Shown here in pieces: positions 1 to 64,000 of a stretch of DNA of 64,000 nucleotides; positions within the stretch are counted from its first letter, which is position 1; the number at the start of each line of letters is the position of its first letter. Made by a program: the position numbers and the translations under genes. The notes beneath the pieces are model-generated. The model worked only from the letters and a program-made list of their open reading frames with translations, ran no database searches and was not told where the DNA came from. The stretch is from the NCBI GenBank assembly GCA_945873815.1, contig CAMCEE010000001.1, positions 1 through 64,000 on the forward strand. Direction: 5' to 3'. This stretch comes from an uncultured Caryophanales bacterium (GTDB lineage: Bacteria > Bacillota_I > Bacilli_A > RFN20 > CAG-449).

Positions 1-55
1 ACTTAATTTAAAAGAAAGGAATGTATTATATATAGGGTGAATATATAGTACTAGA
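1..55. repeat. Direct repeat, copy 1 of a 55-bp (or longer) leader
   Basis: The first 55 bases are identical to 5573-5627. Both copies lie just upstream of a plus-strand accessory gene (the LRR gene at 66 and the unknown gene at 5636). The repeat starts at the very first base of the window, so its true left edge may lie outside. It is probably a duplicated promoter/leader or a recombination target. It holds an AAAGAAAGGA stretch and TATA-rich sequence but no clear -35/-10 pair. Confidence 0.85.
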
Positions 56-65
56 ATGAAGGAAA

Positions 66-1490
66 ATGGATTATTCAAAAGGATTAGAAATAGAAGATAA
101 TGTTTTAATTAGTATTGGGGTTTGCATAGATGAAGATATCATTATTCCAGATGGTGTAACCTCAATAGGAGAACGGGCATTCGATGGGTGTAGTGGTTTA
201 ACCTCAATAAAAATCCCAGATGGTGTAACTTCGATAGGAGAATTGGCATTCTCTGAGTGTAGTGGTTTAACCACAATAGTTATCCCAGAAAGCGTAACAA
301 GTATAGGAAGTGAGGCGTTCTTCGGCTGCGATGGATTAACATCAATTATTATTCCAAATGGTGTAACTTCGATAGGAGAATGGGCATTCTTTGGGTGTAG
401 TGGTTTAACCTCAATAGTAATTCCAGATAGTGTAACAAGTATAGGTGAACGCGCGTTCTCTGGTTATAACAGCTTAGCTTCAATTATAGTATCTGAAAAT
501 AACCCAATATACGATAGTAGAAATAATTGTAATGCAATTATAGAAACAAAAACAAATAAATTAGTAATAGGATGCAAAAATACAATCATTCCAAATAGTG
601 TAGCATCAATAGGAGAAAAGGCATTCTGTGGGTGTAGTGGTTTAACCTCAATAAAAATCCCAAATGGTGTAACTTCGATAGGAGAATGGGCATTCTCTTT
701 TTGTAGTGGTTTAACCTCAATAAAAATCCCAAATAGTGTAACCTCAATAGGAGAACGGGCCTTCTCTGAGTGTAGTGGTTTAACCTCAATAAAAATCCCA
801 AATGGTGTAACAAGTATAGGAAGTGAGGTGTTCTATGATTGTAGTGGTTTAACCTCAATAGTTATTCCAAATAGTGTAACCTCAATAGGAGAATGTGCAT
901 TCTATTTTTGTAGTGGTTTAACCTCAATAGTTATTCCAGATAGTGTAACAAGTATAGCTGAAAACGCGTTCTTTTATTATAACAGCTTAGCTTCAATTAT
1001 AGTATCTGAAGATAACCCAATATACGATAGTAGAAATAATTGTAATGCACTTATAGAAACAAAAACAAATAAATTAATATTAGGATGCAAAAATACAATC
1101 ATTCCAAATAGTGTAACCTCAATAGGAGAACGGGCATTCTCTGAGTGTAGTGGTTTAACCTCAATAGTAATTCCAGATAGTGTAACTTCGATAGGAGAAT
1201 GGGCGTTCTTAGATTGCGATGGATTAACATCAATTATTATTCCAAATAGTGTAACCTCAATAGGAGAACGGGCATTCTATGGGTGTAGTGGTTTAACCAA
1301 TATAAGAATTGAGGGAGAGAAAGTAGATATTAGTAGTTATGCATTTTATAATTGTTCGTCATTAAAATATATATTTTTAAGTAGTAAATTATATGAAAAA
1401 TATAAGAACATTGAATTTGTGAAATGTCACGCAAAAATTGTTCCATTAGGATCTATAGATGAAATGGTAAAATCTATAGGCTATTTTTAG
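66..1490 (+). CDS. BspA-like leucine-rich repeat protein (LRR_5), no signal peptide
   Basis: A 474-residue protein made almost entirely of about 23-residue repeats of the type 'IPNGVTSIGERAFSECSGLT', which is the BspA/LRR_5 pattern seen in surface or host-binding proteins of gut, oral and protist-associated microbes. Two 55-residue modules of another kind ('YNSLASIIVSENNPIYDS...') interrupt the array near residues 134-185 and 305-355. There is no signal peptide, lipobox, LPXTG or membrane segment, so export is not shown; it could be cytosolic or lack its export signal. The start at 66 follows AGGAAA almost directly, which is a poor spacing. Repeats are nearly identical at DNA level, which points to recent duplication or gene conversion. 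Specific function unknown. Confidence 0.8.
   Translation: MDYSKGLEIEDNVLISIGVCIDEDIIIPDGVTSIGERAFDGCSGLTSIKIPDGVTSIGELAFSECSGLTTIVIPESVTSIGSEAFFGCDGLTSIIIPNGVTSIGEWAFFGCSGLTSIVIPDSVTSIGERAFSGYNSLASIIVSENNPIYDSRNNCNAIIETKTNKLVIGCKNTIIPNSVASIGEKAFCGCSGLTSIKIPNGVTSIGEWAFSFCSGLTSIKIPNSVTSIGERAFSECSGLTSIKIPNGVTSIGSEVFYDCSGLTSIVIPNSVTSIGECAFYFCSGLTSIVIPDSVTSIAENAFFYYNSLASIIVSEDNPIYDSRNNCNALIETKTNKLILGCKNTIIPNSVTSIGERAFSECSGLTSIVIPDSVTSIGEWAFLDCDGLTSIIIPNSVTSIGERAFYGCSGLTNIRIEGEKVDISSYAFYNCSSLKYIFLSSKLYEKYKNIEFVKCHAKIVPLGSIDEMVKSIGYF
465..617. repeat. Internal 153-bp repeat of the LRR gene, copy 1
   Basis: This stretch matches 978-1130 with a constant offset of 513 bp and only a few substitutions. 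It encodes the 'YNSLASIIVSE.NPIYDSRNN' module. The 513-bp period suggests an in-frame block duplication of 171 codons within the gene. Confidence 0.75.
978..1130. repeat. Internal 153-bp repeat of the LRR gene, copy 2
   Basis: Second copy of the 465-617 module, in frame. The differences are mostly single bases, such as atta versus ctta in the Asn-Ala-Ile/Leu codons. Confidence 0.75.
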
Positions 1491-1628
1491 AATCTAATTG
1501 CGATATAGAAATTGAGAAAAGAGACAATATTTCCACTATAGGGATAATTAAATTATTGTCCATTATAATTTGCTCCTTGATTTGTTTTATATATTTATAT
1601 TACACATATATTACACAATTTTTTTGAT

Positions 1629-1697
1629 AAATAAATGGTTAACCGGTATACATATAACTGATTCTAGGAAGTGACAATTACATTAATTATGTTATAA
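1629..1697. repeat. 69-bp target-site duplication, left copy
   Basis: Identical to 3645-3713. The two copies directly abut the outer ends of the inverted repeats of the IS1634-type element, so they are its target duplication. The IS1634 family is known for long target duplications of variable length. The rest of 1491-1628 holds no gene that I can see. Confidence 0.93.
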
Positions 1698-1778
1698 CCT
1701 GAGTTTTACAGTTGTTATGCTACAAAGTGAGAAAAGTGTTTAAAAATATATATTTTCTCACTTTTTTCTTTATTTTTC

Positions 1779-1807
1779 TTGCGTTATGCTACATTTTATG
1801 CTATAAT
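1779..1807 (+). promoter_or_regulatory. Sigma-A-type promoter of the IS1634 transposase
   Basis: TTGCGT (1779-1784), 17 bp, then TATAAT (1802-1807), lies 15 bp before the ATG. A TAGGAT motif at 1815-1820 is a weak ribosome binding site. Confidence 0.6.
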
Positions 1808-1822
1808 AGTAATGTAGGATGA

Positions 1823-3574
1823 ATGGTGGTGTTTCGTGTGATTAGATACGATAAACATAAAAGAAAAGATGGTATTAAAACTCAAGTTAGAGTGGTTGAA
1901 GGATATAGAGTAGACGGTAAGATTAAACAAAAAACTATTAAGTATTTTGGTTATCTTGAAGATCAAGAAAACAAAGATGAGTTTATTGCCATGGTAGAAA
2001 AATTTGACGATGATTATAAAAAAGAAAAACTTCTTCTTAAAAAGAATACTAGAAAGAAATTTTTCGAAGATACTAATTCAGTCAAATATAATTACGGATA
2101 TAAGTTCTTATCTGCTATTTACGATTCACTTAAATTAGATGATTTTTTTGCTAATGTTGATTTCAAAGGCGATTATGATTTGAATTCGATATTGAAATAT
2201 TTTGCTATTCAAAGAATTCTTAATCCTGCATCTAAAAGACATACAACTCAAACAATGAGAAATTTTTATGGTAATGAATTGGATTTTGAGCTTGCAGATG
2301 TATATCGCTCTTTAGATAAATTTAGTGATTTAAGCACTAATATTCAAAAATATATTAATAATCGAATAGTTAATTTAATTGGAAGAAAATTCGATTACGG
2401 TTTCTATGATGTTACTAATTACTATTGTGAAGTTGATTTTCCTGATGAAGATGGTGGTTTAAGACAACGTGGTGTATCAAAAGAACATAGAACTGATCCT
2501 ATTATTCAATTTGGTTTATTTATGGATGAAAACTCATTACCTGTTTGTATGAGTATATTTCCGGGTAACACCTCAGATTCCTTAACATTCCAGCCAACAA
2601 TGAATAAGATAAAGGAAAACTACAGCTTAAAGAAGATTATTGCTGTAGCTGATAAAGGTATGAATTCTTCTAAAAATATTGATTATCTTGTTAATAATGG
2701 AAATGGTTTTGTCTTTAGTCAAATATTAAAAGGTAAAAAAGGTAAAAGATACCATGAGAAAATGTTTGATGAAAATGGTTACACATATAATTCATCTAAT
2801 ACTTTTAAGTATAAAACATTTATTGAAGATTACGATGCTATTGACAATAATGGAAATAAAATTAAAAGACAGAGAAAGGTTCTTATATATTGGAAATATG
2901 AAGATGCTATTATGGCAGCCAGAAAAAGAGATGATAAGCTTAATAAAGCTTTAAAATCTCTTGGCAATAATGCTTTTACTATAAAACATGCTTATGATGA
3001 ATATATAAAAAATCTTTACACTACAGAAAACGGTGAGGTTGCTGATACTGTAAATAGATCAATCGACTATGAAAAAGCTAAAGAGGATGCTAAATTTGAC
3101 GGTTACTTTGCAATTGTTACTTCTGAATTAGATTACGACTATTCAAAAATATTAGAAGTCTATAGCGGTCTTTGGAGAATTGAGGAAAGCTTTAGAATAA
3201 CTAAATCTCAATTTGAAGCTAGACCTATATTTGTTAGAACACAAAAACATATTGAAGGTCATTTCTTAATTTGCTTCATTTCGCTACTACTTATAAGAAT
3301 GCTTCAATTAAAAATGAACTATTCTCTTTCAGCCGAAAGAATAATTGAAGCCTTAAACACTAGTATGTGTATAACTGATTCATTAAATAAAGTTAGAGTA
3401 TTAAGAAATGATGAAGTATTATCATTTGATGAATCTAATAAATTAACATTTGATAATCAAACTGTCAATGATTTATTATCTATAATTAATGCTATGGATG
3501 CTGAAATACCATATGCAGAATATACTAAACAAGAGTTCGATAAATATTTAAATTCGATTGTTTACAAACCATAA
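1823..3574 (+). CDS. IS1634 family transposase
   Basis: A 583-residue DDE transposase, the usual size for IS1634. The three acidic active-site regions are visible: 'GFYDVTNYY' (Asp near residue 196), 'AVADKGMNSS' (Asp near 276) and 'GLWRIEESFR' (Glu near 453), the last inside the 'YSGLWRIEESFRI' signature typical of IS4/IS1634 enzymes. The N-terminal 'KTQVRVVEGYRVDGKIKQ' region is also typical. It would excise and integrate its own element by binding the 26-bp ends. The gene is intact, with its own promoter and terminator inside the element. Confidence 0.95.
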   Translation: MVVFRVIRYDKHKRKDGIKTQVRVVEGYRVDGKIKQKTIKYFGYLEDQENKDEFIAMVEKFDDDYKKEKLLLKKNTRKKFFEDTNSVKYNYGYKFLSAIYDSLKLDDFFANVDFKGDYDLNSILKYFAIQRILNPASKRHTTQTMRNFYGNELDFELADVYRSLDKFSDLSTNIQKYINNRIVNLIGRKFDYGFYDVTNYYCEVDFPDEDGGLRQRGVSKEHRTDPIIQFGLFMDENSLPVCMSIFPGNTSDSLTFQPTMNKIKENYSLKKIIAVADKGMNSSKNIDYLVNNGNGFVFSQILKGKKGKRYHEKMFDENGYTYNSSNTFKYKTFIEDYDAIDNNGNKIKRQRKVLIYWKYEDAIMAARKRDDKLNKALKSLGNNAFTIKHAYDEYIKNLYTTENGEVADTVNRSIDYEKAKEDAKFDGYFAIVTSELDYDYSKILEVYSGLWRIEESFRITKSQFEARPIFVRTQKHIEGHFLICFISLLLIRMLQLKMNYSLSAERIIEALNTSMCITDSLNKVRVLRNDEVLSFDESNKLTFDNQTVNDLLSIINAMDAEIPYAEYTKQEFDKYLNSIVYKP

Positions 3575-3576
3575 TA

Positions 3577-3618
3577 AAAAGCCGATTACCTACTTAATTA
3601 AGTATGTAGTCGGCTTTT
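3577..3618 (+). terminator. Rho-independent terminator inside the IS end
   Basis: AAAAGCCGA ... TCGGCTTTT encloses a second inner stem (CTACTT/AAGTATGTAG) just after the transposase stop. It ends transposase transcription and may shield the IS from read-through. Confidence 0.8.
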
Positions 3619-3644
3619 GTAACATAACAACTGTAAAACTCAGG

Positions 3645-3713
3645 AAATAAATGGTTAACCGGTATACATATAACTGATTCTAGGAAGTGACAATTACATT
3701 AATTATGTTATAA
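3645..3713. repeat. 69-bp target-site duplication, right copy
   Basis: Identical to 1629-1697; the right partner of the IS1634-type target duplication. Confidence 0.93.
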
Positions 3714-3828
3714 TAATTTTAACATTTTGATAAGGGTTACATTAGTGTTAAAATATAAATAGAATTAATTGATGAAAAATAGTGCGTATAAGGTATGATT
3801 TATAAATCACTGTTTAGGAGTATAGTAT

Positions 3829-4083
3829 ATGGTCTTTAATACAAGATATAGAATTTTATCATTAGATGCCTCAAATATTTATGAAAAAAATAATTATGAT
3901 GGTAAAGGAAATGAAAAGGAAAAAAATCCTTATAAAATTGACTCAGAATATAATGGAAAATTAACTCCTTTATATAGCAGTACTAGCTAACTATTAAATA
4001 ATCAATAGATTTTAAATAAATTAGCAAAATTATGTAAAAGTCGTGGTTATAAGAGTTTGTTACATGACGAAAAAGATTATTGA
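3829..4083 (+). pseudogene. Small ORF (53 aa) with in-frame remnant, probably a decayed gene
   Basis: ATG at 3829 preceded by TAGGAG (3815-3820) opens a 53-codon frame ending at TAA 3990. The same frame stays open in meaning after two stops and continues with 'ILNKLAKLCKSRGYKSLLH' up to TGA at 4083, which has the amino-acid make-up of a protein. I read it as a gene broken by nonsense mutations next to two IS elements. The 53-aa N-terminal part could still be translated. No family recognised. An alternative is that 3991-4118 is non-coding RNA belonging to the neighbouring IS110 element. Confidence 0.35.
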
Positions 4084-4104
4084 AGGAGAGAATTTTCAAT
4101 AATC
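4075..4104. other. 10-bp hairpin at the 3' flank of the IS110 element
   Basis: GATTATTGAA and TTCAATAATC form a perfect 10-bp stem with a 10-nt loop, just outside the subterminal repeat of the IS110-type element. It may be part of the element end or of a structured RNA. Confidence 0.5.
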
Positions 4105-4118
4105 ACTGATCTTTGAAA

Positions 4119-5441
4119 ACTTTATATGGTTATTAGTTGTTTATAGATTTATATTCAATATTATTTTTAAGAATTGAATAAATAACGCGAACTAATTTTT
4201 TTCTAACATGGCAAATTGCCGTATTATAACCTTTGCCTTCATTACGTTTTTTCGTATAGTATTGATTAAATGTTTTATCACTTCTAACTATAACTCGAGC
4301 TACCATAGTTAAAGCGTTTCTAAGATAAGATGATCCTTTCTTAGAAATACGAGTGTGTTTAGCTTCGTATTTACCTGATTGATAAACTAATGGATTTAAT
4401 CCGGCATATGCAAGCAAAGAATCTGCATTATGGAAATTAGAGATTTGACCAACTTCTCCAATTATTCCAGCAGCTGTATTTGCACCAACACCAGGAATAG
4501 TTAATATCTTAGGATAATGTTCTTTTATTATCTTAACCATTTCATCAATGAGTTCTTTCTTTTGTTCTTCGTATATTGTAATTAAAGATGATGATTGTTT
4601 AATTAAAATTTTGTCAGAACTGTTAGAAATGCCAATGCTATTTTTAGCATAAGAGAAAAGTTGTTCTATCTTAGATTTATCAATGTGCCCTTTAAAATGG
4701 TTATATGCGAATTCATAAACTGTATCTAAATGCTTTCCTTTATAAGAAGAAGGAAGAGGATATTCATTTAAAAGAGAATAAACGCCTTTTCCATTGATTT
4801 TAGGGAATATCTTAAGAAATTCAGGGAATACAACGTGAATAAGTCCTGTGAGGCGATTTTTCTCTTGAGTTATTAATTTATTTAGTTTAATCATCTCACG
4901 ATATAATGATTTTAATTGTAAACTTTGGTAAGATGGTGGTGTATAGGTTAATAGTTTCTTTTGCTTATCTTGAAGATAATTACAAATGCCTTCAGCATCA
5001 ATCACATCTGTTTTCGCATAATGCACTGATTGAGAAAGTTGAAACATATTGGTCAAAATTGGGTTAATGAATATTACTTCTGTTTGCTCGAAACTTGAGA
5101 GGTAATTAAGAATTGTTGATGAATAAACCCCAGTAGATTCTATGCCTATACGTACATTTGAATCTTTAAAGAACTTCTTGGCCTCATTAATTTTGCTAAG
5201 AAGTTTTTTATATTCATCCTTTGTGTTTTGAATTTGGAATTTCTTTCCGTAGATTTCACCTTCGTTAGACATAATGCAAACATCATGTTTTTCAGAAGCG
5301 ACATCAATTCCTACATAAATCATAAAAAGATCCTTTCTGAAGAGAATATGCAGCTTCTACGATACTTTCACCACGTGTCCTAGTAAACAACCAGTATTAT
5401 TACGATAAATAATCTGTAACTAACTAATAACCATATAAAGT
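4119..5441 (-). mobile_element. IS110-family element (minimum extent)
   Basis: A 20-bp perfect inverted repeat (AACTAATAACCATATAAAGT at 5422-5441 and its complement at 4119-4138) brackets the recombinase gene. A further 11 bp match imperfectly inward. The left repeat overlaps the 3' end of the gene. In the IS110 family the true ends lie outside such subterminal repeats and there is no target duplication, so the exact ends cannot be set here. The right end may run to about 5572, where the 55-bp repeat begins. Confidence 0.75.
4133..5323 (-). CDS. IS110 family DEDD recombinase/transposase
   Basis: A 396-residue recombinase. The N-terminal RuvC-like DEDD domain shows Asp7 ('GIDVASEKHD'), Glu62 ('GIESTG'), Asp106 and Asp109 ('KTDVIDAEG'). 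The C-terminal Transposase_20 domain has 'IPGVGANTAAGIIGEVG' and the 'YQSG' serine region. IS110 enzymes act with a bridge RNA made from the element's non-coding end, which pairs with donor and target DNA. The start at 5323 has an AGAAAGGAT ribosome binding site. The gene is full length for the family and looks intact. Confidence 0.94.
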   Translation of the reverse strand: MIYVGIDVASEKHDVCIMSNEGEIYGKKFQIQNTKDEYKKLLSKINEAKKFFKDSNVRIGIESTGVYSSTILNYLSSFEQTEVIFINPILTNMFQLSQSVHYAKTDVIDAEGICNYLQDKQKKLLTYTPPSYQSLQLKSLYREMIKLNKLITQEKNRLTGLIHVVFPEFLKIFPKINGKGVYSLLNEYPLPSSYKGKHLDTVYEFAYNHFKGHIDKSKIEQLFSYAKNSIGISNSSDKILIKQSSSLITIYEEQKKELIDEMVKIIKEHYPKILTIPGVGANTAAGIIGEVGQISNFHNADSLLAYAGLNPLVYQSGKYEAKHTRISKKGSSYLRNALTMVARVIVRSDKTFNQYYTKKRNEGKGYNTAICHVRKKLVRVIYSILKNNIEYKSINN

Positions 5442-5524
5442 GAAAGTCGCAGCCATGGACTCCTTATACCAGTCAGATGAATCTGCTGTAGAGTGAAAAC
5501 AATGGTCTGCAACTTCTTCGTTTT
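5324..5524 (-). ncRNA. Candidate bridge-RNA region of the IS110 element
   Basis: This non-coding stretch lies upstream of the recombinase start, on the side where IS110-group elements encode the bridge RNA. Several short pairable segments occur (for example TTTCAC at about 5367 with GTGAAA at 5440 and 5493). I did not derive a convincing fold or identify guide loops, so this is a positional inference. The subterminal repeats are more typical of the IS1111 group, whose RNA is on the 3' side; then the candidate region would be about 3991-4118. Confidence 0.3.
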
Positions 5525-5552
5525 TATGATACCAAAAGCTTTTGGTATCATA
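5525..5552. repeat. 28-bp perfect palindrome
   Basis: A perfect inverted repeat centred on AAAAGCTTTT, with 14-bp arms and no loop, lies between the IS110 element and the 55-bp repeat. It could be the IS110 target, a protein binding site or a terminator (TTTTT precedes it). Confidence 0.7.
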
Positions 5553-5572
5553 AATCACCCAACATACAACAA

Positions 5573-5627
5573 ACTTAATTTAAAAGAAAGGAATGTATTA
5601 TATATAGGGTGAATATATAGTACTAGA
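5573..5627. repeat. Direct repeat, copy 2 of the 55-bp leader
   Basis: Identical to 1-55; see copy 1. It ends 8 bp before the next start codon. Confidence 0.85.
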
Positions 5628-5635
5628 GTATTAAT

Positions 5636-6223
5636 ATGGGAGAAAGCAAAATAATCATCGATGAAAATAATATCAAAAAGATACCACTTTTTGAATTGAC
5701 ACCAGTGAAGATGGAATACTTAATTAACTTAAAAAATAGATATTATGAATTACTAATAAAGTATAAAAAAGAAGAATTACTTCCTTCAGAAGAAAAAGAA
5801 ATTAAAATTGTCTTGGAAAATATTGATAGTTATACAGATTTTAAAGAATTAAAAAATGTGCTTCAAAATTTAAGTGAGAATGAAATTATTTATTGCCCGG
5901 ATTTATATTACGATTATTTTATTGGCTATTCAAGTCTAGATGTATTATTAGATGTTCCGTTTGAGTGTCTAAAATATTTGAAGAATTTACTTAATCCAAT
6001 AATTATAAGTCTGATATATTGGTCCTTCAAAGATGATCCGAAGTATAAGAAAATAATTGAAGAGATGATTAAAGAATATGATGGATTAATAACTTTTAAT
6101 GAAACAGTAGATTTAGAAAAAAAAGAATTTATAAGACAATATATATTTTTAGATTATTATCGAGATTTTTATGATATGAATGACGTTAAAAAATTGATGA
6201 GACAATATGAAAGAATAATGTAA
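5636..6223 (+). CDS. Hypothetical protein, 195 aa
   Basis: I do not recognise this family. The protein is acidic and lysine/glutamate-rich with mostly helical composition, a leucine/tyrosine-rich middle ('YYDYFIGYSSLDVLLDV') and one mildly hydrophobic stretch ('NLLNPIIISLIYW', about residues 117-130), too weak to call a membrane helix. No signal peptide is seen. It begins 8 bp after the 55-bp repeated leader and has no clear ribosome binding site, so the leader may carry its promoter or start signals. It stands alone between the IS110 element and the promoter at 6334. Confidence 0.6.
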   Translation: MGESKIIIDENNIKKIPLFELTPVKMEYLINLKNRYYELLIKYKKEELLPSEEKEIKIVLENIDSYTDFKELKNVLQNLSENEIIYCPDLYYDYFIGYSSLDVLLDVPFECLKYLKNLLNPIIISLIYWSFKDDPKYKKIIEEMIKEYDGLITFNETVDLEKKEFIRQYIFLDYYRDFYDMNDVKKLMRQYERIM

Positions 6224-6333
6224 AAAAAGATAATATTCTCTCAGTTGTAAATGATGTACACTATGTATAAATTGTATAATACATAAAAAAATGATGAGGA
6301 AATAAAAAAATACAATGTATATACAAAAAATAC

Positions 6334-6362
6334 TTGACAATACATAAATAATGCGTTTTAAT
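6334..6362 (+). promoter_or_regulatory. Consensus promoter before the 6391 gene
   Basis: TTGACA (6334-6339), 17 bp, TTTAAT (6357-6362). The start codon at 6391 follows an excellent ribosome binding site (AGGAGG near 6380). Confidence 0.7.
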
Positions 6363-6390
6363 AGTGGTATAAACGTAATAGGAGGTAACG

Positions 6391-6807
6391 ATGGAAAATA
6401 ATATTATGTTAGAATTATACAATTCATTGCTAATAAAATACTCTGAATTGCAGAAAGAAGTTGATCTTATCAAAAAGGAAATAGAAGATTTAAAAAGTGG
6501 AAATTCTGTGAATGATAAGTCACTTAACAATAATGTAATAAAGAAAAATAAATACGTAAAAATAAGAGAGTACTTGGAAAATTCTAATATGGATGAAATA
6601 ACATGTTCAATTGATGAATTGGATAAAATGGTTCGTATTTCTGAAGTTTGTTATAAAAACGAAAAAAATATTAGATTGGCATTTTCTAATACAAAATCAC
6701 ATTCACTAGCTCTATCATGGTTAGGCGCAGGTTATAAAGTATCTGGTATTACTTTTGATAGAGAATGCTTAAAAAATACTTTAATTAAGTTTACTAAAAT
6801 AAAATAA
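6391..6807 (+). CDS. Small protein: coiled coil plus possible DUF7662-type domain
   Basis: 138 residues. Residues 1-40 have heptad-like spacing of Leu/Ile with Glu/Lys and probably form a coiled coil. Residues 53-136 ('KYVKIREYLENS...SIDELDKMV...HSLALSWLGAGYKVSGITF') resemble, from memory, a small winged-helix-like domain in bacterial proteins of unknown role listed as DUF7662 ('Y.PL..YL..l.F.EIE..L...A..WL.AGY.V'). That match is my recollection, not a search. It has its own promoter and strong ribosome binding site and lies 57 bp before the 6865 gene, so the two may be co-expressed. Role unknown; DNA or RNA binding is possible. Confidence 0.6.
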   Translation: MENNIMLELYNSLLIKYSELQKEVDLIKKEIEDLKSGNSVNDKSLNNNVIKKNKYVKIREYLENSNMDEITCSIDELDKMVRISEVCYKNEKNIRLAFSNTKSHSLALSWLGAGYKVSGITFDRECLKNTLIKFTKIK

Positions 6808-6864
6808 TATGTAAATAAACCATTATGTTGAATTAAATAATAAAGAGCAAGGAGGAATAATATT

Positions 6865-7506
6865 ATGGTTATTATAAATGATGCTATGTTAAAAAAGAAT
6901 ATTGAAGGTTTCTATGAGAAATATTGTAAATCTTATTGTAAAGGAGCAAAAGATATAGAATATGTCGCGGCACATAATTCATATCAAACAGCGGTAAAGC
7001 ACGCAATTGAGTTTAATGGTAAGAAAAAAGAAGCTGCTGATTGCCGTAAAAATTACGAAGGTAAGATTATAGATTTTTTAAAAGATAAAGATTTCTCAAC
7101 TGAAAAAATTGTTAAATTGATGGTTGATATAAGAAATGGATACAGAAATAAAGGTATAAATGACTGGACATACGGTAATTCACAAAAATGGATTAATATG
7201 GCTATTAAATATTATTTAGTCATGACATTAAAAAATAGCACAAGTTCTTTAACAATTAGTAATGTAGGATGTGAAATTGCAAAATATAAATATGATTTAT
7301 TCCCTGTCGATAGAAATATGATTTCTATAATTAAAGGTGATTTAAAAATTAAAGGTGATTTAAAAACATTTAGTGACGCATGGAGTAAGTGTGATGACCT
7401 AAAAAAATTTAATGATTATTGGGACAATGTACGTCCTGAAATTAAAACCAAATATAGCGTTGACAAACCAATAATTTATGAGATATGTACATGGACTGCT
7501 AAATAA
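6865..7506 (+). CDS. Hypothetical protein, 213 aa; full-length paralogue of the 8963 gene
   Basis: A soluble protein with a central 'YGNSQKWINMAIKYYLVM' motif followed by 'DLFPVDRNMI' and a C-terminal 'AWSKCDDLKKFNDYW...PIIYEICTW'. The same layout occurs in the 155-aa product at 8963 ('YGMAQKFVNISLKYIYCF', 'FGHVALDSYT'), so they are paralogues, with this one keeping the C-terminal part of about 60 residues. I know the pattern only from unannotated proteins in accessory regions. The ribosome binding site is AAGGAGG at 6849-6855. A tandem 'KGDLKIKGDLK' near residues 156-166 is a small internal duplication. Defence or toxin functions are possible from context but not shown. Confidence 0.65.
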   Translation: MVIINDAMLKKNIEGFYEKYCKSYCKGAKDIEYVAAHNSYQTAVKHAIEFNGKKKEAADCRKNYEGKIIDFLKDKDFSTEKIVKLMVDIRNGYRNKGINDWTYGNSQKWINMAIKYYLVMTLKNSTSSLTISNVGCEIAKYKYDLFPVDRNMISIIKGDLKIKGDLKTFSDAWSKCDDLKKFNDYWDNVRPEIKTKYSVDKPIIYEICTWTAK

Positions 7507-7700
7507 TAATAATTAGCGAGATTTTTATAGATTTACCATGAAGAATGTAGAACGTTTTTTGTTTTAAAACATAGAATTGGTCTTTCTTCTTTATCCGATT
7601 TTAACGGATGATGTAATCAAACTTAATTTTGATTAAAAAGAACTTCTCGTTTTCAGTAACGAGGGGCTGATTATCTATATATAAAAATGTAGTAGATGTT
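7507..7700. other. Intergenic stretch with three consecutive hairpins
   Basis: No gene seen. Between 7593 and 7663 three stem-loops follow each other: ATCCG/CGGAT (7593-7609), AATCAAA/TTTGATT (7615-7634) and CTCGTT/AACGAG (7646-7663). They could belong to a structured RNA or be a decayed terminator cluster for the 6865 gene. Confidence 0.4.
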
Positions 7701-7760
7701 TGTAGTTAACCCCAAAAATTGGACCGAGTAATATTGGAAAGATTAATGGGGTTAGCTACA
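7701..7760. mobile_element. 60-bp mini-element: paired IS3-like ends with 3-bp target duplication
   Basis: TGTAGTTAACCCC (7701-7713) and GGGGTTAGCTACA (7748-7760) are inverted repeats with one mismatch. They have TG...CA termini like IS3-family ends and are flanked on both sides by GTT. It looks like an IS reduced to its ends, or a very small MITE. A simple hairpin terminator is the alternative, since a T-run follows at 7762. Confidence 0.5.
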
Positions 7761-8004
7761 GTTTTTCTTATACTTAAAATGCTATTGGGTAGCAAATAAG
7801 TTATTGATTATGGTTGTTAAAATGGCTAAAGTTGCTAGAATGTGGCTAATATAACGAAATCAATAAAATACCAAAATGGTAATAGAAAATAAAAATTATA
7901 TTTTGATTTTTGCAATCTTGATTTTAATACAATAACATTGGGATTATCTGCAAAACCAGAATCCATTTTATGATAAATATTATTTATAAATAAAAGAATA
8001 GAAT
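7761..8004. other. AT-rich stretch without a recognisable gene
   Basis: All frames are broken by stops. Short runs such as 'YNEINKIPKW' (near 7850) suggest decayed coding sequence, but nothing can be assigned. Confidence 0.3.
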
Positions 8005-8020
8005 AAGGAGACTAACTATT

Positions 8021-8419
8021 ATGAAATTTGAATTTAATGAAAATGATGCACCAGAATTAGCTAATCTAATCGATTCAAATCCTGATGCTGTAAGAGTTTT
8101 AGAAAAAATGACCGAGATTTATCGTTTTTTGACAGGAAATAGTGATGATGCTGCTGCACGCGGATATTTGAATGATGAACTATTTAAAAACAATCTTTCC
8201 AGTTTAAGTAAGGATCAATTATTATCTCTTAAGAGTAATATAGCAAGCATTTTAGCTTTTATTACTAAATGTATGCTAACAGGCACTGAAGATTTATTTT
8301 CTCCGACTGAATCGGAAGGTTATTATTTTGTTAATGAGAGTGATAACGGTAGTTTATTAAGAATTTTAGCAAATGAAATAAATATGATCGATGAATTATT
8401 TAGAATAGAAAATAAATAA
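8021..8419 (+). CDS. Hypothetical protein, 132 aa
   Basis: Unrecognised, acidic and mostly helical. It has 'LANLIDSNPDAVRVLEKMTEIYRFLTG' at the N-terminus and an Ile/Leu-rich helix 'SLKSNIASILAFITKCML' near residues 69-86. No signal peptide or membrane anchor is seen. AAGGAG at 8005-8010 lies 10 bp before the ATG. It stands alone between two gene-free stretches of about 500 bp in the IS-rich island. Confidence 0.6.
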   Translation: MKFEFNENDAPELANLIDSNPDAVRVLEKMTEIYRFLTGNSDDAAARGYLNDELFKNNLSSLSKDQLLSLKSNIASILAFITKCMLTGTEDLFSPTESEGYYFVNESDNGSLLRILANEINMIDELFRIENK

Positions 8420-8948
8420 AATGAAGAGTAAAATTCTATTTCAGCAAAACTTTAAAATACATGTGGTGCTGATTATATGACATCGAAAATATGTTAAATG
8501 GAAGAAAATACAACAATACAAAATCCTGATTTTAATATTGAAAGTGTCGAGTTTGGAAAATTGAAAAAACATGTTTTTTAAAATGTAAAAGAGAATCTAA
8601 AGTATTTCAAAGCTTTTATGGAGAAGGGATAATTGGACTAGACACCCGAAGTTATGAGATACACAATGTAAGCATCCTTGTTATAGAAGAGTAGTTCTAG
8701 AATTTATTTGACGGGTTCCGCATGATGCTAGCGCAAATGGTAATCAAAAAGAAAATAAAAGGAAATAGTTAAAATAAAAACATTATATGCATTGACAATA
8801 ATGGTTTATGAGAAGAACTATCGAAAAAAGACGCAAATGTCATAATGGAATTGTTGGAAAGGCGTGCGAGCGTAATATCGGACTAGATGAATTTTCCAAC
8901 TAAGATAACATCTTTACAAACAAGAAATGCTATGATATAGATATATAG
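8420..8948. other. Gene-free stretch of about 530 bp with decayed coding fragments
   Basis: Only short frames are open. One 27-codon frame at 8498-8581 ('MEENTTIQNPDFNIESVEF...') has protein-like composition but no ribosome binding site. GTTGGAAA (about 8850) and TTTCCAAC (about 8893) could pair over a 30-nt loop. I see no RNA gene. It is probably the debris of former accessory genes. Confidence 0.35.
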
Positions 8949-8962
8949 AGGGGGAAAACAAA

Positions 8963-9430
8963 ATGGCTTTACATGATTTTATAAAAACTCAATTTAAATA
9001 TGCTAAAAAATATTCGGTGAAAAATAAAAAAGCATATTTAAAAATAATTTATCTAGATAAAGATAATGGAACAGTATTTAAGGCTGCTCAAGCAAGATTA
9101 TACGGTTTTACAAAAAGTAATCCAAAGTCCGTTACAATATATGAATGGCTTGCTGGAGAACTATATAACTATATAAATAGTTCAACTCATGAAACAAAAA
9201 AATCATTTGACGAATGGCACGATAGAACATGCCGTAATTTCGTTGGTCAATGCAAATCTTTAGGTATAAAGGGAAGTAGAACAGGTCCAGTTTGTTATGG
9301 AATGGCTCAAAAATTTGTAAATATATCATTAAAATATATTTATTGCTTTGAAGATGCAACATCAGTTGATGAGTATGATAAATTTACTTTCGGTCATGTT
9401 GCACTTGATTCCTATACTTATTGTCGATAA
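8963..9430 (+). pseudogene. Hypothetical protein truncated by the IS30 insertion (155 aa left)
   Basis: Paralogue of the 6865 gene: 'YGMAQKFVNISLKYIYCF' is followed by 'FGHVALDSYT'. The frame then runs into the left end of the IS30 element, which supplies the last codons and the TAA stop (9428-9430). Compared with the 213-aa paralogue, about 60 C-terminal residues are missing. The start has a strong ribosome binding site (GAGGGGG, 8948-8954). It is probably non-functional, although the N-terminal part may still be made. Confidence 0.65.
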
Positions 9431-10533
9431 TTTCTCAATTCAAACGCAACACCTAGTAAGTGACTTATGTATTAAGTACTTCTAAAGGTGTTAAGTATTT
9501 ATTACATTTTCTAGGTCTATTATTTAATAAAGATAGATTATATGTCAATTCATCTATATCAACTTCTGATAAATCCATACTTTTAGGATAAAATTCACGT
9601 AATAACCCATTCGTATTTTCATTTGTCCCTTTTTGCCATGCACAATAAGGATCACAAAAATATGTGTTACAATGTAGTTCTTGTTCTATTTTTTCATATC
9701 CAGCAAACTCTTTCCCTCTGTCAAATGTTATTGTTTTGACTAACTCACTTGGAAAGTGCTTTAATGCTTCAATAATCGCTGGTGTGACATAACATTCTTT
9801 TCTACTAGGAACCTTAATTGCTATGTAGAAACGAGACTTTCTCTCTGCTAAAGTTACGAAACAAACAGAACTTTTTCTTGTATGATCATTTCTGCCGGAT
9901 TCAACGGTATCACCTTCCCAATGACCTAATTCTAATCTTTTATAAATGTCTTTTGGACGTTTCTTAATTGATCTGCTTGAGCTTACATTAAACTTACCTC
10001 TTGTTTCTGCCGGTCGTTTAAAATGACCTTTTCTTCTTAGTTGAATCATTTCGACTTTTGGTATTCTTTTATCGTGTATCATTCTATAAATGGTTGCCGT
10101 TGAAGGAATATTTAGATTTTCATTATCACATATTCTATGTGATATTTGTTCAGGTGACCATCGTAAATGTATTTTTTCTTTTATATATTCTATTACATTA
10201 TTGTCATTTATTTTATGCTTATGACATTCTTTTCGCCTGATATGATACTTTCGTTCTGCAACTTCAGGAAAATAAATCTTTGATATGCGATGTGAATTCT
10301 TTTTTATTTCTCTTGAAATGGTAGATGGAGAACGTTGTAATGCTTTTGCAATTTCTCGAATACTGAGTCCGGAATTTAAGAAATAATAGATACAACATCT
10401 CTCATCTATGTTAAGATGATTATAGCTCATATGTTTTGCCTCCGTTATATGCTTGTTTGGTCACTTACATATTAACATAAGTAAGACAATGAGTCTTTTT
10501 TTATTGGTGTTGCGTTTGAATTGAGAAATTATC
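9426..10533 (-). mobile_element. IS30-family insertion sequence (1108 bp)
   Basis: Perfect 28-bp terminal inverted repeats (9426-9453 and 10506-10533, inner part AATTCAAACGCAACACC) flank one intact transposase gene. No convincing 2-4 bp target duplication is visible. Different truncated genes abut the two sides, which fits an adjacent deletion after insertion. Confidence 0.88.
9465..10430 (-). CDS. IS30 family transposase
   Basis: A 321-residue transposase. The N-terminal helix-turn-helix ('LSIREIAKALQRSPSTISREIKKN') binds the ends. The catalytic DDE domain shows 'HWEGDTVES' (first Asp), 'ITFDRGKEF' (second Asp) and 'NENTNGLLREFYPKS' (Glu), the IS30 signature. It is full length and intact, and the element probably remains mobile. 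Confidence 0.95.
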   Translation of the reverse strand: MSYNHLNIDERCCIYYFLNSGLSIREIAKALQRSPSTISREIKKNSHRISKIYFPEVAERKYHIRRKECHKHKINDNNVIEYIKEKIHLRWSPEQISHRICDNENLNIPSTATIYRMIHDKRIPKVEMIQLRRKGHFKRPAETRGKFNVSSSRSIKKRPKDIYKRLELGHWEGDTVESGRNDHTRKSSVCFVTLAERKSRFYIAIKVPSRKECYVTPAIIEALKHFPSELVKTITFDRGKEFAGYEKIEQELHCNTYFCDPYCAWQKGTNENTNGLLREFYPKSMDLSEVDIDELTYNLSLLNNRPRKCNKYLTPLEVLNT

Positions 10534-11047
10534 CATTTTCATGATTCATAATGATTGCTTCAACCGATTGCCCTTTTTGTAGCAATGGTGATACGAGATT
10601 ATTTATTTTGTTAAATTTCTCATTAGATGTTTTGAGCATATTATGTGTTGAAGAATAGTTTTCATGATAATTGAGGGATGCATGATCGGCTTCATAATAA
10701 TATTGTAACTTTTTACAATTTCCGCGCTTACAACAAAAATTACAAACGAAAGGGTATTTTTTTAAGCATTGATTCCTTCCAGGTGAATAGTTAATGCAAT
10801 TATTTGGGCAATAAAACGAGCCTTTATTATTAGGACTTCTTTTTACGCATTCTTTAAAATGAATACACGATGTATGAACCCCAAATCTATCTTTATTAAC
10901 TGGATATGAATTTCTTAATATTTCACGATAGATTGTTTGTCTTGAAACACCTAATTCACTAGCAATTTCATCTAATGATGATTTCTCTTTTAATAGAGCT
11001 TCAATTTGACTTCTTTGAATTAAATTGAGTTGAGTAAACTTCTTCAT
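10529..11047 (-). pseudogene. Second IS30-family transposase, N-terminal fragment (172 aa)
   Basis: The helix-turn-helix ('SSLDEIASELGVSRQTIYREILRN') and a cysteine-rich zinc-binding region (several CxxC pairs, residues 61-110) match the N-terminal half of larger IS30-type transposases. The frame ends inside the right end of the 9426-10533 element, and the DDE domain is absent from the other side of that element. It is thus a fragment left by IS insertion plus deletion. Its ribosome binding site (AAGGAGG near 11058) remains. It is unlikely to be active but could bind its old ends. Confidence 0.8.
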
Positions 11048-11196
11048 AAACTAAACCTCCTTACAAATTGAAGAAGCTCAATTTCATTATACTAAATGTG
11101 ATTAAAGAATAAATGCAACGAAACGGATGAACTCCCTGTTCTTATTGTTGCATTTTGTTATTTAATTAACGATAAATTATATTTTTTATAAATATT

Positions 11197-11226
11197 TTGT
11201 AATGAGGTGAAATTTGCTGTTATAAT
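11197..11226 (+). promoter_or_regulatory. Likely promoter of the divIC gene
   Basis: TTGTAA (11197-11202), 18 bp, TATAAT (11221-11226). The GTG start at 11253 follows a GAGGGGG ribosome binding site. The 16 bases AGAGGGGGAAAACAAA before the start are identical to those before the 8963 gene. Confidence 0.5.
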
Positions 11227-11252
11227 AAAAATATAAAGAGGGGGAAAACAAA

Positions 11253-11516
11253 GTGAGCGCATTGCAAAGAAAGAAGAACAGAATTATTAGTTTTGTTTGC
11301 ATTGGATTTTTTGCTATGTCTTTTGTTATATCGGGGGTTATTGTTTCAAAATTAGTAAATACAATTGTTAATTACAACACTCTTCAGAAAATAAAAAATC
11401 AATTGATTGAAGAAAAAGAAAAACTTGAAGATGGTGAAGAAAAGGATTGTTTTACAGTATATGTAAAAGACGAATATACCTTAGATAATGGGGAAATATA
11501 TATTTTTAATAAATAA
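11253..11516 (+). CDS. divIC: DivIC/FtsB-like septum formation initiator
   Basis: 87 residues with one membrane segment (about residues 13-36), then a coiled-coil stretch ('LQKIKNQLIEEKEKLED') and the C-terminal 'VKDEYTLDNGEIYIF' typical of DivIC/FtsB. It acts in the FtsL-DivIC-DivIB complex that licenses septal wall synthesis. Its position directly upstream of a SpoIIE-like gene is the same as in Bacillus and supports the call. The start is GTG, with a GAGGGGG ribosome binding site 7 bp upstream. Confidence 0.8.
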   Translation: MSALQRKKNRIISFVCIGFFAMSFVISGVIVSKLVNTIVNYNTLQKIKNQLIEEKEKLEDGEEKDCFTVYVKDEYTLDNGEIYIFNK

Positions 11517-11546
11517 TATCAATTTTCGACTAAAAATGAATAGCGC

Positions 11547-11587
11547 AAAGTTCATACTTATTCTCGGGGGAGGTAAGTATGAACTTT
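11547..11587 (+). promoter_or_regulatory. Start-codon hairpin of the spoIIE-like gene
   Basis: AAAGTTCATACTTA (11547-11560) pairs perfectly with TAAGTATGAACTTT (11574-11587). The 13-nt loop (11561-11573) contains the GGGGGAGG ribosome binding site, and the ATG (11579-11581) lies inside the stem. T residues follow, so it could also act as a weak terminator. Translation of the gene is probably limited by opening of this stem. Confidence 0.7.
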
Positions 11588-13450
11588 TTCTTAACAAATT
11601 TGAAGAAACGCAATATCAGTATTACTCTCATTTTAAGAATATGCTTAGTGATTATGACTCTTTTCGTTATTCTTCAAAACCATGCTTTTATATTTAACCC
11701 CTTAATAATCGCACTTTGTAATACCTCATACTTATTTCCCTTTCCTCTTATTGTTATTGCTTATTCTTTGTATGTTATAACAGGACTAATAGTCAATGTA
11801 AATTATGGTTTAGAATTATTATTTATATGTATTCTTCATGGTATATTAACGCTTTTATCGAGTAATAAATCAAATAATAAAAGACTTAAAATAATGAGTT
11901 TTTCATTTCCTTTTATTATTGCGTTAATATATTGTTTTTTAGTGAAAAGTCCATCGGATTATATAAATCTTGGTATATCATTTATCGTATCTTTGCTTAT
12001 GTCATATATCATGAATAAATCCTTAGATGATTATATTAATAATGAGAAAATGAATGATACTTTTCTAGTAATCATCCTTATATTAATCCCAGTTACATTT
12101 CTTGGGCTAAGAAGTATTTCTTTTTTTATTACCGCTTTTTTGTATGCATCAATGATTAAAAGAAATCACCAAAAGGAAGTATTGATTTCTCTTTTTCCTT
12201 TACTTGCAATTGAGATGTATTATTATAATCTTCCGCCTTATCTATTAATCGCAGTATCGTCATCTTTTTTTGTGGGTTCGTTATTAAAAATAAGAAAATA
12301 CAATGAATTAATTATGGTTTTAATTTTCAGTATCTTTGCTGCGATATATGATCAAAAGTTCTATCTATTACAAGAGTATTATCAGGTTACAGGTGGCATT
12401 CTTATAACCTATTTCATTTCATATAAAGAAATAAAGAAAGAAAAAGAAAGCGATAGTAATAGATTAGATACGATTAAGGAGTTTTGTACTTTACTTGAAG
12501 ATAATAGATTCTCTCGATATACCGATTTAGAGAAAGTATTACTAAATGAAATAAAAGAAAGCATATGCTTAAAATGTACTAATAAAGAGAATTGTCATCT
12601 TTTACATAATAAAATCGTGTCTTCATATATTGATGATAAAACTAAAAAGGATATTGTTTCTGAATGTTTGTATTCATATCAAGTAATGAAAAAAATCTCA
12701 ATGCATAATCAATTGTTTTTTGACTTTAATACGAATGAATGTGCGATAAGTGAGAATAGAGTGAATCTTATTAAACCGTATTCTTTTATTAGGAAAATGG
12801 TGGAAAAGAAGGATGAAAATGAAGAATTTACAATCAATTTCAACTTGGAGATAGAATATATTTCACAGGGCTTTTCCGCGAAAAACGGGGATTCTTATGA
12901 ACTTGTTGAAATGAAGAATTACAAATATTTACTACTTAGTGATGGGATGGGACATACTAAAGAAAGCAATGATGTTTCTTCCTATCTTATATCTTTATGT
13001 AAGATTCTTCTTCCCTTTGAAAGTAACATTCATTTATTGCTTAAAGATGTAAATAAAATTATGTTATCTAAAACTTGTGAAGAGGTTTATGCTACTTTAG
13101 ATATTGGAAAATTTGATCTTGAAAATGGAAAAGTAGAACTTTATAAGTTAGGTTCTTTTTCCACTTACTTCATTCATAATAAGGTGGTTAAGGAATATAC
13201 TCCTTCCTTGCCTCCAATTGGAATTGTGAATAATTTTAAGGATAAAGCAGATACTATTTCTTTTCAAAAAGGCGATATCTTTATATTTATGACCGATGGC
13301 TTTGGAGATAATGTTAGTGATATTATATGTAATACTATTCAAAAATCCTCTTTTTTAAATATTCATAATTATACACGTTTTTTATTTAACAAGTTAAAAC
13401 TCAATAAATGCGATGATGATAAAACGATTATTGGAATTAAAATTAGATGA
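11579..13450 (+). CDS. spoIIE: SpoIIE-like membrane PP2C phosphatase
   Basis: 623 residues. The first 285 or so form about ten hydrophobic segments. A linker with a cysteine cluster follows ('CLKCTNKENC', Cys330/333/339), a SpoIIE feature. The C-terminal half is a PP2C-type serine phosphatase with 'LSDGMGHT' (near residue 455) and the late 'DDDKT' metal-binding motif (612-616). SpoIIE dephosphorylates SpoIIAA to switch on sigma-F in the forespore and also acts at the polar septum. It is somewhat shorter than Bacillus SpoIIE (about 827). Its place between divIC and tilS matches Bacillus order and makes a generic PP2C protein unlikely. Start and ribosome binding site lie in a hairpin. Confidence 0.85.
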   Translation: MNFFLTNLKKRNISITLILRICLVIMTLFVILQNHAFIFNPLIIALCNTSYLFPFPLIVIAYSLYVITGLIVNVNYGLELLFICILHGILTLLSSNKSNNKRLKIMSFSFPFIIALIYCFLVKSPSDYINLGISFIVSLLMSYIMNKSLDDYINNEKMNDTFLVIILILIPVTFLGLRSISFFITAFLYASMIKRNHQKEVLISLFPLLAIEMYYYNLPPYLLIAVSSSFFVGSLLKIRKYNELIMVLIFSIFAAIYDQKFYLLQEYYQVTGGILITYFISYKEIKKEKESDSNRLDTIKEFCTLLEDNRFSRYTDLEKVLLNEIKESICLKCTNKENCHLLHNKIVSSYIDDKTKKDIVSECLYSYQVMKKISMHNQLFFDFNTNECAISENRVNLIKPYSFIRKMVEKKDENEEFTINFNLEIEYISQGFSAKNGDSYELVEMKNYKYLLLSDGMGHTKESNDVSSYLISLCKILLPFESNIHLLLKDVNKIMLSKTCEEVYATLDIGKFDLENGKVELYKLGSFSTYFIHNKVVKEYTPSLPPIGIVNNFKDKADTISFQKGDIFIFMTDGFGDNVSDIICNTIQKSSFLNIHNYTRFLFNKLKLNKCDDDKTIIGIKIR

Positions 13451-13502
13451 AAAAATCTATATTCTAATATAAAATATATCTAGAAGAAATGTTAGAGGAT
13501 TT

Positions 13503-14744
13503 ATGATTAAGATTAACGAAGAAGAATTTCCAATTAATGGTAAATATATTGTTGGAGTTTCTGGTGGACCAGATTCAATGTGTCTTTTATCTACTTTGAT
13601 TAATCAAAAATATGATATTGTCGTTTGTAATGTTAACTATAATACAAGAGATGTTTCCTCTATGGAACAAGAAATGGTAGGAGAGTATTGTAAGAAATAT
13701 TCTATTCCTTTTGAAACTATATCTGTATCTCACTCAAAGAAGAATAAAAATTTTGAAGGATGGGCTAGAGAAGTTAGATACAATTTTTTTAGTGAAGTAT
13801 ATAAGAAATATCATGCAGATGGATTATTTATCGCCCATCATAAAAATGATGATTTAGAAACATATATTCTACAAAAAAATAGAAATAATATTGTTAGAAG
13901 ATGGGGATTGTCATTGAAAACAAGAATCCTTGGAATGAATGTTTATCGTCCTTTTCTTGCTTATTCTAAAGTAGAATTAGTAAATGAATGCGATATTAAT
14001 TCGATTCCATATTCGATTGACATTACGAATCTAAAACCAGTATGTGAAAGAAATAAAGTTAGAATAGATTTAATCGATAAATATTCTAAAGAACAAATTG
14101 ATGAATTGTTTTTGCAAAAAGATAGAGATAATGAGAAGCTATTAAAACAAATGGAAAAAATCATTCCTCTTAGAAAGAAAAACGAATGGGAAGTAAAAGA
14201 AATTGAGAATCTATCTGAAATAGAAAGAATACGTTTTATCTATGAGATAATAGTTGCAAAGATTCCTTATTTAGCAAATAAATTATCTCGAAAAAGGATA
14301 GAGGAATATTTAAAGCTTCTATTTTCTAATAAAGTGAATGTTTGTATTAAGATTATCGATAATTATGAAATTTGGAAATCATTCGGATATATCAAGTTTG
14401 TTATAGTAGATGATAATAAAGAATATTTATATACTTTAGAGAAACCGGGAAAACTAGATACAAAGTATTTCTCATTTGAAATGCCTGAAGACGCTTTATT
14501 CTTAAAGATAACGAATGAATCATACCCTTTAATCATTAGGAATGTGAGAATGAATGATGTTGTATCTTTTGGGAATGTTAAAAAGAAGATGAATCGAATC
14601 ATGATAGATGAGAAGATACCTCTATTTAAGAGAAAAAATTATCCAATTATCTTAGATAAAAATCAAAACGTCAAATATTTTCCACTATATAAATCAGATA
14701 AACAAAAAAATATAGCAAATAAACTAAAGTTTGTGATAAAATAA
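13503..14744 (+). CDS. tilS: tRNA(Ile)-lysidine synthase
   Basis: 413 residues. The N-terminal PP-loop ATP-pyrophosphatase motif is 'GVSGGPDSM' (about residues 18-26), and 'HHKNDDLETYILQ' (about 116-128) is the TilS signature. The C-terminal part corresponds to the substrate-binding domain. The enzyme makes lysidine at C34 of tRNA-Ile(CAU), which is essential for reading AUA codons in an AT-rich genome. The ribosome binding site is AGAGGA just before the ATG. Position after spoIIE and before ftsH matches Bacillus, although hprT, normally between tilS and ftsH, is missing. Confidence 0.92.
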   Translation: MIKINEEEFPINGKYIVGVSGGPDSMCLLSTLINQKYDIVVCNVNYNTRDVSSMEQEMVGEYCKKYSIPFETISVSHSKKNKNFEGWAREVRYNFFSEVYKKYHADGLFIAHHKNDDLETYILQKNRNNIVRRWGLSLKTRILGMNVYRPFLAYSKVELVNECDINSIPYSIDITNLKPVCERNKVRIDLIDKYSKEQIDELFLQKDRDNEKLLKQMEKIIPLRKKNEWEVKEIENLSEIERIRFIYEIIVAKIPYLANKLSRKRIEEYLKLLFSNKVNVCIKIIDNYEIWKSFGYIKFVIVDDNKEYLYTLEKPGKLDTKYFSFEMPEDALFLKITNESYPLIIRNVRMNDVVSFGNVKKKMNRIMIDEKIPLFKRKNYPIILDKNQNVKYFPLYKSDKQKNIANKLKFVIK

Positions 14745-14753
14745 TATAACTTG

Positions 14754-14773
14754 TTAATAATTTAAATTATTAA
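14754..14773. other. 20-bp perfect AT palindrome upstream of ftsH
   Basis: TTAATAATTTAAATTATTAA is a perfect palindrome between tilS and the ftsH ribosome binding site. It could be an operator or chance in AT-rich DNA. Confidence 0.35.
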
Positions 14774-14793
14774 TAGGTATTAAGGAGGGGATT

Positions 14794-16848
14794 ATGAATA
14801 ATAAAAAAAGAGGTTCATGGATTAGCTATGTTGCACCATACTTAATTATTATTGCAATAATTGTTTCTATAACGATGATTTTCCAAGGACAAGGAAATGG
14901 TATTAGAAACTATACATATCAAGATATTATCTCGACAGTATATGATTCTAGTACAGGTGAAGTCGATGTTGCAGAATCGGCAAAAAAATCTGTTCTTTGG
15001 AAAGATGATATTACTGGATTAAGCATCAAATATGGTAATGGAAATTATATTGATGTAATGGGTAATGTAAAAGTAACGGAAAATGAGAAAACTAAAGTAT
15101 ACTCATTTAGCGTAAGATTATTACAAAACGAAACAGAAAGAGAAATCTTATCATATATAGTTGCAAATAGACTTAGTGATACAGATCCATCTAAGGCATA
15201 TTATAATTCAAGTAATTTTGCAATTACTGATCCAAATGCAACAAATTTCTGGAGAGATTATTTTCCAACAATTTGTTTCTTTATTATCGGATTAGGTTTA
15301 GTGATTTTCCTAATCACACGTATGAGTGGTTCTATTTCAAAATCTAATAATCAAGCTATGGATTTCAATAAATCTAGAGCAAGAAGAGAAGATACTTCAA
15401 ATATTAAATTTGATGATGTCGCAGGCTGTGATGAAGAAAAAGAGGAGATGAAAGAATTAGTCGATTACTTGAAGAATCCTCAAAAATATGCAGCTTGTGG
15501 AGCTAAACTTCCTAAAGGTGTCTTGTTAGTAGGTTATCCAGGTACTGGTAAAACATTATTAGCAAAAGCAGTTGCTGGTGAAGCAAAAGTTCCATTCTAT
15601 TCTATTTCTGGTTCTGACTTCGTTGAAATGTTCGTCGGTGTTGGTGCTGGTAGAGTACGTGACATGTTTAAAAAAGCAAAACAAACTGCTCCTTGTTTAA
15701 TCTTTATCGATGAAATCGATGCAGTTGGTAGACAAAGAGGTGCAGGACTTGGTGGAGGTAATGATGAACGTGAGCAAACACTTAACCAATTACTAGTTGA
15801 AATGGATGGTTTTGCGGATAATGCAGGTATCATTGTTATTGCTGCGACAAACCGTGCGGATGTTCTTGACCCAGCATTATTAAGAGCAGGTCGTTTCGAT
15901 CGCCAAATCACAGTTGATTTACCAGATAAAGTAGGACGTGAACAAATTTTACAAGTTCATGCAAGAAATAAAAAGGTTGATTCAAGCGTTGATTGGAAAC
16001 AAGTTGCAAAAAGAACAGTTGGATTCTCTGGTGCAGATTTAGCAAATGTTGTTAATGAAGCAGCAATTCTTACTGTAAGAAATAAGAAAGAAAAGATTTC
16101 AATTAAGGAAGTTGATGAAGCAATTGATAGAAGAATTGCTGGACCAGCTAAAAAATCAAAACATATTACTGAAGCTGAAAGAAAAACTATTGCTTATCAT
16201 GAAGCAGGTCATGCGATTATCGGTTTATTAGTAAAAGAAAGTGATAAAGTACAAAAAATAACTATCGTTCCACGTGGTATGGCAGGAGGATATGTCTTAT
16301 CTGCTCCTGAAGATGATAGATTCAATATGAGAAAATCCGAAATGATTGCTCGCATTACTGGTCTATTAGGTGGTAGAGCTAGTGAAGAAGTATTCTTTGA
16401 GGATGTTTCTACCGGTGCAAGCAATGATATTGAAAAAGCAACTCGTATTGCTCGTTCAATGGTTGTTGAATATGGTATGTCTTCACTAGGACCTATTCAA
16501 TATGAATCAAATAATAATTCTGTTTTCTTAGGAAGAGATTATACTTCTTCTCAAAAGAATTTCTCTGGCCAAGTTGCAAATGAAATCGATAAAGAGATTA
16601 GAAACATTATCGAAACAGCGCATGAAGAAGCAATTAGAATCATTAAAGAACATCGTGATGATGTAATATTAATCGCAGAAACATTATTGGATAAAGAAAC
16701 AATTAATGCTGAAGAAATTAATTATCTAATGGAACATCGTTCACTTGATGGATTTGATAAAACTGATGACGATAAAACTATCGAAGAAAAACCAGTTGAA
16801 CAAGAAGAAACATTAAAAGTAACATATGATGATAAGAAAGAGGATTAG
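14794..16848 (+). CDS. ftsH: ATP-dependent zinc metalloprotease FtsH
   Basis: 684 residues. Two membrane segments (about 12-30 and 158-176) flank an extracytoplasmic domain. An AAA+ domain follows with Walker A 'GYPGTGKT' (247-254; most FtsH have GPPGTGKT), Walker B '[11 protein letters not shown]' and the second region of homology '[18 protein letters not shown]'. The M41 protease carries the HEAGH zinc site (469-473). It degrades misfolded membrane and some regulatory proteins. The C-terminus is acidic and variable. The ribosome binding site is AAGGAGGGG. The Walker A Tyr for Pro change is unusual but leaves the GKT core intact. Confidence 0.97.
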
Positions 16849-16859
16849 TCCTCTTTCTT
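16834..16859 (+). terminator. Stem-loop across the ftsH stop codon
   Basis: AAGAAAGAGGA and TCCTCTTTCTT form an 11-bp stem whose 4-nt loop holds the TAG stop. It may attenuate read-through into dusB or protect the ftsH mRNA end; the T-tract is weak. Confidence 0.5.
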
Positions 16860-16877
16860 TGACGTTTATAGGCATTT

Positions 16878-17858
16878 ATGAAAATAGGAAATATTGAGTT
16901 AGAGAATAATATTATTCTTGCCCCTATGGCAGGAATAACTAATCTTGGATATCGCCTCTTTATGAAGAAGTTTGGGTGCGGATTAGTGGTTTCAGAAATG
17001 GTTTCAGATTACGCCTTAATCTATAATAATAAAGAGACTTTTGAGATGCTTAAAACATGTAAAGAAGAAAGACCTTTAGCTATTCAATTATTTGGTGGAA
17101 GCAAGGAATCATTATTAAAAGCAGAGAAGATTTTACTTGAAAACGCGGACTTTGATATATTGGATATCAATCTTGGTTGCCCTGTTCCAAAAGTTGTTAA
17201 GGGGAATGCAGGATCAAGTTGGCTTAAAAAAGAAAGAGAAGAAGAATTGTACGAAATGATGAAAGCAATCGTTGAAAATTCTACTAAACCGGTGACTTGT
17301 AAAATCAGGTTAGGATGGGATGATTCAACAATTAATGTTGTAGATACATGCAAGATATTAGAAAAAGCAGGCGTTAGTTTAATTGCAATACATGGAAGAA
17401 CAAGAGCCCAATTCTATGAAGGAAAAGCAAATTATGAATATATCAAAAAAGCTAAGGAAGCAATTTCAATTCCTCTTATTGCAAATGGCGACATTGATTC
17501 AGTTGAAAAGGCAAATGAAGTTTTAGAATATACAAAAGCGGATGGTATTATGATAGGAAGATATGCCCTTGGGAATCCAAATCTTATAAAAGAACTTGCA
17601 TATAATTATTTGAATAAAGAAATCAATATTACTCGTTCAATAAATGAACAATTGAATTTCATTATGGAGCATTATAATAAACTAAAAGAGATAAAAGGTG
17701 AATATCGTTCTATCTCTGAAATGAGAGGATTGGCGCCTCATTATTTGAAGGGGTATCCAGATTGTAAAGCTTATAAAGCAAGACTATCACAAATGCGTAG
17801 CGAAGAAGAATTATATCAAATTATTGATGATATTATGAAACAAAGTAAAGATATATAG
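16878..17858 (+). CDS. dusB: tRNA-dihydrouridine synthase
   Basis: 326 residues, TIM-barrel FMN enzyme of the Dus family. It shows 'LAPMAGITNLGYR' at the start, 'NLGCPVPKVVKGNAGSSW' with the catalytic Cys (near residue 100), 'IHGRTRAQFYEG' and 'NGDI...GIMIGRYALGNP' for FMN phosphate binding. It reduces uridines in the tRNA D-loop using NADPH. The gene lies 29 bp after ftsH and 63 bp before lysS, as in the Bacillus yacF-lysS arrangement. No strong ribosome binding site is visible. Confidence 0.93.
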   Translation: MKIGNIELENNIILAPMAGITNLGYRLFMKKFGCGLVVSEMVSDYALIYNNKETFEMLKTCKEERPLAIQLFGGSKESLLKAEKILLENADFDILDINLGCPVPKVVKGNAGSSWLKKEREEELYEMMKAIVENSTKPVTCKIRLGWDDSTINVVDTCKILEKAGVSLIAIHGRTRAQFYEGKANYEYIKKAKEAISIPLIANGDIDSVEKANEVLEYTKADGIMIGRYALGNPNLIKELAYNYLNKEINITRSINEQLNFIMEHYNKLKEIKGEYRSISEMRGLAPHYLKGYPDCKAYKARLSQMRSEEELYQIIDDIMKQSKDI

Positions 17859-17921
17859 TTGTTAATACTATATATTTCAAGTAAAATATAGAAGTGTTAG
17901 AAAAGAAATGGAGTATGAGTT

Positions 17922-19493
17922 ATGGAAGAAAAATTATCAGATCAAGAGTTAGTTAGAAGAGAAAAAGTACAAAAATTATTAGATTTAGGAATTGATCCTT
18001 TTGGACACGCATATGAAAGAACATCCTATTCTCTTGATATTCAAAAGACTGTTTCTGATTTCTTATTAGAAGAAGGTATCACATCAATTGATCCTAATGA
18101 TAAATCAGAAGAACATAAGGCTTTAATGAATGAGTTACATGAAAAACTCGATGCAAAGAATCTTATCGTTTCTCTTGCAGGAAGAATAATGTTTATTCGT
18201 AAAATGGGTAAAGCAAGTTTCTTTTCTTTACAAGATGTAAAAGGAAAACAACAAATTTATATCTCTATCAATGATGTAGGAGAAGAGGTATATAATCTTT
18301 TCAAGATGGCAGATATTGGTGATATTGTTGGAGTTAAAGGCAAGATTATGTTAACTCAAACTGGCGCCGCAACAGTTAAATGTCTTGAATATACTCATTT
18401 AACAAAAGCATTAAGACCTTTACCTGAAAAATTCCATGGATTGACAGATAAAGAAGAACGTTATAGAAGAAGATATGTCGATTTAATAATGAACGAAGAA
18501 GCAAAGAAAGTTGCGCTTGCTCGTCCTAAAATCATTCGTGCAGTTCAAGAATATTGTGATAATTTAGGATTTGTTGAAGTAGAAACTCCAGTTTTATCTC
18601 CAGTTCAAGGTGGAGCAACTGCAAGACCATTTATTACTCATCATAATACTTTAGATAAAGATTTCTATTTACGTATTGCAACTGAATTACCATTAAAAAG
18701 ATTAATTGTTGGTGGACTCGAAAAAGTATATGAAATAGGTAGATTATTCCGTAATGAAGGAATGGATTTATCTCATAACCCAGAATTTACAACAATAGAA
18801 TTATATGAAGCATATGGTGATTTATCTTCAATGATGACAATCACAGAAGGTATTATTAGACATGCTGCTTCAAAAGTTACAGGTAAAACTGAATTTATGA
18901 ATATTTTTAATCCTGAAGGAGAAAAGATTGATATTTCTAAACCATTTAGAAAAGTAACGATGTGCGACATGATTAAAGAAGTAGTCGGAGTTGATTTTAA
19001 GAATAATAATTATTCTTTGGAAGAAGCAACTGAGATTGCAACAAAGCATGGAATTAAAGTAGAACCACATTTTACAGTTGGACATATCATTGATGCTTTC
19101 TTTGAAGAATTCTGTGAAGAGAAATTAATTCAACCAACATTCTTATGTGGACATCCAGTTGAGATTTCTCCATTAACAAAAAAAGATCCTTCAGATCCTA
19201 GATTTGTTGAAAGATTTGAATTATATATCGGGGGTCATGAATTTGCAAATGCATATACTGAATTAAATGATCCAATCGATCAAAAAGAAAGATTCTTAAA
19301 TCAATTGAAGGAAAGAGATGCAGGTAACGATGAAGCAAGTGAAATGGATGTTGACTTCGTTGAAGCACTTGAATACGGTATGCCTCCTTGTGGTGGAGTT
19401 GGTATGGGTATTGATAGATTAGTTATGTTCTTAACAGAACAAGTATCAATTAGAGAAGTATTATTATTCCCTCATATGAAAGATAGAGGATAA
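17922..19493 (+). CDS. lysS: Lysyl-tRNA synthetase, class II
   Basis: 523 residues. The N-terminal OB-fold anticodon-binding domain ('LAGRIMFIRKMGKASFFSLQD', about 86-107) is followed by the class II catalytic core: motif 2 'GRLFRNEGMDLSHNPEFTTIE' and motif 3 'GGVGMGIDRLVM' near the C-terminus. It attaches lysine to tRNA-Lys. It is the last gene of the plus-strand block and is followed by a terminator. No T-box leader is visible upstream. Confidence 0.97.
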   Translation: MEEKLSDQELVRREKVQKLLDLGIDPFGHAYERTSYSLDIQKTVSDFLLEEGITSIDPNDKSEEHKALMNELHEKLDAKNLIVSLAGRIMFIRKMGKASFFSLQDVKGKQQIYISINDVGEEVYNLFKMADIGDIVGVKGKIMLTQTGAATVKCLEYTHLTKALRPLPEKFHGLTDKEERYRRRYVDLIMNEEAKKVALARPKIIRAVQEYCDNLGFVEVETPVLSPVQGGATARPFITHHNTLDKDFYLRIATELPLKRLIVGGLEKVYEIGRLFRNEGMDLSHNPEFTTIELYEAYGDLSSMMTITEGIIRHAASKVTGKTEFMNIFNPEGEKIDISKPFRKVTMCDMIKEVVGVDFKNNNYSLEEATEIATKHGIKVEPHFTVGHIIDAFFEEFCEEKLIQPTFLCGHPVEISPLTKKDPSDPRFVERFELYIGGHEFANAYTELNDPIDQKERFLNQLKERDAGNDEASEMDVDFVEALEYGMPPCGGVGMGIDRLVMFLTEQVSIREVLLFPHMKDRG

Positions 19494-19513
19494 TAAATAA
19501 CAATTTAAGTTTT

Positions 19514-19546
19514 AAAAAAAGGTACTATATAAATAGTGCCTTTTTT
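19514..19546 (+). terminator. Rho-independent terminator after lysS
   Basis: AAAAAAAGGTACT, loop ATATAAAT, AGTGCCTTTTTT; it has poly-A and poly-T on opposite sides, so it can also serve the convergent rsmI operon. Confidence 0.85.
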
Positions 19547-19606
19547 ACATAAAAACGAGGTATATGGAATCAATATATTCGATAACATTTATCTAATCTA
19601 ATCTTT

Positions 19607-20458
19607 TTATAATGCATTCGCGAGGTCATATACATCATTCTTTTTTAATGAATGATCTTTACATACTTTTTTTATTGCATCTTTTTTTGATAGTCCATTT
19701 CGTATTTCTTTTTTTAATAAAGAGATTATTTCTTCGTTAGATAAAAGAGGTTTTTCTTCTTTATTTCCTTCAACGATAATTACCATCTCTCCTTTAAGTG
19801 TATCTTCGTTGATATCTTGAAATTCTTCTAGATAACCACGAATATATTCTTCATGTAATTTCGTTATTTCTCTAGCTATTGAAATATAACGATTGCCTAA
19901 GATTTCATACATATCTTTTAATGTATCTCCTATTCTATGAGGAGCTTCGTAGAAGATAATTGTTTCTTTTCTATTTTTAAGTTCTTCAAGTTCTTTGATT
20001 CTAGATGAATGCTTGCTTGATAAGAATCCATTGAAATAAAAATGGCGAGTGTCTATTCCAGATGCGATTAGTGCAGGAAGAAAAGCGTTCGAACCATTGA
20101 TTACTGTAACGATTATGTCTTCTTCTATGCAATGCTTTATTAAAATAGAACCTGGATCGGATATGCCTGGATATCCTGCATCCGAAGTTAATGCAATCTT
20201 CTTTCCTTCTTTTAATAAGGAGATGATTTTTTGACTTGCTTCTTGCTCATTATGTTCATGACATGAAATCGATGGCTTACGAATGGAAAAATGCGCGAGT
20301 AAAGAGGCAGTGGTCCTCGTATCTTCACTTGCGATATAATCCACACTACTCAATACTTCTTTTGCTCTTGGAGATAATTCTTGTAAATTGCCAATCGGAG
20401 TAGAAACTACGTATAGAATTGGGGCATCACTATTTTCAAAACTTTTAATTCTTTTCAT
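19607..20458 (-). CDS. rsmI: 16S rRNA (cytidine(1402)-2'-O)-methyltransferase
   Basis: 283 residues of the tetrapyrrole-methylase fold: 'LYVVSTPIGNLQELSPRA' (about 14-31), 'SEDTRTT' (near 49), 'SDAGYPGISDPG' (about 94-105) and 'EAPHRI' near 155. It methylates C1402 of 16S rRNA in the decoding centre with SAM. It overlaps the end of the ricT-like gene by 14 bp and closes the dnaX-rsmI operon, the same order as in Bacillus. Confidence 0.95.
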   Translation of the reverse strand: MKRIKSFENSDAPILYVVSTPIGNLQELSPRAKEVLSSVDYIASEDTRTTASLLAHFSIRKPSISCHEHNEQEASQKIISLLKEGKKIALTSDAGYPGISDPGSILIKHCIEEDIIVTVINGSNAFLPALIASGIDTRHFYFNGFLSSKHSSRIKELEELKNRKETIIFYEAPHRIGDTLKDMYEILGNRYISIAREITKLHEEYIRGYLEEFQDINEDTLKGEMVIIVEGNKEEKPLLSNEEIISLLKKEIRNGLSKKDAIKKVCKDHSLKKNDVYDLANAL

Positions 20459-21521
20459 CGTTATTCTTTCCTTGACTATTTTGTTTATTTTTATTGAATG
20501 GACGATGATGATTATTATGTCCGTGATTGTTATAATGGTTATTCTTATTATTAGAGTGATTCTTATTTACATTATTATTTTTTGATTGAACATTAGTATC
20601 ACTTTCTATCTTTTGTTCTTTTACTTCTTCTATTTGTTCTTCTTTTGTCACATTTTTTGGCTCTTCCATTTTAGGACGAGAAGATTCAGGAACATTCATA
20701 GGATAATCTTTTGGAAGTAAATCATCTTTTATTTGTTCATATGGAACTGTTGCAATATTATCTTTGTTTTCGATACGTATCATCTTTGTTATAACATTCA
20801 TTGATGTGATCTTATAGATATCATTTTCATATCTTACTCTTGTCCCTATGCGAGGTAATTCTTTTTGGAGTTCAAGATATGTATCATTTTCATATTTTAA
20901 GCAACAGATTAATTTTCCACAATGACCTGAGAGTTTAGGAATATTAAGCGCGAGCATTTGATTTTTTGCCATAGTGATTGATATCCCATCAAATTCATTT
21001 AAGAAACTTGAACAACATAATTTCAATCCACAAATTCCAATTCCACCAATCATTTTTGCTTTATCTCTTGCGCCGATTTGACGTAATTCAATACGACATT
21101 TATATAATGAAGCAAGAACTTTTAGTAATTCGCGGAAATCAACTCTTGTTTCTGATAAATATGAGATGATGATTTTTGTAATATCTAAAGTATATTCTGC
21201 AGCAAAAATCTTCATATCTAATCCGAGCTTATTCGCTTCTTCTTGCGATTTTGCAATTGCTTCTTTTGCTCTTTCAATATTGCTTAAATATACTTCATAA
21301 TCCTCGTTGTAACCTTTCCTAATAACGCGAGGATATTCCGCTAAATCTATGATTTCTTTTTCAATTGCTTCTGCGACTACTTTACCTAATTCAATACCTC
21401 TAGTTGTTTCAACGACTATAAAATCGTTAACTTTGAAATCTTTTGAATTGGTGGTAAAATAGAATGCTTTGTTCATTGCAAGAACTAGTACTTTAATTAA
21501 TAAGCATTTATTTTCTTCCAT
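20445..21521 (-). CDS. ricT: PSP1-domain protein RicT (YaaT)
   Basis: 358 residues. The PSP1 core contains the cysteine set 'GGIGICGLKLCC' and 'SGHCGKLICCLKYE' (about residues 160-215), which in Bacillus RicT binds an iron-sulfur cluster. RicT works with RicA and RicF in RNA processing (RNase Y complex), competence and sporulation. Residues from about 280 form a disordered tail very rich in Asn, His and Lys, longer than in Bacillus. The start has a GGAGGTG ribosome binding site and overlaps holB by 14 bp. Confidence 0.9.
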   Translation of the reverse strand: MEENKCLLIKVLVLAMNKAFYFTTNSKDFKVNDFIVVETTRGIELGKVVAEAIEKEIIDLAEYPRVIRKGYNEDYEVYLSNIERAKEAIAKSQEEANKLGLDMKIFAAEYTLDITKIIISYLSETRVDFRELLKVLASLYKCRIELRQIGARDKAKMIGGIGICGLKLCCSSFLNEFDGISITMAKNQMLALNIPKLSGHCGKLICCLKYENDTYLELQKELPRIGTRVRYENDIYKITSMNVITKMIRIENKDNIATVPYEQIKDDLLPKDYPMNVPESSRPKMEEPKNVTKEEQIEEVKEQKIESDTNVQSKNNNVNKNHSNNKNNHYNNHGHNNHHRPFNKNKQNSQGKNNDEKN

Positions 21522-22500
21522 TTTGCACCTCCAGTATATAAATAAATATGTGTTCGAGTAATAATTTTGTTGATACGTTAATCTCTATTTTGCTTCTTGT
21601 TAACATTATTTCCAGGTAGATTTTATCAATATCATTAATTTTAGATGAGAGTGATTTTAATAATTCTTTTTTTGATTTTAATAATATGTCATCATCTAAT
21701 TTTATTTTTAGCATATCTTTAAATGATAAAGAGAGAAAATCAATAAAAATTCTAGCATCTTCTTTTGTTTTAATTATTGGTAGAACAGATTTTTGAATAT
21801 AGTACAAAGAAGATTCGATACTTTTATTCATCTCTTCTAAAACGGTAAATAATGATTCTTTCATCTTTATGTATTCTGATGAATTTGCAACTTCTTTTAT
21901 CGAATCATTATTCGAATAAATGGACGAAAGTAATTCTGCATCTTCAATATCAATTCCTTCATCAATTGCATTCTTTTGAACTACTTCCTTACTTGTAGGA
22001 AGGAGTGTAAGAACTTGACATCTTGAAATAATTGTAGGTAATATCTTTGTTTCGTTTTGAGTGGTAATAAAAGCAAAAACATTCTCATTTGGTTCTTCTA
22101 ATGTTTTTAAAAGAGCGTTAACGGATTCTTTATTTGAATTTTCTAATAGATTGATGATATAAATCTTCTTTCCTTTTTTTTCTAAGGATACTGAGGAAAG
22201 AAAGGCTTGTAAGGCTTCAATATCTGGTACTTTGATATTTGCTTTACTTCCATCAATCATCATAAAATCGGCATAGTTTCCTTCATCAAAGCGAATGCAA
22301 TCCATACATTCATCACACGCAAATCCATCTCTTTCGTTACAAATAAGAGACTTCGCAAGATATTTTGCACAATCTAAAGTAGGTGCACCATCGTTTCCTT
22401 TAATAAGATATGCTTGAGATACTTTATTGTTAGATACTGCGTTTTTGAATATTTGATATATGAATGGTTGATTTTCTTTTAAGAAACTATATAAGTCCAT
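21508..22500 (-). CDS. holB: DNA polymerase III subunit delta'
   Basis: 330 residues. It is an AAA+ clamp-loader subunit without a proper Walker A ('LIKGNDGAPTLD'), with a zinc-binding 'CNERDGFACDECMDC' segment, 'NSNKESVNALLKTLEEP' and the 'TILPTIISRCQ' sensor/SRC motif. With DnaX and delta it loads the beta clamp. It sits between tmk and ricT as in Bacillus. The C-terminal third is poorly conserved, which is normal for delta'. Confidence 0.9.
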   Translation of the reverse strand: MDLYSFLKENQPFIYQIFKNAVSNNKVSQAYLIKGNDGAPTLDCAKYLAKSLICNERDGFACDECMDCIRFDEGNYADFMMIDGSKANIKVPDIEALQAFLSSVSLEKKGKKIYIINLLENSNKESVNALLKTLEEPNENVFAFITTQNETKILPTIISRCQVLTLLPTSKEVVQKNAIDEGIDIEDAELLSSIYSNNDSIKEVANSSEYIKMKESLFTVLEEMNKSIESSLYYIQKSVLPIIKTKEDARIFIDFLSLSFKDMLKIKLDDDILLKSKKELLKSLSSKINDIDKIYLEIMLTRSKIEINVSTKLLLEHIFIYILEVQNGRK

Positions 22501-22503
22501 AAG

Positions 22504-23130
22504 TTATTTTTTTAAGCGTTCCTTAATCACATTTAATGCATCTTCTGCAACTTTTGCTTGTGGCTGAGATGCATCGATAATAACGTAACGATCTGGGTAT
22601 TTCTTTGCTAGTTCAAGATATCCTTGTCTAACTTTTTTATGGAAAGAAATCTTTTCTAGATCAAGACGATTAACTTCACGTTTTGAATTAGCACTAATCC
22701 TAGCTAAACCGACTTCAGGAGTTACGTCAAATAACAATGTTAATGAAGGAAAGGTTCCTTCGGTTGCATATTCATTGATTCCTAATATCTTTTCCACACC
22801 GATTTCTCTAGCATATCCTTGATAAGCAAGGGAGGAATCTAAATAACGGTCGCATATTACTAGTTTTCCTTCTTTTATGCTTGGCCAAATCTTTTCAACA
22901 AGATGTTGTCTTCTACTTGCAGCATATAATAGAGCTTCAGTAATTGGGTCCATTTTTGTGTTTGAACGATTTAAGATTACATTTCTAATTTGTTCGGAGA
23001 TATCAGTTCCTCCTGGTTCACGCGTCATGACAATTTCGTAACCGAGCTTTTCTAACTCTGTTTTGACGCTTTTAATTGCTGAAGTTTTTCCTGATCCTTC
23101 AGGACCTTCTAATGTAATAAATAAACTCAT
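22504..23130 (-). CDS. tmk: Thymidylate kinase
   Basis: 208 residues, the usual size. The P-loop is 'GPEGSGKT' (about 9-16), followed by 'TREPGGT' for dTMP binding and 'DRYLDSSLAYQG' as the DRY/H motif. It phosphorylates dTMP to dTDP. The start codon has an AAAGGAT ribosome binding site and lies 5 bp after recR; the holB start is 3 bp beyond its stop, so it is cotranscribed. Confidence 0.97.
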   Translation of the reverse strand: MSLFITLEGPEGSGKTSAIKSVKTELEKLGYEIVMTREPGGTDISEQIRNVILNRSNTKMDPITEALLYAASRRQHLVEKIWPSIKEGKLVICDRYLDSSLAYQGYAREIGVEKILGINEYATEGTFPSLTLLFDVTPEVGLARISANSKREVNRLDLEKISFHKKVRQGYLELAKKYPDRYVIIDASQPQAKVAEDALNVIKERLKK

Positions 23131-23135
23131 GTCTA

Positions 23136-23741
23136 TTAATCCTTTCCGACTTTATTTCTTCCTTCTAAAGCCCTTATTAATGTTAGTTCATCTGCGTAAT
23201 CTAATTGCGCTCCCATCGGTAAACCATATGCAAGACGCGTTACAGTAACGTTATATTTTTCTAATAATTTGTTGAGATATAATGCAGTAGTCTCACCTTC
23301 TACATTTGGATCTGTTGCAAGTATTATTTCTTTAAAATGACCTTCTTCAATTCTTTTTAGGAGAGAAGGTATATTGATATCTGCGATTCCAATTCCTTTG
23401 GAAGGGGATAATGAACCATTTAATACATGGTATAAACCATAATATTTTTTTATTTTTTCAAATGCTAATGCATCTTTGAAATATGAAACGACAACTAGAG
23501 AAGATGAATCTCTTTCCATATCATTACAAAACGGACACAAATCATCTTCCATATAAGAACCACAAATTGGGCACTTCTTAATTCTTGATTTAACGTTATT
23601 CATTGCAAGAACGAAATCATTGATATGTTCTTCTTTCATTTCAAGAATTTGATAAGCCATTCTTTCTGCAGTTTTTATTCCAACTCCAGGAAGCTTTCGA
23701 AGTGACTCAATTAATTTTGTAATTGTTTCTAATTCAATCAT
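23136..23741 (-). CDS. recR: Recombination protein RecR
   Basis: 201 residues, the usual size. It has a helix-hairpin-helix 'LRKLPGVGIKTAERMA' (about 14-29), a zinc finger 'CPICGSYMEDDLCPFC' (about 57-72) and a Toprim domain with 'YHVLNGSLSPSKGIG'. It acts with RecF/RecO to load RecA at gaps. It starts 1 bp after ybaB without a clear ribosome binding site of its own, so it is probably translationally coupled. Confidence 0.97.
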   Translation of the reverse strand: MIELETITKLIESLRKLPGVGIKTAERMAYQILEMKEEHINDFVLAMNNVKSRIKKCPICGSYMEDDLCPFCNDMERDSSSLVVVSYFKDALAFEKIKKYYGLYHVLNGSLSPSKGIGIADINIPSLLKRIEEGHFKEIILATDPNVEGETTALYLNKLLEKYNVTVTRLAYGLPMGAQLDYADELTLIRALEGRNKVGKD

Positions 23742-23742
23742 A

Positions 23743-24045
23743 TTAGAATGGCATTCTCATTCCGCTTGTCATTTTAGCTTGGATTTTTGCTTGTTCGTTG
23801 TCGATTTTTTCCATAGCTTCATTGATTGCGATTTTTAACATATCTTCGAGCATTTCCTTATCTTCTGGATCAATTGCATCTTTATCGATATCAATTTTCT
23901 CTATTTTTCTTGATCCGTAAATAGATATCTTAATCGCACCACCTGCGGATTCTACCTCAAATAAAGTAGATTCTAATTGCTTTTGTGCTTTTTCCATATC
24001 TTTTTGCATCTTTTGAGCTTGTTGCATTAATGCGTTAATATTCAT
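23743..24045 (-). CDS. ebfC: YbaB/EbfC family nucleoid-associated protein
   Basis: 100 residues with 'INALMQQAQKMQKDMEKAQKQL' at the start and 'GAIKISIYGSRKIEKIDID' in the middle, the YbaB/EbfC pattern. It binds DNA as a dimer. It lies between dnaX and recR as almost always. The ribosome binding site is AAAGGAAAAG. Confidence 0.95.
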   Translation of the reverse strand: MNINALMQQAQKMQKDMEKAQKQLESTLFEVESAGGAIKISIYGSRKIEKIDIDKDAIDPEDKEMLEDMLKIAINEAMEKIDNEQAKIQAKMTSGMRMPF

Positions 24046-24061
24046 AAATATCTTTTCCTTT

Positions 24062-25663
24062 CTATTTGATTTCTATATTTATTGGATAAGTTTCTGGTAA
24101 TTTACCAATTTGTCTTAAATTTGAGAATTTTTGAAATAAAGCAACATATGCCATATGATATAAAACGATGACTTTAAACTTTACTCCAGATATTACTTCA
24201 ATTGTTTTTGATACACCTTCTTGATTTTCAATTAATCCTAATTTATTCGAAACATTTTGAAATTCCGTTTCTAATACAAGAACATCTTTTGCAATAATTC
24301 TTGGTGAACATTGAGCAAGTAATGAGGCGTATCTTCCAATTGAAGAATCTGTAAAATAGGATTTTAGTTTTGGCCAACAATCAATAACTCTTTGTTTTTC
24401 CATCTTATTACCTTGAAGCATGAAATTGATAATATCATTATCTTTTACTTCATATAGTGTGCCAGATTCTATAATATTGCTTACTTTAACTATAGGCTCA
24501 ACTTTCTCTTCTACTTTAGGCTTTTCTACTTCTTTTTCAATCTGTCTTATGGATGATTGAATTTGAGGAGAAGGCTTTTCTTCAATGATATCTTCACCGA
24601 TAGAACAAATCTTTATGAATGCGACTTCCAATAATGAATTGATATTATTTACTAGTCTATATTGCGAGTAAGCGTTCATTAGGATGTCTAACATTTCATT
24701 CAATTTTTTACGTGAAATATCGACTCTTCTTGCATCGTTAGGAGTAATCATTTTTAGTATTGAAGCATCGCTTGTGGTCTTATAGATTATTAGATCTTTA
24801 ATTATTTCAATTAATTCGGAAGTAAGTCTTTTGATATCAACGCCGCTTGAAATAAAGGAATCCAATTTATCGATTACATATTTAATATTACTCTTATCAA
24901 GTTTTTCAATTAACGATACTTTTTCTTCAACGCTTAGTAAACCATATAATTCTTGAACGTGATGTAATTCTAACTTTCTACCTGAATATGCAATAGCTTG
25001 GTCAAGAAGCGATAATGAATCACGGGCCCCTCCATCTGCAAGAGTAACGATTAATTCTAATGCTTTTATATCGTATTCTACTTCTTCTTTTTCACAAACG
25101 TTTACTAGATTTTTAAGCAAATCTTTGTTTCCAATTCTTGTGAAATCATACCTTTGTACTCTCGATAGGATTGTTGGCATCAATTTGTATGGCTCGGTAG
25201 TACAAAGAATGAAGATGACATTTGAAGGAGGTTCTTCTAATGTTTTTAATAAAGCATTGAATGCTTCGACTGTTAGCATATGTACTTCATCTACTATATA
25301 TATCTTATATTTTCCAAGAGTAGGAGAATATCTCACTTTACTAATCAAATCACGGATATCATCAATTCCACGATTACTTGCAGCATCCATTTCAATCACA
25401 TCAGGATGGTTACCATTTAAAATTGCTAAGCAGTTTGCACATTCATTGCATTGATGACCAAATCCTTCTTCACAATTCAATGCTTTTGCAAAAAGACGAG
25501 CCATTGATGTTTTACCAGTGCCTCTAGGCCCACAAAATAAATAAGCATGTGCTATTCTATTTTCTTTTAACGCATTTTGAAGCGTTGTGACGATATGTTG
25601 TTGTCCTGCAACGGAAGAAAAAGTTGAAGGACGATATTTTCTATATGAAGCTATATATGCCAT
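24062..25663 (-). CDS. dnaX: DNA polymerase III subunits gamma and tau
   Basis: 533 residues. The P-loop is 'GPRGTGKTSMARLFAKALNC' (about 45-64). A zinc motif 'CNECANC' follows, then Walker B-like 'IYIVDEVHMLT', the 'NALLKTLEEPP' motif and 'TILSRVQRYDF'. The C-terminal part after about residue 360 is the tau/polymerase-binding region and is charged. It powers the clamp loader. It heads the ybaB-recR-tmk-holB-ricT-rsmI operon. I see no frameshift slippery site that would force a gamma product. Confidence 0.95.
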   Translation of the reverse strand: MAYIASYRKYRPSTFSSVAGQQHIVTTLQNALKENRIAHAYLFCGPRGTGKTSMARLFAKALNCEEGFGHQCNECANCLAILNGNHPDVIEMDAASNRGIDDIRDLISKVRYSPTLGKYKIYIVDEVHMLTVEAFNALLKTLEEPPSNVIFILCTTEPYKLMPTILSRVQRYDFTRIGNKDLLKNLVNVCEKEEVEYDIKALELIVTLADGGARDSLSLLDQAIAYSGRKLELHHVQELYGLLSVEEKVSLIEKLDKSNIKYVIDKLDSFISSGVDIKRLTSELIEIIKDLIIYKTTSDASILKMITPNDARRVDISRKKLNEMLDILMNAYSQYRLVNNINSLLEVAFIKICSIGEDIIEEKPSPQIQSSIRQIEKEVEKPKVEEKVEPIVKVSNIIESGTLYEVKDNDIINFMLQGNKMEKQRVIDCWPKLKSYFTDSSIGRYASLLAQCSPRIIAKDVLVLETEFQNVSNKLGLIENQEGVSKTIEVISGVKFKVIVLYHMAYVALFQKFSNLRQIGKLPETYPINIEIK

Positions 25664-25675
25664 AAATAAAAACCA

Positions 25676-25705
25676 CCTATAAAAGTATTATACACTTTTA
25701 TAAGG
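25676..25705 (-). promoter_or_regulatory. Hairpin with TATAAT in its loop, before dnaX
   Basis: On the minus strand TATAAAAGT and ACTTTTATA (9-bp stem) enclose a loop region that reads TATAAT. The AGGTGG ribosome binding site of dnaX follows at once, then TTTTT. It may be a terminator of the upstream phosphatase-like gene, a promoter, or both. Confidence 0.45.
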
Positions 25706-25724
25706 CGGTATGCGAACAATAATT

Positions 25725-26825
25725 TTATATATTGAGAAGTGAAACATCAATTAATGATTCTTCTTCTAAGGAGCCTGCATGATTTGCAACAAGAGGGAAG
25801 TCTTCATAAGTGAATCCATAATCGCTTATTGAAGTTGCAAGGTAGTCTCCTAGGAAGTCTTCAAAAAGAGGATGAGGAGTTCCTTCACCAAACCATTTTT
25901 CTTCAATAACTTCCTTTTTTGTTTTCAATACAAAATAGTCTTTATAGTATTTATTGAATACTTCTGCAAATGATTCTAAATATTCTTCTTTAACATTGAA
26001 AAAACATGATCTTGCATCTAAGGTATTAATGGTTTTCAACATTTTACTAAAATCATCATGTTCATAGATATTGAAATATTTTGTATCAACCATCGAATGA
26101 TCAGATAAAACAATAATTAAATTATCTTTATTGTCTCTTGCAAGTTTTACAAGTTTTTTGTTTATTTCTTTGCATAATCGACAAACTGATGGATCGTTTA
26201 TTCCTTTTATATGCATTGTTGAATCTGGCTCTGGATAATACATATAGTAGAAATGAGAATTATCTTTTTTAAGTAACCTATCAGCTTCATTAAAAAACTC
26301 ATTTAATGATTTTGAGCCAAGGGGATCAATCGGATATGGATACAAACTTGTAGAATATACATTATGTTTTGAAATGATTTCCCAGATGGGGGTATAAGAA
26401 CAATATAGTTCAGATAGAATTGGTCCAGGTATTTTTTCGTGTGTGACGGAGTTTGCATTTGTAAACATATCAACAACAAGATTATGATTTTTAAAATATT
26501 GACGCCATCCTAGCCAACCTGTTTCAATAGGATATTTGCCCGAACATACTGCGCTAGTGGCAGCAACGGTAGTTGGTGGAAAAACTGAACTTATTGTAAA
26601 TGCCTTTTTTCTTCTTAAATAATCTTTTTCATTTAGATGCAATTCCCTAATTGATTTTCCAAATCCGTCAAAGAGCATTAATGCGACCTTAGTATATTGT
26701 TTTTTAGCAAAAACCTCATCCAATTCTTTTGATGTATCATGGAAACAATTTCCTGTAAAATGTTTTAAAATCGAGTTAGAAATCTGCACTAACGAATTAT
26801 TTTTATTAAAGAAATAATAGTTCAT
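25725..26825 (-). CDS. Alkaline phosphatase superfamily (type I phosphodiesterase/pyrophosphatase-like) protein
   Basis: 366 residues without signal peptide. Features of the superfamily are 'VALMLFDGFGKSIRE' (first metal Asp, near 54), 'PPTTVAATSAVCSGKYP' (nucleophile Thr, near 98), 'YYPEPDSTMHIKG' (Asp and His ligands), 'VLSDHSMVD' (Asp-His) and a late 'GEGTPHP' (His). The family hydrolyses phosphodiester or pyrophosphate bonds of nucleotides, or transfers phosphate-linked groups; the substrate cannot be told here. It is directly upstream of dnaX on the same strand (61 bp), a neighbour not found in Bacillus. An upstream start is not apparent. Confidence 0.8.
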   Translation of the reverse strand: MNYYFFNKNNSLVQISNSILKHFTGNCFHDTSKELDEVFAKKQYTKVALMLFDGFGKSIRELHLNEKDYLRRKKAFTISSVFPPTTVAATSAVCSGKYPIETGWLGWRQYFKNHNLVVDMFTNANSVTHEKIPGPILSELYCSYTPIWEIISKHNVYSTSLYPYPIDPLGSKSLNEFFNEADRLLKKDNSHFYYMYYPEPDSTMHIKGINDPSVCRLCKEINKKLVKLARDNKDNLIIVLSDHSMVDTKYFNIYEHDDFSKMLKTINTLDARSCFFNVKEEYLESFAEVFNKYYKDYFVLKTKKEVIEEKWFGEGTPHPLFEDFLGDYLATSISDYGFTYEDFPLVANHAGSLEEESLIDVSLLNI

Positions 26826-27066
26826 AGAAAATCTCCTCTCTATCTATCGCTCATTGCGTTAATATTTTATCATGATATATAAAAAAATACCATTAAGCGA
26901 ATAGAGTTCTAGTTCTCTAATTATCCATAATATAAGGAAACCTTAATCTATTACTGCTTAAGAATACTTTTATCGAAATAAATAAGGTGTGTCAATAAAG
27001 TTTACTTTATTTTTAAATGATTATTTGATATTATAGTTAAGGCAAAGAGAAAGGAGCTTGTAATTT

Positions 27067-28161
27067 ATGGCTGTTGATAAAATGTTAGATAGATTAGAAG
27101 CAATGGAAAAGAGATGCGATGAAATCGATCAATTGTTGTGCGATGAAAAGGTTGTATCAAATGTTGAAAAATTAACTGCGCTTAATAAGGAAAGAGCAAA
27201 TGCTACGGAAGTAGTTGAGGCTTATAAACAATATAAGAAAATGCTTTCCGATTTAGAGGATGCACAAATTATGGCTGGCGATTCGGATCCAGAGATTGCA
27301 GAATTTGCAAAAGAATCAATTAAAGAATTATCTTCAAAATCTGAAGAATTATATGGACAAATGAAAATTATGCTTTTGCCTAAAGATCCTAATGATGATA
27401 AGAATATCGTCTGTGAAATTAGAGGAGCAGCTGGTGGAGATGAAGCTAATATTTTTGCTGGGGATCTTTTTAGAATGTATTATCATTACGCTGAAGAACA
27501 AGGTTGGAAACTTCAAGTATTAGATTCAAGCCCATGTGAAGCAGGTGGCTTTTCTCAAATCGTTTTTTCAGTAAAAGGAAAAGATGTTTATTCTAAATTG
27601 AAGTTCGAAAGTGGTGCACATCGTGTTCAAAGAGTTCCAACAACTGAAAGTGCAGGTAGAATTCATACATCTACTGCAACTGTATTAGTTATGCCTGAAG
27701 TTCAATCTATCGATATAGAAATTAGACAAGAAGATTTGAAGATTGATACGTATCGTTCACAAGGTGCAGGCGGACAAAACGTTAATAAAACAGAATCTGC
27801 AGTAAGAATTACTCACCTTCCAACTAATACTGTTGTTTCTTGCCAAATTGAAAGAAGCCAAATTCAAAATAGAGAGATTGCAATGCAAATGTTGAAGGCA
27901 AAATTGTATGCTTTAAAACAAGCTGAACAAGATGAAAAAATTGGTAATGAAAGAAGACTAAAAGTTGGTACTGGTGAAAGAAGCGAAAAGATTAGAACAT
28001 ATAACTATCCACAAAATCGTGTTACAGATCATCGTATCGGATATACGGTACAAAAATTAGACCGTATTATAGAAGGCGATTTAGAAGATCTCGTTATCGC
28101 ACTTATTAATGCTGACCAACAAGATAAAATGGAACAAGAGGCTAAAAAGTACGATGAATAG
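27067..28161 (+). CDS. prfA: Peptide chain release factor 1
   Basis: 364 residues. The GGQ motif is in 'RSQGAGGQNVNKTESAVRI' (near residue 235), and the start shows the N-terminal helical domain. The 'RVPTTESAGRIHTSTATVLV' segment is typical of RF1; the anticodon-like PxT motif 'PTTESAG' reads UAA/UAG. It is methylated on the GGQ glutamine by PrmC, which is encoded next. The ribosome binding site AAAGGAG lies 11 bp before the ATG. Confidence 0.97.
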   Translation: MAVDKMLDRLEAMEKRCDEIDQLLCDEKVVSNVEKLTALNKERANATEVVEAYKQYKKMLSDLEDAQIMAGDSDPEIAEFAKESIKELSSKSEELYGQMKIMLLPKDPNDDKNIVCEIRGAAGGDEANIFAGDLFRMYYHYAEEQGWKLQVLDSSPCEAGGFSQIVFSVKGKDVYSKLKFESGAHRVQRVPTTESAGRIHTSTATVLVMPEVQSIDIEIRQEDLKIDTYRSQGAGGQNVNKTESAVRITHLPTNTVVSCQIERSQIQNREIAMQMLKAKLYALKQAEQDEKIGNERRLKVGTGERSEKIRTYNYPQNRVTDHRIGYTVQKLDRIIEGDLEDLVIALINADQQDKMEQEAKKYDE

Positions 28162-28996
28162 AAATACGCTTGATACAATCTATCAAGATGCATTAAAACT
28201 AGTCGACAATAAGAATATTTTTGAAAGAGACATTCTTTTTCTTATGGAAGATGAGTTTAATATAACTAGAAATGATATCTTAATTAATTCAAACAAAGAA
28301 TATTTTATAGGGGATTTCCGCAAAAAACTCGATAGATTAGTTAAAGGAGAACCTATTGAATATATATTGAATAAAGCTTATTTTTATAAACGCTTCTATT
28401 ATGTGAACGAGAATACTTTGATTCCAAGAAATGAAACTGAGGAATTGGTAGAGAAAACTATTTTCTACTTGAATAAGTATAATATTGTATCGCCTCGTAT
28501 TGCAGATATTGGTTCTGGTAGTGGATGTATTGCAATTACTTTAGGATTGGAAGTTAAAGAATGTAAAATCGATTCTTTTGATATATCTCCTATGGCATTA
28601 GATGTTGCGAAAGTAAATAACGAAAGGCTAAGTGCTAATGTATCATTTTATGAAAGCGATTGTTTAAAAGAAGCGATTGCAATGAATAAAAAATATGATC
28701 TAATTATTTCTAATCCTCCATATATTGATAGAGACACTTACGTTCAAGAATCAGTTAAGAAATATGAGCCGGAACTCGCTTTGTACGCTGATAATCATGG
28801 ACTTGCGATATATGAGAAGATTTTTAAAGAAATCCCTTCTTGCACAAAAGAAAAGTGTCTTATCGCCTTAGAAATCTCACCTGATTTAGTGGAAAGACTA
28901 AGTGATGTAGCAACAATATACCTTAAAGAATATAAATTTTGGTTTGAGAAAGATATTAATGATTTAATAAGATTTATGTTTCTTTTAAAAGAATAA
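28154..28996 (+). CDS. prmC: Release factor glutamine methyltransferase
   Basis: 280 residues from the ATG at 28154, which overlaps the prfA stop by 8 bp; a longer frame from 28109 would begin inside prfA without a ribosome binding site. It has the SAM-binding 'ADIGSGSGCIAITL' and the catalytic 'NPPY' ('LIISNPPYIDRDTY', near residue 190). It methylates the Gln of the GGQ motif in RF1/RF2. The prfA-prmC pair is standard in Bacillota. Confidence 0.95.
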   Translation: MNRNTLDTIYQDALKLVDNKNIFERDILFLMEDEFNITRNDILINSNKEYFIGDFRKKLDRLVKGEPIEYILNKAYFYKRFYYVNENTLIPRNETEELVEKTIFYLNKYNIVSPRIADIGSGSGCIAITLGLEVKECKIDSFDISPMALDVAKVNNERLSANVSFYESDCLKEAIAMNKKYDLIISNPPYIDRDTYVQESVKKYEPELALYADNHGLAIYEKIFKEIPSCTKEKCLIALEISPDLVERLSDVATIYLKEYKFWFEKDINDLIRFMFLLKE

Positions 28997-29008
28997 GATA
29001 TAAGATTT

Positions 29009-29037
29009 CCTCCATACTTATAGTAGGAGGTTTTTTT
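29009..29037 (+). terminator. Terminator-like stem that contains the next ribosome binding site
   Basis: CCTCC(A)TAC and GTAGGAGG form a stem with a 5-nt loop, followed by seven T. The AGGAGG in the 3' arm is also the ribosome binding site of the gene at 29038. It is thus either the prmC terminator or a hairpin that hides the ribosome binding site. Confidence 0.6.
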
Positions 29038-29433
29038 ATGAACAACAAAATAATAAGTGGAATATTAACTTCGATTTTTCTTTCATCGAGTATTCCATAT
29101 AGCGCAACTTCATTTAATTATAAATATCGAATCAAAGGGAACTCTTATAGCCCTATGGATTGTGCAACTGTATACTACTATAAAGAAGAAATGCTTAATA
29201 AATATAATGATTATCTTCTAACTATGGATGAGAATTCAAAGAAGGTATATATCATTAAGAATATTGATTTTTTTAAGTTGTACGATAATGTTAGTGTTAA
29301 TAATATTGCAGGTACTATATGCGTTACAATTGGTGAAGGAAGGGGAATGTTACTAGAAGGACAATTTAGAAAAAATGAATGTGATAGTGAAGTGATAAAT
29401 GAAAAATACTTTATTTTAGAATTATTTAAATAA
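29038..29433 (+). CDS. Small exported protein, 131 aa, unknown
   Basis: The N-terminus has a short basic start and a hydrophobic stretch ('IISGILTSIFLSSSIPYSATS', about residues 5-25) that looks like a signal peptide with a possible AXA-like cleavage near 'YSATS'. No lipobox Cys is present. The mature part is small and mixed beta/alpha, and I do not recognise it. The ribosome binding site (AGGAGG) lies inside a terminator-like stem, so expression may be conditional. It sits between prmC and the convergent glucan operon. Confidence 0.6.
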   Translation: MNNKIISGILTSIFLSSSIPYSATSFNYKYRIKGNSYSPMDCATVYYYKEEMLNKYNDYLLTMDENSKKVYIIKNIDFFKLYDNVSVNNIAGTICVTIGEGRGMLLEGQFRKNECDSEVINEKYFILELFK

Positions 29434-29450
29434 CGTGAGTTTTTGCATAA

Positions 29451-29476
29451 AAAAAGGACATATGTCCCTTTTTATT
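29451..29476. terminator. Bidirectional terminator
   Basis: AAAAA-GGACA, TA, TGTCC-CTTTTT lies between the convergent 29038 gene and the msmK-type gene and serves both strands. Confidence 0.75.
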
Positions 29477-29478
29477 TA

Positions 29479-30861
29479 CTATATAATTCGCTTTGTTGTA
29501 ACTGAATCAAATAGATGTATTTTATCAAAGTCAAATGAGATTTCAATATCTTGTTGTGCATTCATTTCACTGCCAGCATATACTTTTGCAACGATTTGAG
29601 TTGCTCCAAAATCAGAATGAATATAATATTCGTTACCTAATAATTCTGCAACTTTAATCTTTGTCTTATATCCGTCTGTTTGAACATTCGCATGATTGAA
29701 AGCACCTTTTTGACAAACATCTTCTGGTCTTATTCCAAAGATGATAGGATGTAATTCGCTTTCATATACTTTTTTAAGTTGTTCTAGAACCTTCGATAAT
29801 TCTTCTTGTTTAATTTTATTTGCACGAATTTCATCTTCTGATTTATTTTCTACGTCGTTTAGATTATTAATCATGTCTTCATAATTCTTAATGTTATTAG
29901 AATAGAAGTTATCATGTTCTTTTATTTGCTTTGCATTAAGTTTAATCTTATAACCATTTTCGAATTCAATGATTCCTTTTTTATTATAATTAGCCTTTAT
30001 GATGTTCATTGCAGGGCTACCAATAAATGTTGCGACAAAGACATTTGAAGGATTTGAATATATTTCTTTAGGTGTTCCAATTTGTTGGATAACTCCTTTT
30101 TTCATAACGACGATTCTAGTTGCCATTGTCATAGCTTCTGTTTGATCGTGTGTAACATAGATTGTAGTTGCACCTAATTCATTATGAAGATTGACAATTT
30201 CCGAGCGCATTTGAACTCTTAATTTAGCATCTAAGTTACTTAGTGGTTCATCCATCAAGAATACTTTTGAATTTCTGACAATTGCTCTACCTAAAGCAAC
30301 TCTTTGACATTGACCACCAGATAAAGCTTTAGGTTTACGATCTAGGAATTCTTCGATTTCAAGAATTTTTGCTGCTTTGTGAACTCTTGCATCGATTTCT
30401 TCTTTTGCAATATGCTTAACTTGTAATCCAAATGCCATATTATCATAAACAGTCATATGAGGATAAAGTGCATAACTTTGGAATACCATTGCAACATCAC
30501 GGTCTTTAGGCTCTAAATCATTTGCCCAAGTTCCATCAATATATAGGTCACCACCAGTAATTGATTCTAATCCAGCAATCATACGAAGAGTTGTTGATTT
30601 GCCACATCCTGATGGTCCAACAAATACGATAAATTCTTTTTCTTTAATCTCTAGATTGAAATCAAAAACAGCTTGTACACGGTTAGAGTATATTTTATTG
30701 ATATTTTGCATAGAAATAAAACTATCTTTAGGAGCAATCTTTTCTTCTAAAGCATGTTTCTTTTGATTTTCAGTCATTCTTTTATAAATGAGTTCTCTTT
30801 CTTTTGCTAAAATTTTTTCTTTTTCTAATTCTTCTTTTGTCTTAACATTTCTTGATTTCAT
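29479..30861 (-). CDS. msmK: Sugar ABC importer ATPase, MsmK/UgpC type, with extensions
   Basis: 460 residues; the family norm is about 370. Residues 1-45 are an extra charged helix before the ATPase starts ('[20 protein letters not shown]'). Walker A 'GPSGCGKST', Q-loop '[17 protein letters not shown]', signature '[15 protein letters not shown]' and Walker B '[16 protein letters not shown]' are all present. Another insertion of about 45 charged residues (near 318-365) lies before the OB-fold '[12 protein letters not shown]' regulatory domain. It energises CUT1-type sugar importers and is the last gene of the glucan operon, so it probably serves the 40722/41668 permeases and perhaps others. 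Confidence 0.9.
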
Positions 30862-30872
30862 ATGATTTACCT

Positions 30873-32330
30873 CTATTTATTTTTTTGAAATACTCTAACA
30901 TAATCAATTTCCATGATGCTTGTTTTATCAAATCCAATATTGTTTACATTGTATTCATTGACGAATTGTCCACCAATAGCTAAATTGATTAATACATAGA
31001 AATCATCATGGAAACAATCCATTTGACTTCCTCTAATATCTTTCTCAAAGAATACAACATCATCACATAATATTTTAATTGATTCTGCTGTCCAATCCAA
31101 TGCATATGTGTGGAATTCTGTTTTATTTGTAATGTAAGTTGTTAATCCTTCCATCGCATGAACATAGGAACTTGAAGGATTCTTTCCATTAGCATTCCAG
31201 TGCAATGTACCAAATAGTTTTGAAGAGGAATTTGCATATTCCATAATATCGATTTCACCACAGAATGGCCAAGGTTGTCCTGAATAGATATCTTTCCCAA
31301 GCAACCAGAATGCAGGCCATGCACCTTGGTACGAAGGTACTTTAATTCGTGCTTCAACATATCCATATGTAAATTCTTTTTTATCTCTAGTAACCATTCT
31401 TGTTGAAGTGAATTGTCTTCCGTTACATGCTTCTCTTCTTGCGACTATTTTGCATGTTCCATCACTTAATACAATGTTATTTCCGTTTGTATAATATTGG
31501 AGCTCTGAGTTTCCCCATCCATCTCCTCCAACATCGAATCCCCATATTGAAGTATCTAGTGAGTTACCTTCAAATTCATCATTCCATAATAGGGAATAAC
31601 CATCTTTAAATACTTCTTCATATGTAACAGTAACGACGCATTCTGCTTTATGTAATCCATCTAAAGAAGAGACGCTAACTTTTGTTGTGCCTTCTTTTAA
31701 GCCAGTAATTACGCCATTATTTATCGAAACGATAGTATCATCTTCAATATCCCAAATAACTAATTTCTCAGTTGTATTACTTGGAGATAATGTATAACTT
31801 AACTCTAATGTTTCATCAACATTAATAGTACAGGAAGTTTTATTTAATGTAATTCCAGTAACTGGAATTGTTGTAGAATCTTTTTTTACATTTACTGTAC
31901 ATACCACTTTAATATCATCAACTGAATATGTGATACGACATGTTCCTTCTCCTACTGCAGTAACAACTCCATCAATAACTGTTGCTACTTTGCGTGAAGA
32001 AGTCATCCAACTTCCATATACTTCACTTGCATTTGAAGGGGATAATACAGGCACTAACGTAAAACTTTCACCAATAATTAATGTTTTATTTGTTTCTGAT
32101 AAAGTGATGCTTTCATAATGGATGTATTCACTTGTAGAAGGAAGAATGCTACTAGTTTCTTCACTACTAGATACTTCGTTTATTTCTTCACTTGTGTCTT
32201 TACTTGAAGTTGTAATATTAGAAGATGATGAAACGGAAGAAGTTATAGAAGAACTACTATTTAACGTTTCGAAAAATGAGCAAGAAGTTAATAGAAGACT
32301 TGTTACTAATATCAATAAATTTTTTTTCAT
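30873..32330 (-). CDS. Lipoprotein GH16 endo-beta-glucanase with two Ig-like (BIG2) domains
   Basis: 485 residues. The signal peptide ends in lipobox 'LLTSC' (Cys17), followed by a Ser/Thr/Glu-rich linker to about 70. Two BIG2-type domains (about 72-149 and 156-237) share 'LSPSN...V..W' and '[10 protein letters not shown]'. The GH16 catalytic domain runs from about 247 to the end, with '[15 protein letters not shown]', 'SELQYYT', '[10 protein letters not shown]' and the active site 'GEIDIMEY' (Glu359, Asp361, Glu364). The laminarinase-type architecture points to beta-1,3-glucan cleavage. It is surface anchored. Ribosome binding site is GGCGGAAAA. Confidence 0.9.
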
Positions 32331-32340
32331 TTTCCGCCTC

Positions 32341-33204
32341 CTATTTTTTGTAAATTCTTACGTATTCTACTTTCATTTCGCATTCAGTAAAATCATCACC
32401 TGGTTCTCTAAAACCATCAAAATGTCCACCGACTGCAAGATTTAGGATAATATGGAAATCTACATCGAATGGAGCATTTTCATTATCCATATCAAGTTTT
32501 GAAAACCATACACCCTTTTTAACTTTCATGAATTCATCATCATCAACATAGAATCTAAATTCATCTTCTTCCCATTCTACTGCGTATACGTGATAGGAAG
32601 AAATAGATTCTTCTTTATCGCGAAGTACATGTGACGAGCTTTTATATACGTCTTGATTGACTCCTCCATAATGAAGTGCTGCGCTAGTCATATCCGTTAC
32701 TCTACCGCGAGCTTCCATAATATCAATTTCACCACTAGAAGCCCATCCACCATATGGGGTGGTTGATTCAGGTAACATCCAAAATGCTGGCCACATCCCT
32801 TCGACTTCTGGAAGAGAAATCATCGCTTCGATTCGCCCGTATGTTGTCGAAATTTTTCCTGCAGTAGTAATTCTTGAAGAAGTGTAGTTCTTACCTCCGC
32901 AAGATTCTTTTTTTGCAGTAATAATTAGTTTTCCATCTCGAATAACTGCGTTATTCTCTTTATAGTATTCAGCTTCTTGGTTACCCCAACCATCAAGCCC
33001 ATATTGAGAGCCGGTTCCTAGTTGATGTGACCAGTATTCATCGTTTAATTCTGCATCATTAAATTCATCACTCCAAATGAGAGTTTCATATCCATGGCGA
33101 TCAATGTTATCTTCAACTATTGATTGAGTACCACTTTCTTTCGCACAGGATGAGAATAGACAAGATATTAATAATGTAAATGCAACTAACGCAGTTTTTT
33201 TCAT
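32341..33204 (-). CDS. Lipoprotein GH16 endo-beta-1,3-glucanase (laminarinase-like)
   Basis: 287 residues from the ATG at 33204, chosen because a proper lipoprotein signal begins there and AGAAAGG precedes it; a frame 7 codons longer overlaps the upstream stop. The lipobox is 'LFSSC' (Cys20). The GH16 domain starts near 41 with 'TLIWSDEFND' and has 'WGNQEAEYYKE', 'YGRIEAMISLP', 'MWPAFWMLP' and the active site 'GEIDIMEA' (Glu159, Asp161, Glu164). It lacks the Ig-like domains of its neighbour, so the two enzymes may differ in range from the membrane. It is cotranscribed with the phosphorylase. Confidence 0.9.
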   Translation of the reverse strand: MKKTALVAFTLLISCLFSSCAKESGTQSIVEDNIDRHGYETLIWSDEFNDAELNDEYWSHQLGTGSQYGLDGWGNQEAEYYKENNAVIRDGKLIITAKKESCGGKNYTSSRITTAGKISTTYGRIEAMISLPEVEGMWPAFWMLPESTTPYGGWASSGEIDIMEARGRVTDMTSAALHYGGVNQDVYKSSSHVLRDKEESISSYHVYAVEWEEDEFRFYVDDDEFMKVKKGVWFSKLDMDNENAPFDVDFHIILNLAVGGHFDGFREPGDDFTECEMKVEYVRIYKK

Positions 33205-33205
33205 G

Positions 33206-36200
33206 CTATGCCTTTCTGATTTCAACTAAAATGTCTTTTATTAAGCCATTTCTTAAATCTAATGCCATTTGGCCTTCGATGGAGTTATATCTTTTTCCAT
33301 CAACAATATATTCGAGTTTGTTTTTTTCAAATAAATCAATTCTATCAATATTCAAGTATGTAATATGTGTCTTATTGAATAATGTAAATTGAACCTTTCC
33401 TTCTTCATCAAAGAATTCTTTTGATAATTTAGGTGATAAAGTGAGTTTTAATCTGCCATTATTTTCTTCAAATAAATGTTCACCGATAAACATAATGCTG
33501 TACATATTTAACATTTCTGCATTTGCACCAGTTAAGCGTGCGAAGAATCCTTGTCCATGTAGTGTTGAATCAGGATTGCAGGTAGGTACGATGAACGAAG
33601 AATTTTCAATTGGGCTTCTACCATATACTAATGGGTCCATATTATATACGAAGTTATCTTTAATTTCGTTGTAGAACTCTTTATATAAACCGCATTTTAA
33701 TAGACCTAATAAGTATTTATAAGTCATATGAAGGAAGTTACATTCTCTTTCTAACCATCCTTTTGTAAATGCATGAACTCTTCCAATTTCAAATGGCGCA
33801 TCATCGATGTCTGCACACGTTTTATAGATGTGAAGCTTTTTATCATATAGATCACTTTGTTTAATCAATTCGTAATCTTTGACTGAAGCTATTTCATTTC
33901 CTAATTTAAAATATCTTGCACTAGCTTCTAAGAATGGTGGGATAGTTACTAATTTAAAGTGTTTAGGAGTTACAGTTTGATATCCTAAGTGATTGATATA
34001 TGGAGTTATTTCATATTCATCTAATTCATAAACGATATATGAAGGAATGATACCATTTCCAATCTCTTTTGCTTTTTGAATACCTTCTTTAAGAACTTTT
34101 TCAAAAGAAGATAGTAAGGAGAGAATATCACTGACTTTAATATTTCTTGTTTTTCCATCGCATCCATAATGGAGTTTTTCACGCATTAATTCTCTACCAC
34201 TAGTAACTGTGTCCCAATAAGTAAATGAATCGATATCACCATTTAAGAATGACTTTAAAGAAGATGATACAGTTTCATACAATGAAAATTGTTCGTTTAG
34301 TATATCGATTGTTCTATCTTTAAAATTAATAAAATTCCTTTGCCCAAAGTTTATAAGGCGAAGCAATTCAATTGTTTCACTCATTCCTGAAGCAAATAAT
34401 CCTGGAAGACCGTTCATTGCATCATTCCAACCAGGTTTTTCACATTCCATTTCAATACCTAATTGATTTGAGTCAAGAGTAGAGAACTTAACAAGAATTA
34501 AATTGAAGATTTTGCTTAAAAGAGTAGTTTTTACTTCATTGCCTTCTTTATCTTTTAACCAATCTGTTTTAGATAAATCTTTATTTAATCTAATTGAATC
34601 ATCTTTTACTTTCTTTAAATCAATTGCTCCATATTGTCTTACTTTATTCTTTTCAACAAGGCTATATTTTTCTTTTCTAGGATTTACATAAACTGTTGAA
34701 TAGAAATATTTATATGAATTATCAAATAGTAATTCTTCCATTTTATCTGGATATACTGATTCATAGTTTTCTAATAAATCAACATTGTATGTCCAGTGAT
34801 CAACCCAATATCCTTCAGCAAAGTTTGCTTCGATACTTTGAGTAGAACCTCCGATAATTTTTGTGAATATATCGTTAGGATCTTCATTTAATAAAGAACT
34901 ATTGTCTTTTAATAATGTATATACTTCACTTGGTTCAAAAGAGTTATCTATTAATTTCTTTACTTGACTCTTTATTGGTTCACTTATACTATCATAAACC
35001 GATTCATCAAATTCTTTTGATCTAACAAATTTTAATGGTTTAACATTTAATGGATTTTGTCCATCTGCTTGAATTAATGAGAAGAAGATTTTAATATTAT
35101 AATCCTTGACGAAAGGATAAAAATAGAGATCGCTTCTTCTATTTTGATTGACATCACGGAAATTACCACATCCTGAAGAATAATACTTGGATGGAATTTG
35201 GAATGAATTATAATCTCTTTCCATATCTCCATGTTTTCTTGAATAGACGTAATATACTTCGCCATCTTTTCCATTATCAAGTAAAACTGGGAATCCACCT
35301 CTTAGATTATTATCTAGGAATGATTGCCCCATATACATATCGAATAGTTTGTTGCTTGTATGACAACTACATGGATTCAATAATTCTTTAATTAGTTTTT
35401 CAGAATCGATAATCATCTTTTCAATCTTTTCATCATTTAATGAATTAATAGTGTTTTGGAAGATATCGAACGAATCAAACATTCCAAAGATTCCATAGAA
35501 TCTATAACTGTCATTTTCTTTCATTTCTCTTTTGAAATGTGTGAAAGCACAAGGTAATTTATTTTCTAATTGGTTTGGAAATTTCTTGAGTTCTTCATTA
35601 GACAATTCGATGAAGTTTTCCGGTAAAAGTAGTGATTTATCATCTTTGAAAACTTTATATGTATCAACGATATTATCTAGAAGTTTATTGCTTTCGTCAA
35701 GATAGAAAAAACCATTTCCAGTTGTCATTTGTGAAACGATAGAGTTATCTCCAGTTGATGTCTTAAATTTAACAAAAGGAGCTTTATTCTCAAAGTTTGT
35801 AATTTCACAATAAGCTGCCATTAAAGAGACTAACTCTTTATAACAAATATTAGATAGTCCATTTGGAAAGAAGATAGGTAATCCATCACAAATAGTGATA
35901 GTATGTTCACCTTTCATTTTACTGACTAAATTTACTTTTCTTATTAAAGCAGCATAATTTTCGTGTGGAACACTTGAATAAGTGATGTTAATTATATAAG
36001 AATCTGTTTCTTCACTAATTGAGACGTTTGACTTATTAATTTTCATTACTTGATGTGCTTTTTTATTAGTTCTTGAAAAAGCTTCAATGTATTCACCATC
36101 GATTTTAATAAATGTACGAAATGATTTTAATGGGATATTTTGATAAGCTAAATTTGCGCTATCGAATGGGGTAATTGGTGTATCTTTTGAATTAACTCCA

Positions 36201-36352
36201 AATCCACCCATAGCTTGTCCAACGTTAGCATAAAACGCCCATAGAGGCTTCCCATCTACACCTGCAACTGCAGGGAGAAAAGAAGCGAACGTTTTTGCAT
36301 GAAGATAATCTTCAATTACAAATGCGTCACCATCATAATAATATTTAACCAT
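33206..36352 (-). CDS. Large glycoside phosphorylase, beta-1,3-glucan/laminaribiose type (GH94/GH149/GH161-like)
   Basis: About 1048 residues, cytosolic (no signal). The N-terminus 'FVIEDYLHAKTFASFLPAVAGVDGKPLWAFYANVGQAM' and the 'EGYWVDHWTYNVDLLENY' motif are typical of long inverting phosphorylases of beta-glucans. 'EKPGWNDAMNGLPGLF' holds the likely catalytic Asp (near residue 640), and 'STLHGQGFFARLTGANAEMLNMY' is near the end. It would split oligosaccharides with phosphate to give glucose-1-phosphate, saving ATP. The length (over 1000) fits GH149 or GH161 better than classical cellobiose phosphorylase (about 800). Start: ATG at 36352 after GTGAGG; a GTG at 36361 is the alternative. Exact linkage is inferred from the neighbouring GH16 genes. 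Confidence 0.8.
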   Translation of the reverse strand: MVKYYYDGDAFVIEDYLHAKTFASFLPAVAGVDGKPLWAFYANVGQAMGGFGVNSKDTPITPFDSANLAYQNIPLKSFRTFIKIDGEYIEAFSRTNKKAHQVMKINKSNVSISEETDSYIINITYSSVPHENYAALIRKVNLVSKMKGEHTITICDGLPIFFPNGLSNICYKELVSLMAAYCEITNFENKAPFVKFKTSTGDNSIVSQMTTGNGFFYLDESNKLLDNIVDTYKVFKDDKSLLLPENFIELSNEELKKFPNQLENKLPCAFTHFKREMKENDSYRFYGIFGMFDSFDIFQNTINSLNDEKIEKMIIDSEKLIKELLNPCSCHTSNKLFDMYMGQSFLDNNLRGGFPVLLDNGKDGEVYYVYSRKHGDMERDYNSFQIPSKYYSSGCGNFRDVNQNRRSDLYFYPFVKDYNIKIFFSLIQADGQNPLNVKPLKFVRSKEFDESVYDSISEPIKSQVKKLIDNSFEPSEVYTLLKDNSSLLNEDPNDIFTKIIGGSTQSIEANFAEGYWVDHWTYNVDLLENYESVYPDKMEELLFDNSYKYFYSTVYVNPRKEKYSLVEKNKVRQYGAIDLKKVKDDSIRLNKDLSKTDWLKDKEGNEVKTTLLSKIFNLILVKFSTLDSNQLGIEMECEKPGWNDAMNGLPGLFASGMSETIELLRLINFGQRNFINFKDRTIDILNEQFSLYETVSSSLKSFLNGDIDSFTYWDTVTSGRELMREKLHYGCDGKTRNIKVSDILSLLSSFEKVLKEGIQKAKEIGNGIIPSYIVYELDEYEITPYINHLGYQTVTPKHFKLVTIPPFLEASARYFKLGNEIASVKDYELIKQSDLYDKKLHIYKTCADIDDAPFEIGRVHAFTKGWLERECNFLHMTYKYLLGLLKCGLYKEFYNEIKDNFVYNMDPLVYGRSPIENSSFIVPTCNPDSTLHGQGFFARLTGANAEMLNMYSIMFIGEHLFEENNGRLKLTLSPKLSKEFFDEEGKVQFTLFNKTHITYLNIDRIDLFEKNKLEYIVDGKRYNSIEGQMALDLRNGLIKDILVEIRKA

Positions 36353-36370
36353 AATCCTCACTTTCTATAG

Positions 36371-37801
36371 TTATTCAGAGATTACTGAATAGCTAATTTG
36401 AGGTGCAATTAATTTAGGGTATACACCTTGTTCTAAACTCCAAACATTTTTATCGTAACCTGAGTATAAATCTGGATTTTTTAAATCTTCTGCAGGGAGA
36501 GCACTGCATGATGTGAGTGTTCCCATGTTTTCACTTCCAGATCCAGGTTTATTTGCGCCAACATGCGTTTGTGAGAAATAAACATTTCTAGCACTTCCTT
36601 CGTATGGTGTTTGCTTCCATGAAATACTATAGCAATTTGTTATAGAACCCCATGTTTTACCTGCAAAAGAGTAAATACCATTTGTGAATGAATTATTGCT
36701 GTCTTTTGCTTTTGATCCAGTATCATTGACACTACCATCATCTGCATAATTCATAAGAGGTTTATCAACGTTAGCGTATTTCCATGTATAATCTGTATTT
36801 CCTGGCTCATTTGTGTGATCCCAACCATTACCGATTTTACCAACGTATGTGTCATCGTTATCGATAAATACCTCAGGGAAACTTACTTTAGCAGTTAGTG
36901 AAACTGTATTTATGACATTTCCAGAACCTGCAACGATACCAAATGCACCGCCGATATTACAGTCATCATCATAGAAATGAGTTCCACCTTCGACTATACA
37001 ATTTTCTCTAATTAAACAGTTTTCAACAGTTCCCATTACATTACCAGCGATAACACCACAAATTGTTCTACCTCTGACTGAAATGTTATCAAAAGTAACG
37101 TTACGAACAATTCCTGATGATCCGATAACTTGGAATAATCCAATATTGTCGCCATTGCTATGAGCAGGGTTTTGGAATAAACCTGCACCATTATATACTA
37201 AAGAGTTGTTTTCAGCTGTTGAGTTGTACCATACTTTAGCGTTTTTGATTGAATAACCATTACCTTCTAATATTCCATGGAAATAAGAGTTTGAAGTATC
37301 AGTTTCTGAATAATACCATCCTAAAGGTTCAAAATTACTAATTGAAGATAAATCAATATCATTTCCTAAAACATAAATGCCGGTTAAATTATCGTTGATT
37401 GCTTGGAATTCAGCAGCAGTTTTAATGACTTTAGTTGCAATTATTGATGGAACTTTTACAGTTTTATCATTGCTTAAAGAAACGACAAAATTTTTTTCTT
37501 GAGTTGATAGCTTTGAAAGAAATTCACCTCCAAGAATTAAGACGCCATCTTTATAATTGAATTGCTCTTTTTCTGCTTCTATTCTACCGAGTTTAACTCC
37601 TGTAACCTTAACTCCGTCATCAAGTGAAAGTTTTACACCAACATTGTATGGTGTTTCAGTAGATCTATCGTAAATAATCTTGTTATTAAAGATTGTTTCG
37701 CCTGCTTGTAATGCTAATTTATTTTCATCGTTTTTGCATCCTGTAATACTTAATAGGGTAGTGATTAAGCCAAGAGCAACAAGTAATGTACCTTTTTTCA
37801 T
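36371..37801 (-). CDS. Surface lipoprotein with GLUG-like/beta-helix region
   Basis: 476 residues. The lipobox is 'LSITGC' (Cys22). After a beta-rich N-terminal domain, a stretch from about 125 ('TAAEFQAINDNLTGIYVLGNDIDLSS...FHGILEGNGYSIKNAKV') shows the GLUG/beta-helix style repeats common in adhesins and glycan-binding proteins. 'GLFQVIGSSGIVRNVTFDNISVRGRTICGVIAGNVMGTVENC' continues the right-handed turns. No catalytic motif is recognised. It lies in the middle of the glucan operon, so a glycan-binding or structural role at the cell surface is a reasonable inference. Ribosome binding site TAGGAG. Confidence 0.7.
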   Translation of the reverse strand: MKKGTLLVALGLITTLLSITGCKNDENKLALQAGETIFNNKIIYDRSTETPYNVGVKLSLDDGVKVTGVKLGRIEAEKEQFNYKDGVLILGGEFLSKLSTQEKNFVVSLSNDKTVKVPSIIATKVIKTAAEFQAINDNLTGIYVLGNDIDLSSISNFEPLGWYYSETDTSNSYFHGILEGNGYSIKNAKVWYNSTAENNSLVYNGAGLFQNPAHSNGDNIGLFQVIGSSGIVRNVTFDNISVRGRTICGVIAGNVMGTVENCLIRENCIVEGGTHFYDDDCNIGGAFGIVAGSGNVINTVSLTAKVSFPEVFIDNDDTYVGKIGNGWDHTNEPGNTDYTWKYANVDKPLMNYADDGSVNDTGSKAKDSNNSFTNGIYSFAGKTWGSITNCYSISWKQTPYEGSARNVYFSQTHVGANKPGSGSENMGTLTSCSALPAEDLKNPDLYSGYDKNVWSLEQGVYPKLIAPQISYSVISE

Positions 37802-37857
37802 AATATTATTCTCCTAGAAACTATGCCTCAATTTAGAGGCATAGTGATATATTTTTT

Positions 37858-40686
37858 TTATTCAGCAACGTATGCTGTGCCATTGAAGTGAGCAGTACAT
37901 GTGTATGCTTTACCATCAAGAACAATTGTTAAATTGATTGTTGTTGCCCAACCATCTACTGGAGCACCTGAACATATAACGTATGCGCAGAATACTGTTT
38001 CAGTAGCTTGTTGTAATACGACATTATTTGCTTGAAGACCAGTTTTAACACCGCCTGCATCATAGATTTCTGCTACTGCGCTTGCTTCCATTGTTGCGAA
38101 TTTTGAGACACTATAACCTTCGATAGAACTTGCATCGATCCATACGAATGCACCAGCACCTTCAAATCTAGTTTTGTTTGCATCTGTACAAATGATTGTA
38201 GCTTCTCCTCCAACTTCTGGAGCTGCTTCTTCTTCGATTACTGTTTCTTCAATGTTTCTTGAAATAACTGTGAATACTTTATCTTCAGTTGATGCTTCAC
38301 CAGTGAATACTTCTGTTAATTTGTAGTATTTATCACCTGATTTAATAATGATTTCAAAAGTATGATTTTGTGCTGCGACAAATTCTGCACTTGCAAATCC
38401 AATACCAACTTTGATGCTTGTTGCAGATATTGCTTCAACACCAACTTTACCAGTTGATTTTAGTTCGTTGCCACTTGCTAGAGTGATTTTTGCACTCTTG
38501 ATATTGACATCATCCATTGTTAATGCTGCTTTTCCATTGAAATCAATTTTTGCGTTGAGCCATGCTCCACCAACACCTGAAGATAATGTAACTGAGTAAT
38601 CAGTGAGTTGTTCACCTGGATTTTCTTCGCCTTCTCCAGGGTTTTCTTCTTCGTCTGAATCATCAACTGGAGCAGCAACTGTAAGTGTTACAGCAGTTGA
38701 ACCTTCAGAAACTGTTCCATCTTCAGCAACAGCAAATACTTTTAAATAGTATGTACCTGCTTCTAAAGCTGATGTATCAAGAACACCACCATTTGTAATT
38801 GCAACATCTTTAAATGATGTTTCAGTTGCACAAGCACTATCACTGTAGACTGTAACTTTGTATGAAACTGCGTTTGTTACTGCTGCGAAAGCTACTGTTT
38901 TAGCTTCAGCATTATATACGACACCTACTGGTGCAGCAATTTCTGTTTTAAGTTCCTTAAGTAAGTCAGGTTCTTCACATGCTTGACCGACATCTGTATC
39001 AGCAACACCATCGATTACTTCTGTCCAACGAATATTAGACATTTTGAGTGTTGCAGCTGAAATTTCATTGTTTTTAAATGTGATTGCACTTGCAATTTTG
39101 TTACCATTTTGATCTGCATTTGCAGAAGTGAATTCAACTGATACGATGTTATCACCGACCTTTAAATCAACATCTTGTCCGTTGATAGTAACTTTACCTG
39201 CTACATCTGACCAAATGTTCATCTTTAATTTGTATTTACTTCCAACGATAACATTGTTGTTTGTTAAGAATAATTGGAATCCAAAATCAATTGTTGCTCC
39301 TTCGAATCTAAATTGAATTTGATCTTCTTTTGCCATTGCGAATTTAACTGCCGTATTTGAACCACACCAATTTTGATCGTTCCAATATATTGGAGTTGTT
39401 CCAGCATCTACTGCTGCGCCAAATGATAAATCGATTACTTCAGTTCCAAAATCAGCATGATATGTTTGAGCTACTCTTTCAGCTGGCTTTGTGTGATTGA
39501 TAGATACTGCTTCTGATGGTGCAGAATCTAAATATTCTAATTTGTCACCGACTGCTTGGACTACAACTTTATATGTTGCTGTATCTAAGCTTCTTAAATC
39601 GATGACTGTTCCATTTTCACAAGCTACATATTCATAACCACTGAGAGCTGTTCCTTGTGAATTTTGAAGTGAATACATATATCCTGCAGCATGATCAACT
39701 GCATCAAAGCCTAATGTATACATACCTTCAGTTTCATTTGCAGTAACTGTAACGTTTGTTGGAGCACTTAATGCTACCTTATCGTTTGTAATATCTGTCC
39801 ATCCAAGAACTTCGATAGTTGTGTTCATTGCAAGTACTGCACCATCTGCTTCTGTACCAAATTGAATAGATAATGATGCTTTGTTGCTTGCTTCAAGGTA
39901 TTTTACTTCAACGTTATTTTCACCAGCAACAATGTCTATTGCTTTACCATTAACTGTAATTTTTGCAGCAACATCAGAAGTGATTTTTAATGATAATTTG
40001 TATGCTGTTGAAGCAGTTAATGATGAATTCTTATAGAATAATTGAGTACCAAACCATGCACTTCCTTCAGTTTGAGAATATTCGAATGTAATTGTATTAG
40101 CTTCTGTTTCTGCTTTTGTAATTGTAGAAGTTCCACCAACCCAATTTCCTTGGTCGTGCCATTCTATCATTGTATTAACACTAGAGAGAGCAACTCCTTC
40201 TTCGCCATTAGCGATGTTTGCTTTTTCACCAAATAATGTTAAATCTTCGCTTTTTAATACTTTAATTGTTACTGATTGAGATTTTGAACTATCTTTCTTT
40301 GAAGTAGCAGTAATAGTAACATCAGTATCGCTTGTTACAGATAAAGCAGTAACTTTACCAGTTGCATCAACTGTTGCAACATTTTCATTTGATGAAGACC
40401 AAATGACACCTAATGTATCTTCTCCACCAGTAGCTTTAACAGTTGCAGTTAAGACTAATTCTTCGCCTGCTTCCATTGTTTCACTTGCACCTGAGATAAC
40501 TACGCCAGTAATTGTAAGGACTGGTGCTTGAGAAGTAGATGATGTTTCTGAATTAGAAGATGTTTCAACGCTAGTTGTTTCTGATGAAATAGGTAAGCTT
40601 GTACTTGGGTTTTCTCCATTAGCACATCCTGCAAATAATCCGAGGGCTAATAAGGATGATAATACTAATAATTTTTTGCTTTTCAT
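37858..40686 (-). CDS. Modular surface lipoprotein: Ig-like, two carbohydrate-binding-like and fibronectin-like domains
   Basis: 942 residues. The lipobox is 'LFAGC' (Cys20), followed by a Ser/Thr linker. A BIG2 domain (about 55-150) comes first. Two related beta-sandwich modules follow (about 152-300 and 415-560; 'TSDVAAKITVNGKAIDI' versus 'WSDVAGKVTINGQDVDL'), each followed by a fibronectin III-like domain (about 305-400 and 575-680). Two further related domains close the protein ('GAWLNAKIDFNG', 'GAFVWIDASSIEG'). No catalytic site is seen. It resembles glycan-binding scaffolds and by context should capture glucan at the surface. Its neighbours are the importer permeases. Confidence 0.75.
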   Translation of the reverse strand: MKSKKLLVLSSLLALGLFAGCANGENPSTSLPISSETTSVETSSNSETSSTSQAPVLTITGVVISGASETMEAGEELVLTATVKATGGEDTLGVIWSSSNENVATVDATGKVTALSVTSDTDVTITATSKKDSSKSQSVTIKVLKSEDLTLFGEKANIANGEEGVALSSVNTMIEWHDQGNWVGGTSTITKAETEANTITFEYSQTEGSAWFGTQLFYKNSSLTASTAYKLSLKITSDVAAKITVNGKAIDIVAGENNVEVKYLEASNKASLSIQFGTEADGAVLAMNTTIEVLGWTDITNDKVALSAPTNVTVTANETEGMYTLGFDAVDHAAGYMYSLQNSQGTALSGYEYVACENGTVIDLRSLDTATYKVVVQAVGDKLEYLDSAPSEAVSINHTKPAERVAQTYHADFGTEVIDLSFGAAVDAGTTPIYWNDQNWCGSNTAVKFAMAKEDQIQFRFEGATIDFGFQLFLTNNNVIVGSKYKLKMNIWSDVAGKVTINGQDVDLKVGDNIVSVEFTSANADQNGNKIASAITFKNNEISAATLKMSNIRWTEVIDGVADTDVGQACEEPDLLKELKTEIAAPVGVVYNAEAKTVAFAAVTNAVSYKVTVYSDSACATETSFKDVAITNGGVLDTSALEAGTYYLKVFAVAEDGTVSEGSTAVTLTVAAPVDDSDEEENPGEGEENPGEQLTDYSVTLSSGVGGAWLNAKIDFNGKAALTMDDVNIKSAKITLASGNELKSTGKVGVEAISATSIKVGIGFASAEFVAAQNHTFEIIIKSGDKYYKLTEVFTGEASTEDKVFTVISRNIEETVIEEEAAPEVGGEATIICTDANKTRFEGAGAFVWIDASSIEGYSVSKFATMEASAVAEIYDAGGVKTGLQANNVVLQQATETVFCAYVICSGAPVDGWATTINLTIVLDGKAYTCTAHFNGTAYVAE

Positions 40687-40721
40687 TTTTTTCTCCTTTT
40701 TATGAAAATATTTTTGTGGCG

Positions 40722-41666
40722 CTAGCCTTTTAATCCACCGACTGATGTGTTCTCCATAATAGTTTTTGAGAATGCACAGAAGATAGTGATGATAGGTATT
40801 AAAGCGATGATAATTGTTGCAAATAGCATCGTATAATTTGATTTGAGAATCATTGAGTCAGATAAGTATTTTAATCCAACTGCGATTGTAGGTTTTTTTG
40901 GAAGATAGATTGACGGAGTTAAATAGTCATTCCATAATCCGATTAATTGAATGATGGTTACTGCGATTAATGGACCCTTCGCTAAAGGGAGAATGATTCT
41001 AAAGAAAATTTTAAAATCGCTTGCCCCATCAATTTTGGCTGCCTCTACATATGTCCAACTTAATCCTTTGAATGATGAATAAAGAAGTAAGAAGTTACTA
41101 CCAAATCCTCCAGAATAGAGGAAGATACAGCCGATTACTGTATTTGATAAATGAAGGTTATTCATTAATTGAATCTGTGAAGGTAAGGCACCTACTATAG
41201 GAACGATTAATGAGAAGATAACAACACCATATATCAAATTACGTCCAGGAAATTTGTATTTTGCAACAACGAATGCTGCACAACTACTAGTGAAGACTGT
41301 AACGATTGTTCCAAGGCCTGCGATTATACAACTCATTCCAATCATTTGGAAGATTGTGAAATTTTTTGTCGAAGCAGATTTATAGGTAAATGCTTCTATA
41401 AAGTTTGTAAAAACCCATTTTGTAGGTAATCCAAGGAAATCACTAGAGAAGTTGCTTTTTGTTTTAAATGCGTTCATCAAAATCCATAGAAATGGGAAGA
41501 TAAAGCTGATTGCAAATAGTACAAATACAATGAACATTACAATGAATAATACTTTTTCGCCTTTATGCCTTTTATAAAGAATATCGTTCTTTCTTTCGTA
41601 TTGAGCTTGGAGACGATCCATTTTCTTTTTGTGAAATATGTTTTTAAAATAATTAATTATCGCCAT
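40722..41666 (-). CDS. Sugar ABC transporter permease (MalG/UgpE type)
   Basis: 314 residues with six membrane segments. The cytoplasmic EAA loop is 'YVEAAKIDGASDFKIFFRIILPLAKGPL' (about residues 195-222), which contacts the ATPase. The N-terminus has an extra basic stretch (1-40). It forms the channel with the 41668 product for oligosaccharide uptake. Its start lies 2 bp after the partner's stop. Confidence 0.93.
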   Translation of the reverse strand: MAIINYFKNIFHKKKMDRLQAQYERKNDILYKRHKGEKVLFIVMFIVFVLFAISFIFPFLWILMNAFKTKSNFSSDFLGLPTKWVFTNFIEAFTYKSASTKNFTIFQMIGMSCIIAGLGTIVTVFTSSCAAFVVAKYKFPGRNLIYGVVIFSLIVPIVGALPSQIQLMNNLHLSNTVIGCIFLYSGGFGSNFLLLYSSFKGLSWTYVEAAKIDGASDFKIFFRIILPLAKGPLIAVTIIQLIGLWNDYLTPSIYLPKKPTIAVGLKYLSDSMILKSNYTMLFATIIIALIPIITIFCAFSKTIMENTSVGGLKG

Positions 41667-41667
41667 A

Positions 41668-42594
41668 CTAGTAATTTACATCTCCATATATCTTATTTAA
41701 TCCCCATCTTGTAGTTAAGATGATAGGTGTTGCAACTAGGGAACAGAATAAACCGAGTGTTGCAGGAGTGTTTAATGCACTTCCTCCTGAATCTTGGTAA
41801 ATTTTTAATCCAATAGTCATAGTGTCATACATACCACTGGTTAAGAACATTGGTTGTAAGTAAACGTTGAATACACTCATCATACCGAAGATAAATAAAG
41901 TAGTAATTGTAGGCCATGTTAATGGAATTATTATTTTGAAGAATTCCTTCATTGGAGGGACTCCATCCATTTTACATGATTCTAAAACATCTCTAGGAAT
42001 TCTACTCATTCCGGATGTAAGAAGAATTACATCGTATCCAATGCCTGCCCATATACAGAAGAACCAAACCATCCATTTTGCACTATCTCCAATGAAGAGG
42101 TCTGCCTTTTGCCCAAATAATTGAAGAATAGGAGCCATCAATCCATTAGGAGAGAATGATAATGAGAATACTAATGTTAATATGATTAGAGGAAGAATGC
42201 TAGGTAAGAAAAATATAACTTTAAAGAATGAATTACCGACAATCTTCTTAAAAATAAAGTATGAAAAGAATAATGATATTGGTAAAGTGATTAGACATGA
42301 AATGATGAAGTATACGCCACTTGCTTTTAACATAGATTGGACAGTCGAAGTTTTAAATGATAGGAATAATGTTTCATAGTTATAAAACAATTCTTTAAAT
42401 TCGACCCAAACTAGTTTTCCTTTAACTGGAGTTTGAAAAGTTAACAATATTGAGTTGATGTTAACTCCAAACCACATTAGAAGAAAATGAGCAACTGGAT
42501 AAAATAACATTACGAATATAAAAATCGATGTGCCTTTTATTTTGAAACGTCTTCTCTTTCTTTTTGGTGGATTGCTTTCTATTACTTTTTCCAT
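41668..42594 (-). CDS. Sugar ABC transporter permease (MalF/UgpA type)
   Basis: 308 residues with six membrane segments and the EAA motif 'VLESCKMDGVPPMKEFFKIIIPLTWPTI' (about 203-230). It pairs with the 40722 permease in a CUT1 importer. A basic start 'PPKRKRRRFKIKG' precedes the first helix. Ribosome binding site AAGGTG. It lies 10 bp after the binding-protein gene. Confidence 0.93.
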   Translation of the reverse strand: MEKVIESNPPKRKRRRFKIKGTSIFIFVMLFYPVAHFLLMWFGVNINSILLTFQTPVKGKLVWVEFKELFYNYETLFLSFKTSTVQSMLKASGVYFIISCLITLPISLFFSYFIFKKIVGNSFFKVIFFLPSILPLIILTLVFSLSFSPNGLMAPILQLFGQKADLFIGDSAKWMVWFFCIWAGIGYDVILLTSGMSRIPRDVLESCKMDGVPPMKEFFKIIIPLTWPTITTLFIFGMMSVFNVYLQPMFLTSGMYDTMTIGLKIYQDSGGSALNTPATLGLFCSLVATPIILTTRWGLNKIYGDVNY

Positions 42595-42604
42595 AATCTA
42601 CACC

Positions 42605-44056
42605 TTATTTGACGTTAGCGGATCTGCACCAAACTACCCAGTTTTCTTTTGCGATATTGTAGATGTTAGTACCAACTATTGAAGATGTATATTTGCTAGG
42701 TTCTTTGCATGCACTTGCATAGTAATATTCGTTAGTTACCCAAGGCATAACAGAATTGCTTGTCCAAACTGCTAAAGGACTCTTAGAAGCTAATGTAAAA
42801 TCAGTTGATGTTGTTAATTTGTCGTAAATTGATTTTGTATAGGTATCTTCTTGGAGTTCTTCAAGATCAACATCAGAATAATCGAATGCTAAGAAAGCTC
42901 CTTGTGATTCTTTAACGAAAGTTTTACATGCTTTTGCAGAAGCTAAATATAATAAGAAATCTTTTGCACCATCCACATTGAGTGCGTTTTCAGGAATAAT
43001 CATTGAATCACCAAAACCAACCATATAGTTGACGCTATTAGAAGATGCGTTTGCTTTAGGTGTTTTCATCATTGCGATATTGAAATCTAATGAATTATTG
43101 TCTGTGACTTGTTGTAATTCATATTTACCCCATTGTGCATAAGGAATCATTGCAACTTCGCCATTTACAAATGCACTTTTTGCAGAAGCTAAATTAGTGG
43201 AATAAGCATCTTTAATTGAATATTCAGGATGAGCAACGATTAAGTTGTACCACATTTCATATGCTTGAATGAATTCTTTGTAATGTGTAGAAGGATTATA
43301 TACTTCATATCCTGTTGAATATTTACCAGTTGAAGGATCCTTGAAGTCACGGAAGGCATTGATTTTATCTTGACCAGCAAGTTCTGCCCACCATTCGAAT
43401 ACTAAATAATCCCAATAGTATTGACGATCGATACCAGACCATGCAAGAGGAACGATTGATTTCTCATCTCTACCAGATGCTTTTCCTTCTTGATAAATTT
43501 GTTCGCATAATGTTACTAGCTCACTATATGTTGTTGGAACAGTCCATTTGTGTTCTTTAAACATATCAACGTTATAGATTAATCCACCAGCACCTTGTGT
43601 GTAGCATACTTTATAAAAGTGTTCTTCATCTTCACCTTCGCCTTCACATTTAGACATTTCTAATGCTCCAGAAACTAAACTATCTTTAAATTTTTTGTTT
43701 CTACCTTCAACATTTCTTTCGTACAAATCATCTAAAGAAGCGAGAAGTCCTTGAGAAGCAAAATTTTGCCAGTTAATATCGTGAGACATGATAATATCGT
43801 AATCACAACCATTCTTTAATTGATCTTCGATTCTATCAAGGATACTATCATCTGCAGTCCATTCAACTTTAATGCCTGTATCTTCTTCGTATTCTTTTGC
43901 GATTTTTTCAATCCAAGAAGTACCATATCCTCCGTCATAAACACATACTGCAACGGATTGTGACTTACTTCCAGAATCGCCATCACCTCCAGAACATCCT
44001 ACGAGGGTTAATAAAGATGCGCTAAGGAGAAAAATGCATAAATGTTTCTTTTTCAT
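42605..44056 (-). CDS. Sugar ABC transporter solute-binding lipoprotein
   Basis: 483 residues from the ATG at 44056, which follows a good ribosome binding site (TTGGAGGACT); the longer TTG frame would start inside that site. The lipobox is 'LTLVGC' (Cys21). The mature protein is a family 1 binding protein: 'VAVCVYDGGYGTSWIEKIAKEYEEDTGIKVEW', 'DIIMSHDINW' and 'FVNGEVAMIPYAQWGKYEL'. It captures oligosaccharide for the two permeases encoded next. First gene of the minus-strand operon, downstream of a consensus promoter and an operator. Confidence 0.93.
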   Translation of the reverse strand: MKKKHLCIFLLSASLLTLVGCSGGDGDSGSKSQSVAVCVYDGGYGTSWIEKIAKEYEEDTGIKVEWTADDSILDRIEDQLKNGCDYDIIMSHDINWQNFASQGLLASLDDLYERNVEGRNKKFKDSLVSGALEMSKCEGEGEDEEHFYKVCYTQGAGGLIYNVDMFKEHKWTVPTTYSELVTLCEQIYQEGKASGRDEKSIVPLAWSGIDRQYYWDYLVFEWWAELAGQDKINAFRDFKDPSTGKYSTGYEVYNPSTHYKEFIQAYEMWYNLIVAHPEYSIKDAYSTNLASAKSAFVNGEVAMIPYAQWGKYELQQVTDNNSLDFNIAMMKTPKANASSNSVNYMVGFGDSMIIPENALNVDGAKDFLLYLASAKACKTFVKESQGAFLAFDYSDVDLEELQEDTYTKSIYDKLTTSTDFTLASKSPLAVWTSNSVMPWVTNEYYYASACKEPSKYTSSIVGTNIYNIAKENWVVWCRSANVK

Positions 44057-44080
44057 ATTTGAGTCCTCCAAAAAATCTAT

Positions 44081-44093
44081 GAAACCGATTTCC
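44081..44093. promoter_or_regulatory. LacI-type operator, glucan operon side
   Basis: GAAACCGATTTCC, with palindromic core GAAAnCGnTTTC, lies between the -10 box and the start of the binding-protein gene. An identical 13-mer is at 44377. Confidence 0.7.
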
Positions 44094-44107
44094 TAATTTA
44101 TACACTA

Positions 44108-44136
44108 ATTATAGATGTAGCCATTTTAGATGTCAA
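44108..44136 (-). promoter_or_regulatory. Consensus promoter of the glucan operon
   Basis: On the minus strand TTGACA (44136-44131), exactly 17 bp, TATAAT (44113-44108), a perfect sigma-A promoter. The operator at 44081-44093 lies just downstream and would block transcription. Confidence 0.85.
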
Positions 44137-44143
44137 TACCTAA

Positions 44144-44156
44144 TGAAAGCGCTTCA
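44144..44156. promoter_or_regulatory. cre-like site upstream of the glucan promoter
   Basis: TGAAAGCGCTTCA is close to the catabolite-control (CcpA) consensus TGWAARCGYTWNCW and lies 7 bp upstream of the -35 box. Glucose repression or activation through CcpA is inferred. Confidence 0.55.
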
Positions 44157-44376
44157 ATAAAAAAGTTTATTACAATTTCGAAAAAAACGGATGAATAGGA
44201 AAAATGGTTGGTTATTTTATCTTTATATATAAAAATTGTGTTTAAAGTACAAAATTTGGCAAAACTAACATTTATACTTCAAATACATTCAAGTTATAAA
44301 ATATATTCGTTACAAGTGTAAGTGTAGAAAACTTTCTATTGCTTTTTCTTTCTTTCTATGATAATTTTAAGACAGC
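44157..44376. other. AT-rich spacer of the divergent control region
   Basis: No gene is seen. A possible plus-strand promoter (TTGCTT at 44339 and GATAAT at 44360, 15-bp spacing) lies just before the second operator. Confidence 0.4.
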
Positions 44377-44389
44377 GAAACCGATTTCC
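44377..44389. promoter_or_regulatory. LacI-type operator, plus-strand side
   Basis: GAAACCGATTTCC, identical to 44081-44093, directly upstream of the AAAGGAG ribosome binding site of the 44407 gene. Confidence 0.7.
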
Positions 44390-44406
44390 AAAGGAGAGTA
44401 GAAATC

Positions 44407-45888
44407 ATGAATAAAAAAACTAATTTACTATTTATATTAACATTATCTTTATTAGGTATGGTGGGATGTTCCAATGGTTCATCATCAACAAGTAGTACTG
44501 GTTCTAATGGCGCATTAGATCCAAATGATCCTGATTATTATAGTAAGATTTCTGAAAGAGCAATATTTGATTTAGAAAGTGATAAAAGCTTTGTTGAAGA
44601 GTTTGATAATGGCATGGATGATGATACATGGTATGCACTTGACGGAGCATGGCATACCGATTCTCAAGGATGGGAACATGGCGGAATGAAATCACGAAAT
44701 CTCTTCTATACTAGGGATAATTCAGGTAAATCATATTTAGCGATAAAAGCAAGAGGATGGTATAACACGGAAGACGAGAATACTAAACATAAACCTGAAG
44801 GTGGATGTCTTATTTCTAAAAATCATTTAGGACCAGGAAGATATGAAATTACGATGGCTCCAATGCCTAGAGAAGGTGCGGTATCTACAATGTGGACATA
44901 CTGTACTACTACAGGAAGCGAATATACATCACAAAATGAAATTGATATAGAATTAGGTGGTTCATCGAATTCTGGTACACATTTTGAAGAATATTGGGCT
45001 ACTTCTTGGACTAAAAAAACAAATAAAGAAACAGATAAAGTTCCAGTTTCTTCTAATGATAAATTAGGATTCTATATGAATGATGGAAAAATGCATACAT
45101 ATACATTTGACTGGTATACAGAATATCCAAATGCAGAAGATCCAAGAGTTGATTGGTTTGTAGATGGTGTATTTGTAAACTCTATTACAGGATCTATGGT
45201 TCCAGATACTGAAATGCCATTATGGGTTGGAGTATGGTTCCCACCTGCATGGTGTGGAAATCCAACATTTATTGAGGATTATATGATCGTCGATAAAGTA
45301 TCATATCAAGCATTTAGTGAAGCAGATCAATATGTTAATTCATGTCGTGCGGAAGCAGGATATACAAAAACTGTTCCAAGTGAACTAAACATTCAAACTA
45401 TTGCATATGATAAAGTAACTCGTGTTAATAAACTATCAAATGGGGATTTTACTTATATAGAGAAATGTCCTAAAGATAATTCATATTATGGATGGCTAGT
45501 TGACGAAGATTATAGTAAAGGTACAGTTCAATTCGGAAATCAAAATGATCCATCAATTACCTTAGTTGCAGGAGAAGATGATGGAAGTACTACTCATGGT
45601 GAATACATTATGCAAAAGATTACTGATGCATATTCAGGATTTAAGTATTCATTTAAAATTAAAGCTAAATTAAATAGCGAAACGTCGGTAGGAAATATCG
45701 AAATCGCTTCAATTAATAAGTCAAACAAGAAGACAAAGATGAAAGTAATTAAAGTAGAAAGCACTGTTGAAAAAGAATATACATTCGATATCGTAATGCC
45801 AGAAAAAGCAATCGCATTACAAATTGATCTAACAAGTGAAAATGGATCAGTAACTTATTCAAATTCTAGTCTTGTGTTCGAGAAATAA
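44407..45888 (+). CDS. Lipoprotein GH16-like glycosidase with C-terminal carbohydrate-binding-like domain
   Basis: 493 residues. The lipobox is 'GMVGC' (Cys21), followed by a Ser-rich linker. The catalytic domain (about 60-310) shows 'FVEEFDNGMDDDTWY' and the active site 'NEIDIELGG' (Glu178, Asp180, Glu182). This is the ExDxE form, while the other two GH16 enzymes have ExDxxE, so it belongs to a different GH16 subgroup. Residues from about 340 ('VNKLSNGDFTY...VEKEYTFDIVMPEKAIALQIDL') look like a beta-sandwich binding module. Substrate not certain: beta-1,3-, mixed-linkage or another beta-glucan or galactan. It has its own operator and lies divergent to the operon. Confidence 0.8.
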   Translation: MNKKTNLLFILTLSLLGMVGCSNGSSSTSSTGSNGALDPNDPDYYSKISERAIFDLESDKSFVEEFDNGMDDDTWYALDGAWHTDSQGWEHGGMKSRNLFYTRDNSGKSYLAIKARGWYNTEDENTKHKPEGGCLISKNHLGPGRYEITMAPMPREGAVSTMWTYCTTTGSEYTSQNEIDIELGGSSNSGTHFEEYWATSWTKKTNKETDKVPVSSNDKLGFYMNDGKMHTYTFDWYTEYPNAEDPRVDWFVDGVFVNSITGSMVPDTEMPLWVGVWFPPAWCGNPTFIEDYMIVDKVSYQAFSEADQYVNSCRAEAGYTKTVPSELNIQTIAYDKVTRVNKLSNGDFTYIEKCPKDNSYYGWLVDEDYSKGTVQFGNQNDPSITLVAGEDDGSTTHGEYIMQKITDAYSGFKYSFKIKAKLNSETSVGNIEIASINKSNKKTKMKVIKVESTVEKEYTFDIVMPEKAIALQIDLTSENGSVTYSNSSLVFEK

Positions 45889-45962
45889 ATAACCCCCTTT
45901 TAAAGACTATTAGAAAAGTCGTGTTTAGAATCTTCTAAATCACGACTCACATCTAATAGTTT

Positions 45963-46973
45963 TTAATTTATTCTTTTTGTGGATTCACCATATATTATTG
46001 ATCCTGGGACAACAATATGGGAGTTTCCTTTTTTCTTTGTTTGCATTGTTTTAATTAATTGTTTTGCAAGAGTAATTCCAATATTAACTGTATCTTGTTT
46101 AACCGTTGTTAATCTTGGGGATATCATTTGACTGATTGCTAAACCATCAAATCCAGTTATTGAAATATCGTTTGGACAATTAAATCCGAGTTTTTTTAGT
46201 GTTTGAATACCAGAAATTGCACTGTAATCATCAGGATACATAATTGCAGTAGGACGATTCTTTCTTTGAAGTAATTGACATGTAATTTCTTCGACACTAT
46301 TTGTATCGATGTATTTTGAACTGACGAGCATATCTTCTTTAAATTCGATATCGTGTTCTTCTAATGCTGCTTTAAAGCCATTGATTCTATCTGTTGTTAC
46401 AAAGGTGGAATGTTCTCCACAAATATAGACAATATTCCTATGACCAAGAGAAATTAGATGGTTCGTTAAAAGTTTAGTTTTTTCAAAGTTATCAGTAGAT
46501 ACACCGTCAGAATTTTCTCCAAAATAGTCAAAACCAATGGAAGGAATATTGGACTTTAATACTTCACTCATTTCTTCACAATTGAGATCTCCAAATAATA
46601 ATACGCCGTCAACGTTTCTACTGACACAGTTTTTATAGAATGATTCATCTTTTCCACCTGCTATTCTACTAATGAAGAGAAGATCGTATTTGTTTTTATT
46701 CATTTCATTTTGGAATGAATCGAGAATTTCAGTGAAAAGTGTATGTTTAAAAGGAGAAATGTCCATTCCAAAATATGCGAGTATTCCTACGTTATTTGAG
46801 CTTCCTTTTGAAAGAAATTTTGCTTGCGAGTTAGGAATGTAATTCATTTCATTCATTGTTTTTAATACTTTTTTTCTTGTATCATCTGGAATTGAATGAT
46901 AATTATTAATGACTTTTGAAACTGTAGATGGCGATACTCCACATCTTTTTGCAATATCATAAATTGTAACCAT
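45963..46973 (-). CDS. LacI family transcriptional regulator
   Basis: 336 residues. The N-terminal helix-turn-helix 'TIYDIAKRCGVSPSTVSKVINN' and hinge helix 'YIPNSQAKFLSKG' are typical. The periplasmic-binding-like core follows ('NVGILAYFGMDISPF', 'DGVLLFGDLNC', 'SITGFDGLAISQMISPRLTTVKQ'). It should bind the GAAACCGATTTCC boxes and release them on binding a glucan-derived sugar; that link is an inference from location. It is the last gene of the 48961-45963 operon and may autoregulate through the box at 48963. Ribosome binding site AGGAGG. Confidence 0.92.
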   Translation of the reverse strand: MVTIYDIAKRCGVSPSTVSKVINNYHSIPDDTRKKVLKTMNEMNYIPNSQAKFLSKGSSNNVGILAYFGMDISPFKHTLFTEILDSFQNEMNKNKYDLLFISRIAGGKDESFYKNCVSRNVDGVLLFGDLNCEEMSEVLKSNIPSIGFDYFGENSDGVSTDNFEKTKLLTNHLISLGHRNIVYICGEHSTFVTTDRINGFKAALEEHDIEFKEDMLVSSKYIDTNSVEEITCQLLQRKNRPTAIMYPDDYSAISGIQTLKKLGFNCPNDISITGFDGLAISQMISPRLTTVKQDTVNIGITLAKQLIKTMQTKKKGNSHIVVPGSIIYGESTKRIN

Positions 46974-46984
46974 ATATTTTCCTC

Positions 46985-47824
46985 CTATAAAGTTGATATA
47001 TCAATTTCAACTTTTTCTTCTTTATGCAATCCTTTTTTGATTATTTCTGGGTATTGTTTCTTGTTAATTGTTTCATCAAATATTGAGATTGAATATTCTA
47101 AAAATAAGAATTTATTGAAACCAAAGTAGAATAATCCACTTATCGCAATTGCGATAATTTCAATAATATTGATTAAATCAATATTTCCAGATAATTGAAT
47201 TAAATCAAATAATAAGAATGGGATTAAGTAAATGAGATTAATCAATATGTTTGTAAGTATTTTTCCGAAAGAGAATCTAATCGAATTTAATAAAAAACCA
47301 TTGAACGTTGAATTATAGAAAACTGCTTGAGTTTCCATAAAGTTTATTATCATAACTAAAAAGAAGAATGATAGATAAAGAAGACCTTCAAAAATACTAA
47401 TCAGTGTAATTGATATATTCGAATTGACTATTATTGCAATGGATATATGAAGCAAAGCGTAAAGTAACCCTTTGAAAAAATATATTTTAGCAAAATCTTT
47501 ATATGTTTTTTTAATTCCATAGAATAAGTCGCGGTGTATGTTTGCTCCTTCTGAATAACAAATCCTTTTAAACGAATATAATACTCCGCCTACCCCTAAC
47601 CCGTAAATTACAATTAAAGGGATTGAAATAAGATAAATCAATGAGATATTCAATAAATTATTTTCACTAAAAGATACAGAACTTATAAATAAAAAATAGA
47701 GTAAAGTTGGTACGATAAAAATGAAAAGATAGATGCTAGAAAACACTATTTCTGTCCATCTTGTTTTTAATAAATATTTAAATTGTTCTTTTCTAGTTCT
47801 TACTAATACCTTTTTCTCTTCCAT
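46985..47824 (-). CDS. YesL-like (DUF624-type) membrane protein
   Basis: 279 residues from the ATG at 47824, chosen for its GGAG ribosome binding site and because the longer frame starts inside the previous gene. About six membrane segments are visible. Proteins of this kind (YesL/DUF624) are common next to sugar importer and LacI genes; their role is not known. It lies 11 bp before the lacI start and is surely cotranscribed. The assignment rests on topology and context more than on a clear motif. Confidence 0.6.
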   Translation of the reverse strand: MEEKKVLVRTRKEQFKYLLKTRWTEIVFSSIYLFIFIVPTLLYFLFISSVSFSENNLLNISLIYLISIPLIVIYGLGVGGVLYSFKRICYSEGANIHRDLFYGIKKTYKDFAKIYFFKGLLYALLHISIAIIVNSNISITLISIFEGLLYLSFFFLVMIINFMETQAVFYNSTFNGFLLNSIRFSFGKILTNILINLIYLIPFLLFDLIQLSGNIDLINIIEIIAIAISGLFYFGFNKFLFLEYSISIFDETINKKQYPEIIKKGLHKEEKVEIDISTL

Positions 47825-47826
47825 GT

Positions 47827-48480
47827 TTATTCTCCAAATAAATAAGACCAAGTTAATAAAGCGTTATTTGTTTTTGATTCTAGTGAATAATTACCTAAAT
47901 TGACACTACTATTGTTTATTAACGCATAATAGGTGTATTGTTGCTCTCCTTCTTTACAATAAGTGATTTTATCGTTTAGATATGAATAAGATTTGTCTTT
48001 ATCATATAGCTTAAGCGCATATCTTTTTGATTCGAATTCATAGTAATCATAATCATTTATTTTATTTTTGATTGTTTCAGATAAAAGAGAGTCGGACAAT
48101 TCAAGGAAATTATCTGCGATATACTCATTCATATCGATTAAGTCTTCTTCAATTAGAATGACGATGTCGGCACTTTTCCCAAATGAATCGTAATATGAAG
48201 TGAGTTTTTCATCTTTTGGTGAGAATTGATAGACATTTACTTCATAAATTGAATTTGATGAATCTTTTTCTTTAAGTTCATCATATAGATTTAATTCAAA
48301 TGAATTGGATATTCCATACGATTCGATAAAGATGTTGATTTTTTCATAAGCCTGAACTTCATTTATCGCATTTAGTATATAAGACCAACCTACACATATT
48401 AGAAGAGAAACAATAAGAGAAAACACGCCATAATACGTGAAATAAGTGGAAAACTTCTTTTTTGTAAAAACTTTATCCAT
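47827..48480 (-). CDS. Membrane-anchored extracytoplasmic protein, 217 aa
   Basis: Start ATG at 48480 after GAGGTGG (the longer frame reads through that site). One N-terminal membrane helix ('YYGVFSLIVSLLICVGWSYIL') is followed by about 175 extracytoplasmic residues. The segment 'SYYDSFGKSADIVILIEEDLIDMNEYIADNFLELSD' recalls part of a family 1 sugar-binding protein, but the protein is far too short for one. Possibly a partial sensor or accessory binding domain. It overlaps the previous gene by 8 bp. Confidence 0.6.
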   Translation of the reverse strand: MDKVFTKKKFSTYFTYYGVFSLIVSLLICVGWSYILNAINEVQAYEKINIFIESYGISNSFELNLYDELKEKDSSNSIYEVNVYQFSPKDEKLTSYYDSFGKSADIVILIEEDLIDMNEYIADNFLELSDSLLSETIKNKINDYDYYEFESKRYALKLYDKDKSYSYLNDKITYCKEGEQQYTYYALINNSSVNLGNYSLESKTNNALLTWSYLFGE

Positions 48481-48961
48481 TAGTTTCCACCTCACTTATT
48501 GAAATGACAACGTTATGATGAGTTGTAATCTTATATTTTTTAGTATTACTAAGTTCTATATCTTCAGATAAAAAGTATTTTGCTTTTTTATTGTTTTCTA
48601 ATGAAGCATATAAAACTAATAGATCGACTCCTAGATAATTTTCAATGGAATGATCAAAGGTTATTATCTCTATCTCTTCTTCATTAATCTTACTTCCTAA
48701 ACATTTAGAAAAGAGAACTTTCTTTTTATGAAGAGGGATTATTACTTGAGTTAAAAAATATAATTCAAATAAGAATACTATGATTGAGATAATTGAATTG
48801 ACTAGTATGAAAACTTTCATTGTTTCGCGAGATTGCAAGAAACATGATGTGATAGCATATGAGATAAAGAGAACTAAAACTATTAAGGAAATAAGTATAC
48901 TGTTTCTTTCCTTAACCTTTAAAAATACTAGTTTTTGTTCATCTATCAATGCTTTTTTCAT
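48473..48961 (-). CDS. Small membrane protein, 162 aa, first gene of the lacI operon
   Basis: Two membrane helices near the N-terminus ('SILISLIVLVLFISYAITSCFL' and 'VFILVNSIISIIVFLFELYFLTQVI') are followed by a soluble C-terminal part of about 85 residues. Family not recognised. The start codon directly follows the operator-like box and no ribosome binding site is visible, so translation may be weak or the start may lie further in. Its stop overlaps the next start. Confidence 0.55.
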   Translation of the reverse strand: MKKALIDEQKLVFLKVKERNSILISLIVLVLFISYAITSCFLQSRETMKVFILVNSIISIIVFLFELYFLTQVIIPLHKKKVLFSKCLGSKINEEEIEIITFDHSIENYLGVDLLVLYASLENNKKAKYFLSEDIELSNTKKYKITTHHNVVISISEVETNG

Positions 48962-48962
48962 A

Positions 48963-48991
48963 GGAAATCGGTGTAATACATTTACATTATA
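48963..48991 (-). promoter_or_regulatory. Operator-like box and -10 of the lacI operon
   Basis: On the minus strand TATAAT (48991-48986) is followed by TACACCGATTTCC (48975-48963), which shares the core ACCGATTTCC with the two operators at 44.1-44.4 kb. The -35 is weak (TAGTTT). Confidence 0.5.
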
Positions 48992-49050
48992 GACCTACAC
49001 ATATTAAAAAACTAGAGAAAAAATGAAAATGTTTCTTGCAGTTTCCTAAA

Positions 49051-50988
49051 CTATAACTCGATGTTTCCTTGAACTAATTCATCATTTGAATCAAAACCTA
49101 AAGAAATAAGATATTTGCCTTTATTCATTTGATATTCTTTTTTAATAATATCGTAATAGAAGAAATTTTCTTTATCTATTGATAGTGTGACAACTTCTTT
49201 AGAATGAGCTTTTAAAAATACTTTCTTAAATCCACATAATTCTTTCATAGGACGCTCAATGGTTTTGTTAAGATCACTATAATAGACTTGAATGACTTCT
49301 TTTCCATCGTATTCACCAGTATTTTCTATTGCTACTTTGATTGTTACATCATTTTCGTTAACTTTTATTTCGAGATTATCTAATTTGAAAGAAGTATAAC
49401 TTAATCCATATCCGAATGGATATAGAACTTTATCTGGATGTGAGACAAAATAACGATATCCAACATTAAGTTTTTCATCGTAATGGATTGATGTAACATC
49501 TGAATATGAATTCATCGATGGACAGTATTCTTCTTTTAAAGGGAATGTTTCACTCAAATGACCACTAAAGTTTTCATTTCCTAAAAGTAAATCTGCAAGT
49601 GCTCTATTTCCACCTTGCCCGTTATAACCTGCATATACGATGCCATCTACTATATCTTTAAAACTAGACATGTCGATACTAGAACCAGCGTATACTATAA
49701 CAATTAGTTTCTTGGATACTTTTCTTAATTCATGAATGATGTATTCTTCCTCTTTTGTAAGCTTGATATCGTATCTATTTCTTTCTTCACTTTCAATGGT
49801 GTAATTATCTCCGACACATACGATAACCTTATCAAAAGATGGAGCCTTGTTTACACAACTTATAAAATCGCCAATCAATGCTTCTTTTCCAAAAGTATAT
49901 ATAACGGAATCAAGATATGTTACATCTGCACCTTTTTCTTTTAATGCATCATGTAAAGAAACAAATGCTTTACTTGGAACAACCATACTGGATCCAGCAC
50001 CTTGATAATATGAGTTATTCGCAGGACCAGTGACGAGTATTCTATCGCGTTTTAAAGGTAAAACCCCATTATTTTTTAATAGAACACTTCCTTCTAACGC
50101 AATGTCATATACGATTTTTTCTCTTTCTTTTTCGCTTAAAGTGATCTTTCTTAATTCTTTTTCTTTACTAATACGATTTGCAAGTGAAATGATATTTGAA
50201 GAAGTTTTATTTAATTTATCTAAATCTATATTTCCTTTTTTTAGTTCCTCTAACATTGTTTTTAGATGCTCGTCATTTCGTGGCATTTCTAGATCGAGTT
50301 CAGCAATTAGTGATGCTTTGCTATCTTTTACAGCATCCCAGTCGGACATAATAACACCATCAAAACCATGATTACGTAATTCGGTATTGAGTTCTAGATT
50401 TGCACTCATTCTTACTCCATTAACTAGATTGTATGAAGTCATAACACACCATGGTTTAGCTTTTAATGCAATGAAGAATGGGCGTAAATAAATCTCATGT
50501 AATGTTCTTTCATCGATAATCATATTTGCATAAATTCTTTGCCATTCGCTATTGTTTCCTGCATAGTGTTTTAATGTTGCGCCAATATGTTCTTTTTGTA
50601 AACCTTCGATATATGCTTTTCCCATTAACCCAGATAAAAGAGGATCTTCACTAAAATATTCAAAATTTCTACCATTAATTGGAATTCGCTTAATATTTAC
50701 TCCAGGGCCTAGAAGAACGTCTACTTCTTTTTCAATACAATCGTTTCCTAAGGCTCTACCCATATTAAATGATAGAGTAGGGTCCCAAGTGTGAGAAACC
50801 ATTTGAAGAGATGGATATGAAATGGAAGGAAGAGTGTTTTCTCCCCAAGTTTTCATGTTTTTAGGACGTCTAACTCCAACTGGTCCATCACTCATGGATA
50901 TTGAAGGAACTTTCCCGTTTAAAGAATCTGTAGTCCAAATGTCATGTCCACAAATTAAATGTATTTTTTCTTCATTAGTCAATTTCAT
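49051..50988 (-). CDS. GH3 family beta-glucosidase
   Basis: 645 residues, cytosolic. The catalytic barrel shows 'SDGPVGVR', 'KHYAGNNSEWQR' (substrate-binding Lys-His) and 'GVIMSDWDAV' with the nucleophile Asp (near residue 210). The second domain has 'GNDGV'-like 'LLKNNGVLPLK', 'VVCVGDNYTIESEERNR' (acid/base Glu region) and 'LFPFGYGLSYT', and a fibronectin III-like C-terminus follows ('IENTGEYDGKEVIQVYY'). It would release glucose from beta-glucosides brought in by the ABC importer. It is downstream of the lacI operon on the same strand but separated by 89 bp and probably has its own promoter. Ribosome binding site AAGGAG. Confidence 0.92.
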   Translation of the reverse strand: MKLTNEEKIHLICGHDIWTTDSLNGKVPSISMSDGPVGVRRPKNMKTWGENTLPSISYPSLQMVSHTWDPTLSFNMGRALGNDCIEKEVDVLLGPGVNIKRIPINGRNFEYFSEDPLLSGLMGKAYIEGLQKEHIGATLKHYAGNNSEWQRIYANMIIDERTLHEIYLRPFFIALKAKPWCVMTSYNLVNGVRMSANLELNTELRNHGFDGVIMSDWDAVKDSKASLIAELDLEMPRNDEHLKTMLEELKKGNIDLDKLNKTSSNIISLANRISKEKELRKITLSEKEREKIVYDIALEGSVLLKNNGVLPLKRDRILVTGPANNSYYQGAGSSMVVPSKAFVSLHDALKEKGADVTYLDSVIYTFGKEALIGDFISCVNKAPSFDKVIVCVGDNYTIESEERNRYDIKLTKEEEYIIHELRKVSKKLIVIVYAGSSIDMSSFKDIVDGIVYAGYNGQGGNRALADLLLGNENFSGHLSETFPLKEEYCPSMNSYSDVTSIHYDEKLNVGYRYFVSHPDKVLYPFGYGLSYTSFKLDNLEIKVNENDVTIKVAIENTGEYDGKEVIQVYYSDLNKTIERPMKELCGFKKVFLKAHSKEVVTLSIDKENFFYYDIIKKEYQMNKGKYLISLGFDSNDELVQGNIEL

Positions 50989-51098
50989 AAAAAATAATTC
51001 TCCTTATTAATTCTAATCTAACATAATACTTTTATAAAAACCAATACACAAATAATATTATTGTGATTAATTATTGTTTTCTATGTCTATTAAAGTGA

Positions 51099-51115
51099 TA
51101 TAATTGTTTAGGAGG
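51099..51115 (+). promoter_or_regulatory. -10 box and ribosome binding site of tsaC
   Basis: TATAAT (51099-51104) and AGGAGG (51110-51115) precede the ATG at 51123. The transcript leader must be very short. TTGTTT near 51074 is a possible -35 with 19-bp spacing. Confidence 0.5.
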
Positions 51116-51122
51116 ATACGAA

Positions 51123-51731
51123 ATGAAAACTGAGCATATACTATTTGATAACGAAAAACTGATAAGTGCTATTTTATGCGGAAAAGTCGTTTCTTTTCCT
51201 ACTGAAACCGTATATGGATTAGGTGTTGTTTACGATTCGATGGAAGCTTTTGAAAAACTTGTTGAAGTTAAAAAAAGACGACCAGATAAACCATTCACTT
51301 TAATGCTTGGAAGAATAGAAGATATTGAAAGATACGCATATGTGAATGATAAGATCAATAGAGTTATATCTCACTTTATGCCGGGAGAAATCACTATTTT
51401 AATTAAACCAAGAGAAAATTTATATGAATGGGTGACACTAAATAGTAAATACATTGGTATTAGAGTACCAGATTACAAGGAAGTATGTTCTTTAATTAAT
51501 GAGGTTGGGAAACCATTATTAGTAACTAGTGCAAATATGTCAGGAGAACCTGTTTTAAAAAACTACGAAGAAGTATGCAGAGTGTTTGATGATAAGATAA
51601 GTTATATTGTTAAAGGAGAAACTCGATCGAGTAAACCTTCAACGATTGTAATATGCGATGAAGATTTATCGTTAGTTAGAGAAGGAAATATTTCGTTTGA
51701 AGAAATAAAGAAAGTATGGGAGGAAGAATAA
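51123..51731 (+). CDS. tsaC: L-threonylcarbamoyladenylate synthase (TsaC/YrdC family)
   Basis: 202 residues, single YrdC domain. 'GKVVSFPTETVYGLG' (about 20-34), 'KKRRPDKPFTLML' (KxR nucleotide-binding) and 'LLVTSANMSGEP' are the family motifs. It makes threonylcarbamoyl-AMP for the universal t6A37 tRNA modification. It lacks the extra Sua5 domain, so it is the short TsaC form. It is translationally coupled to rpiB by a TAATG overlap. Confidence 0.93.
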   Translation: MKTEHILFDNEKLISAILCGKVVSFPTETVYGLGVVYDSMEAFEKLVEVKKRRPDKPFTLMLGRIEDIERYAYVNDKINRVISHFMPGEITILIKPRENLYEWVTLNSKYIGIRVPDYKEVCSLINEVGKPLLVTSANMSGEPVLKNYEEVCRVFDDKISYIVKGETRSSKPSTIVICDEDLSLVREGNISFEEIKKVWEEE

Positions 51732-52159
51732 TGAAGATTTCTATTGGTTGTGATCATGGAGGATTAGAATTAAAAAATTCTATCGTCGAACACTTAAAAG
51801 AATTAGGACATGATGTTTTAGATGTAGGAACATATACTAATGATTCTTGCGATTATCCTGATTTTGCACATAAAGCAGCAGAATTAGTTGAAAATGGAAC
51901 GTGCGAAAGAGGAATTGTTGTATGTACTTCTGGTGAAGGAGTATCTATTGCTGCAAATAAGCATAAAGGTGTTAGATGTGGACTTGTTTATAATGAAGAA
52001 GTAGCAAGATTAACACGTCAACATAATAATGTAAACATGGTTGCCTATGGAGCAAAATTCATAACAGAAGAACAAGGACTAAAATGGGTCGATATTTTCT
52101 TGAATACAGAATTTGAAGGTGGAAGACATATTAACCGTGTAAATAAAATCGAAAAATAA
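51731..52159 (+). CDS. rpiB: Ribose-5-phosphate isomerase B (RpiB/LacB family)
   Basis: 142 residues from the ATG at 51731; a frame 5 codons longer starts inside the ribosome binding site GGGAGG. Motifs: 'IGCDHGGLELK' at the start, 'DYPDFAHKAAELV' and 'CTSGEGVSIAANKHKGVRCGL' with the catalytic Cys. It interconverts ribose-5-phosphate and ribulose-5-phosphate. The tsaC-rpiB order is frequent in Bacillota. Confidence 0.93.
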   Translation: MKISIGCDHGGLELKNSIVEHLKELGHDVLDVGTYTNDSCDYPDFAHKAAELVENGTCERGIVVCTSGEGVSIAANKHKGVRCGLVYNEEVARLTRQHNNVNMVAYGAKFITEEQGLKWVDIFLNTEFEGGRHINRVNKIEK

Positions 52160-52213
52160 TTATTCGATGTATAAAATTTTGATTTATGGCAAAACTTAAA
52201 TTGAGGTGAAAAC

Positions 52214-52882
52214 ATGGATCAAAATAAGCAAATAAAACCTTGGCCTCTTGAAGCTAAAACCGGTCTTGCACTTTCTTTAGCAGCCACAGTCGTTATTGGT
52301 GGAGTTCTCATATTTGGGAGAAATAAAGATTATGTAAGTACTGATAGTAATGGGACAAGTGTCACAAACTATTCAAGCAATGTAAACGAGAATAATAATA
52401 GTGAAAAAGTAGTTGATGAGAAAATCGAATTACTTCAAAAACCATATCAAGTTAATGCGAAGATTGCTCGACATTTCTTTGATATTAATGATGATATTGA
52501 AACTAGAACTCATGCGGTTGTTCAAATTCCAAATAAGCAATCAACTTTCATTAAAAGCGTTGGAGTTGATTATCATTTAGATGGTTCATCGTTTGATGTT
52601 CTTGCGGCTTGTTCTGGAATTGTAAAAGAAAGAATAAATGATGCAACTTATGGGAATTTATTACTAATCGAACATGATAGTGGATTGCAAACCGTATATT
52701 CCTCTTTAGAATCATTTAATGTAGTTAAGGGAAATGAAGTTAAGCAAGGACAAGTGATTGGAAGAGCAGGAAACTCTTTATATACTAGTGAAATAGGTGT
52801 CTGTTTACATTTTGAGATTATGAAAAATGGAAAGCATATCAATCCAGAAAAATCGTATACTCTTGAAGTGAAAGCGATATAA
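52214..52882 (+). CDS. spoIIQ: SpoIIQ-like LytM/M23 domain protein, catalytic residues replaced
   Basis: 222 residues. One membrane helix (about 17-34) is followed by an Asn/Ser-rich linker and an M23 (LytM) domain from about 85. 'SVGVDYHLDGSSFDVLAACSGIV' and 'YGNLLLIEHDSGLQTVYSSLES...GQVIGRAGNS...CLHFEIMKNG' match SpoIIQ closely. In active LytM enzymes zinc is held by His and Asp in HxGxD and by HxH. Here the first His is Ser115 and the HxH is Cys197-Leu-His199, so peptidase activity is unlikely. SpoIIQ with SpoIIIAH forms the channel between forespore and mother cell. The Ser change resembles Bacillus SpoIIQ, as I recall. A generic M23 protein is the alternative. Confidence 0.75.
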   Translation: MDQNKQIKPWPLEAKTGLALSLAATVVIGGVLIFGRNKDYVSTDSNGTSVTNYSSNVNENNNSEKVVDEKIELLQKPYQVNAKIARHFFDINDDIETRTHAVVQIPNKQSTFIKSVGVDYHLDGSSFDVLAACSGIVKERINDATYGNLLLIEHDSGLQTVYSSLESFNVVKGNEVKQGQVIGRAGNSLYTSEIGVCLHFEIMKNGKHINPEKSYTLEVKAI

Positions 52883-52905
52883 TAACCAAAACTGTGTAGA
52901 AAAGC

Positions 52906-52956
52906 TGATATGATACCTCCAAGATTATTGCAAGTCTACTTTGGAGGTATTTTTTT
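52906..52956 (+). repeat. IS3-type left end, copy a
   Basis: TGATATGATACCTCCAAG...ACTTTGGAGGTATTTTTTT can fold on itself (ACCTCCAA/TTGGAGGT) and precedes an orfA fragment. A close copy is at 53945-53987, and its first 17 bases recur at 53868-53884. Confidence 0.7.
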
Positions 52957-53019
52957 ATGGGAAGAAAAGCAAAATACAGTAAAGAATTCAAATTAGAAAT
53001 TGTTAAGAGATATTTATAA
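52957..53019 (+). pseudogene. IS3-family OrfA remnant (20 codons)
   Basis: The frame 'MGRKAKYSKEFKLEIVKRYL' then stop is the start of an IS3-family OrfA (Transposase_8 helix-turn-helix). The rest of the element is gone. A full ribosome binding site (TTGGAGG) precedes it. It marks a former IS insertion between spoIIQ and the AbiEi-like gene. Confidence 0.75.
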
Positions 53020-53129
53020 AAGTTTAAAATGTTCTCTAAAAGGTAATAAAACTTACCTTGCAGAGTATAATTTTAACCTTTTTAATTGATTTTCAATTAT
53101 AATTTGATATACTATTATTGGTGGTAAAG

Positions 53130-53870
53130 ATGAAATATTTAAATGAATTAACAAAACTAAAAATTTTTAGTCGAAATGATTTTTCAACTATTCTAAACGA
53201 TGATAATTTGGCGAAAATACTTATTCAAAATTATTTAGAAAAAGGATATATAAAACGTATTAAACATAATTTATATGGTGTTGTAAGCTTAGAAACAAAT
53301 GAGTGTATAGCAGATAAATTTTTAATCGCATCGAATATTACAGAATCATCTTTTGTTTCACATCATTCAGCATTTGAGTTTTATGGTTATTATAATCAGG
53401 TTTATAATGATGTAAATGTATCTTCTATTTCTAAATTTAACCAATTTGAATTTGAAGAAAATAGTTATTCTTTAATCAAAGTAACTTCTACTAATTTTGT
53501 AGAAGAAATTCGAGGCGTAAGAGTTAGTTCTATTGAAAGAACAATCGTTGATTGTATTAAAGATTCTGGTAAACATTGTGAATTAGAAGAAACGCTGAAT
53601 TGTATAAATTCAATCCCATACATTTCAACTAAAGATATTTTAAAATATTTAGAACAAATTAATTCTAAAATGCTTTATAAAAAAGTGGGCGTTATTTTAT
53701 CTTTATTCAAAGATAAATTGAATATACCTGAGTCATTTTTTAAAAAATGTCATGAAGTATCTGATTCTATAAAAGGATACTTTGATAAAAATAAAATTGC
53801 TCATGTATATAATTCCGAATGGAAAATATTTATTTATAAAGATCTAAACAATTACATTAATAAGGAGTGA
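53130..53870 (+). CDS. AbiEi-like antitoxin/transcriptional regulator, orphan
   Basis: 246 residues from the ATG at 53130 (GGTGG 5 bp upstream; TTG at 53118 would add four codons). The N-terminal winged helix ('FSRNDFSTILNDDNLAKILIQNYLEKGYIKRIKHNLYGVV') and 'SSFVSHHSAFEFYGYYNQVYNDVNVSS' plus 'GVRVSSIERTIVDCIKDSG' are the AbiEi pattern of type IV toxin-antitoxin systems. AbiEi represses its own promoter and neutralises the nucleotidyltransferase toxin AbiEii. No AbiEii gene follows. The stop codon lies on the IS3-end repeat (53868), so the toxin gene may have been lost by IS activity. The gene interrupts an otherwise core region and is flanked by IS remnants. Confidence 0.8.
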   Translation: MKYLNELTKLKIFSRNDFSTILNDDNLAKILIQNYLEKGYIKRIKHNLYGVVSLETNECIADKFLIASNITESSFVSHHSAFEFYGYYNQVYNDVNVSSISKFNQFEFEENSYSLIKVTSTNFVEEIRGVRVSSIERTIVDCIKDSGKHCELEETLNCINSIPYISTKDILKYLEQINSKMLYKKVGVILSLFKDKLNIPESFFKKCHEVSDSIKGYFDKNKIAHVYNSEWKIFIYKDLNNYINKE

Positions 53871-53890
53871 TATGATATCTCCAAAGTAGA
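53868..53890. repeat. IS3-type end, copy b
   Basis: TGATATGATATCTCCAA repeats 52906-52922 with one change. It overlaps the stop codon of the AbiEi-like gene. Confidence 0.55.
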
Positions 53891-53922
53891 CAAATAAAAT
53901 AATTAAAAGGAAAAAGGATAAC

Positions 53923-53938
53923 AATCCCCGTGGGGATT
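53923..53938. other. Short GC-rich hairpin
   Basis: AATCCCC-GT-GGGGATT, a 7-bp stem in very AT-rich DNA between IS-end copies b and c. It may be a terminator of the AbiEi-like gene or part of an IS end. Confidence 0.4.
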
Positions 53939-53944
53939 CGTGCT

Positions 53945-53987
53945 ACCTCCAAGATTATTGTAAGTCAACTTTGAAGTTATTTTTTTT
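53945..53987 (+). repeat. IS3-type left end, copy c (decayed)
   Basis: Resembles 52915-52956 (ACCTCCAAGATTATTG is identical in both), but the second arm has changed to TTTGAAGT, so the hairpin is broken. Confidence 0.65.
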
Positions 53988-54032
53988 AGTGTTTTTCCGT
54001 TTTTTATCGATATAAATATATAGAGGTGTATT

Positions 54033-55178
54033 ATGTTTGTTTGTGAAAAATGTGGATGTAATGATGAACGTTATTTTGGAATAAAAAAAGATAAGATATA
54101 TTGCAGAAGATGTATCTCGTTTTCAAGTGAAAAAGCCATTAAAATACCTATTAATCTGAATGATGAATTGAAAGAGAATCTAACATATTCTCTATCGCTT
54201 GAGCAAGAGGATATCTCAACAAAAACTAAAGAAGCAATTGCAAATAAAAGAAATGTATTGATATATGCTGTTTGTGGCGCAGGAAAAACGGAAATTGTAT
54301 ACGCTTCAATTGCCGATTGTTTAAGAAACGGTAGACAAGTAGGATTTGCTATTCCTAGAAAGGATGTTGTTATTGAACTTGAAGAACGAATTAAAAATGC
54401 TTTTCCTGATTCTAAGGTAGTATCGGTATATGGAGGACATACAAATGAAAAAGAAGGAGACATTATTATTTTAACTACCCATCAATTATATAGATATAAG
54501 GATTATTTTGATTTATTGATTATTGATGAAACGGATGCTTTTCCTTTTTCAAGTAATGAAATGCTTATGTATATGTTTAAAGAATCGATTAGAGGAAATT
54601 ATATTATGATGAGCGCTACTCCGTTAAAGTGGATGATTGATACTATTAAAAAAGAAAATGGTGTTTATCTAAAACTAATGAAAAGATATCATGGTCATCC
54701 TCTTATTGTTCCTAAAATAAAAATTATTCCATTTTTTAAAACATTATATGTGATAAAAAAACTTCAAGAATGGCTAAAAAAAGGTTTTCCTGTTTTCATC
54801 TTTTGTCCGACGATTGATGAATGTGAGGGATTGTATAATAGAATAAGACTATTCATCAAAGAAAAAGGTGATTATGTTCATTCTAAAAGAGAGGATAGAA
54901 ATGATGTTATAACATCGTTTAAATGCGGAAAACTCAAGTATTTAGTTACTACTTCAGTGTTGGAAAGAGGGGTAACTGTAAAGAATATTCAAGTAATGGT
55001 TATTTCCACCGATAGTAGCATTTATTCTAGTGGAGTATTAATTCAAATCTCAGGGAGAGTAGGAAGGAAAATCGATGCATATGATGGAGAAGTGATCTTT
55101 GTTGCAGATAAGGAAACTAGCGAAATGAAAGAAGCAATAGACAAAATAAAGGAAGCTAATGAATATGTCGATGTGTAA
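54033..55178 (+). CDS. comFA: Late competence helicase ComFA
   Basis: 381 residues. An N-terminal zinc ribbon (Cys pairs in 'FVCEKCGCND' and 'YCRRCIS') is followed by a DEAD/DEAH-type helicase: Walker A 'CGAGKTE' (near 84), 'IIDETDAFPF' (DEAD box, here DETD), 'MMSATP' motif III and 'LVTTSVLERGVTVKNIQV...QISGRVGR' motifs V-VI. ComFA drives uptake of single-stranded DNA through ComEC during transformation. It overlaps comFC by 20 bp. Slightly shorter than Bacillus ComFA (463). Confidence 0.93.
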   Translation: MFVCEKCGCNDERYFGIKKDKIYCRRCISFSSEKAIKIPINLNDELKENLTYSLSLEQEDISTKTKEAIANKRNVLIYAVCGAGKTEIVYASIADCLRNGRQVGFAIPRKDVVIELEERIKNAFPDSKVVSVYGGHTNEKEGDIIILTTHQLYRYKDYFDLLIIDETDAFPFSSNEMLMYMFKESIRGNYIMMSATPLKWMIDTIKKENGVYLKLMKRYHGHPLIVPKIKIIPFFKTLYVIKKLQEWLKKGFPVFIFCPTIDECEGLYNRIRLFIKEKGDYVHSKREDRNDVITSFKCGKLKYLVTTSVLERGVTVKNIQVMVISTDSSIYSSGVLIQISGRVGRKIDAYDGEVIFVADKETSEMKEAIDKIKEANEYVDV

Positions 55179-55824
55179 AGTATGTTTTTCTGAAATAAAA
55201 AAGTATGGGTTATATGCATTAAGAAAAGATGCATGCATATGCCAAAAATGCTTTAATGAACTAAATCCTATATTAAATAAATATATAATCGATGGAATAG
55301 AAGTTTTTGTAATATATCGATATGACGATGCATTAAGAAATAAATTATATGAATTAAAGGGATGTTATGATATTGAATTAAGTCAAATCTTCTTATCTCG
55401 TTTTATCTATGAATTACGCCTATTATATAAAGGATATACAATTGTTCCACTTCCTTCTAGTAAAGAGGATGATGAAATAAGAGGATTTAATCACGTATAT
55501 GAGATTTTTAAATATTTAAATCTACCAATCGTTAATGCGATTAAGAAAAAATATAATTTCAAACAATCGGAATTATCGAAAAAAGAAAGAGAAAACATAT
55601 TAAGTAAATTGGAAATATGTGATGAAAGTGAATTATATGGAAAGAAGATTCTTATTGTTGATGATGTATTAACAACTGGATCAAGTGTTAAAGCTGCGAT
55701 AAAAATGATCAAGAAATGTCATCCAAAGAAGATTAAAGTACTTATATTGTCGAGAAAGATAGAAATAGTGAAGAAAAAGGCGACCTTTTTTACTTTCAAA
55801 TCTTTCTTTAAAAAGCGATACTGA
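55159..55824 (+). CDS. comFC: ComF family protein (ComFC), phosphoribosyltransferase-like
   Basis: About 221 residues. Two Cys pairs at the start ('CKVCF', 'CICQKCF') form the N-terminal zinc finger. The C-terminal PRTase-like domain carries 'ILIVDDVLTTGSSV' (PRPP motif, near 172-185). ComFC is required for natural transformation with ComFA. Three ATGs lie close together (55159, 55165, 55171) behind AAGGAAG; 55165 has the best spacing. The basic C-terminus is typical. Confidence 0.92.
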   Translation: MNMSMCKVCFSEIKKYGLYALRKDACICQKCFNELNPILNKYIIDGIEVFVIYRYDDALRNKLYELKGCYDIELSQIFLSRFIYELRLLYKGYTIVPLPSSKEDDEIRGFNHVYEIFKYLNLPIVNAIKKKYNFKQSELSKKERENILSKLEICDESELYGKKILIVDDVLTTGSSVKAAIKMIKKCHPKKIKVLILSRKIEIVKKKATFFTFKSFFKKRY

Positions 55825-55851
55825 AAATGTAGTAAAGGAGGATTAGTAATT

Positions 55852-56070
55852 ATGTTTGGAAAAGTAAAATGGTTTAATGCAGAAAAAGGATTTGGCTTCA
55901 TCAATTGTGAAGAATATGAGAATGATGACATATTTGTTCATTATACTCAGATTATGGAAGAAGGGTATAGAAATCTTGATGAAGGACAAGAAGTGCAATT
56001 TGATCTTGCGAAAACTGAACGCGGTTTACAAGCAAAAAATGTTGTTAAGATTGCAATTAAAAATGTTTAA
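55852..56070 (+). CDS. Cold shock domain protein
   Basis: 72 residues. RNP1 'KGFGFI' and RNP2 'DIFVHY' are both present in '[18 protein letters not shown]...DIFVHYTQI'. It binds single-stranded RNA/DNA as a chaperone. Strong ribosome binding site AAAGGAGG. Monocistronic, followed by a terminator, and placed 28 bp after comFC. Confidence 0.95.
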
Positions 56071-56104
56071 TGCATATAAAATATACCACTTACATCACAA
56101 AATT

Positions 56105-56131
56105 GACCGAATACCATTTCGGTCTTTTTTT
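56105..56131 (+). terminator. Rho-independent terminator after the cold shock gene
   Basis: GACCGAA, loop TACCAT, TTCGGTC and an eight-T run. Confidence 0.9.
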
Positions 56132-56179
56132 AGTATTGATAAATAATATAATAATCTCGTAACAAGGAGAAAAAGTGTT

Positions 56180-56890
56180 ATGGAAATGATTAAAGTTAAA
56201 AATATAGTTAAAAAATATAAAGATGTTAATGCTTTAAATGATGTTAGCTTAACTATTAATGAAGGCGAATTATATGGTCTTTTAGGAGTTAATGGCGCAG
56301 GAAAAACAACGCTTATTAAAATCCTATCTGGATTAAGTAAATGTGATTCAGGTGAAGCATATATCAATCGTTTATCCTTAAATGAGATTGATAAGATTAA
56401 GGAGATAATTGATGTATCTCCTCAAGAAACGTCAGTTGCGATGAATCTTACTGTTAAAGAAAATTTGTTATTCTTCCAAAAATTATATGATAAGGAAGAT
56501 GAGGATTATTTGAATCACATCATATCATCATTTGGATTACAAGAAGTTCTATCAAGAAGAGCAAAAACTCTTTCTGGAGGATGGCAAAGAAGATTATCAA
56601 TTGCAGTTAGTTTAGTTTCAAAACCAAAAATCTTATTCCTTGATGAACCTACATTAGGATTAGATGTATTATCTCGTAGAGAATTATGGAATATTATAAA
56701 GGAATTAAAAGGGAAGATGACAATTGTCCTTACATCGCATTATCTAGAAGAAATAGAAGCATTGTGCGATCGTGTAGCAATTATGTCAAAAGGAAAGATC
56801 TTAGAAGAAGGTACGATCTTAGAAATCAAAAATAAAACAAATGAATCTTCGTTCGAGGAAGCATTCGTTAAAGTGGTTGGAGGTAAGTAA
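56180..56890 (+). CDS. ABC-2 type exporter ATPase
   Basis: 236 residues. Walker A 'GVNGAGKTT' (about 39-47), Q-loop 'VSPQETSVAMNLTVKENL', signature 'LSGGWQRRLSIAVSLV', Walker B 'ILFLDEPTLGLD' and 'LTSHYLEEIEALCDRVAIMSKG' as D/H-loop are present. It pairs with the ABC-2 permease encoded next, as in drug, antibiotic or bacteriocin exporters. The signature has Trp after GG, a small variation. Ribosome binding site AAGGAG. Confidence 0.93.
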   Translation: MEMIKVKNIVKKYKDVNALNDVSLTINEGELYGLLGVNGAGKTTLIKILSGLSKCDSGEAYINRLSLNEIDKIKEIIDVSPQETSVAMNLTVKENLLFFQKLYDKEDEDYLNHIISSFGLQEVLSRRAKTLSGGWQRRLSIAVSLVSKPKILFLDEPTLGLDVLSRRELWNIIKELKGKMTIVLTSHYLEEIEALCDRVAIMSKGKILEEGTILEIKNKTNESSFEEAFVKVVGGK

Positions 56891-56891
56891 A

Positions 56892-57701
56892 ATGAAAAGA
56901 ACATTATTATTCATTAAAAGAAATTTTCTAGAAATGGTAAGAGATCCATTAGTTTATATCTTTTGTGCAGGCTTCCCAATTGCTATGTGCCTTTTATTTC
57001 AACTTATAGTTCGTAATACTAGTGAAGTACTTCCAACCTTTAGTATTAAGAGTCTTGTTCCAGGAATTTCTATCTTTTCATATAGTTTATTGATGTTGAT
57101 GGGTGGATTATTGATCTCCAAAGATAGAACATCTGCTTTCTTAAGAAGATTATTTACGTCACCTTTAAAATCATATCAATTCATTATCGGTTATTTTGTT
57201 CCATTCTTTCTTATAGGAATTGTTCAAACACTCATTTCCTTAAGCATGGGTTATATCTTTAGTGCAATTGACGGAGTCTTATTCGCAAGTTTTCCTCAAG
57301 CATTACTATTCATTGTTTCAATGTTTCCTATCATGATTATCAATATTGCATTAGGAATGATATTTGGTACATTGATGAATGATAAATCCGCACCTGCAAT
57401 CTCGTCAATATTCGTTTCTGCTTCTGGAATTCTTGGAGGAGCATGGATGCCACTTGAAACAATGGGAGGCTTTGAAACTTTTGCAAAATTCCTTCCATTC
57501 TATCCTTCAACATCATTAGGTAGAATGATTTTAGGTGCTCCTTATTTATCTTACGATGCAAATGGAGTAGCAAGTGTAATTAGTTATACGTTTAATAATG
57601 ATGGAATTTTATATATTGTTAATGCATTAGTTTATATGGTTGTAATTGTTTCTTTATCTCTTGTACTCTTTAAGAAAAAAATGTCCTCAGATAGACTTTA
57701 A
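56892..57701 (+). CDS. ABC-2 type permease
   Basis: 269 residues from the ATG at 56892, which follows GGAGGT at the end of the ATPase gene; an upstream frame from 56841 lies inside that gene. Six membrane segments and the pattern 'ISKDRTSAFLRRLFTSPLKSYQFIIGYF' match ABC-2 permeases (DrrB/YadH type). With the ATPase it would export a hydrophobic compound, lipid or peptide. It is followed by a LytTR regulator and a DUF3021 protein in the same transcript. Confidence 0.88.
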   Translation: MKRTLLFIKRNFLEMVRDPLVYIFCAGFPIAMCLLFQLIVRNTSEVLPTFSIKSLVPGISIFSYSLLMLMGGLLISKDRTSAFLRRLFTSPLKSYQFIIGYFVPFFLIGIVQTLISLSMGYIFSAIDGVLFASFPQALLFIVSMFPIMIINIALGMIFGTLMNDKSAPAISSIFVSASGILGGAWMPLETMGGFETFAKFLPFYPSTSLGRMILGAPYLSYDANGVASVISYTFNNDGILYIVNALVYMVVIVSLSLVLFKKKMSSDRL

Positions 57702-57739
57702 TAACTAAGTTTTATATAATGTATTTCGAGGTGGTAATC

Positions 57740-58171
57740 TTGAAATGCACTACAATAATAGGCGATGAACACGAAGAAGAAGTGTATATATATTCGAAGG
57801 AAAGATCGTCTTTAGTAATAGAAATTGAACGTTTAGTAGAAAGCAATAATCATACAATAAGAGGAGTTAACGATGAAGAAAGAATCATAGTTAATCCTCT
57901 TGATGTATGTTGTTTTGTTTCTGATAATAATAAGGTGTTTGCTTTAATTGATGATAATAAGTATCAAGTTAAGGATAAATTGTATCAACTTGTGGAAAGT
58001 TTGAATGATAACTTTATTAAGATTAACCAATCATGCATTGCGAATATCAAGAAAATGGATAGGTTTAAAACCTCAATCGGAGGAGCAGTCTTAGTAGTGT
58101 TTGAGAATGGATATGAAGATTACATTTCACGTAGAGAATTAAAAAAGGTTAAAGAAAGGTTGGGATTATAA
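57740..58171 (+). CDS. LytTR-domain DNA-binding regulator
   Basis: About 143 residues from TTG 57740, the best start because CGAGGTGG (57728-57735) is 4-5 bp upstream; an ATG at 57719 lies before that site. The C-terminal LytTR domain ('VNPLDVCCFVSDNNKVFALIDDNKYQVKDKLYQLVESLNDNFIKINQSCIANIKKM') binds DNA repeats. No receiver domain is present, so activity is probably set by the DUF3021 membrane partner, a known pair (LytTR regulatory systems). It probably controls the preceding exporter. Confidence 0.88.
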   Translation: MKCTTIIGDEHEEEVYIYSKERSSLVIEIERLVESNNHTIRGVNDEERIIVNPLDVCCFVSDNNKVFALIDDNKYQVKDKLYQLVESLNDNFIKINQSCIANIKKMDRFKTSIGGAVLVVFENGYEDYISRRELKKVKERLGL

Positions 58172-58172
58172 T

Positions 58173-58601
58173 ATGAATAAATACTTTAAAACTTTTCTTC
58201 ATCGCGGTCTATTGTTCGCTTGGGGAGGCCCTGTAGTATTAGGAATAGTATATCTTTTTATTGAATTAAGTGGTGAACATCTTTCACTTAATGGGATAGA
58301 ATTATTCATTGCGATTCTTTCAACTTGCATCATTGCTTTTGTTCATGCAGGAAGTTCAGTTTTCCCAATTATCGAACATTGGAGTAAAGTGAAATCGATG
58401 TTCTTTCAATTCCTATGTATCTATTCAGTATATACGATAGCTTATCTAATTAATTCGTGGCTTCCATTTGATTGGAAGATACTATTGATTTACACTTCAG
58501 CATTTGTTGGAACATTCCTTCTTATTTGGATAATAGTCCTTCTAACGGTCAATCAATTATCAAAACGAATGAATCAACAACTAAAGAAAATAAAGAAATA
58601 G
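58173..58601 (+). CDS. DUF3021 membrane protein
   Basis: 142 residues with four membrane segments and the family features 'LHRGLLFAWGGPVVLGIVY' and 'SWLPFDWKILLIYTSAFVGTFLLIWIIV'. It lies 1 bp after the LytTR gene. In such pairs the membrane protein is thought to hold back the LytTR regulator. Ribosome binding site is weak (GGATTATA), so it is probably coupled to the upstream gene. Confidence 0.85.
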   Translation: MNKYFKTFLHRGLLFAWGGPVVLGIVYLFIELSGEHLSLNGIELFIAILSTCIIAFVHAGSSVFPIIEHWSKVKSMFFQFLCIYSVYTIAYLINSWLPFDWKILLIYTSAFVGTFLLIWIIVLLTVNQLSKRMNQQLKKIKK

Positions 58602-58627
58602 AAAGATTAATAAAATATTTCTAGCAT

Positions 58628-58662
58628 AAAAGGGTGTTCATAATGCATGATCACCCTTTTTT
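58628..58662 (+). terminator. Rho-independent terminator after the DUF3021 gene
   Basis: AAAAGGGTG and CACCCTTTTTT enclose a 15-nt loop. It also lies near the 3' end of the convergent 58689 gene. Confidence 0.85.
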
Positions 58663-58688
58663 AGATTTCATAAAACAACTTATAAAAT

Positions 58689-61600
58689 TTAATTATCTTC
58701 TTCTATTTGAGAGGAAGTTTTTTTCTTATATGTTCTTTTCTTTTTTGGTTTATTGTTTTCTTCTTTTTTATCAGTCTCTTCTTCGCTTATAGGAGATTCT
58801 TTTTTATCTTCATCATTATTTTCTTCATCTTGTATTGAAGTAGAATCTTCGTTAACAACATCTATTTCATTATTGTCTATTAGAGTTTCTTGAGAAAGTG
58901 GTGTTTCTACATTTTCTTCAATTTCTTTTTCGTCACTTTCTTCTACAACTAAGTCTTCCTTGTCATCTTCAATCGTTTCTTCTTTAGATTCTTCTTGCTC
59001 TACAACATATTTTTTAGGTAAAGGTAGAACTTTAAATGTATATAACGAATAGAAGATACTTGCGCCTAGAAGAATACATACACTGATGATATTGATAATA
59101 AGGCCGAATACGCCATTACTAAAGAAGACTGTAATCAATGTTGAAATACCAAATATAGATAAACACATGATGCTCCATTTACTGAAATATCTATGTTTTA
59201 GAATGATTGAATAGATTAGGAAGAATGCGATGAATCCACCTAAGACTAATGTTTGAATGTATTGAATAAATGATGTTTCTTGGACTTGAACTTGTAATTC
59301 TTCAATGAAGAGGAAATGCGATAATTTATTTATTTTTGTAACGAGATATCCATCTTCGATTGTATAAGCACCAATCGCAGGAGCACTCCCTTTTCTAATA
59401 TAATGAATTTCACTAGCATTATGAATATGCGATACAATGAAATCCATGTCCTCATTAATCGTTGAAGGAAGTTTGATTCTCAAAGTATATGTTTTATTTG
59501 GATCGAGAATATATTCGCTTCCATCAGTATTTAATACTTTGATATCGTATACTCCTATTAATTTTTCATTATTTTTAACATATGCGGAGTAACTTTCTTC
59601 TCTAAAATCAATAACATTACTTGATAGGGAAACAGTAGTTATAAACCCTTCCTCGGTTGATATCGATGTACCATTATTATTCAATTCTTCTATTGCTGGA
59701 GAAATCGTTAATGTTGCAGTTTTAGATTCAATGTTATTGTGATTGGAATCTACATGGAATATTAAGGTTACCTCATATGTTCCAGGCTTTGTTTGAGAAT
59801 TGTTTTCGTATGAAACAGTTACTCCAGAAGGAAGAGTACCTTCGTATTCTAACGAATGGATTTCACCATTGTATTCAAATGTTTTATTAGAGAAAGAAAT
59901 ACCAGAAACATCATATGTTGCTTTTTGAATAATAAATGGATATTCTAATATCTCTTTAACAGTGTTATCCCAACAATAATTATTATTTATTAACTTAATT
60001 TGTACAACGTAGGTTCCTGCTTCCGTTTTTTCATTACTGTGATTTAATACCCTGTAATATTCACTTTCTGGAATTGTATATGTTTGAACATTACCGTTAT
60101 ATAGGAAAACAGTTGTATCTTTTAAAGGTCTATTAATTACGAATGGATTAATTGTTAATGTAGCATGCATATCTTTAATGGATTCATAGTTTCCATTTTC
60201 GATTTCATCACTTGTGAAAGAGACACTAATACTATACGTTCCTACATTTGTTCCATGTCCATTATAAGATACTTTGACTCCATCAGGTAATGTGCCTTTT
60301 ATATCGATTCTATGAGATGAGCCATCATAAGTGACTTCTTCGTTTTCAAAAGAAATACCACTCATATCATATTTTGCTTTACTTATAGTGAAAGTGTAGA
60401 TTAATGGATGAGAGTCTTCATTATCTCCTTTCCATGAATAGTGTTCTTCATCTTTTAATGTGATTTCGACATTGTATTTGCTTGCGTTCACCTGAACGTT
60501 GTTAGTTATTGTATATAATTCGGAAGAAGCGATAGTATATGTTTGTTCTTGTCCGTTATAGACGAATTCTGTATTATCCTGTGCAGGTTTATCAACTCCA
60601 ATCTTAGTGATAGTAAGCGTTCCTACCATATCATTAATTATTTCATAGTTAGGATCGCTACTAGTGAATCGGATATGTATATCGTAAGTTCCTATTTCAG
60701 TATGGAATCCTTCAACTGACTCACACGTTAAGCCTTCTGGAAGCTCACCTGTGATTTCAAGTGTATGAGGCTTTCCATCATATTCTACTTTTTTATCATT
60801 TAATGAAATAGACGATAAATCATATATAGCCTTATGAATGGTGAATGGAAAAATAATGTCTTCGGTTGTTTCATTTTCCCAATAAGTATTCACTTTATCT
60901 TTTAACACATATTTGACTTCATATGATCCTGCATTTGTTTGAATATAATTAGAAACGGTATAATAATCGCTTAGTGTTACATTATATGTTTGTTCTTGTT
61001 TATTATAAGTGAATGTACGATTATCTATTTGAGGTTTAGCAACAATATGTGGAGTGATAGTTAATTCAACTGTCTTAGGTTGTATTTCGTTATAGTTTTC
61101 AAAATCACCATCGTATGTAGCAGTGATTTCATATTTTCCTACAACTGTTCCTTTTCCTTCATATGAAACTGTTAATCCTTGAGGTAAGGTTCCATTATGA
61201 ACGATTGTATGTTCGTTTCCATCATATTCGATTGATGTGTTTTCAAATGGAGCATTGGATAAATCATAGGTTCCTTTGATAATGATAAAATCGTATTCTA
61301 AAGTTTTATCATTTCTTCCATCATCCCAGTACGTGTTATTTGTATCAAATAATGAGACTGTAACAGTATGTATTCCTGCGATTGTTTGTTTATTACCTTC
61401 TATTTTGTAATATTCTGATTCACTTAATTCGAAAGTTTGAAGGGATCCATCATAAATATAGACTTTTCCTTCATTAATGATTTCTGGGAAAGGAATGTGT
61501 CTTTTTGTGATTTTAAGAATCGCTGACTTTGATGAAACATCGTTATAATTATTAGTATCATAAACGAAAGATGCAGTCGCGTGATATTCGCCTACTATCG

Positions 61601-63335
61601 TACCTTCATTATTCGTATATGTAACAGATAAGCCTTTAGGCAATGTTCCAGTTATTTCTATTTTTTGAATTTCTTTATTGTATTCAACGGTCTTATTGAC
61701 AAAATCAAATGTAGAAGTATCAAAAGTTGCTTTATTAATTGTAAAATCAATCGTATGATCGTCGAATGATCCATCGGCCCAGACGTGATTCTCTTTATCT
61801 TTTAATGATATTGTTATTGAATAATTTCCTGCGTTAGTTTGTGTATTTCCTGTAATAGTATATAATGGGCTTTCTTTGATATGAATTGTTTGAGGTGAAC
61901 CATTATATGTAAGGATTTTTTCTTCTGCATCTATTAAAGGATATTCTATTCGATTTAAAACCTTATATGTGAAGGAACTTACTTCACTATCAGTCCATAA
62001 TTTTCTTGTTTTGATAGCATTAATAGTGACTTCTTTACTTGTATTATTCTCAGAATCAATGTGAATTTTTTCTCCTGGAGTATATTTTATGCCCGTATAT
62101 TGGTTTGGAATAGAACCATCTAGAGTATAGTAGATTACCGCAGGATCTTTAGCTTCAATTTTGAATTTAACATCAATTGCATTAGTGGAAACTGAAGGAA
62201 TCTCCCCATCAACTTCTGGTCTTTCCATCATTGTTTCAATGATTTCCCATCCATTTGTACCTATAGTAAAATTATTAAGTAACGGTTCATATATACTAGT
62301 ACTATTTGGGACAATATAGAATGCTTGAGGTGTAGAAGTTATTGGGAAAGCATTATCGCTTATTGTTGCAATGGATGTCCCTAAAAAATACACTGTAGAT
62401 AAACTATTGCATTCTAAAAATGCTTGTTCATTAATCGTTGTAATATTTTTAGATAGAATGACTGTTTCTAGATCGGTACAACTTGTAAAAGAGTTCGTAT
62501 TGATTGTCGTTACATTTTCACCTAATATTAGACTTTTAATCTTTGAGCATTCGTAGAAGGCATAACTACCAATTTTAGTTATATGTTGTCCAATATGTAT
62601 TGTTTCGATTTGATTTGAATAATCGTTATACCATGGTGAGCGCGTAGATGGTATATAATCATAATCATCCATATCTCCATTTCCATCGATATGAAGAGAT
62701 TTTCTTGATGGACTATATACCCACCAGGCTTTTTCGTTGTTTGTAAATGGAGTTTTTTCAATTATATTCCATGAGGAAAGAGAAGAGACTTTTATGCATT
62801 CGTAGTTAGACGAAGAATCTTTTGGAACACAAATGTCTCCAGTAGAATCTATTCCTTCAAATGCGTTAGATGAAATATTTAGTTCATTAGGAAATTCGGT
62901 TGAAAAAGCGATGAAGTTTAAATTCGAACAATTTGCAAAAGCGTAATTTTTAATAGTTTTTGTTGCTTCTGGAAAAGTTACATTGGTAAGGTTAACGAAA
63001 TCTTTAAATGCATTTTCACCGATTGATGTAATTTCAGAACCAAACTCGATTTGCGTGATTGTTTGAGAATATGAATCCCAAGGTCTAGTAGAAAGGTCGC
63101 TAAAATCATCGATTTCTCCACTTCCTTTTATAGTTAAGAATTCGTTATTATTAGATAGTTCAAAAGTGATGCTTGTATTTTTGAGGTTATGAATGGGATT
63201 ATCTATTTGATTATATTTAGTGTTATCTTTTTCAATATTTGATGTATTAATTGATGAACTTAAATATAGAATACCAAATAATGCAAATAATGATAGACTA
63301 GTTAAAAATAGAGCATTTCTTCTAAACTTTTCCAT
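58689..63335 (-). CDS. Giant surface protein: LRR, chitobiase-like domain, five MBG-type double repeats, three membrane helices, acidic cytosolic tail
   Basis: 1548 residues. An N-terminal hydrophobic segment (about 7-26) is a signal or anchor. Residues about 55-345 carry BspA-like leucine-rich repeats ('ITSIGENAFKDFVNLTNVTFP'). A CHB_HEX_C-like beta domain follows (about 371-455; 'VIYYTLDGSIPN'). Five tandem units of about 150 residues (462-1212) each combine a 'YNG..QTY.....N.QTNAG.Y' half and a 'YDG..H...GTLP.G..VSYE..GT.VGTY' half, like MBG domains of adhesins. About 140 residues later come three membrane helices (about 1345-1435) and a 112-residue acidic tail ending in 'KPKKKRTYKKKTSSQ'. 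An adhesin or glycan-binding role is inferred. Confidence 0.8.
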   Translation of the reverse strand: MEKFRRNALFLTSLSLFALFGILYLSSSINTSNIEKDNTKYNQIDNPIHNLKNTSITFELSNNNEFLTIKGSGEIDDFSDLSTRPWDSYSQTITQIEFGSEITSIGENAFKDFVNLTNVTFPEATKTIKNYAFANCSNLNFIAFSTEFPNELNISSNAFEGIDSTGDICVPKDSSSNYECIKVSSLSSWNIIEKTPFTNNEKAWWVYSPSRKSLHIDGNGDMDDYDYIPSTRSPWYNDYSNQIETIHIGQHITKIGSYAFYECSKIKSLILGENVTTINTNSFTSCTDLETVILSKNITTINEQAFLECNSLSTVYFLGTSIATISDNAFPITSTPQAFYIVPNSTSIYEPLLNNFTIGTNGWEIIETMMERPEVDGEIPSVSTNAIDVKFKIEAKDPAVIYYTLDGSIPNQYTGIKYTPGEKIHIDSENNTSKEVTINAIKTRKLWTDSEVSSFTYKVLNRIEYPLIDAEEKILTYNGSPQTIHIKESPLYTITGNTQTNAGNYSITISLKDKENHVWADGSFDDHTIDFTINKATFDTSTFDFVNKTVEYNKEIQKIEITGTLPKGLSVTYTNNEGTIVGEYHATASFVYDTNNYNDVSSKSAILKITKRHIPFPEIINEGKVYIYDGSLQTFELSESEYYKIEGNKQTIAGIHTVTVSLFDTNNTYWDDGRNDKTLEYDFIIIKGTYDLSNAPFENTSIEYDGNEHTIVHNGTLPQGLTVSYEGKGTVVGKYEITATYDGDFENYNEIQPKTVELTITPHIVAKPQIDNRTFTYNKQEQTYNVTLSDYYTVSNYIQTNAGSYEVKYVLKDKVNTYWENETTEDIIFPFTIHKAIYDLSSISLNDKKVEYDGKPHTLEITGELPEGLTCESVEGFHTEIGTYDIHIRFTSSDPNYEIINDMVGTLTITKIGVDKPAQDNTEFVYNGQEQTYTIASSELYTITNNVQVNASKYNVEITLKDEEHYSWKGDNEDSHPLIYTFTISKAKYDMSGISFENEEVTYDGSSHRIDIKGTLPDGVKVSYNGHGTNVGTYSISVSFTSDEIENGNYESIKDMHATLTINPFVINRPLKDTTVFLYNGNVQTYTIPESEYYRVLNHSNEKTEAGTYVVQIKLINNNYCWDNTVKEILEYPFIIQKATYDVSGISFSNKTFEYNGEIHSLEYEGTLPSGVTVSYENNSQTKPGTYEVTLIFHVDSNHNNIESKTATLTISPAIEELNNNGTSISTEEGFITTVSLSSNVIDFREESYSAYVKNNEKLIGVYDIKVLNTDGSEYILDPNKTYTLRIKLPSTINEDMDFIVSHIHNASEIHYIRKGSAPAIGAYTIEDGYLVTKINKLSHFLFIEELQVQVQETSFIQYIQTLVLGGFIAFFLIYSIILKHRYFSKWSIMCLSIFGISTLITVFFSNGVFGLIINIISVCILLGASIFYSLYTFKVLPLPKKYVVEQEESKEETIEDDKEDLVVEESDEKEIEENVETPLSQETLIDNNEIDVVNEDSTSIQDEENNDEDKKESPISEEETDKKEENNKPKKKRTYKKKTSSQIEEDN
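59700..61950 (-). repeat. Five tandem about 450-bp repeats inside the giant surface gene
   Basis: The coding repeats are clear at protein level ('YDMSGISFENEEVTYDG', 'YDVSGISFSNKTFEYNG', 'YDLSSISLNDKKVEYDG') but diverged at DNA level, unlike the nearly identical LRR repeats at 66-1490, so the array is old. Confidence 0.75.
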
Positions 63336-63524
63336 ACATAACTCCTTGTTATTTTTTCTTGTTTTCTAATAAACAATATATTTATATTGTATTAGAAAGA
63401 TAAAATAATTGCAAATGAGTATAGAAAAATATGCCATTTTTTGTAGAATTATAGATTGTTTTAGTGTAATTTCTAATATTAGTCGATTTTGTGATAGAAT
63501 ATTAATGAGGATTAGAGAATAAAA

Positions 63525-63725
63525 ATGAACGAAAAAGAAATAAAAGTAAAAACGAATAATGATAAAATTAATGATAAGAAGGATCTTTCATTAAGCGAAA
63601 GAGAACGCCTTATTAGAGCATACGAAAAAAAGATGAAAATAGGATCTTCTTACAAAGTGAAAAAAGAAAAGAAAAATAGTGATTCTAATATTAATTTATG
63701 CGATACGCATTGGGACGGAGCATAA
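63525..63725 (+). CDS. Small charged protein, 66 aa
   Basis: Very rich in Lys, Glu, Asp and Asn with 'LSLSERERLIRAYEKKMKIGSSYKVKKEKK' in the middle and 'LCDTHWDGA' at the end. No family recognised. GAGGATTAGAG precedes the ATG. It lies 2 bp before the DUF1294 gene, so the two are probably cotranscribed. The TTAGTG/GATAGAAT region before it could be a promoter. Confidence 0.5.
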   Translation: MNEKEIKVKTNNDKINDKKDLSLSERERLIRAYEKKMKIGSSYKVKKEKKNSDSNINLCDTHWDGA

Positions 63726-63727
63726 AT

Positions 63728-64000
63728 ATGAAATATGTTTTATTTACCTATTTAGGATTAGTTTTCATTATGTCTATCATAACTTTTTTTCTATTCGGAA
63801 TAGATAAAAGTAGAGCGATTCATTATAAGGATAGAATAAGAGAAAGGACGCTCCTATTCTTTATTATTATGGGTGGAGCTATTGGAGGAATACTAGGTAG
63901 TGCGATTTTTCATCATAAAACAAGAAAAAATAGATTTAGAATCGCATTTGCGTTTTCACTTATTCTTGAAGTTCTTATTTTTGTAGGAATTATGGTTCTT
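63728..64000 (+). CDS. DUF1294 family membrane protein, partial
   Basis: 91 residues up to the window end with no stop; at least three membrane segments are seen. 'LFGIDKSRAIHYKDRIRERTLLFFIIMGGAIGGILGSAIFHHKTRKNRFR' is the DUF1294 signature ('DK..A......RI.E..L......GG..G...G...F.HKT.K..F'). Function unknown. The family is usually 85-120 residues, so little is missing. Confidence 0.88.
   Translation, partial: MKYVLFTYLGLVFIMSIITFFLFGIDKSRAIHYKDRIRERTLLFFIIMGGAIGGILGSAIFHHKTRKNRFRIAFAFSLILEVLIFVGIMVL

Follow-up and report, generated by a model that had tools for sequence, protein, structure and literature searches.

The start of spoIIE in the analysed window, a 64,000-nucleotide stretch of DNA, is enclosed in a perfect hairpin that probably acts as a translational insulator: it would shut the RNA that reads through from the divIC-like gene upstream and would be absent from spoIIE's own transcript. 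Polymerase reading through from the divIC-like gene would yield an RNA with both arms, in which the spoIIE SD and ATG would be shut and from which little SpoIIE would be made during growth. When sporulation begins, Spo0A~P would switch on the spoIIE promoter, whose -10 is predicted to be built into the 5' arm. The sporulation transcript would then begin in the loop (~11565) without the 5' arm, and this short transcript, with an open SD and a ~14-nt leader, would be translated. Spo0A binding, the actual transcription start site (TSS), read-through, and repression are the steps that we infer. The table lists the sequence features.

Features of the spoIIE and spoIIQ starts in the window
Feature	Position	Strand	Basis and remarks
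5' arm of spoIIE hairpin, AAAGTTCATACTTA	11547-11560	+	Sequence, folding; unique in genome
Loop, 13 nt, TTCTCGGGGGAGG	11561-11573	+	Sequence, folding; SD GGGGGAGG at 11566-11573
3' arm, TAAGTATGAACTTT	11574-11587	+	Sequence, folding; holds spoIIE ATG 11579-11581
Putative Spo0A site, box-like TTCGACT	11525-11531	+	Sequence; matching box-to--10 distance in relatives
Predicted -10 of spoIIE promoter, CATACT	11553-11558	+	Within 5' arm; 22 nt past box, as in relatives
Predicted TSS region, ~11565	11563-11567	+	In hairpin loop; placed 7 nt past -10
spoIIE (called from sequence)	11579-13450	+	PF07228 above cut-off; gene order
divIC-like gene, 87 aa, presumed read-through source	11253-11516	+	Position; 41% identity to G002 counterpart
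Promoter-like TTGTAA-18-TATAAT, TG before -10, ahead of divIC-like gene	11197-11226	+	Consensus scan, 10/12 matches
spoIIQ-start element	52169-52225	+	Fold; 13-bp stem 52176-52188 with 52213-52225; ATG in 3' arm, SD in loop
sigma-F-like GTATA-14-GGCAAAACT at spoIIQ	52169-52196	+	Sequence

Direct reading bore out the geometry described in the sequence-only reading: all 14 base pairs form between the two arms (14/14), the loop contains the SD, and the ATG falls within the 3' arm. In addition, folding revealed a small CUC/GAG helix within the loop, so that the SD is partly paired too, and gave a minimum free energy of -20.3 kcal/mol for the 41-nt hairpin; this and the other folding energies are model values. 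From 30 dinucleotide shuffles of the whole window, 0.067 perfect 14-bp stems with a loop of 3-20 nt were expected per window, and two were observed, the spoIIE hairpin and a palindrome at 5523. With 30 nt of upstream sequence, the cost of opening the spoIIE ribosome binding site (RBS) was 17.9, against a null of 6.7 ± 1.8, and 0 of 2000 shuffles reached it (p = 0.0005, the floor of 2000 shuffles). In the same finer run with 60 nt upstream, a single shuffle in 2000 reached the native value (p = 0.001). Moreover, none of the other gene starts among the 44 that were scored for the window had an opening cost as high as that of spoIIE. The hairpin at the spoIIE start is thus confirmed as real and beyond chance.

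The ORF that begins in the 3' arm is spoIIE as judged from its SpoIIE phosphatase domain and the gene order divIC-spoIIE-tilS-ftsH, in keeping with the earlier spoIIE-like call. PF07228 scored 61 bits versus a cut-off of 25. TIGR02865 matched at 8e-28 (96.9 bits), under its curated cut-off of 490.8; this cut-off was reached by none of the 394 genomes of the class, indicating that the model is tuned to Bacillus-type proteins. Downstream of spoIIE lie tilS, ftsH, dus, and lysS. The divIC-like gene, co-directional and 62 nt ahead of spoIIE, was named by its position; no Pfam model matched its protein above cut-off. Its positional counterpart in the relative G002 shares 41% identity with it, and the order there, determined partly by inspection, is mfd, AbrB-like, S4-like, yabP, one ORF, divIC-like, spoIIE, and tilS. 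Two IS30-type transposase ORFs on the minus strand (9465-11047) lie immediately ahead of the divIC-like gene in the window, at the place where G002 has yabP and another ORF. The promoter-like site ahead of the divIC-like gene came from a consensus scan whose sites were no commoner in the window than in shuffles.

The consensus of the Spo0A box is TTCGACA. In upstream regions of relatives taken from the family, order, and class, a layout consisting of a TTCGACA-like box, ~22 nt, and a -10-like hexamer was called in 78 regions. The first layout caller, restricted to spacings of 21-23 and slightly favoring 22, gave a spacing of 22 in 65 regions. When spacings of 14-30 were allowed with no preference, 22 was best in 44 of 71 regions versus ~5% of shuffles, and in families f1 and f4 combined it was best in 9/15 regions. 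The box-22-TATAAT layout was also present in B. coahuilensis, where no clear hairpin was seen by eye. All TSS positions are predictions, set at 7 nt past the -10 throughout; the predicted spoIIE leaders are usually 9-17 nt long in the window's family and f25, and 24-30 nt in f14. Since the predicted -10 of the window lies within the 5' arm, the predicted TSS falls in the loop, and the 5' arms of the duplexes listed for relatives likewise reach no further than the predicted TSS, in a search that permitted up to 3 nt beyond it. The CATACT hexamer of the window is a poor -10. In f14 (L161-L167), the SD pairs with an anti-SD stretch (TCTCTCCC or similar) located ahead of the Spo0A-like box, which would place the promoter as a whole within a loop of ~60-70 nt.

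The predicted start bears on the possibility of a regulated switch carried by the main spoIIE transcript, namely a thermosensor or a stem opened by a protein or small RNA, with the TSS upstream of 11547. The stem covers the start codon exactly, and the RBS hairpin of B. subtilis sigG, located in its own transcript, dampens translation 2-4-fold (PMC5942855). However, the predicted TSS lies past the 5' arm, folding in silico at temperatures up to 60 °C left the start codon >99% paired, and at 60 °C the ATG had an unpaired probability of 0.0045 and opening the RBS still cost ~12 kcal/mol, so the suggested temperature sensitivity was not supported. Nor was protein sensitivity, given that the stem sequence is not conserved and that a search without mismatch found no perfect copy of the hairpin arm elsewhere in the genome. 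Furthermore, Rfam covariance models gave 0 matches up to E=1 across 11000-12200, which ruled out a known RNA family as well. We therefore regard a regulated switch as unlikely. What stands of the originally proposed translational control element is control of translation itself, supported by relatives that keep the RBS pairing, without the temperature or protein switch. A TSS downstream of 11560, which had been named as refuting the element, is predicted by the promoter layout; it would refute control in the main transcript and fits a hairpin confined to read-through RNA.

The nearest spoIIE relatives of the window are ~38% identical in protein, so the stems of different species are not alignable base by base, and shuffle and swap tests were used instead of pair-by-pair covariation counting. 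The relatives of the window organism are assemblies from gut metagenomes that carry the labels Erysipelotrichaceae, Bacillales, or Bacilli. Their stem sequences are unrelated, yet pairing over the RBS is kept, and several of the pairings include G-U pairs. In the shuffle test, the energy to open -14 to +3 with 60 nt upstream of the predicted TSS was compared with that after 200 shuffles of those 60 nt alone. The window spoIIE required 16.8 kcal/mol versus 7.3 ± 1.6, and in the TSS-derived transcript its opening cost was 3.4 kcal/mol; this difference between 16.8 with upstream sequence and 3.4 without supports the insulator. In f1, 8 of 13 genes reached p<0.05 (Fisher 8e-7, somewhat inflated because G009, G012, and G015 are near-identical), and occlusion was weak in the members G004, G006, and G017. 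Among other families, the Fisher values were 1e-4 for f25, 0.001 for f14, 0.006 for f4, 0.008 for f20, and 0.17 for f8; f12 (0.21) and f27 (0.70) gave no signal.

In the swap test, the upstream part of one species was placed before the RBS of another, which keeps motifs and composition and breaks co-evolved pairing; near-duplicates were removed. None of 60 swaps reached the native value of the window. The Fisher values were 7e-5 for f1, 0.002 for f25, and 3e-6 for all 61 genes, marking the occlusion as species-specific, although kinship among species means that these and the shuffle-test values overstate independence and that the combined p is somewhat optimistic. No swap signal was seen in f20, f12, and f27, and the shuffle signal of f20 may therefore come from something common within that family. 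In the proposed comparison with relatives, the stem sequence was not conserved, and the pairing over the RBS was kept in the f1 shuffle and swap tests and not in f12 and f27.

As a control, 86 gene starts from the window and eleven relative loci were scored with a pseudo-TSS at -14. The median opening cost was 12.7 kcal/mol for the 10 spoIIE starts versus 4.3 for the 76 others (Mann-Whitney 4e-6), and the median shuffle p was 0.045 versus 0.58. Throughout the analysis, start codons were picked partly by SD strength. The only non-spoIIE controls at p<0.05 were the window starts at 52214 and 57740. Occlusion of the RBS by upstream sequence is widespread in the class and not universal. Three genomes of genus g2 of the family (G008, G011, and G014) gave no match to the full spoIIE, spoIIQ, and spoIIAA queries, which suggests that sporulation was lost in this genus. 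Among viral contigs, no spoIIE relatives were found. Weak order-level matches following an antagonist-like gene had, by eye, the look of RsbU-type phosphatases and not of SpoIIE, and were left out.

These comparisons also make it improbable that the structure arose by chance and is non-functional in this species. The AT-rich DNA and the relatives and families with weak or no occlusion would accord with such an origin, but the small number of such stems expected per window, a p of ~0.001 or less for the window alone, and the family-wide and swap signals argue against it. Even less probable is a DNA operator, in which a dimeric repressor would bind the inverted repeat around the start site: the repeat does overlap the predicted -10, but its arms are unique in the genome, which also rules out a repeated operator or an IS end, the stem sequences vary among relatives, and the G-U pairs would be needless in a DNA palindrome.

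Scans of the window found no terminator between the divIC-like gene and spoIIE. In 8 of 13 f1 genomes, a terminator-like hairpin lies ahead of spoIIE, formed by Spo0A-like boxes as an inverted repeat and followed by a T-run, so that read-through may be small there. At L036, L005, L006, L028, and L040-L043, the terminator-like hairpin overlaps the presumed Spo0A sites past the divIC-like gene. The window, G005, and G010 are without such a hairpin and have the three top opening costs (16.8, 16.8, and 14.2); G004 and G013 likewise have none, but their opening costs are 5.9 and 10.5. That the start hairpin itself terminates the divIC-like transcript is the least likely reading. In its favor, the stem leads into TTTTTCTT, and no other terminator is present at this place in the window. 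However, the stem is AU-rich with the T-run partly within it, the terminator scan was empty at the hairpin, a separate terminator lies further upstream in relatives, and a T-run was, by eye, generally absent after the start hairpins of relatives.

The translational insulator is favored by what was computed directly, namely the hairpin, the recurring promoter layout, and the beyond-chance RBS occlusion that sequence ahead of the predicted TSS causes in relatives. It is further supported by the shuffle, swap, and control-gene results, the lack of a terminator, the likeness of spoIIQ, and the precedents of T4 gene e and sigG. Against it stand f12 and f27 without signal, f20 without swap signal, the weak members of f1, the terminator-like hairpins in 8 of the 13 f1 genomes, the poor CATACT, and a TSS that is predicted.

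A similar arrangement was found at the start of spoIIQ (52214-52882), which matched NCBIfam SpoIIQ at 2e-39 (sub-cut-off) and PDB 3tuf SpoIIQ at 9e-22. Its 13-bp stem includes two G-U pairs, and its GTATA-14-GGCAAAACT motif, which we take to fit the sigma-F consensus, is placed so that the 5' arm lies upstream of the expected start. The occlusion p was at the floor in the window, with a Fisher value of 4e-6 in f1, and the spoIIQ starts of G005 and G010 gave the same picture by eye. Hairpins over the sigG RBS were also seen by eye in several family genomes. For spoIIAA, p was 0.02 in the window genome and the family Fisher value 0.048, so that it did not hold up across the family and was not counted as a further example. 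In a wider scan of 285 further gene starts from ~400 kb of genome, in stretches that were not randomly chosen, 6% of starts were at p<=0.05. The top list held spoIIAA and spoIVB alongside a channel, a permease, an alcohol dehydrogenase, and a transposase, indicating that RBS occlusion alone is no marker of sporulation genes and that a general rule is no more than a possibility. The spoIVB start (L261:2200-2330, G000 C9) had the highest opening cost of the 285, with a long helix whose 5' arm includes the SD; as the 3' arm lies inside the coding region, the geometry is different, and it was not counted. At 57705-57760, a LytTR-regulator gene with a TTG start at 57740 has a hairpin over its SD and TATAAT directly ahead of the 5' arm, which may represent this design at a gene outside sporulation.

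We tentatively propose, with more doubt than confidence, a design rule for the Bacilli lineage, in which sporulation genes behind vegetative genes would have their sporulation promoter located within an RBS-closing hairpin or between its arms (Spo0A-type at spoIIE, sigma-F at spoIIQ, and sigma-F/G at sigG). A change of TSS would then be a translational on-switch, and the arms would drift while their pairing is kept. SpoIIE activates sigma-F. Vegetative cells can activate sigma-F when SpoIIE is made artificially together with other changes (PMC4714977), which makes leaky expression from the neighbouring division gene a plausible hazard. If true, insulation by the hairpin would account for a sporulation gene directly following a growth gene with no terminator in between, and translation of spoIIE would occur only once sporulation has been ordered. 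Moreover, the T4/sigG mechanism would become testable over a whole order, and a promoter inside an RBS-closing stem could serve as a search signature for more such genes.

A full-text literature search, with subscription papers mostly outside its reach, did not turn up a report of this kind of element at spoIIE. By analogy, the spoIIE hairpin appears to be a further case of a logic known from gene e of phage T4 and proposed for sigG of B. subtilis. In T4 gene e (also soc, 49, and I-TevI), the SD and/or AUG is closed in long read-through RNA; the DNA that encodes the 5' strand contains the late promoter of gene e, so that late transcripts are without that strand and are translated, and the long early ones are silent (PMC3014915). 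The spoIIE start would share both the closure in long RNA and, as predicted, a promoter of its own within the 5'-strand DNA, whereas it differs in having a Spo0A-type bacterial promoter and computed evidence only, compared with a phage late promoter and a demonstrated ~100-fold effect. RNA thermometers also hold the SD or AUG in a stem, but the spoIIE stem stays shut over the temperatures folded in silico. The small RBS hairpin of B. subtilis sigG likewise occludes the RBS of a sporulation gene (2-4-fold dampening, PMC5942855), but it lies in the gene's own transcript, where the spoIIE hairpin would not. The large hairpin of spoIIG-sigG, of 20+ bp, is proposed to block translation of read-through RNA and cannot form in the PsigG transcript (PMC5942855). 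As at spoIIE, a sporulation gene there follows another transcription unit and a hairpin would act against read-through RNA; in contrast to the sigma-F/G promoter of sigG, that of spoIIE would be Spo0A-type with the -10 itself in the 5' arm, and the class-wide comparison of such hairpins is new relative to the sigG case.
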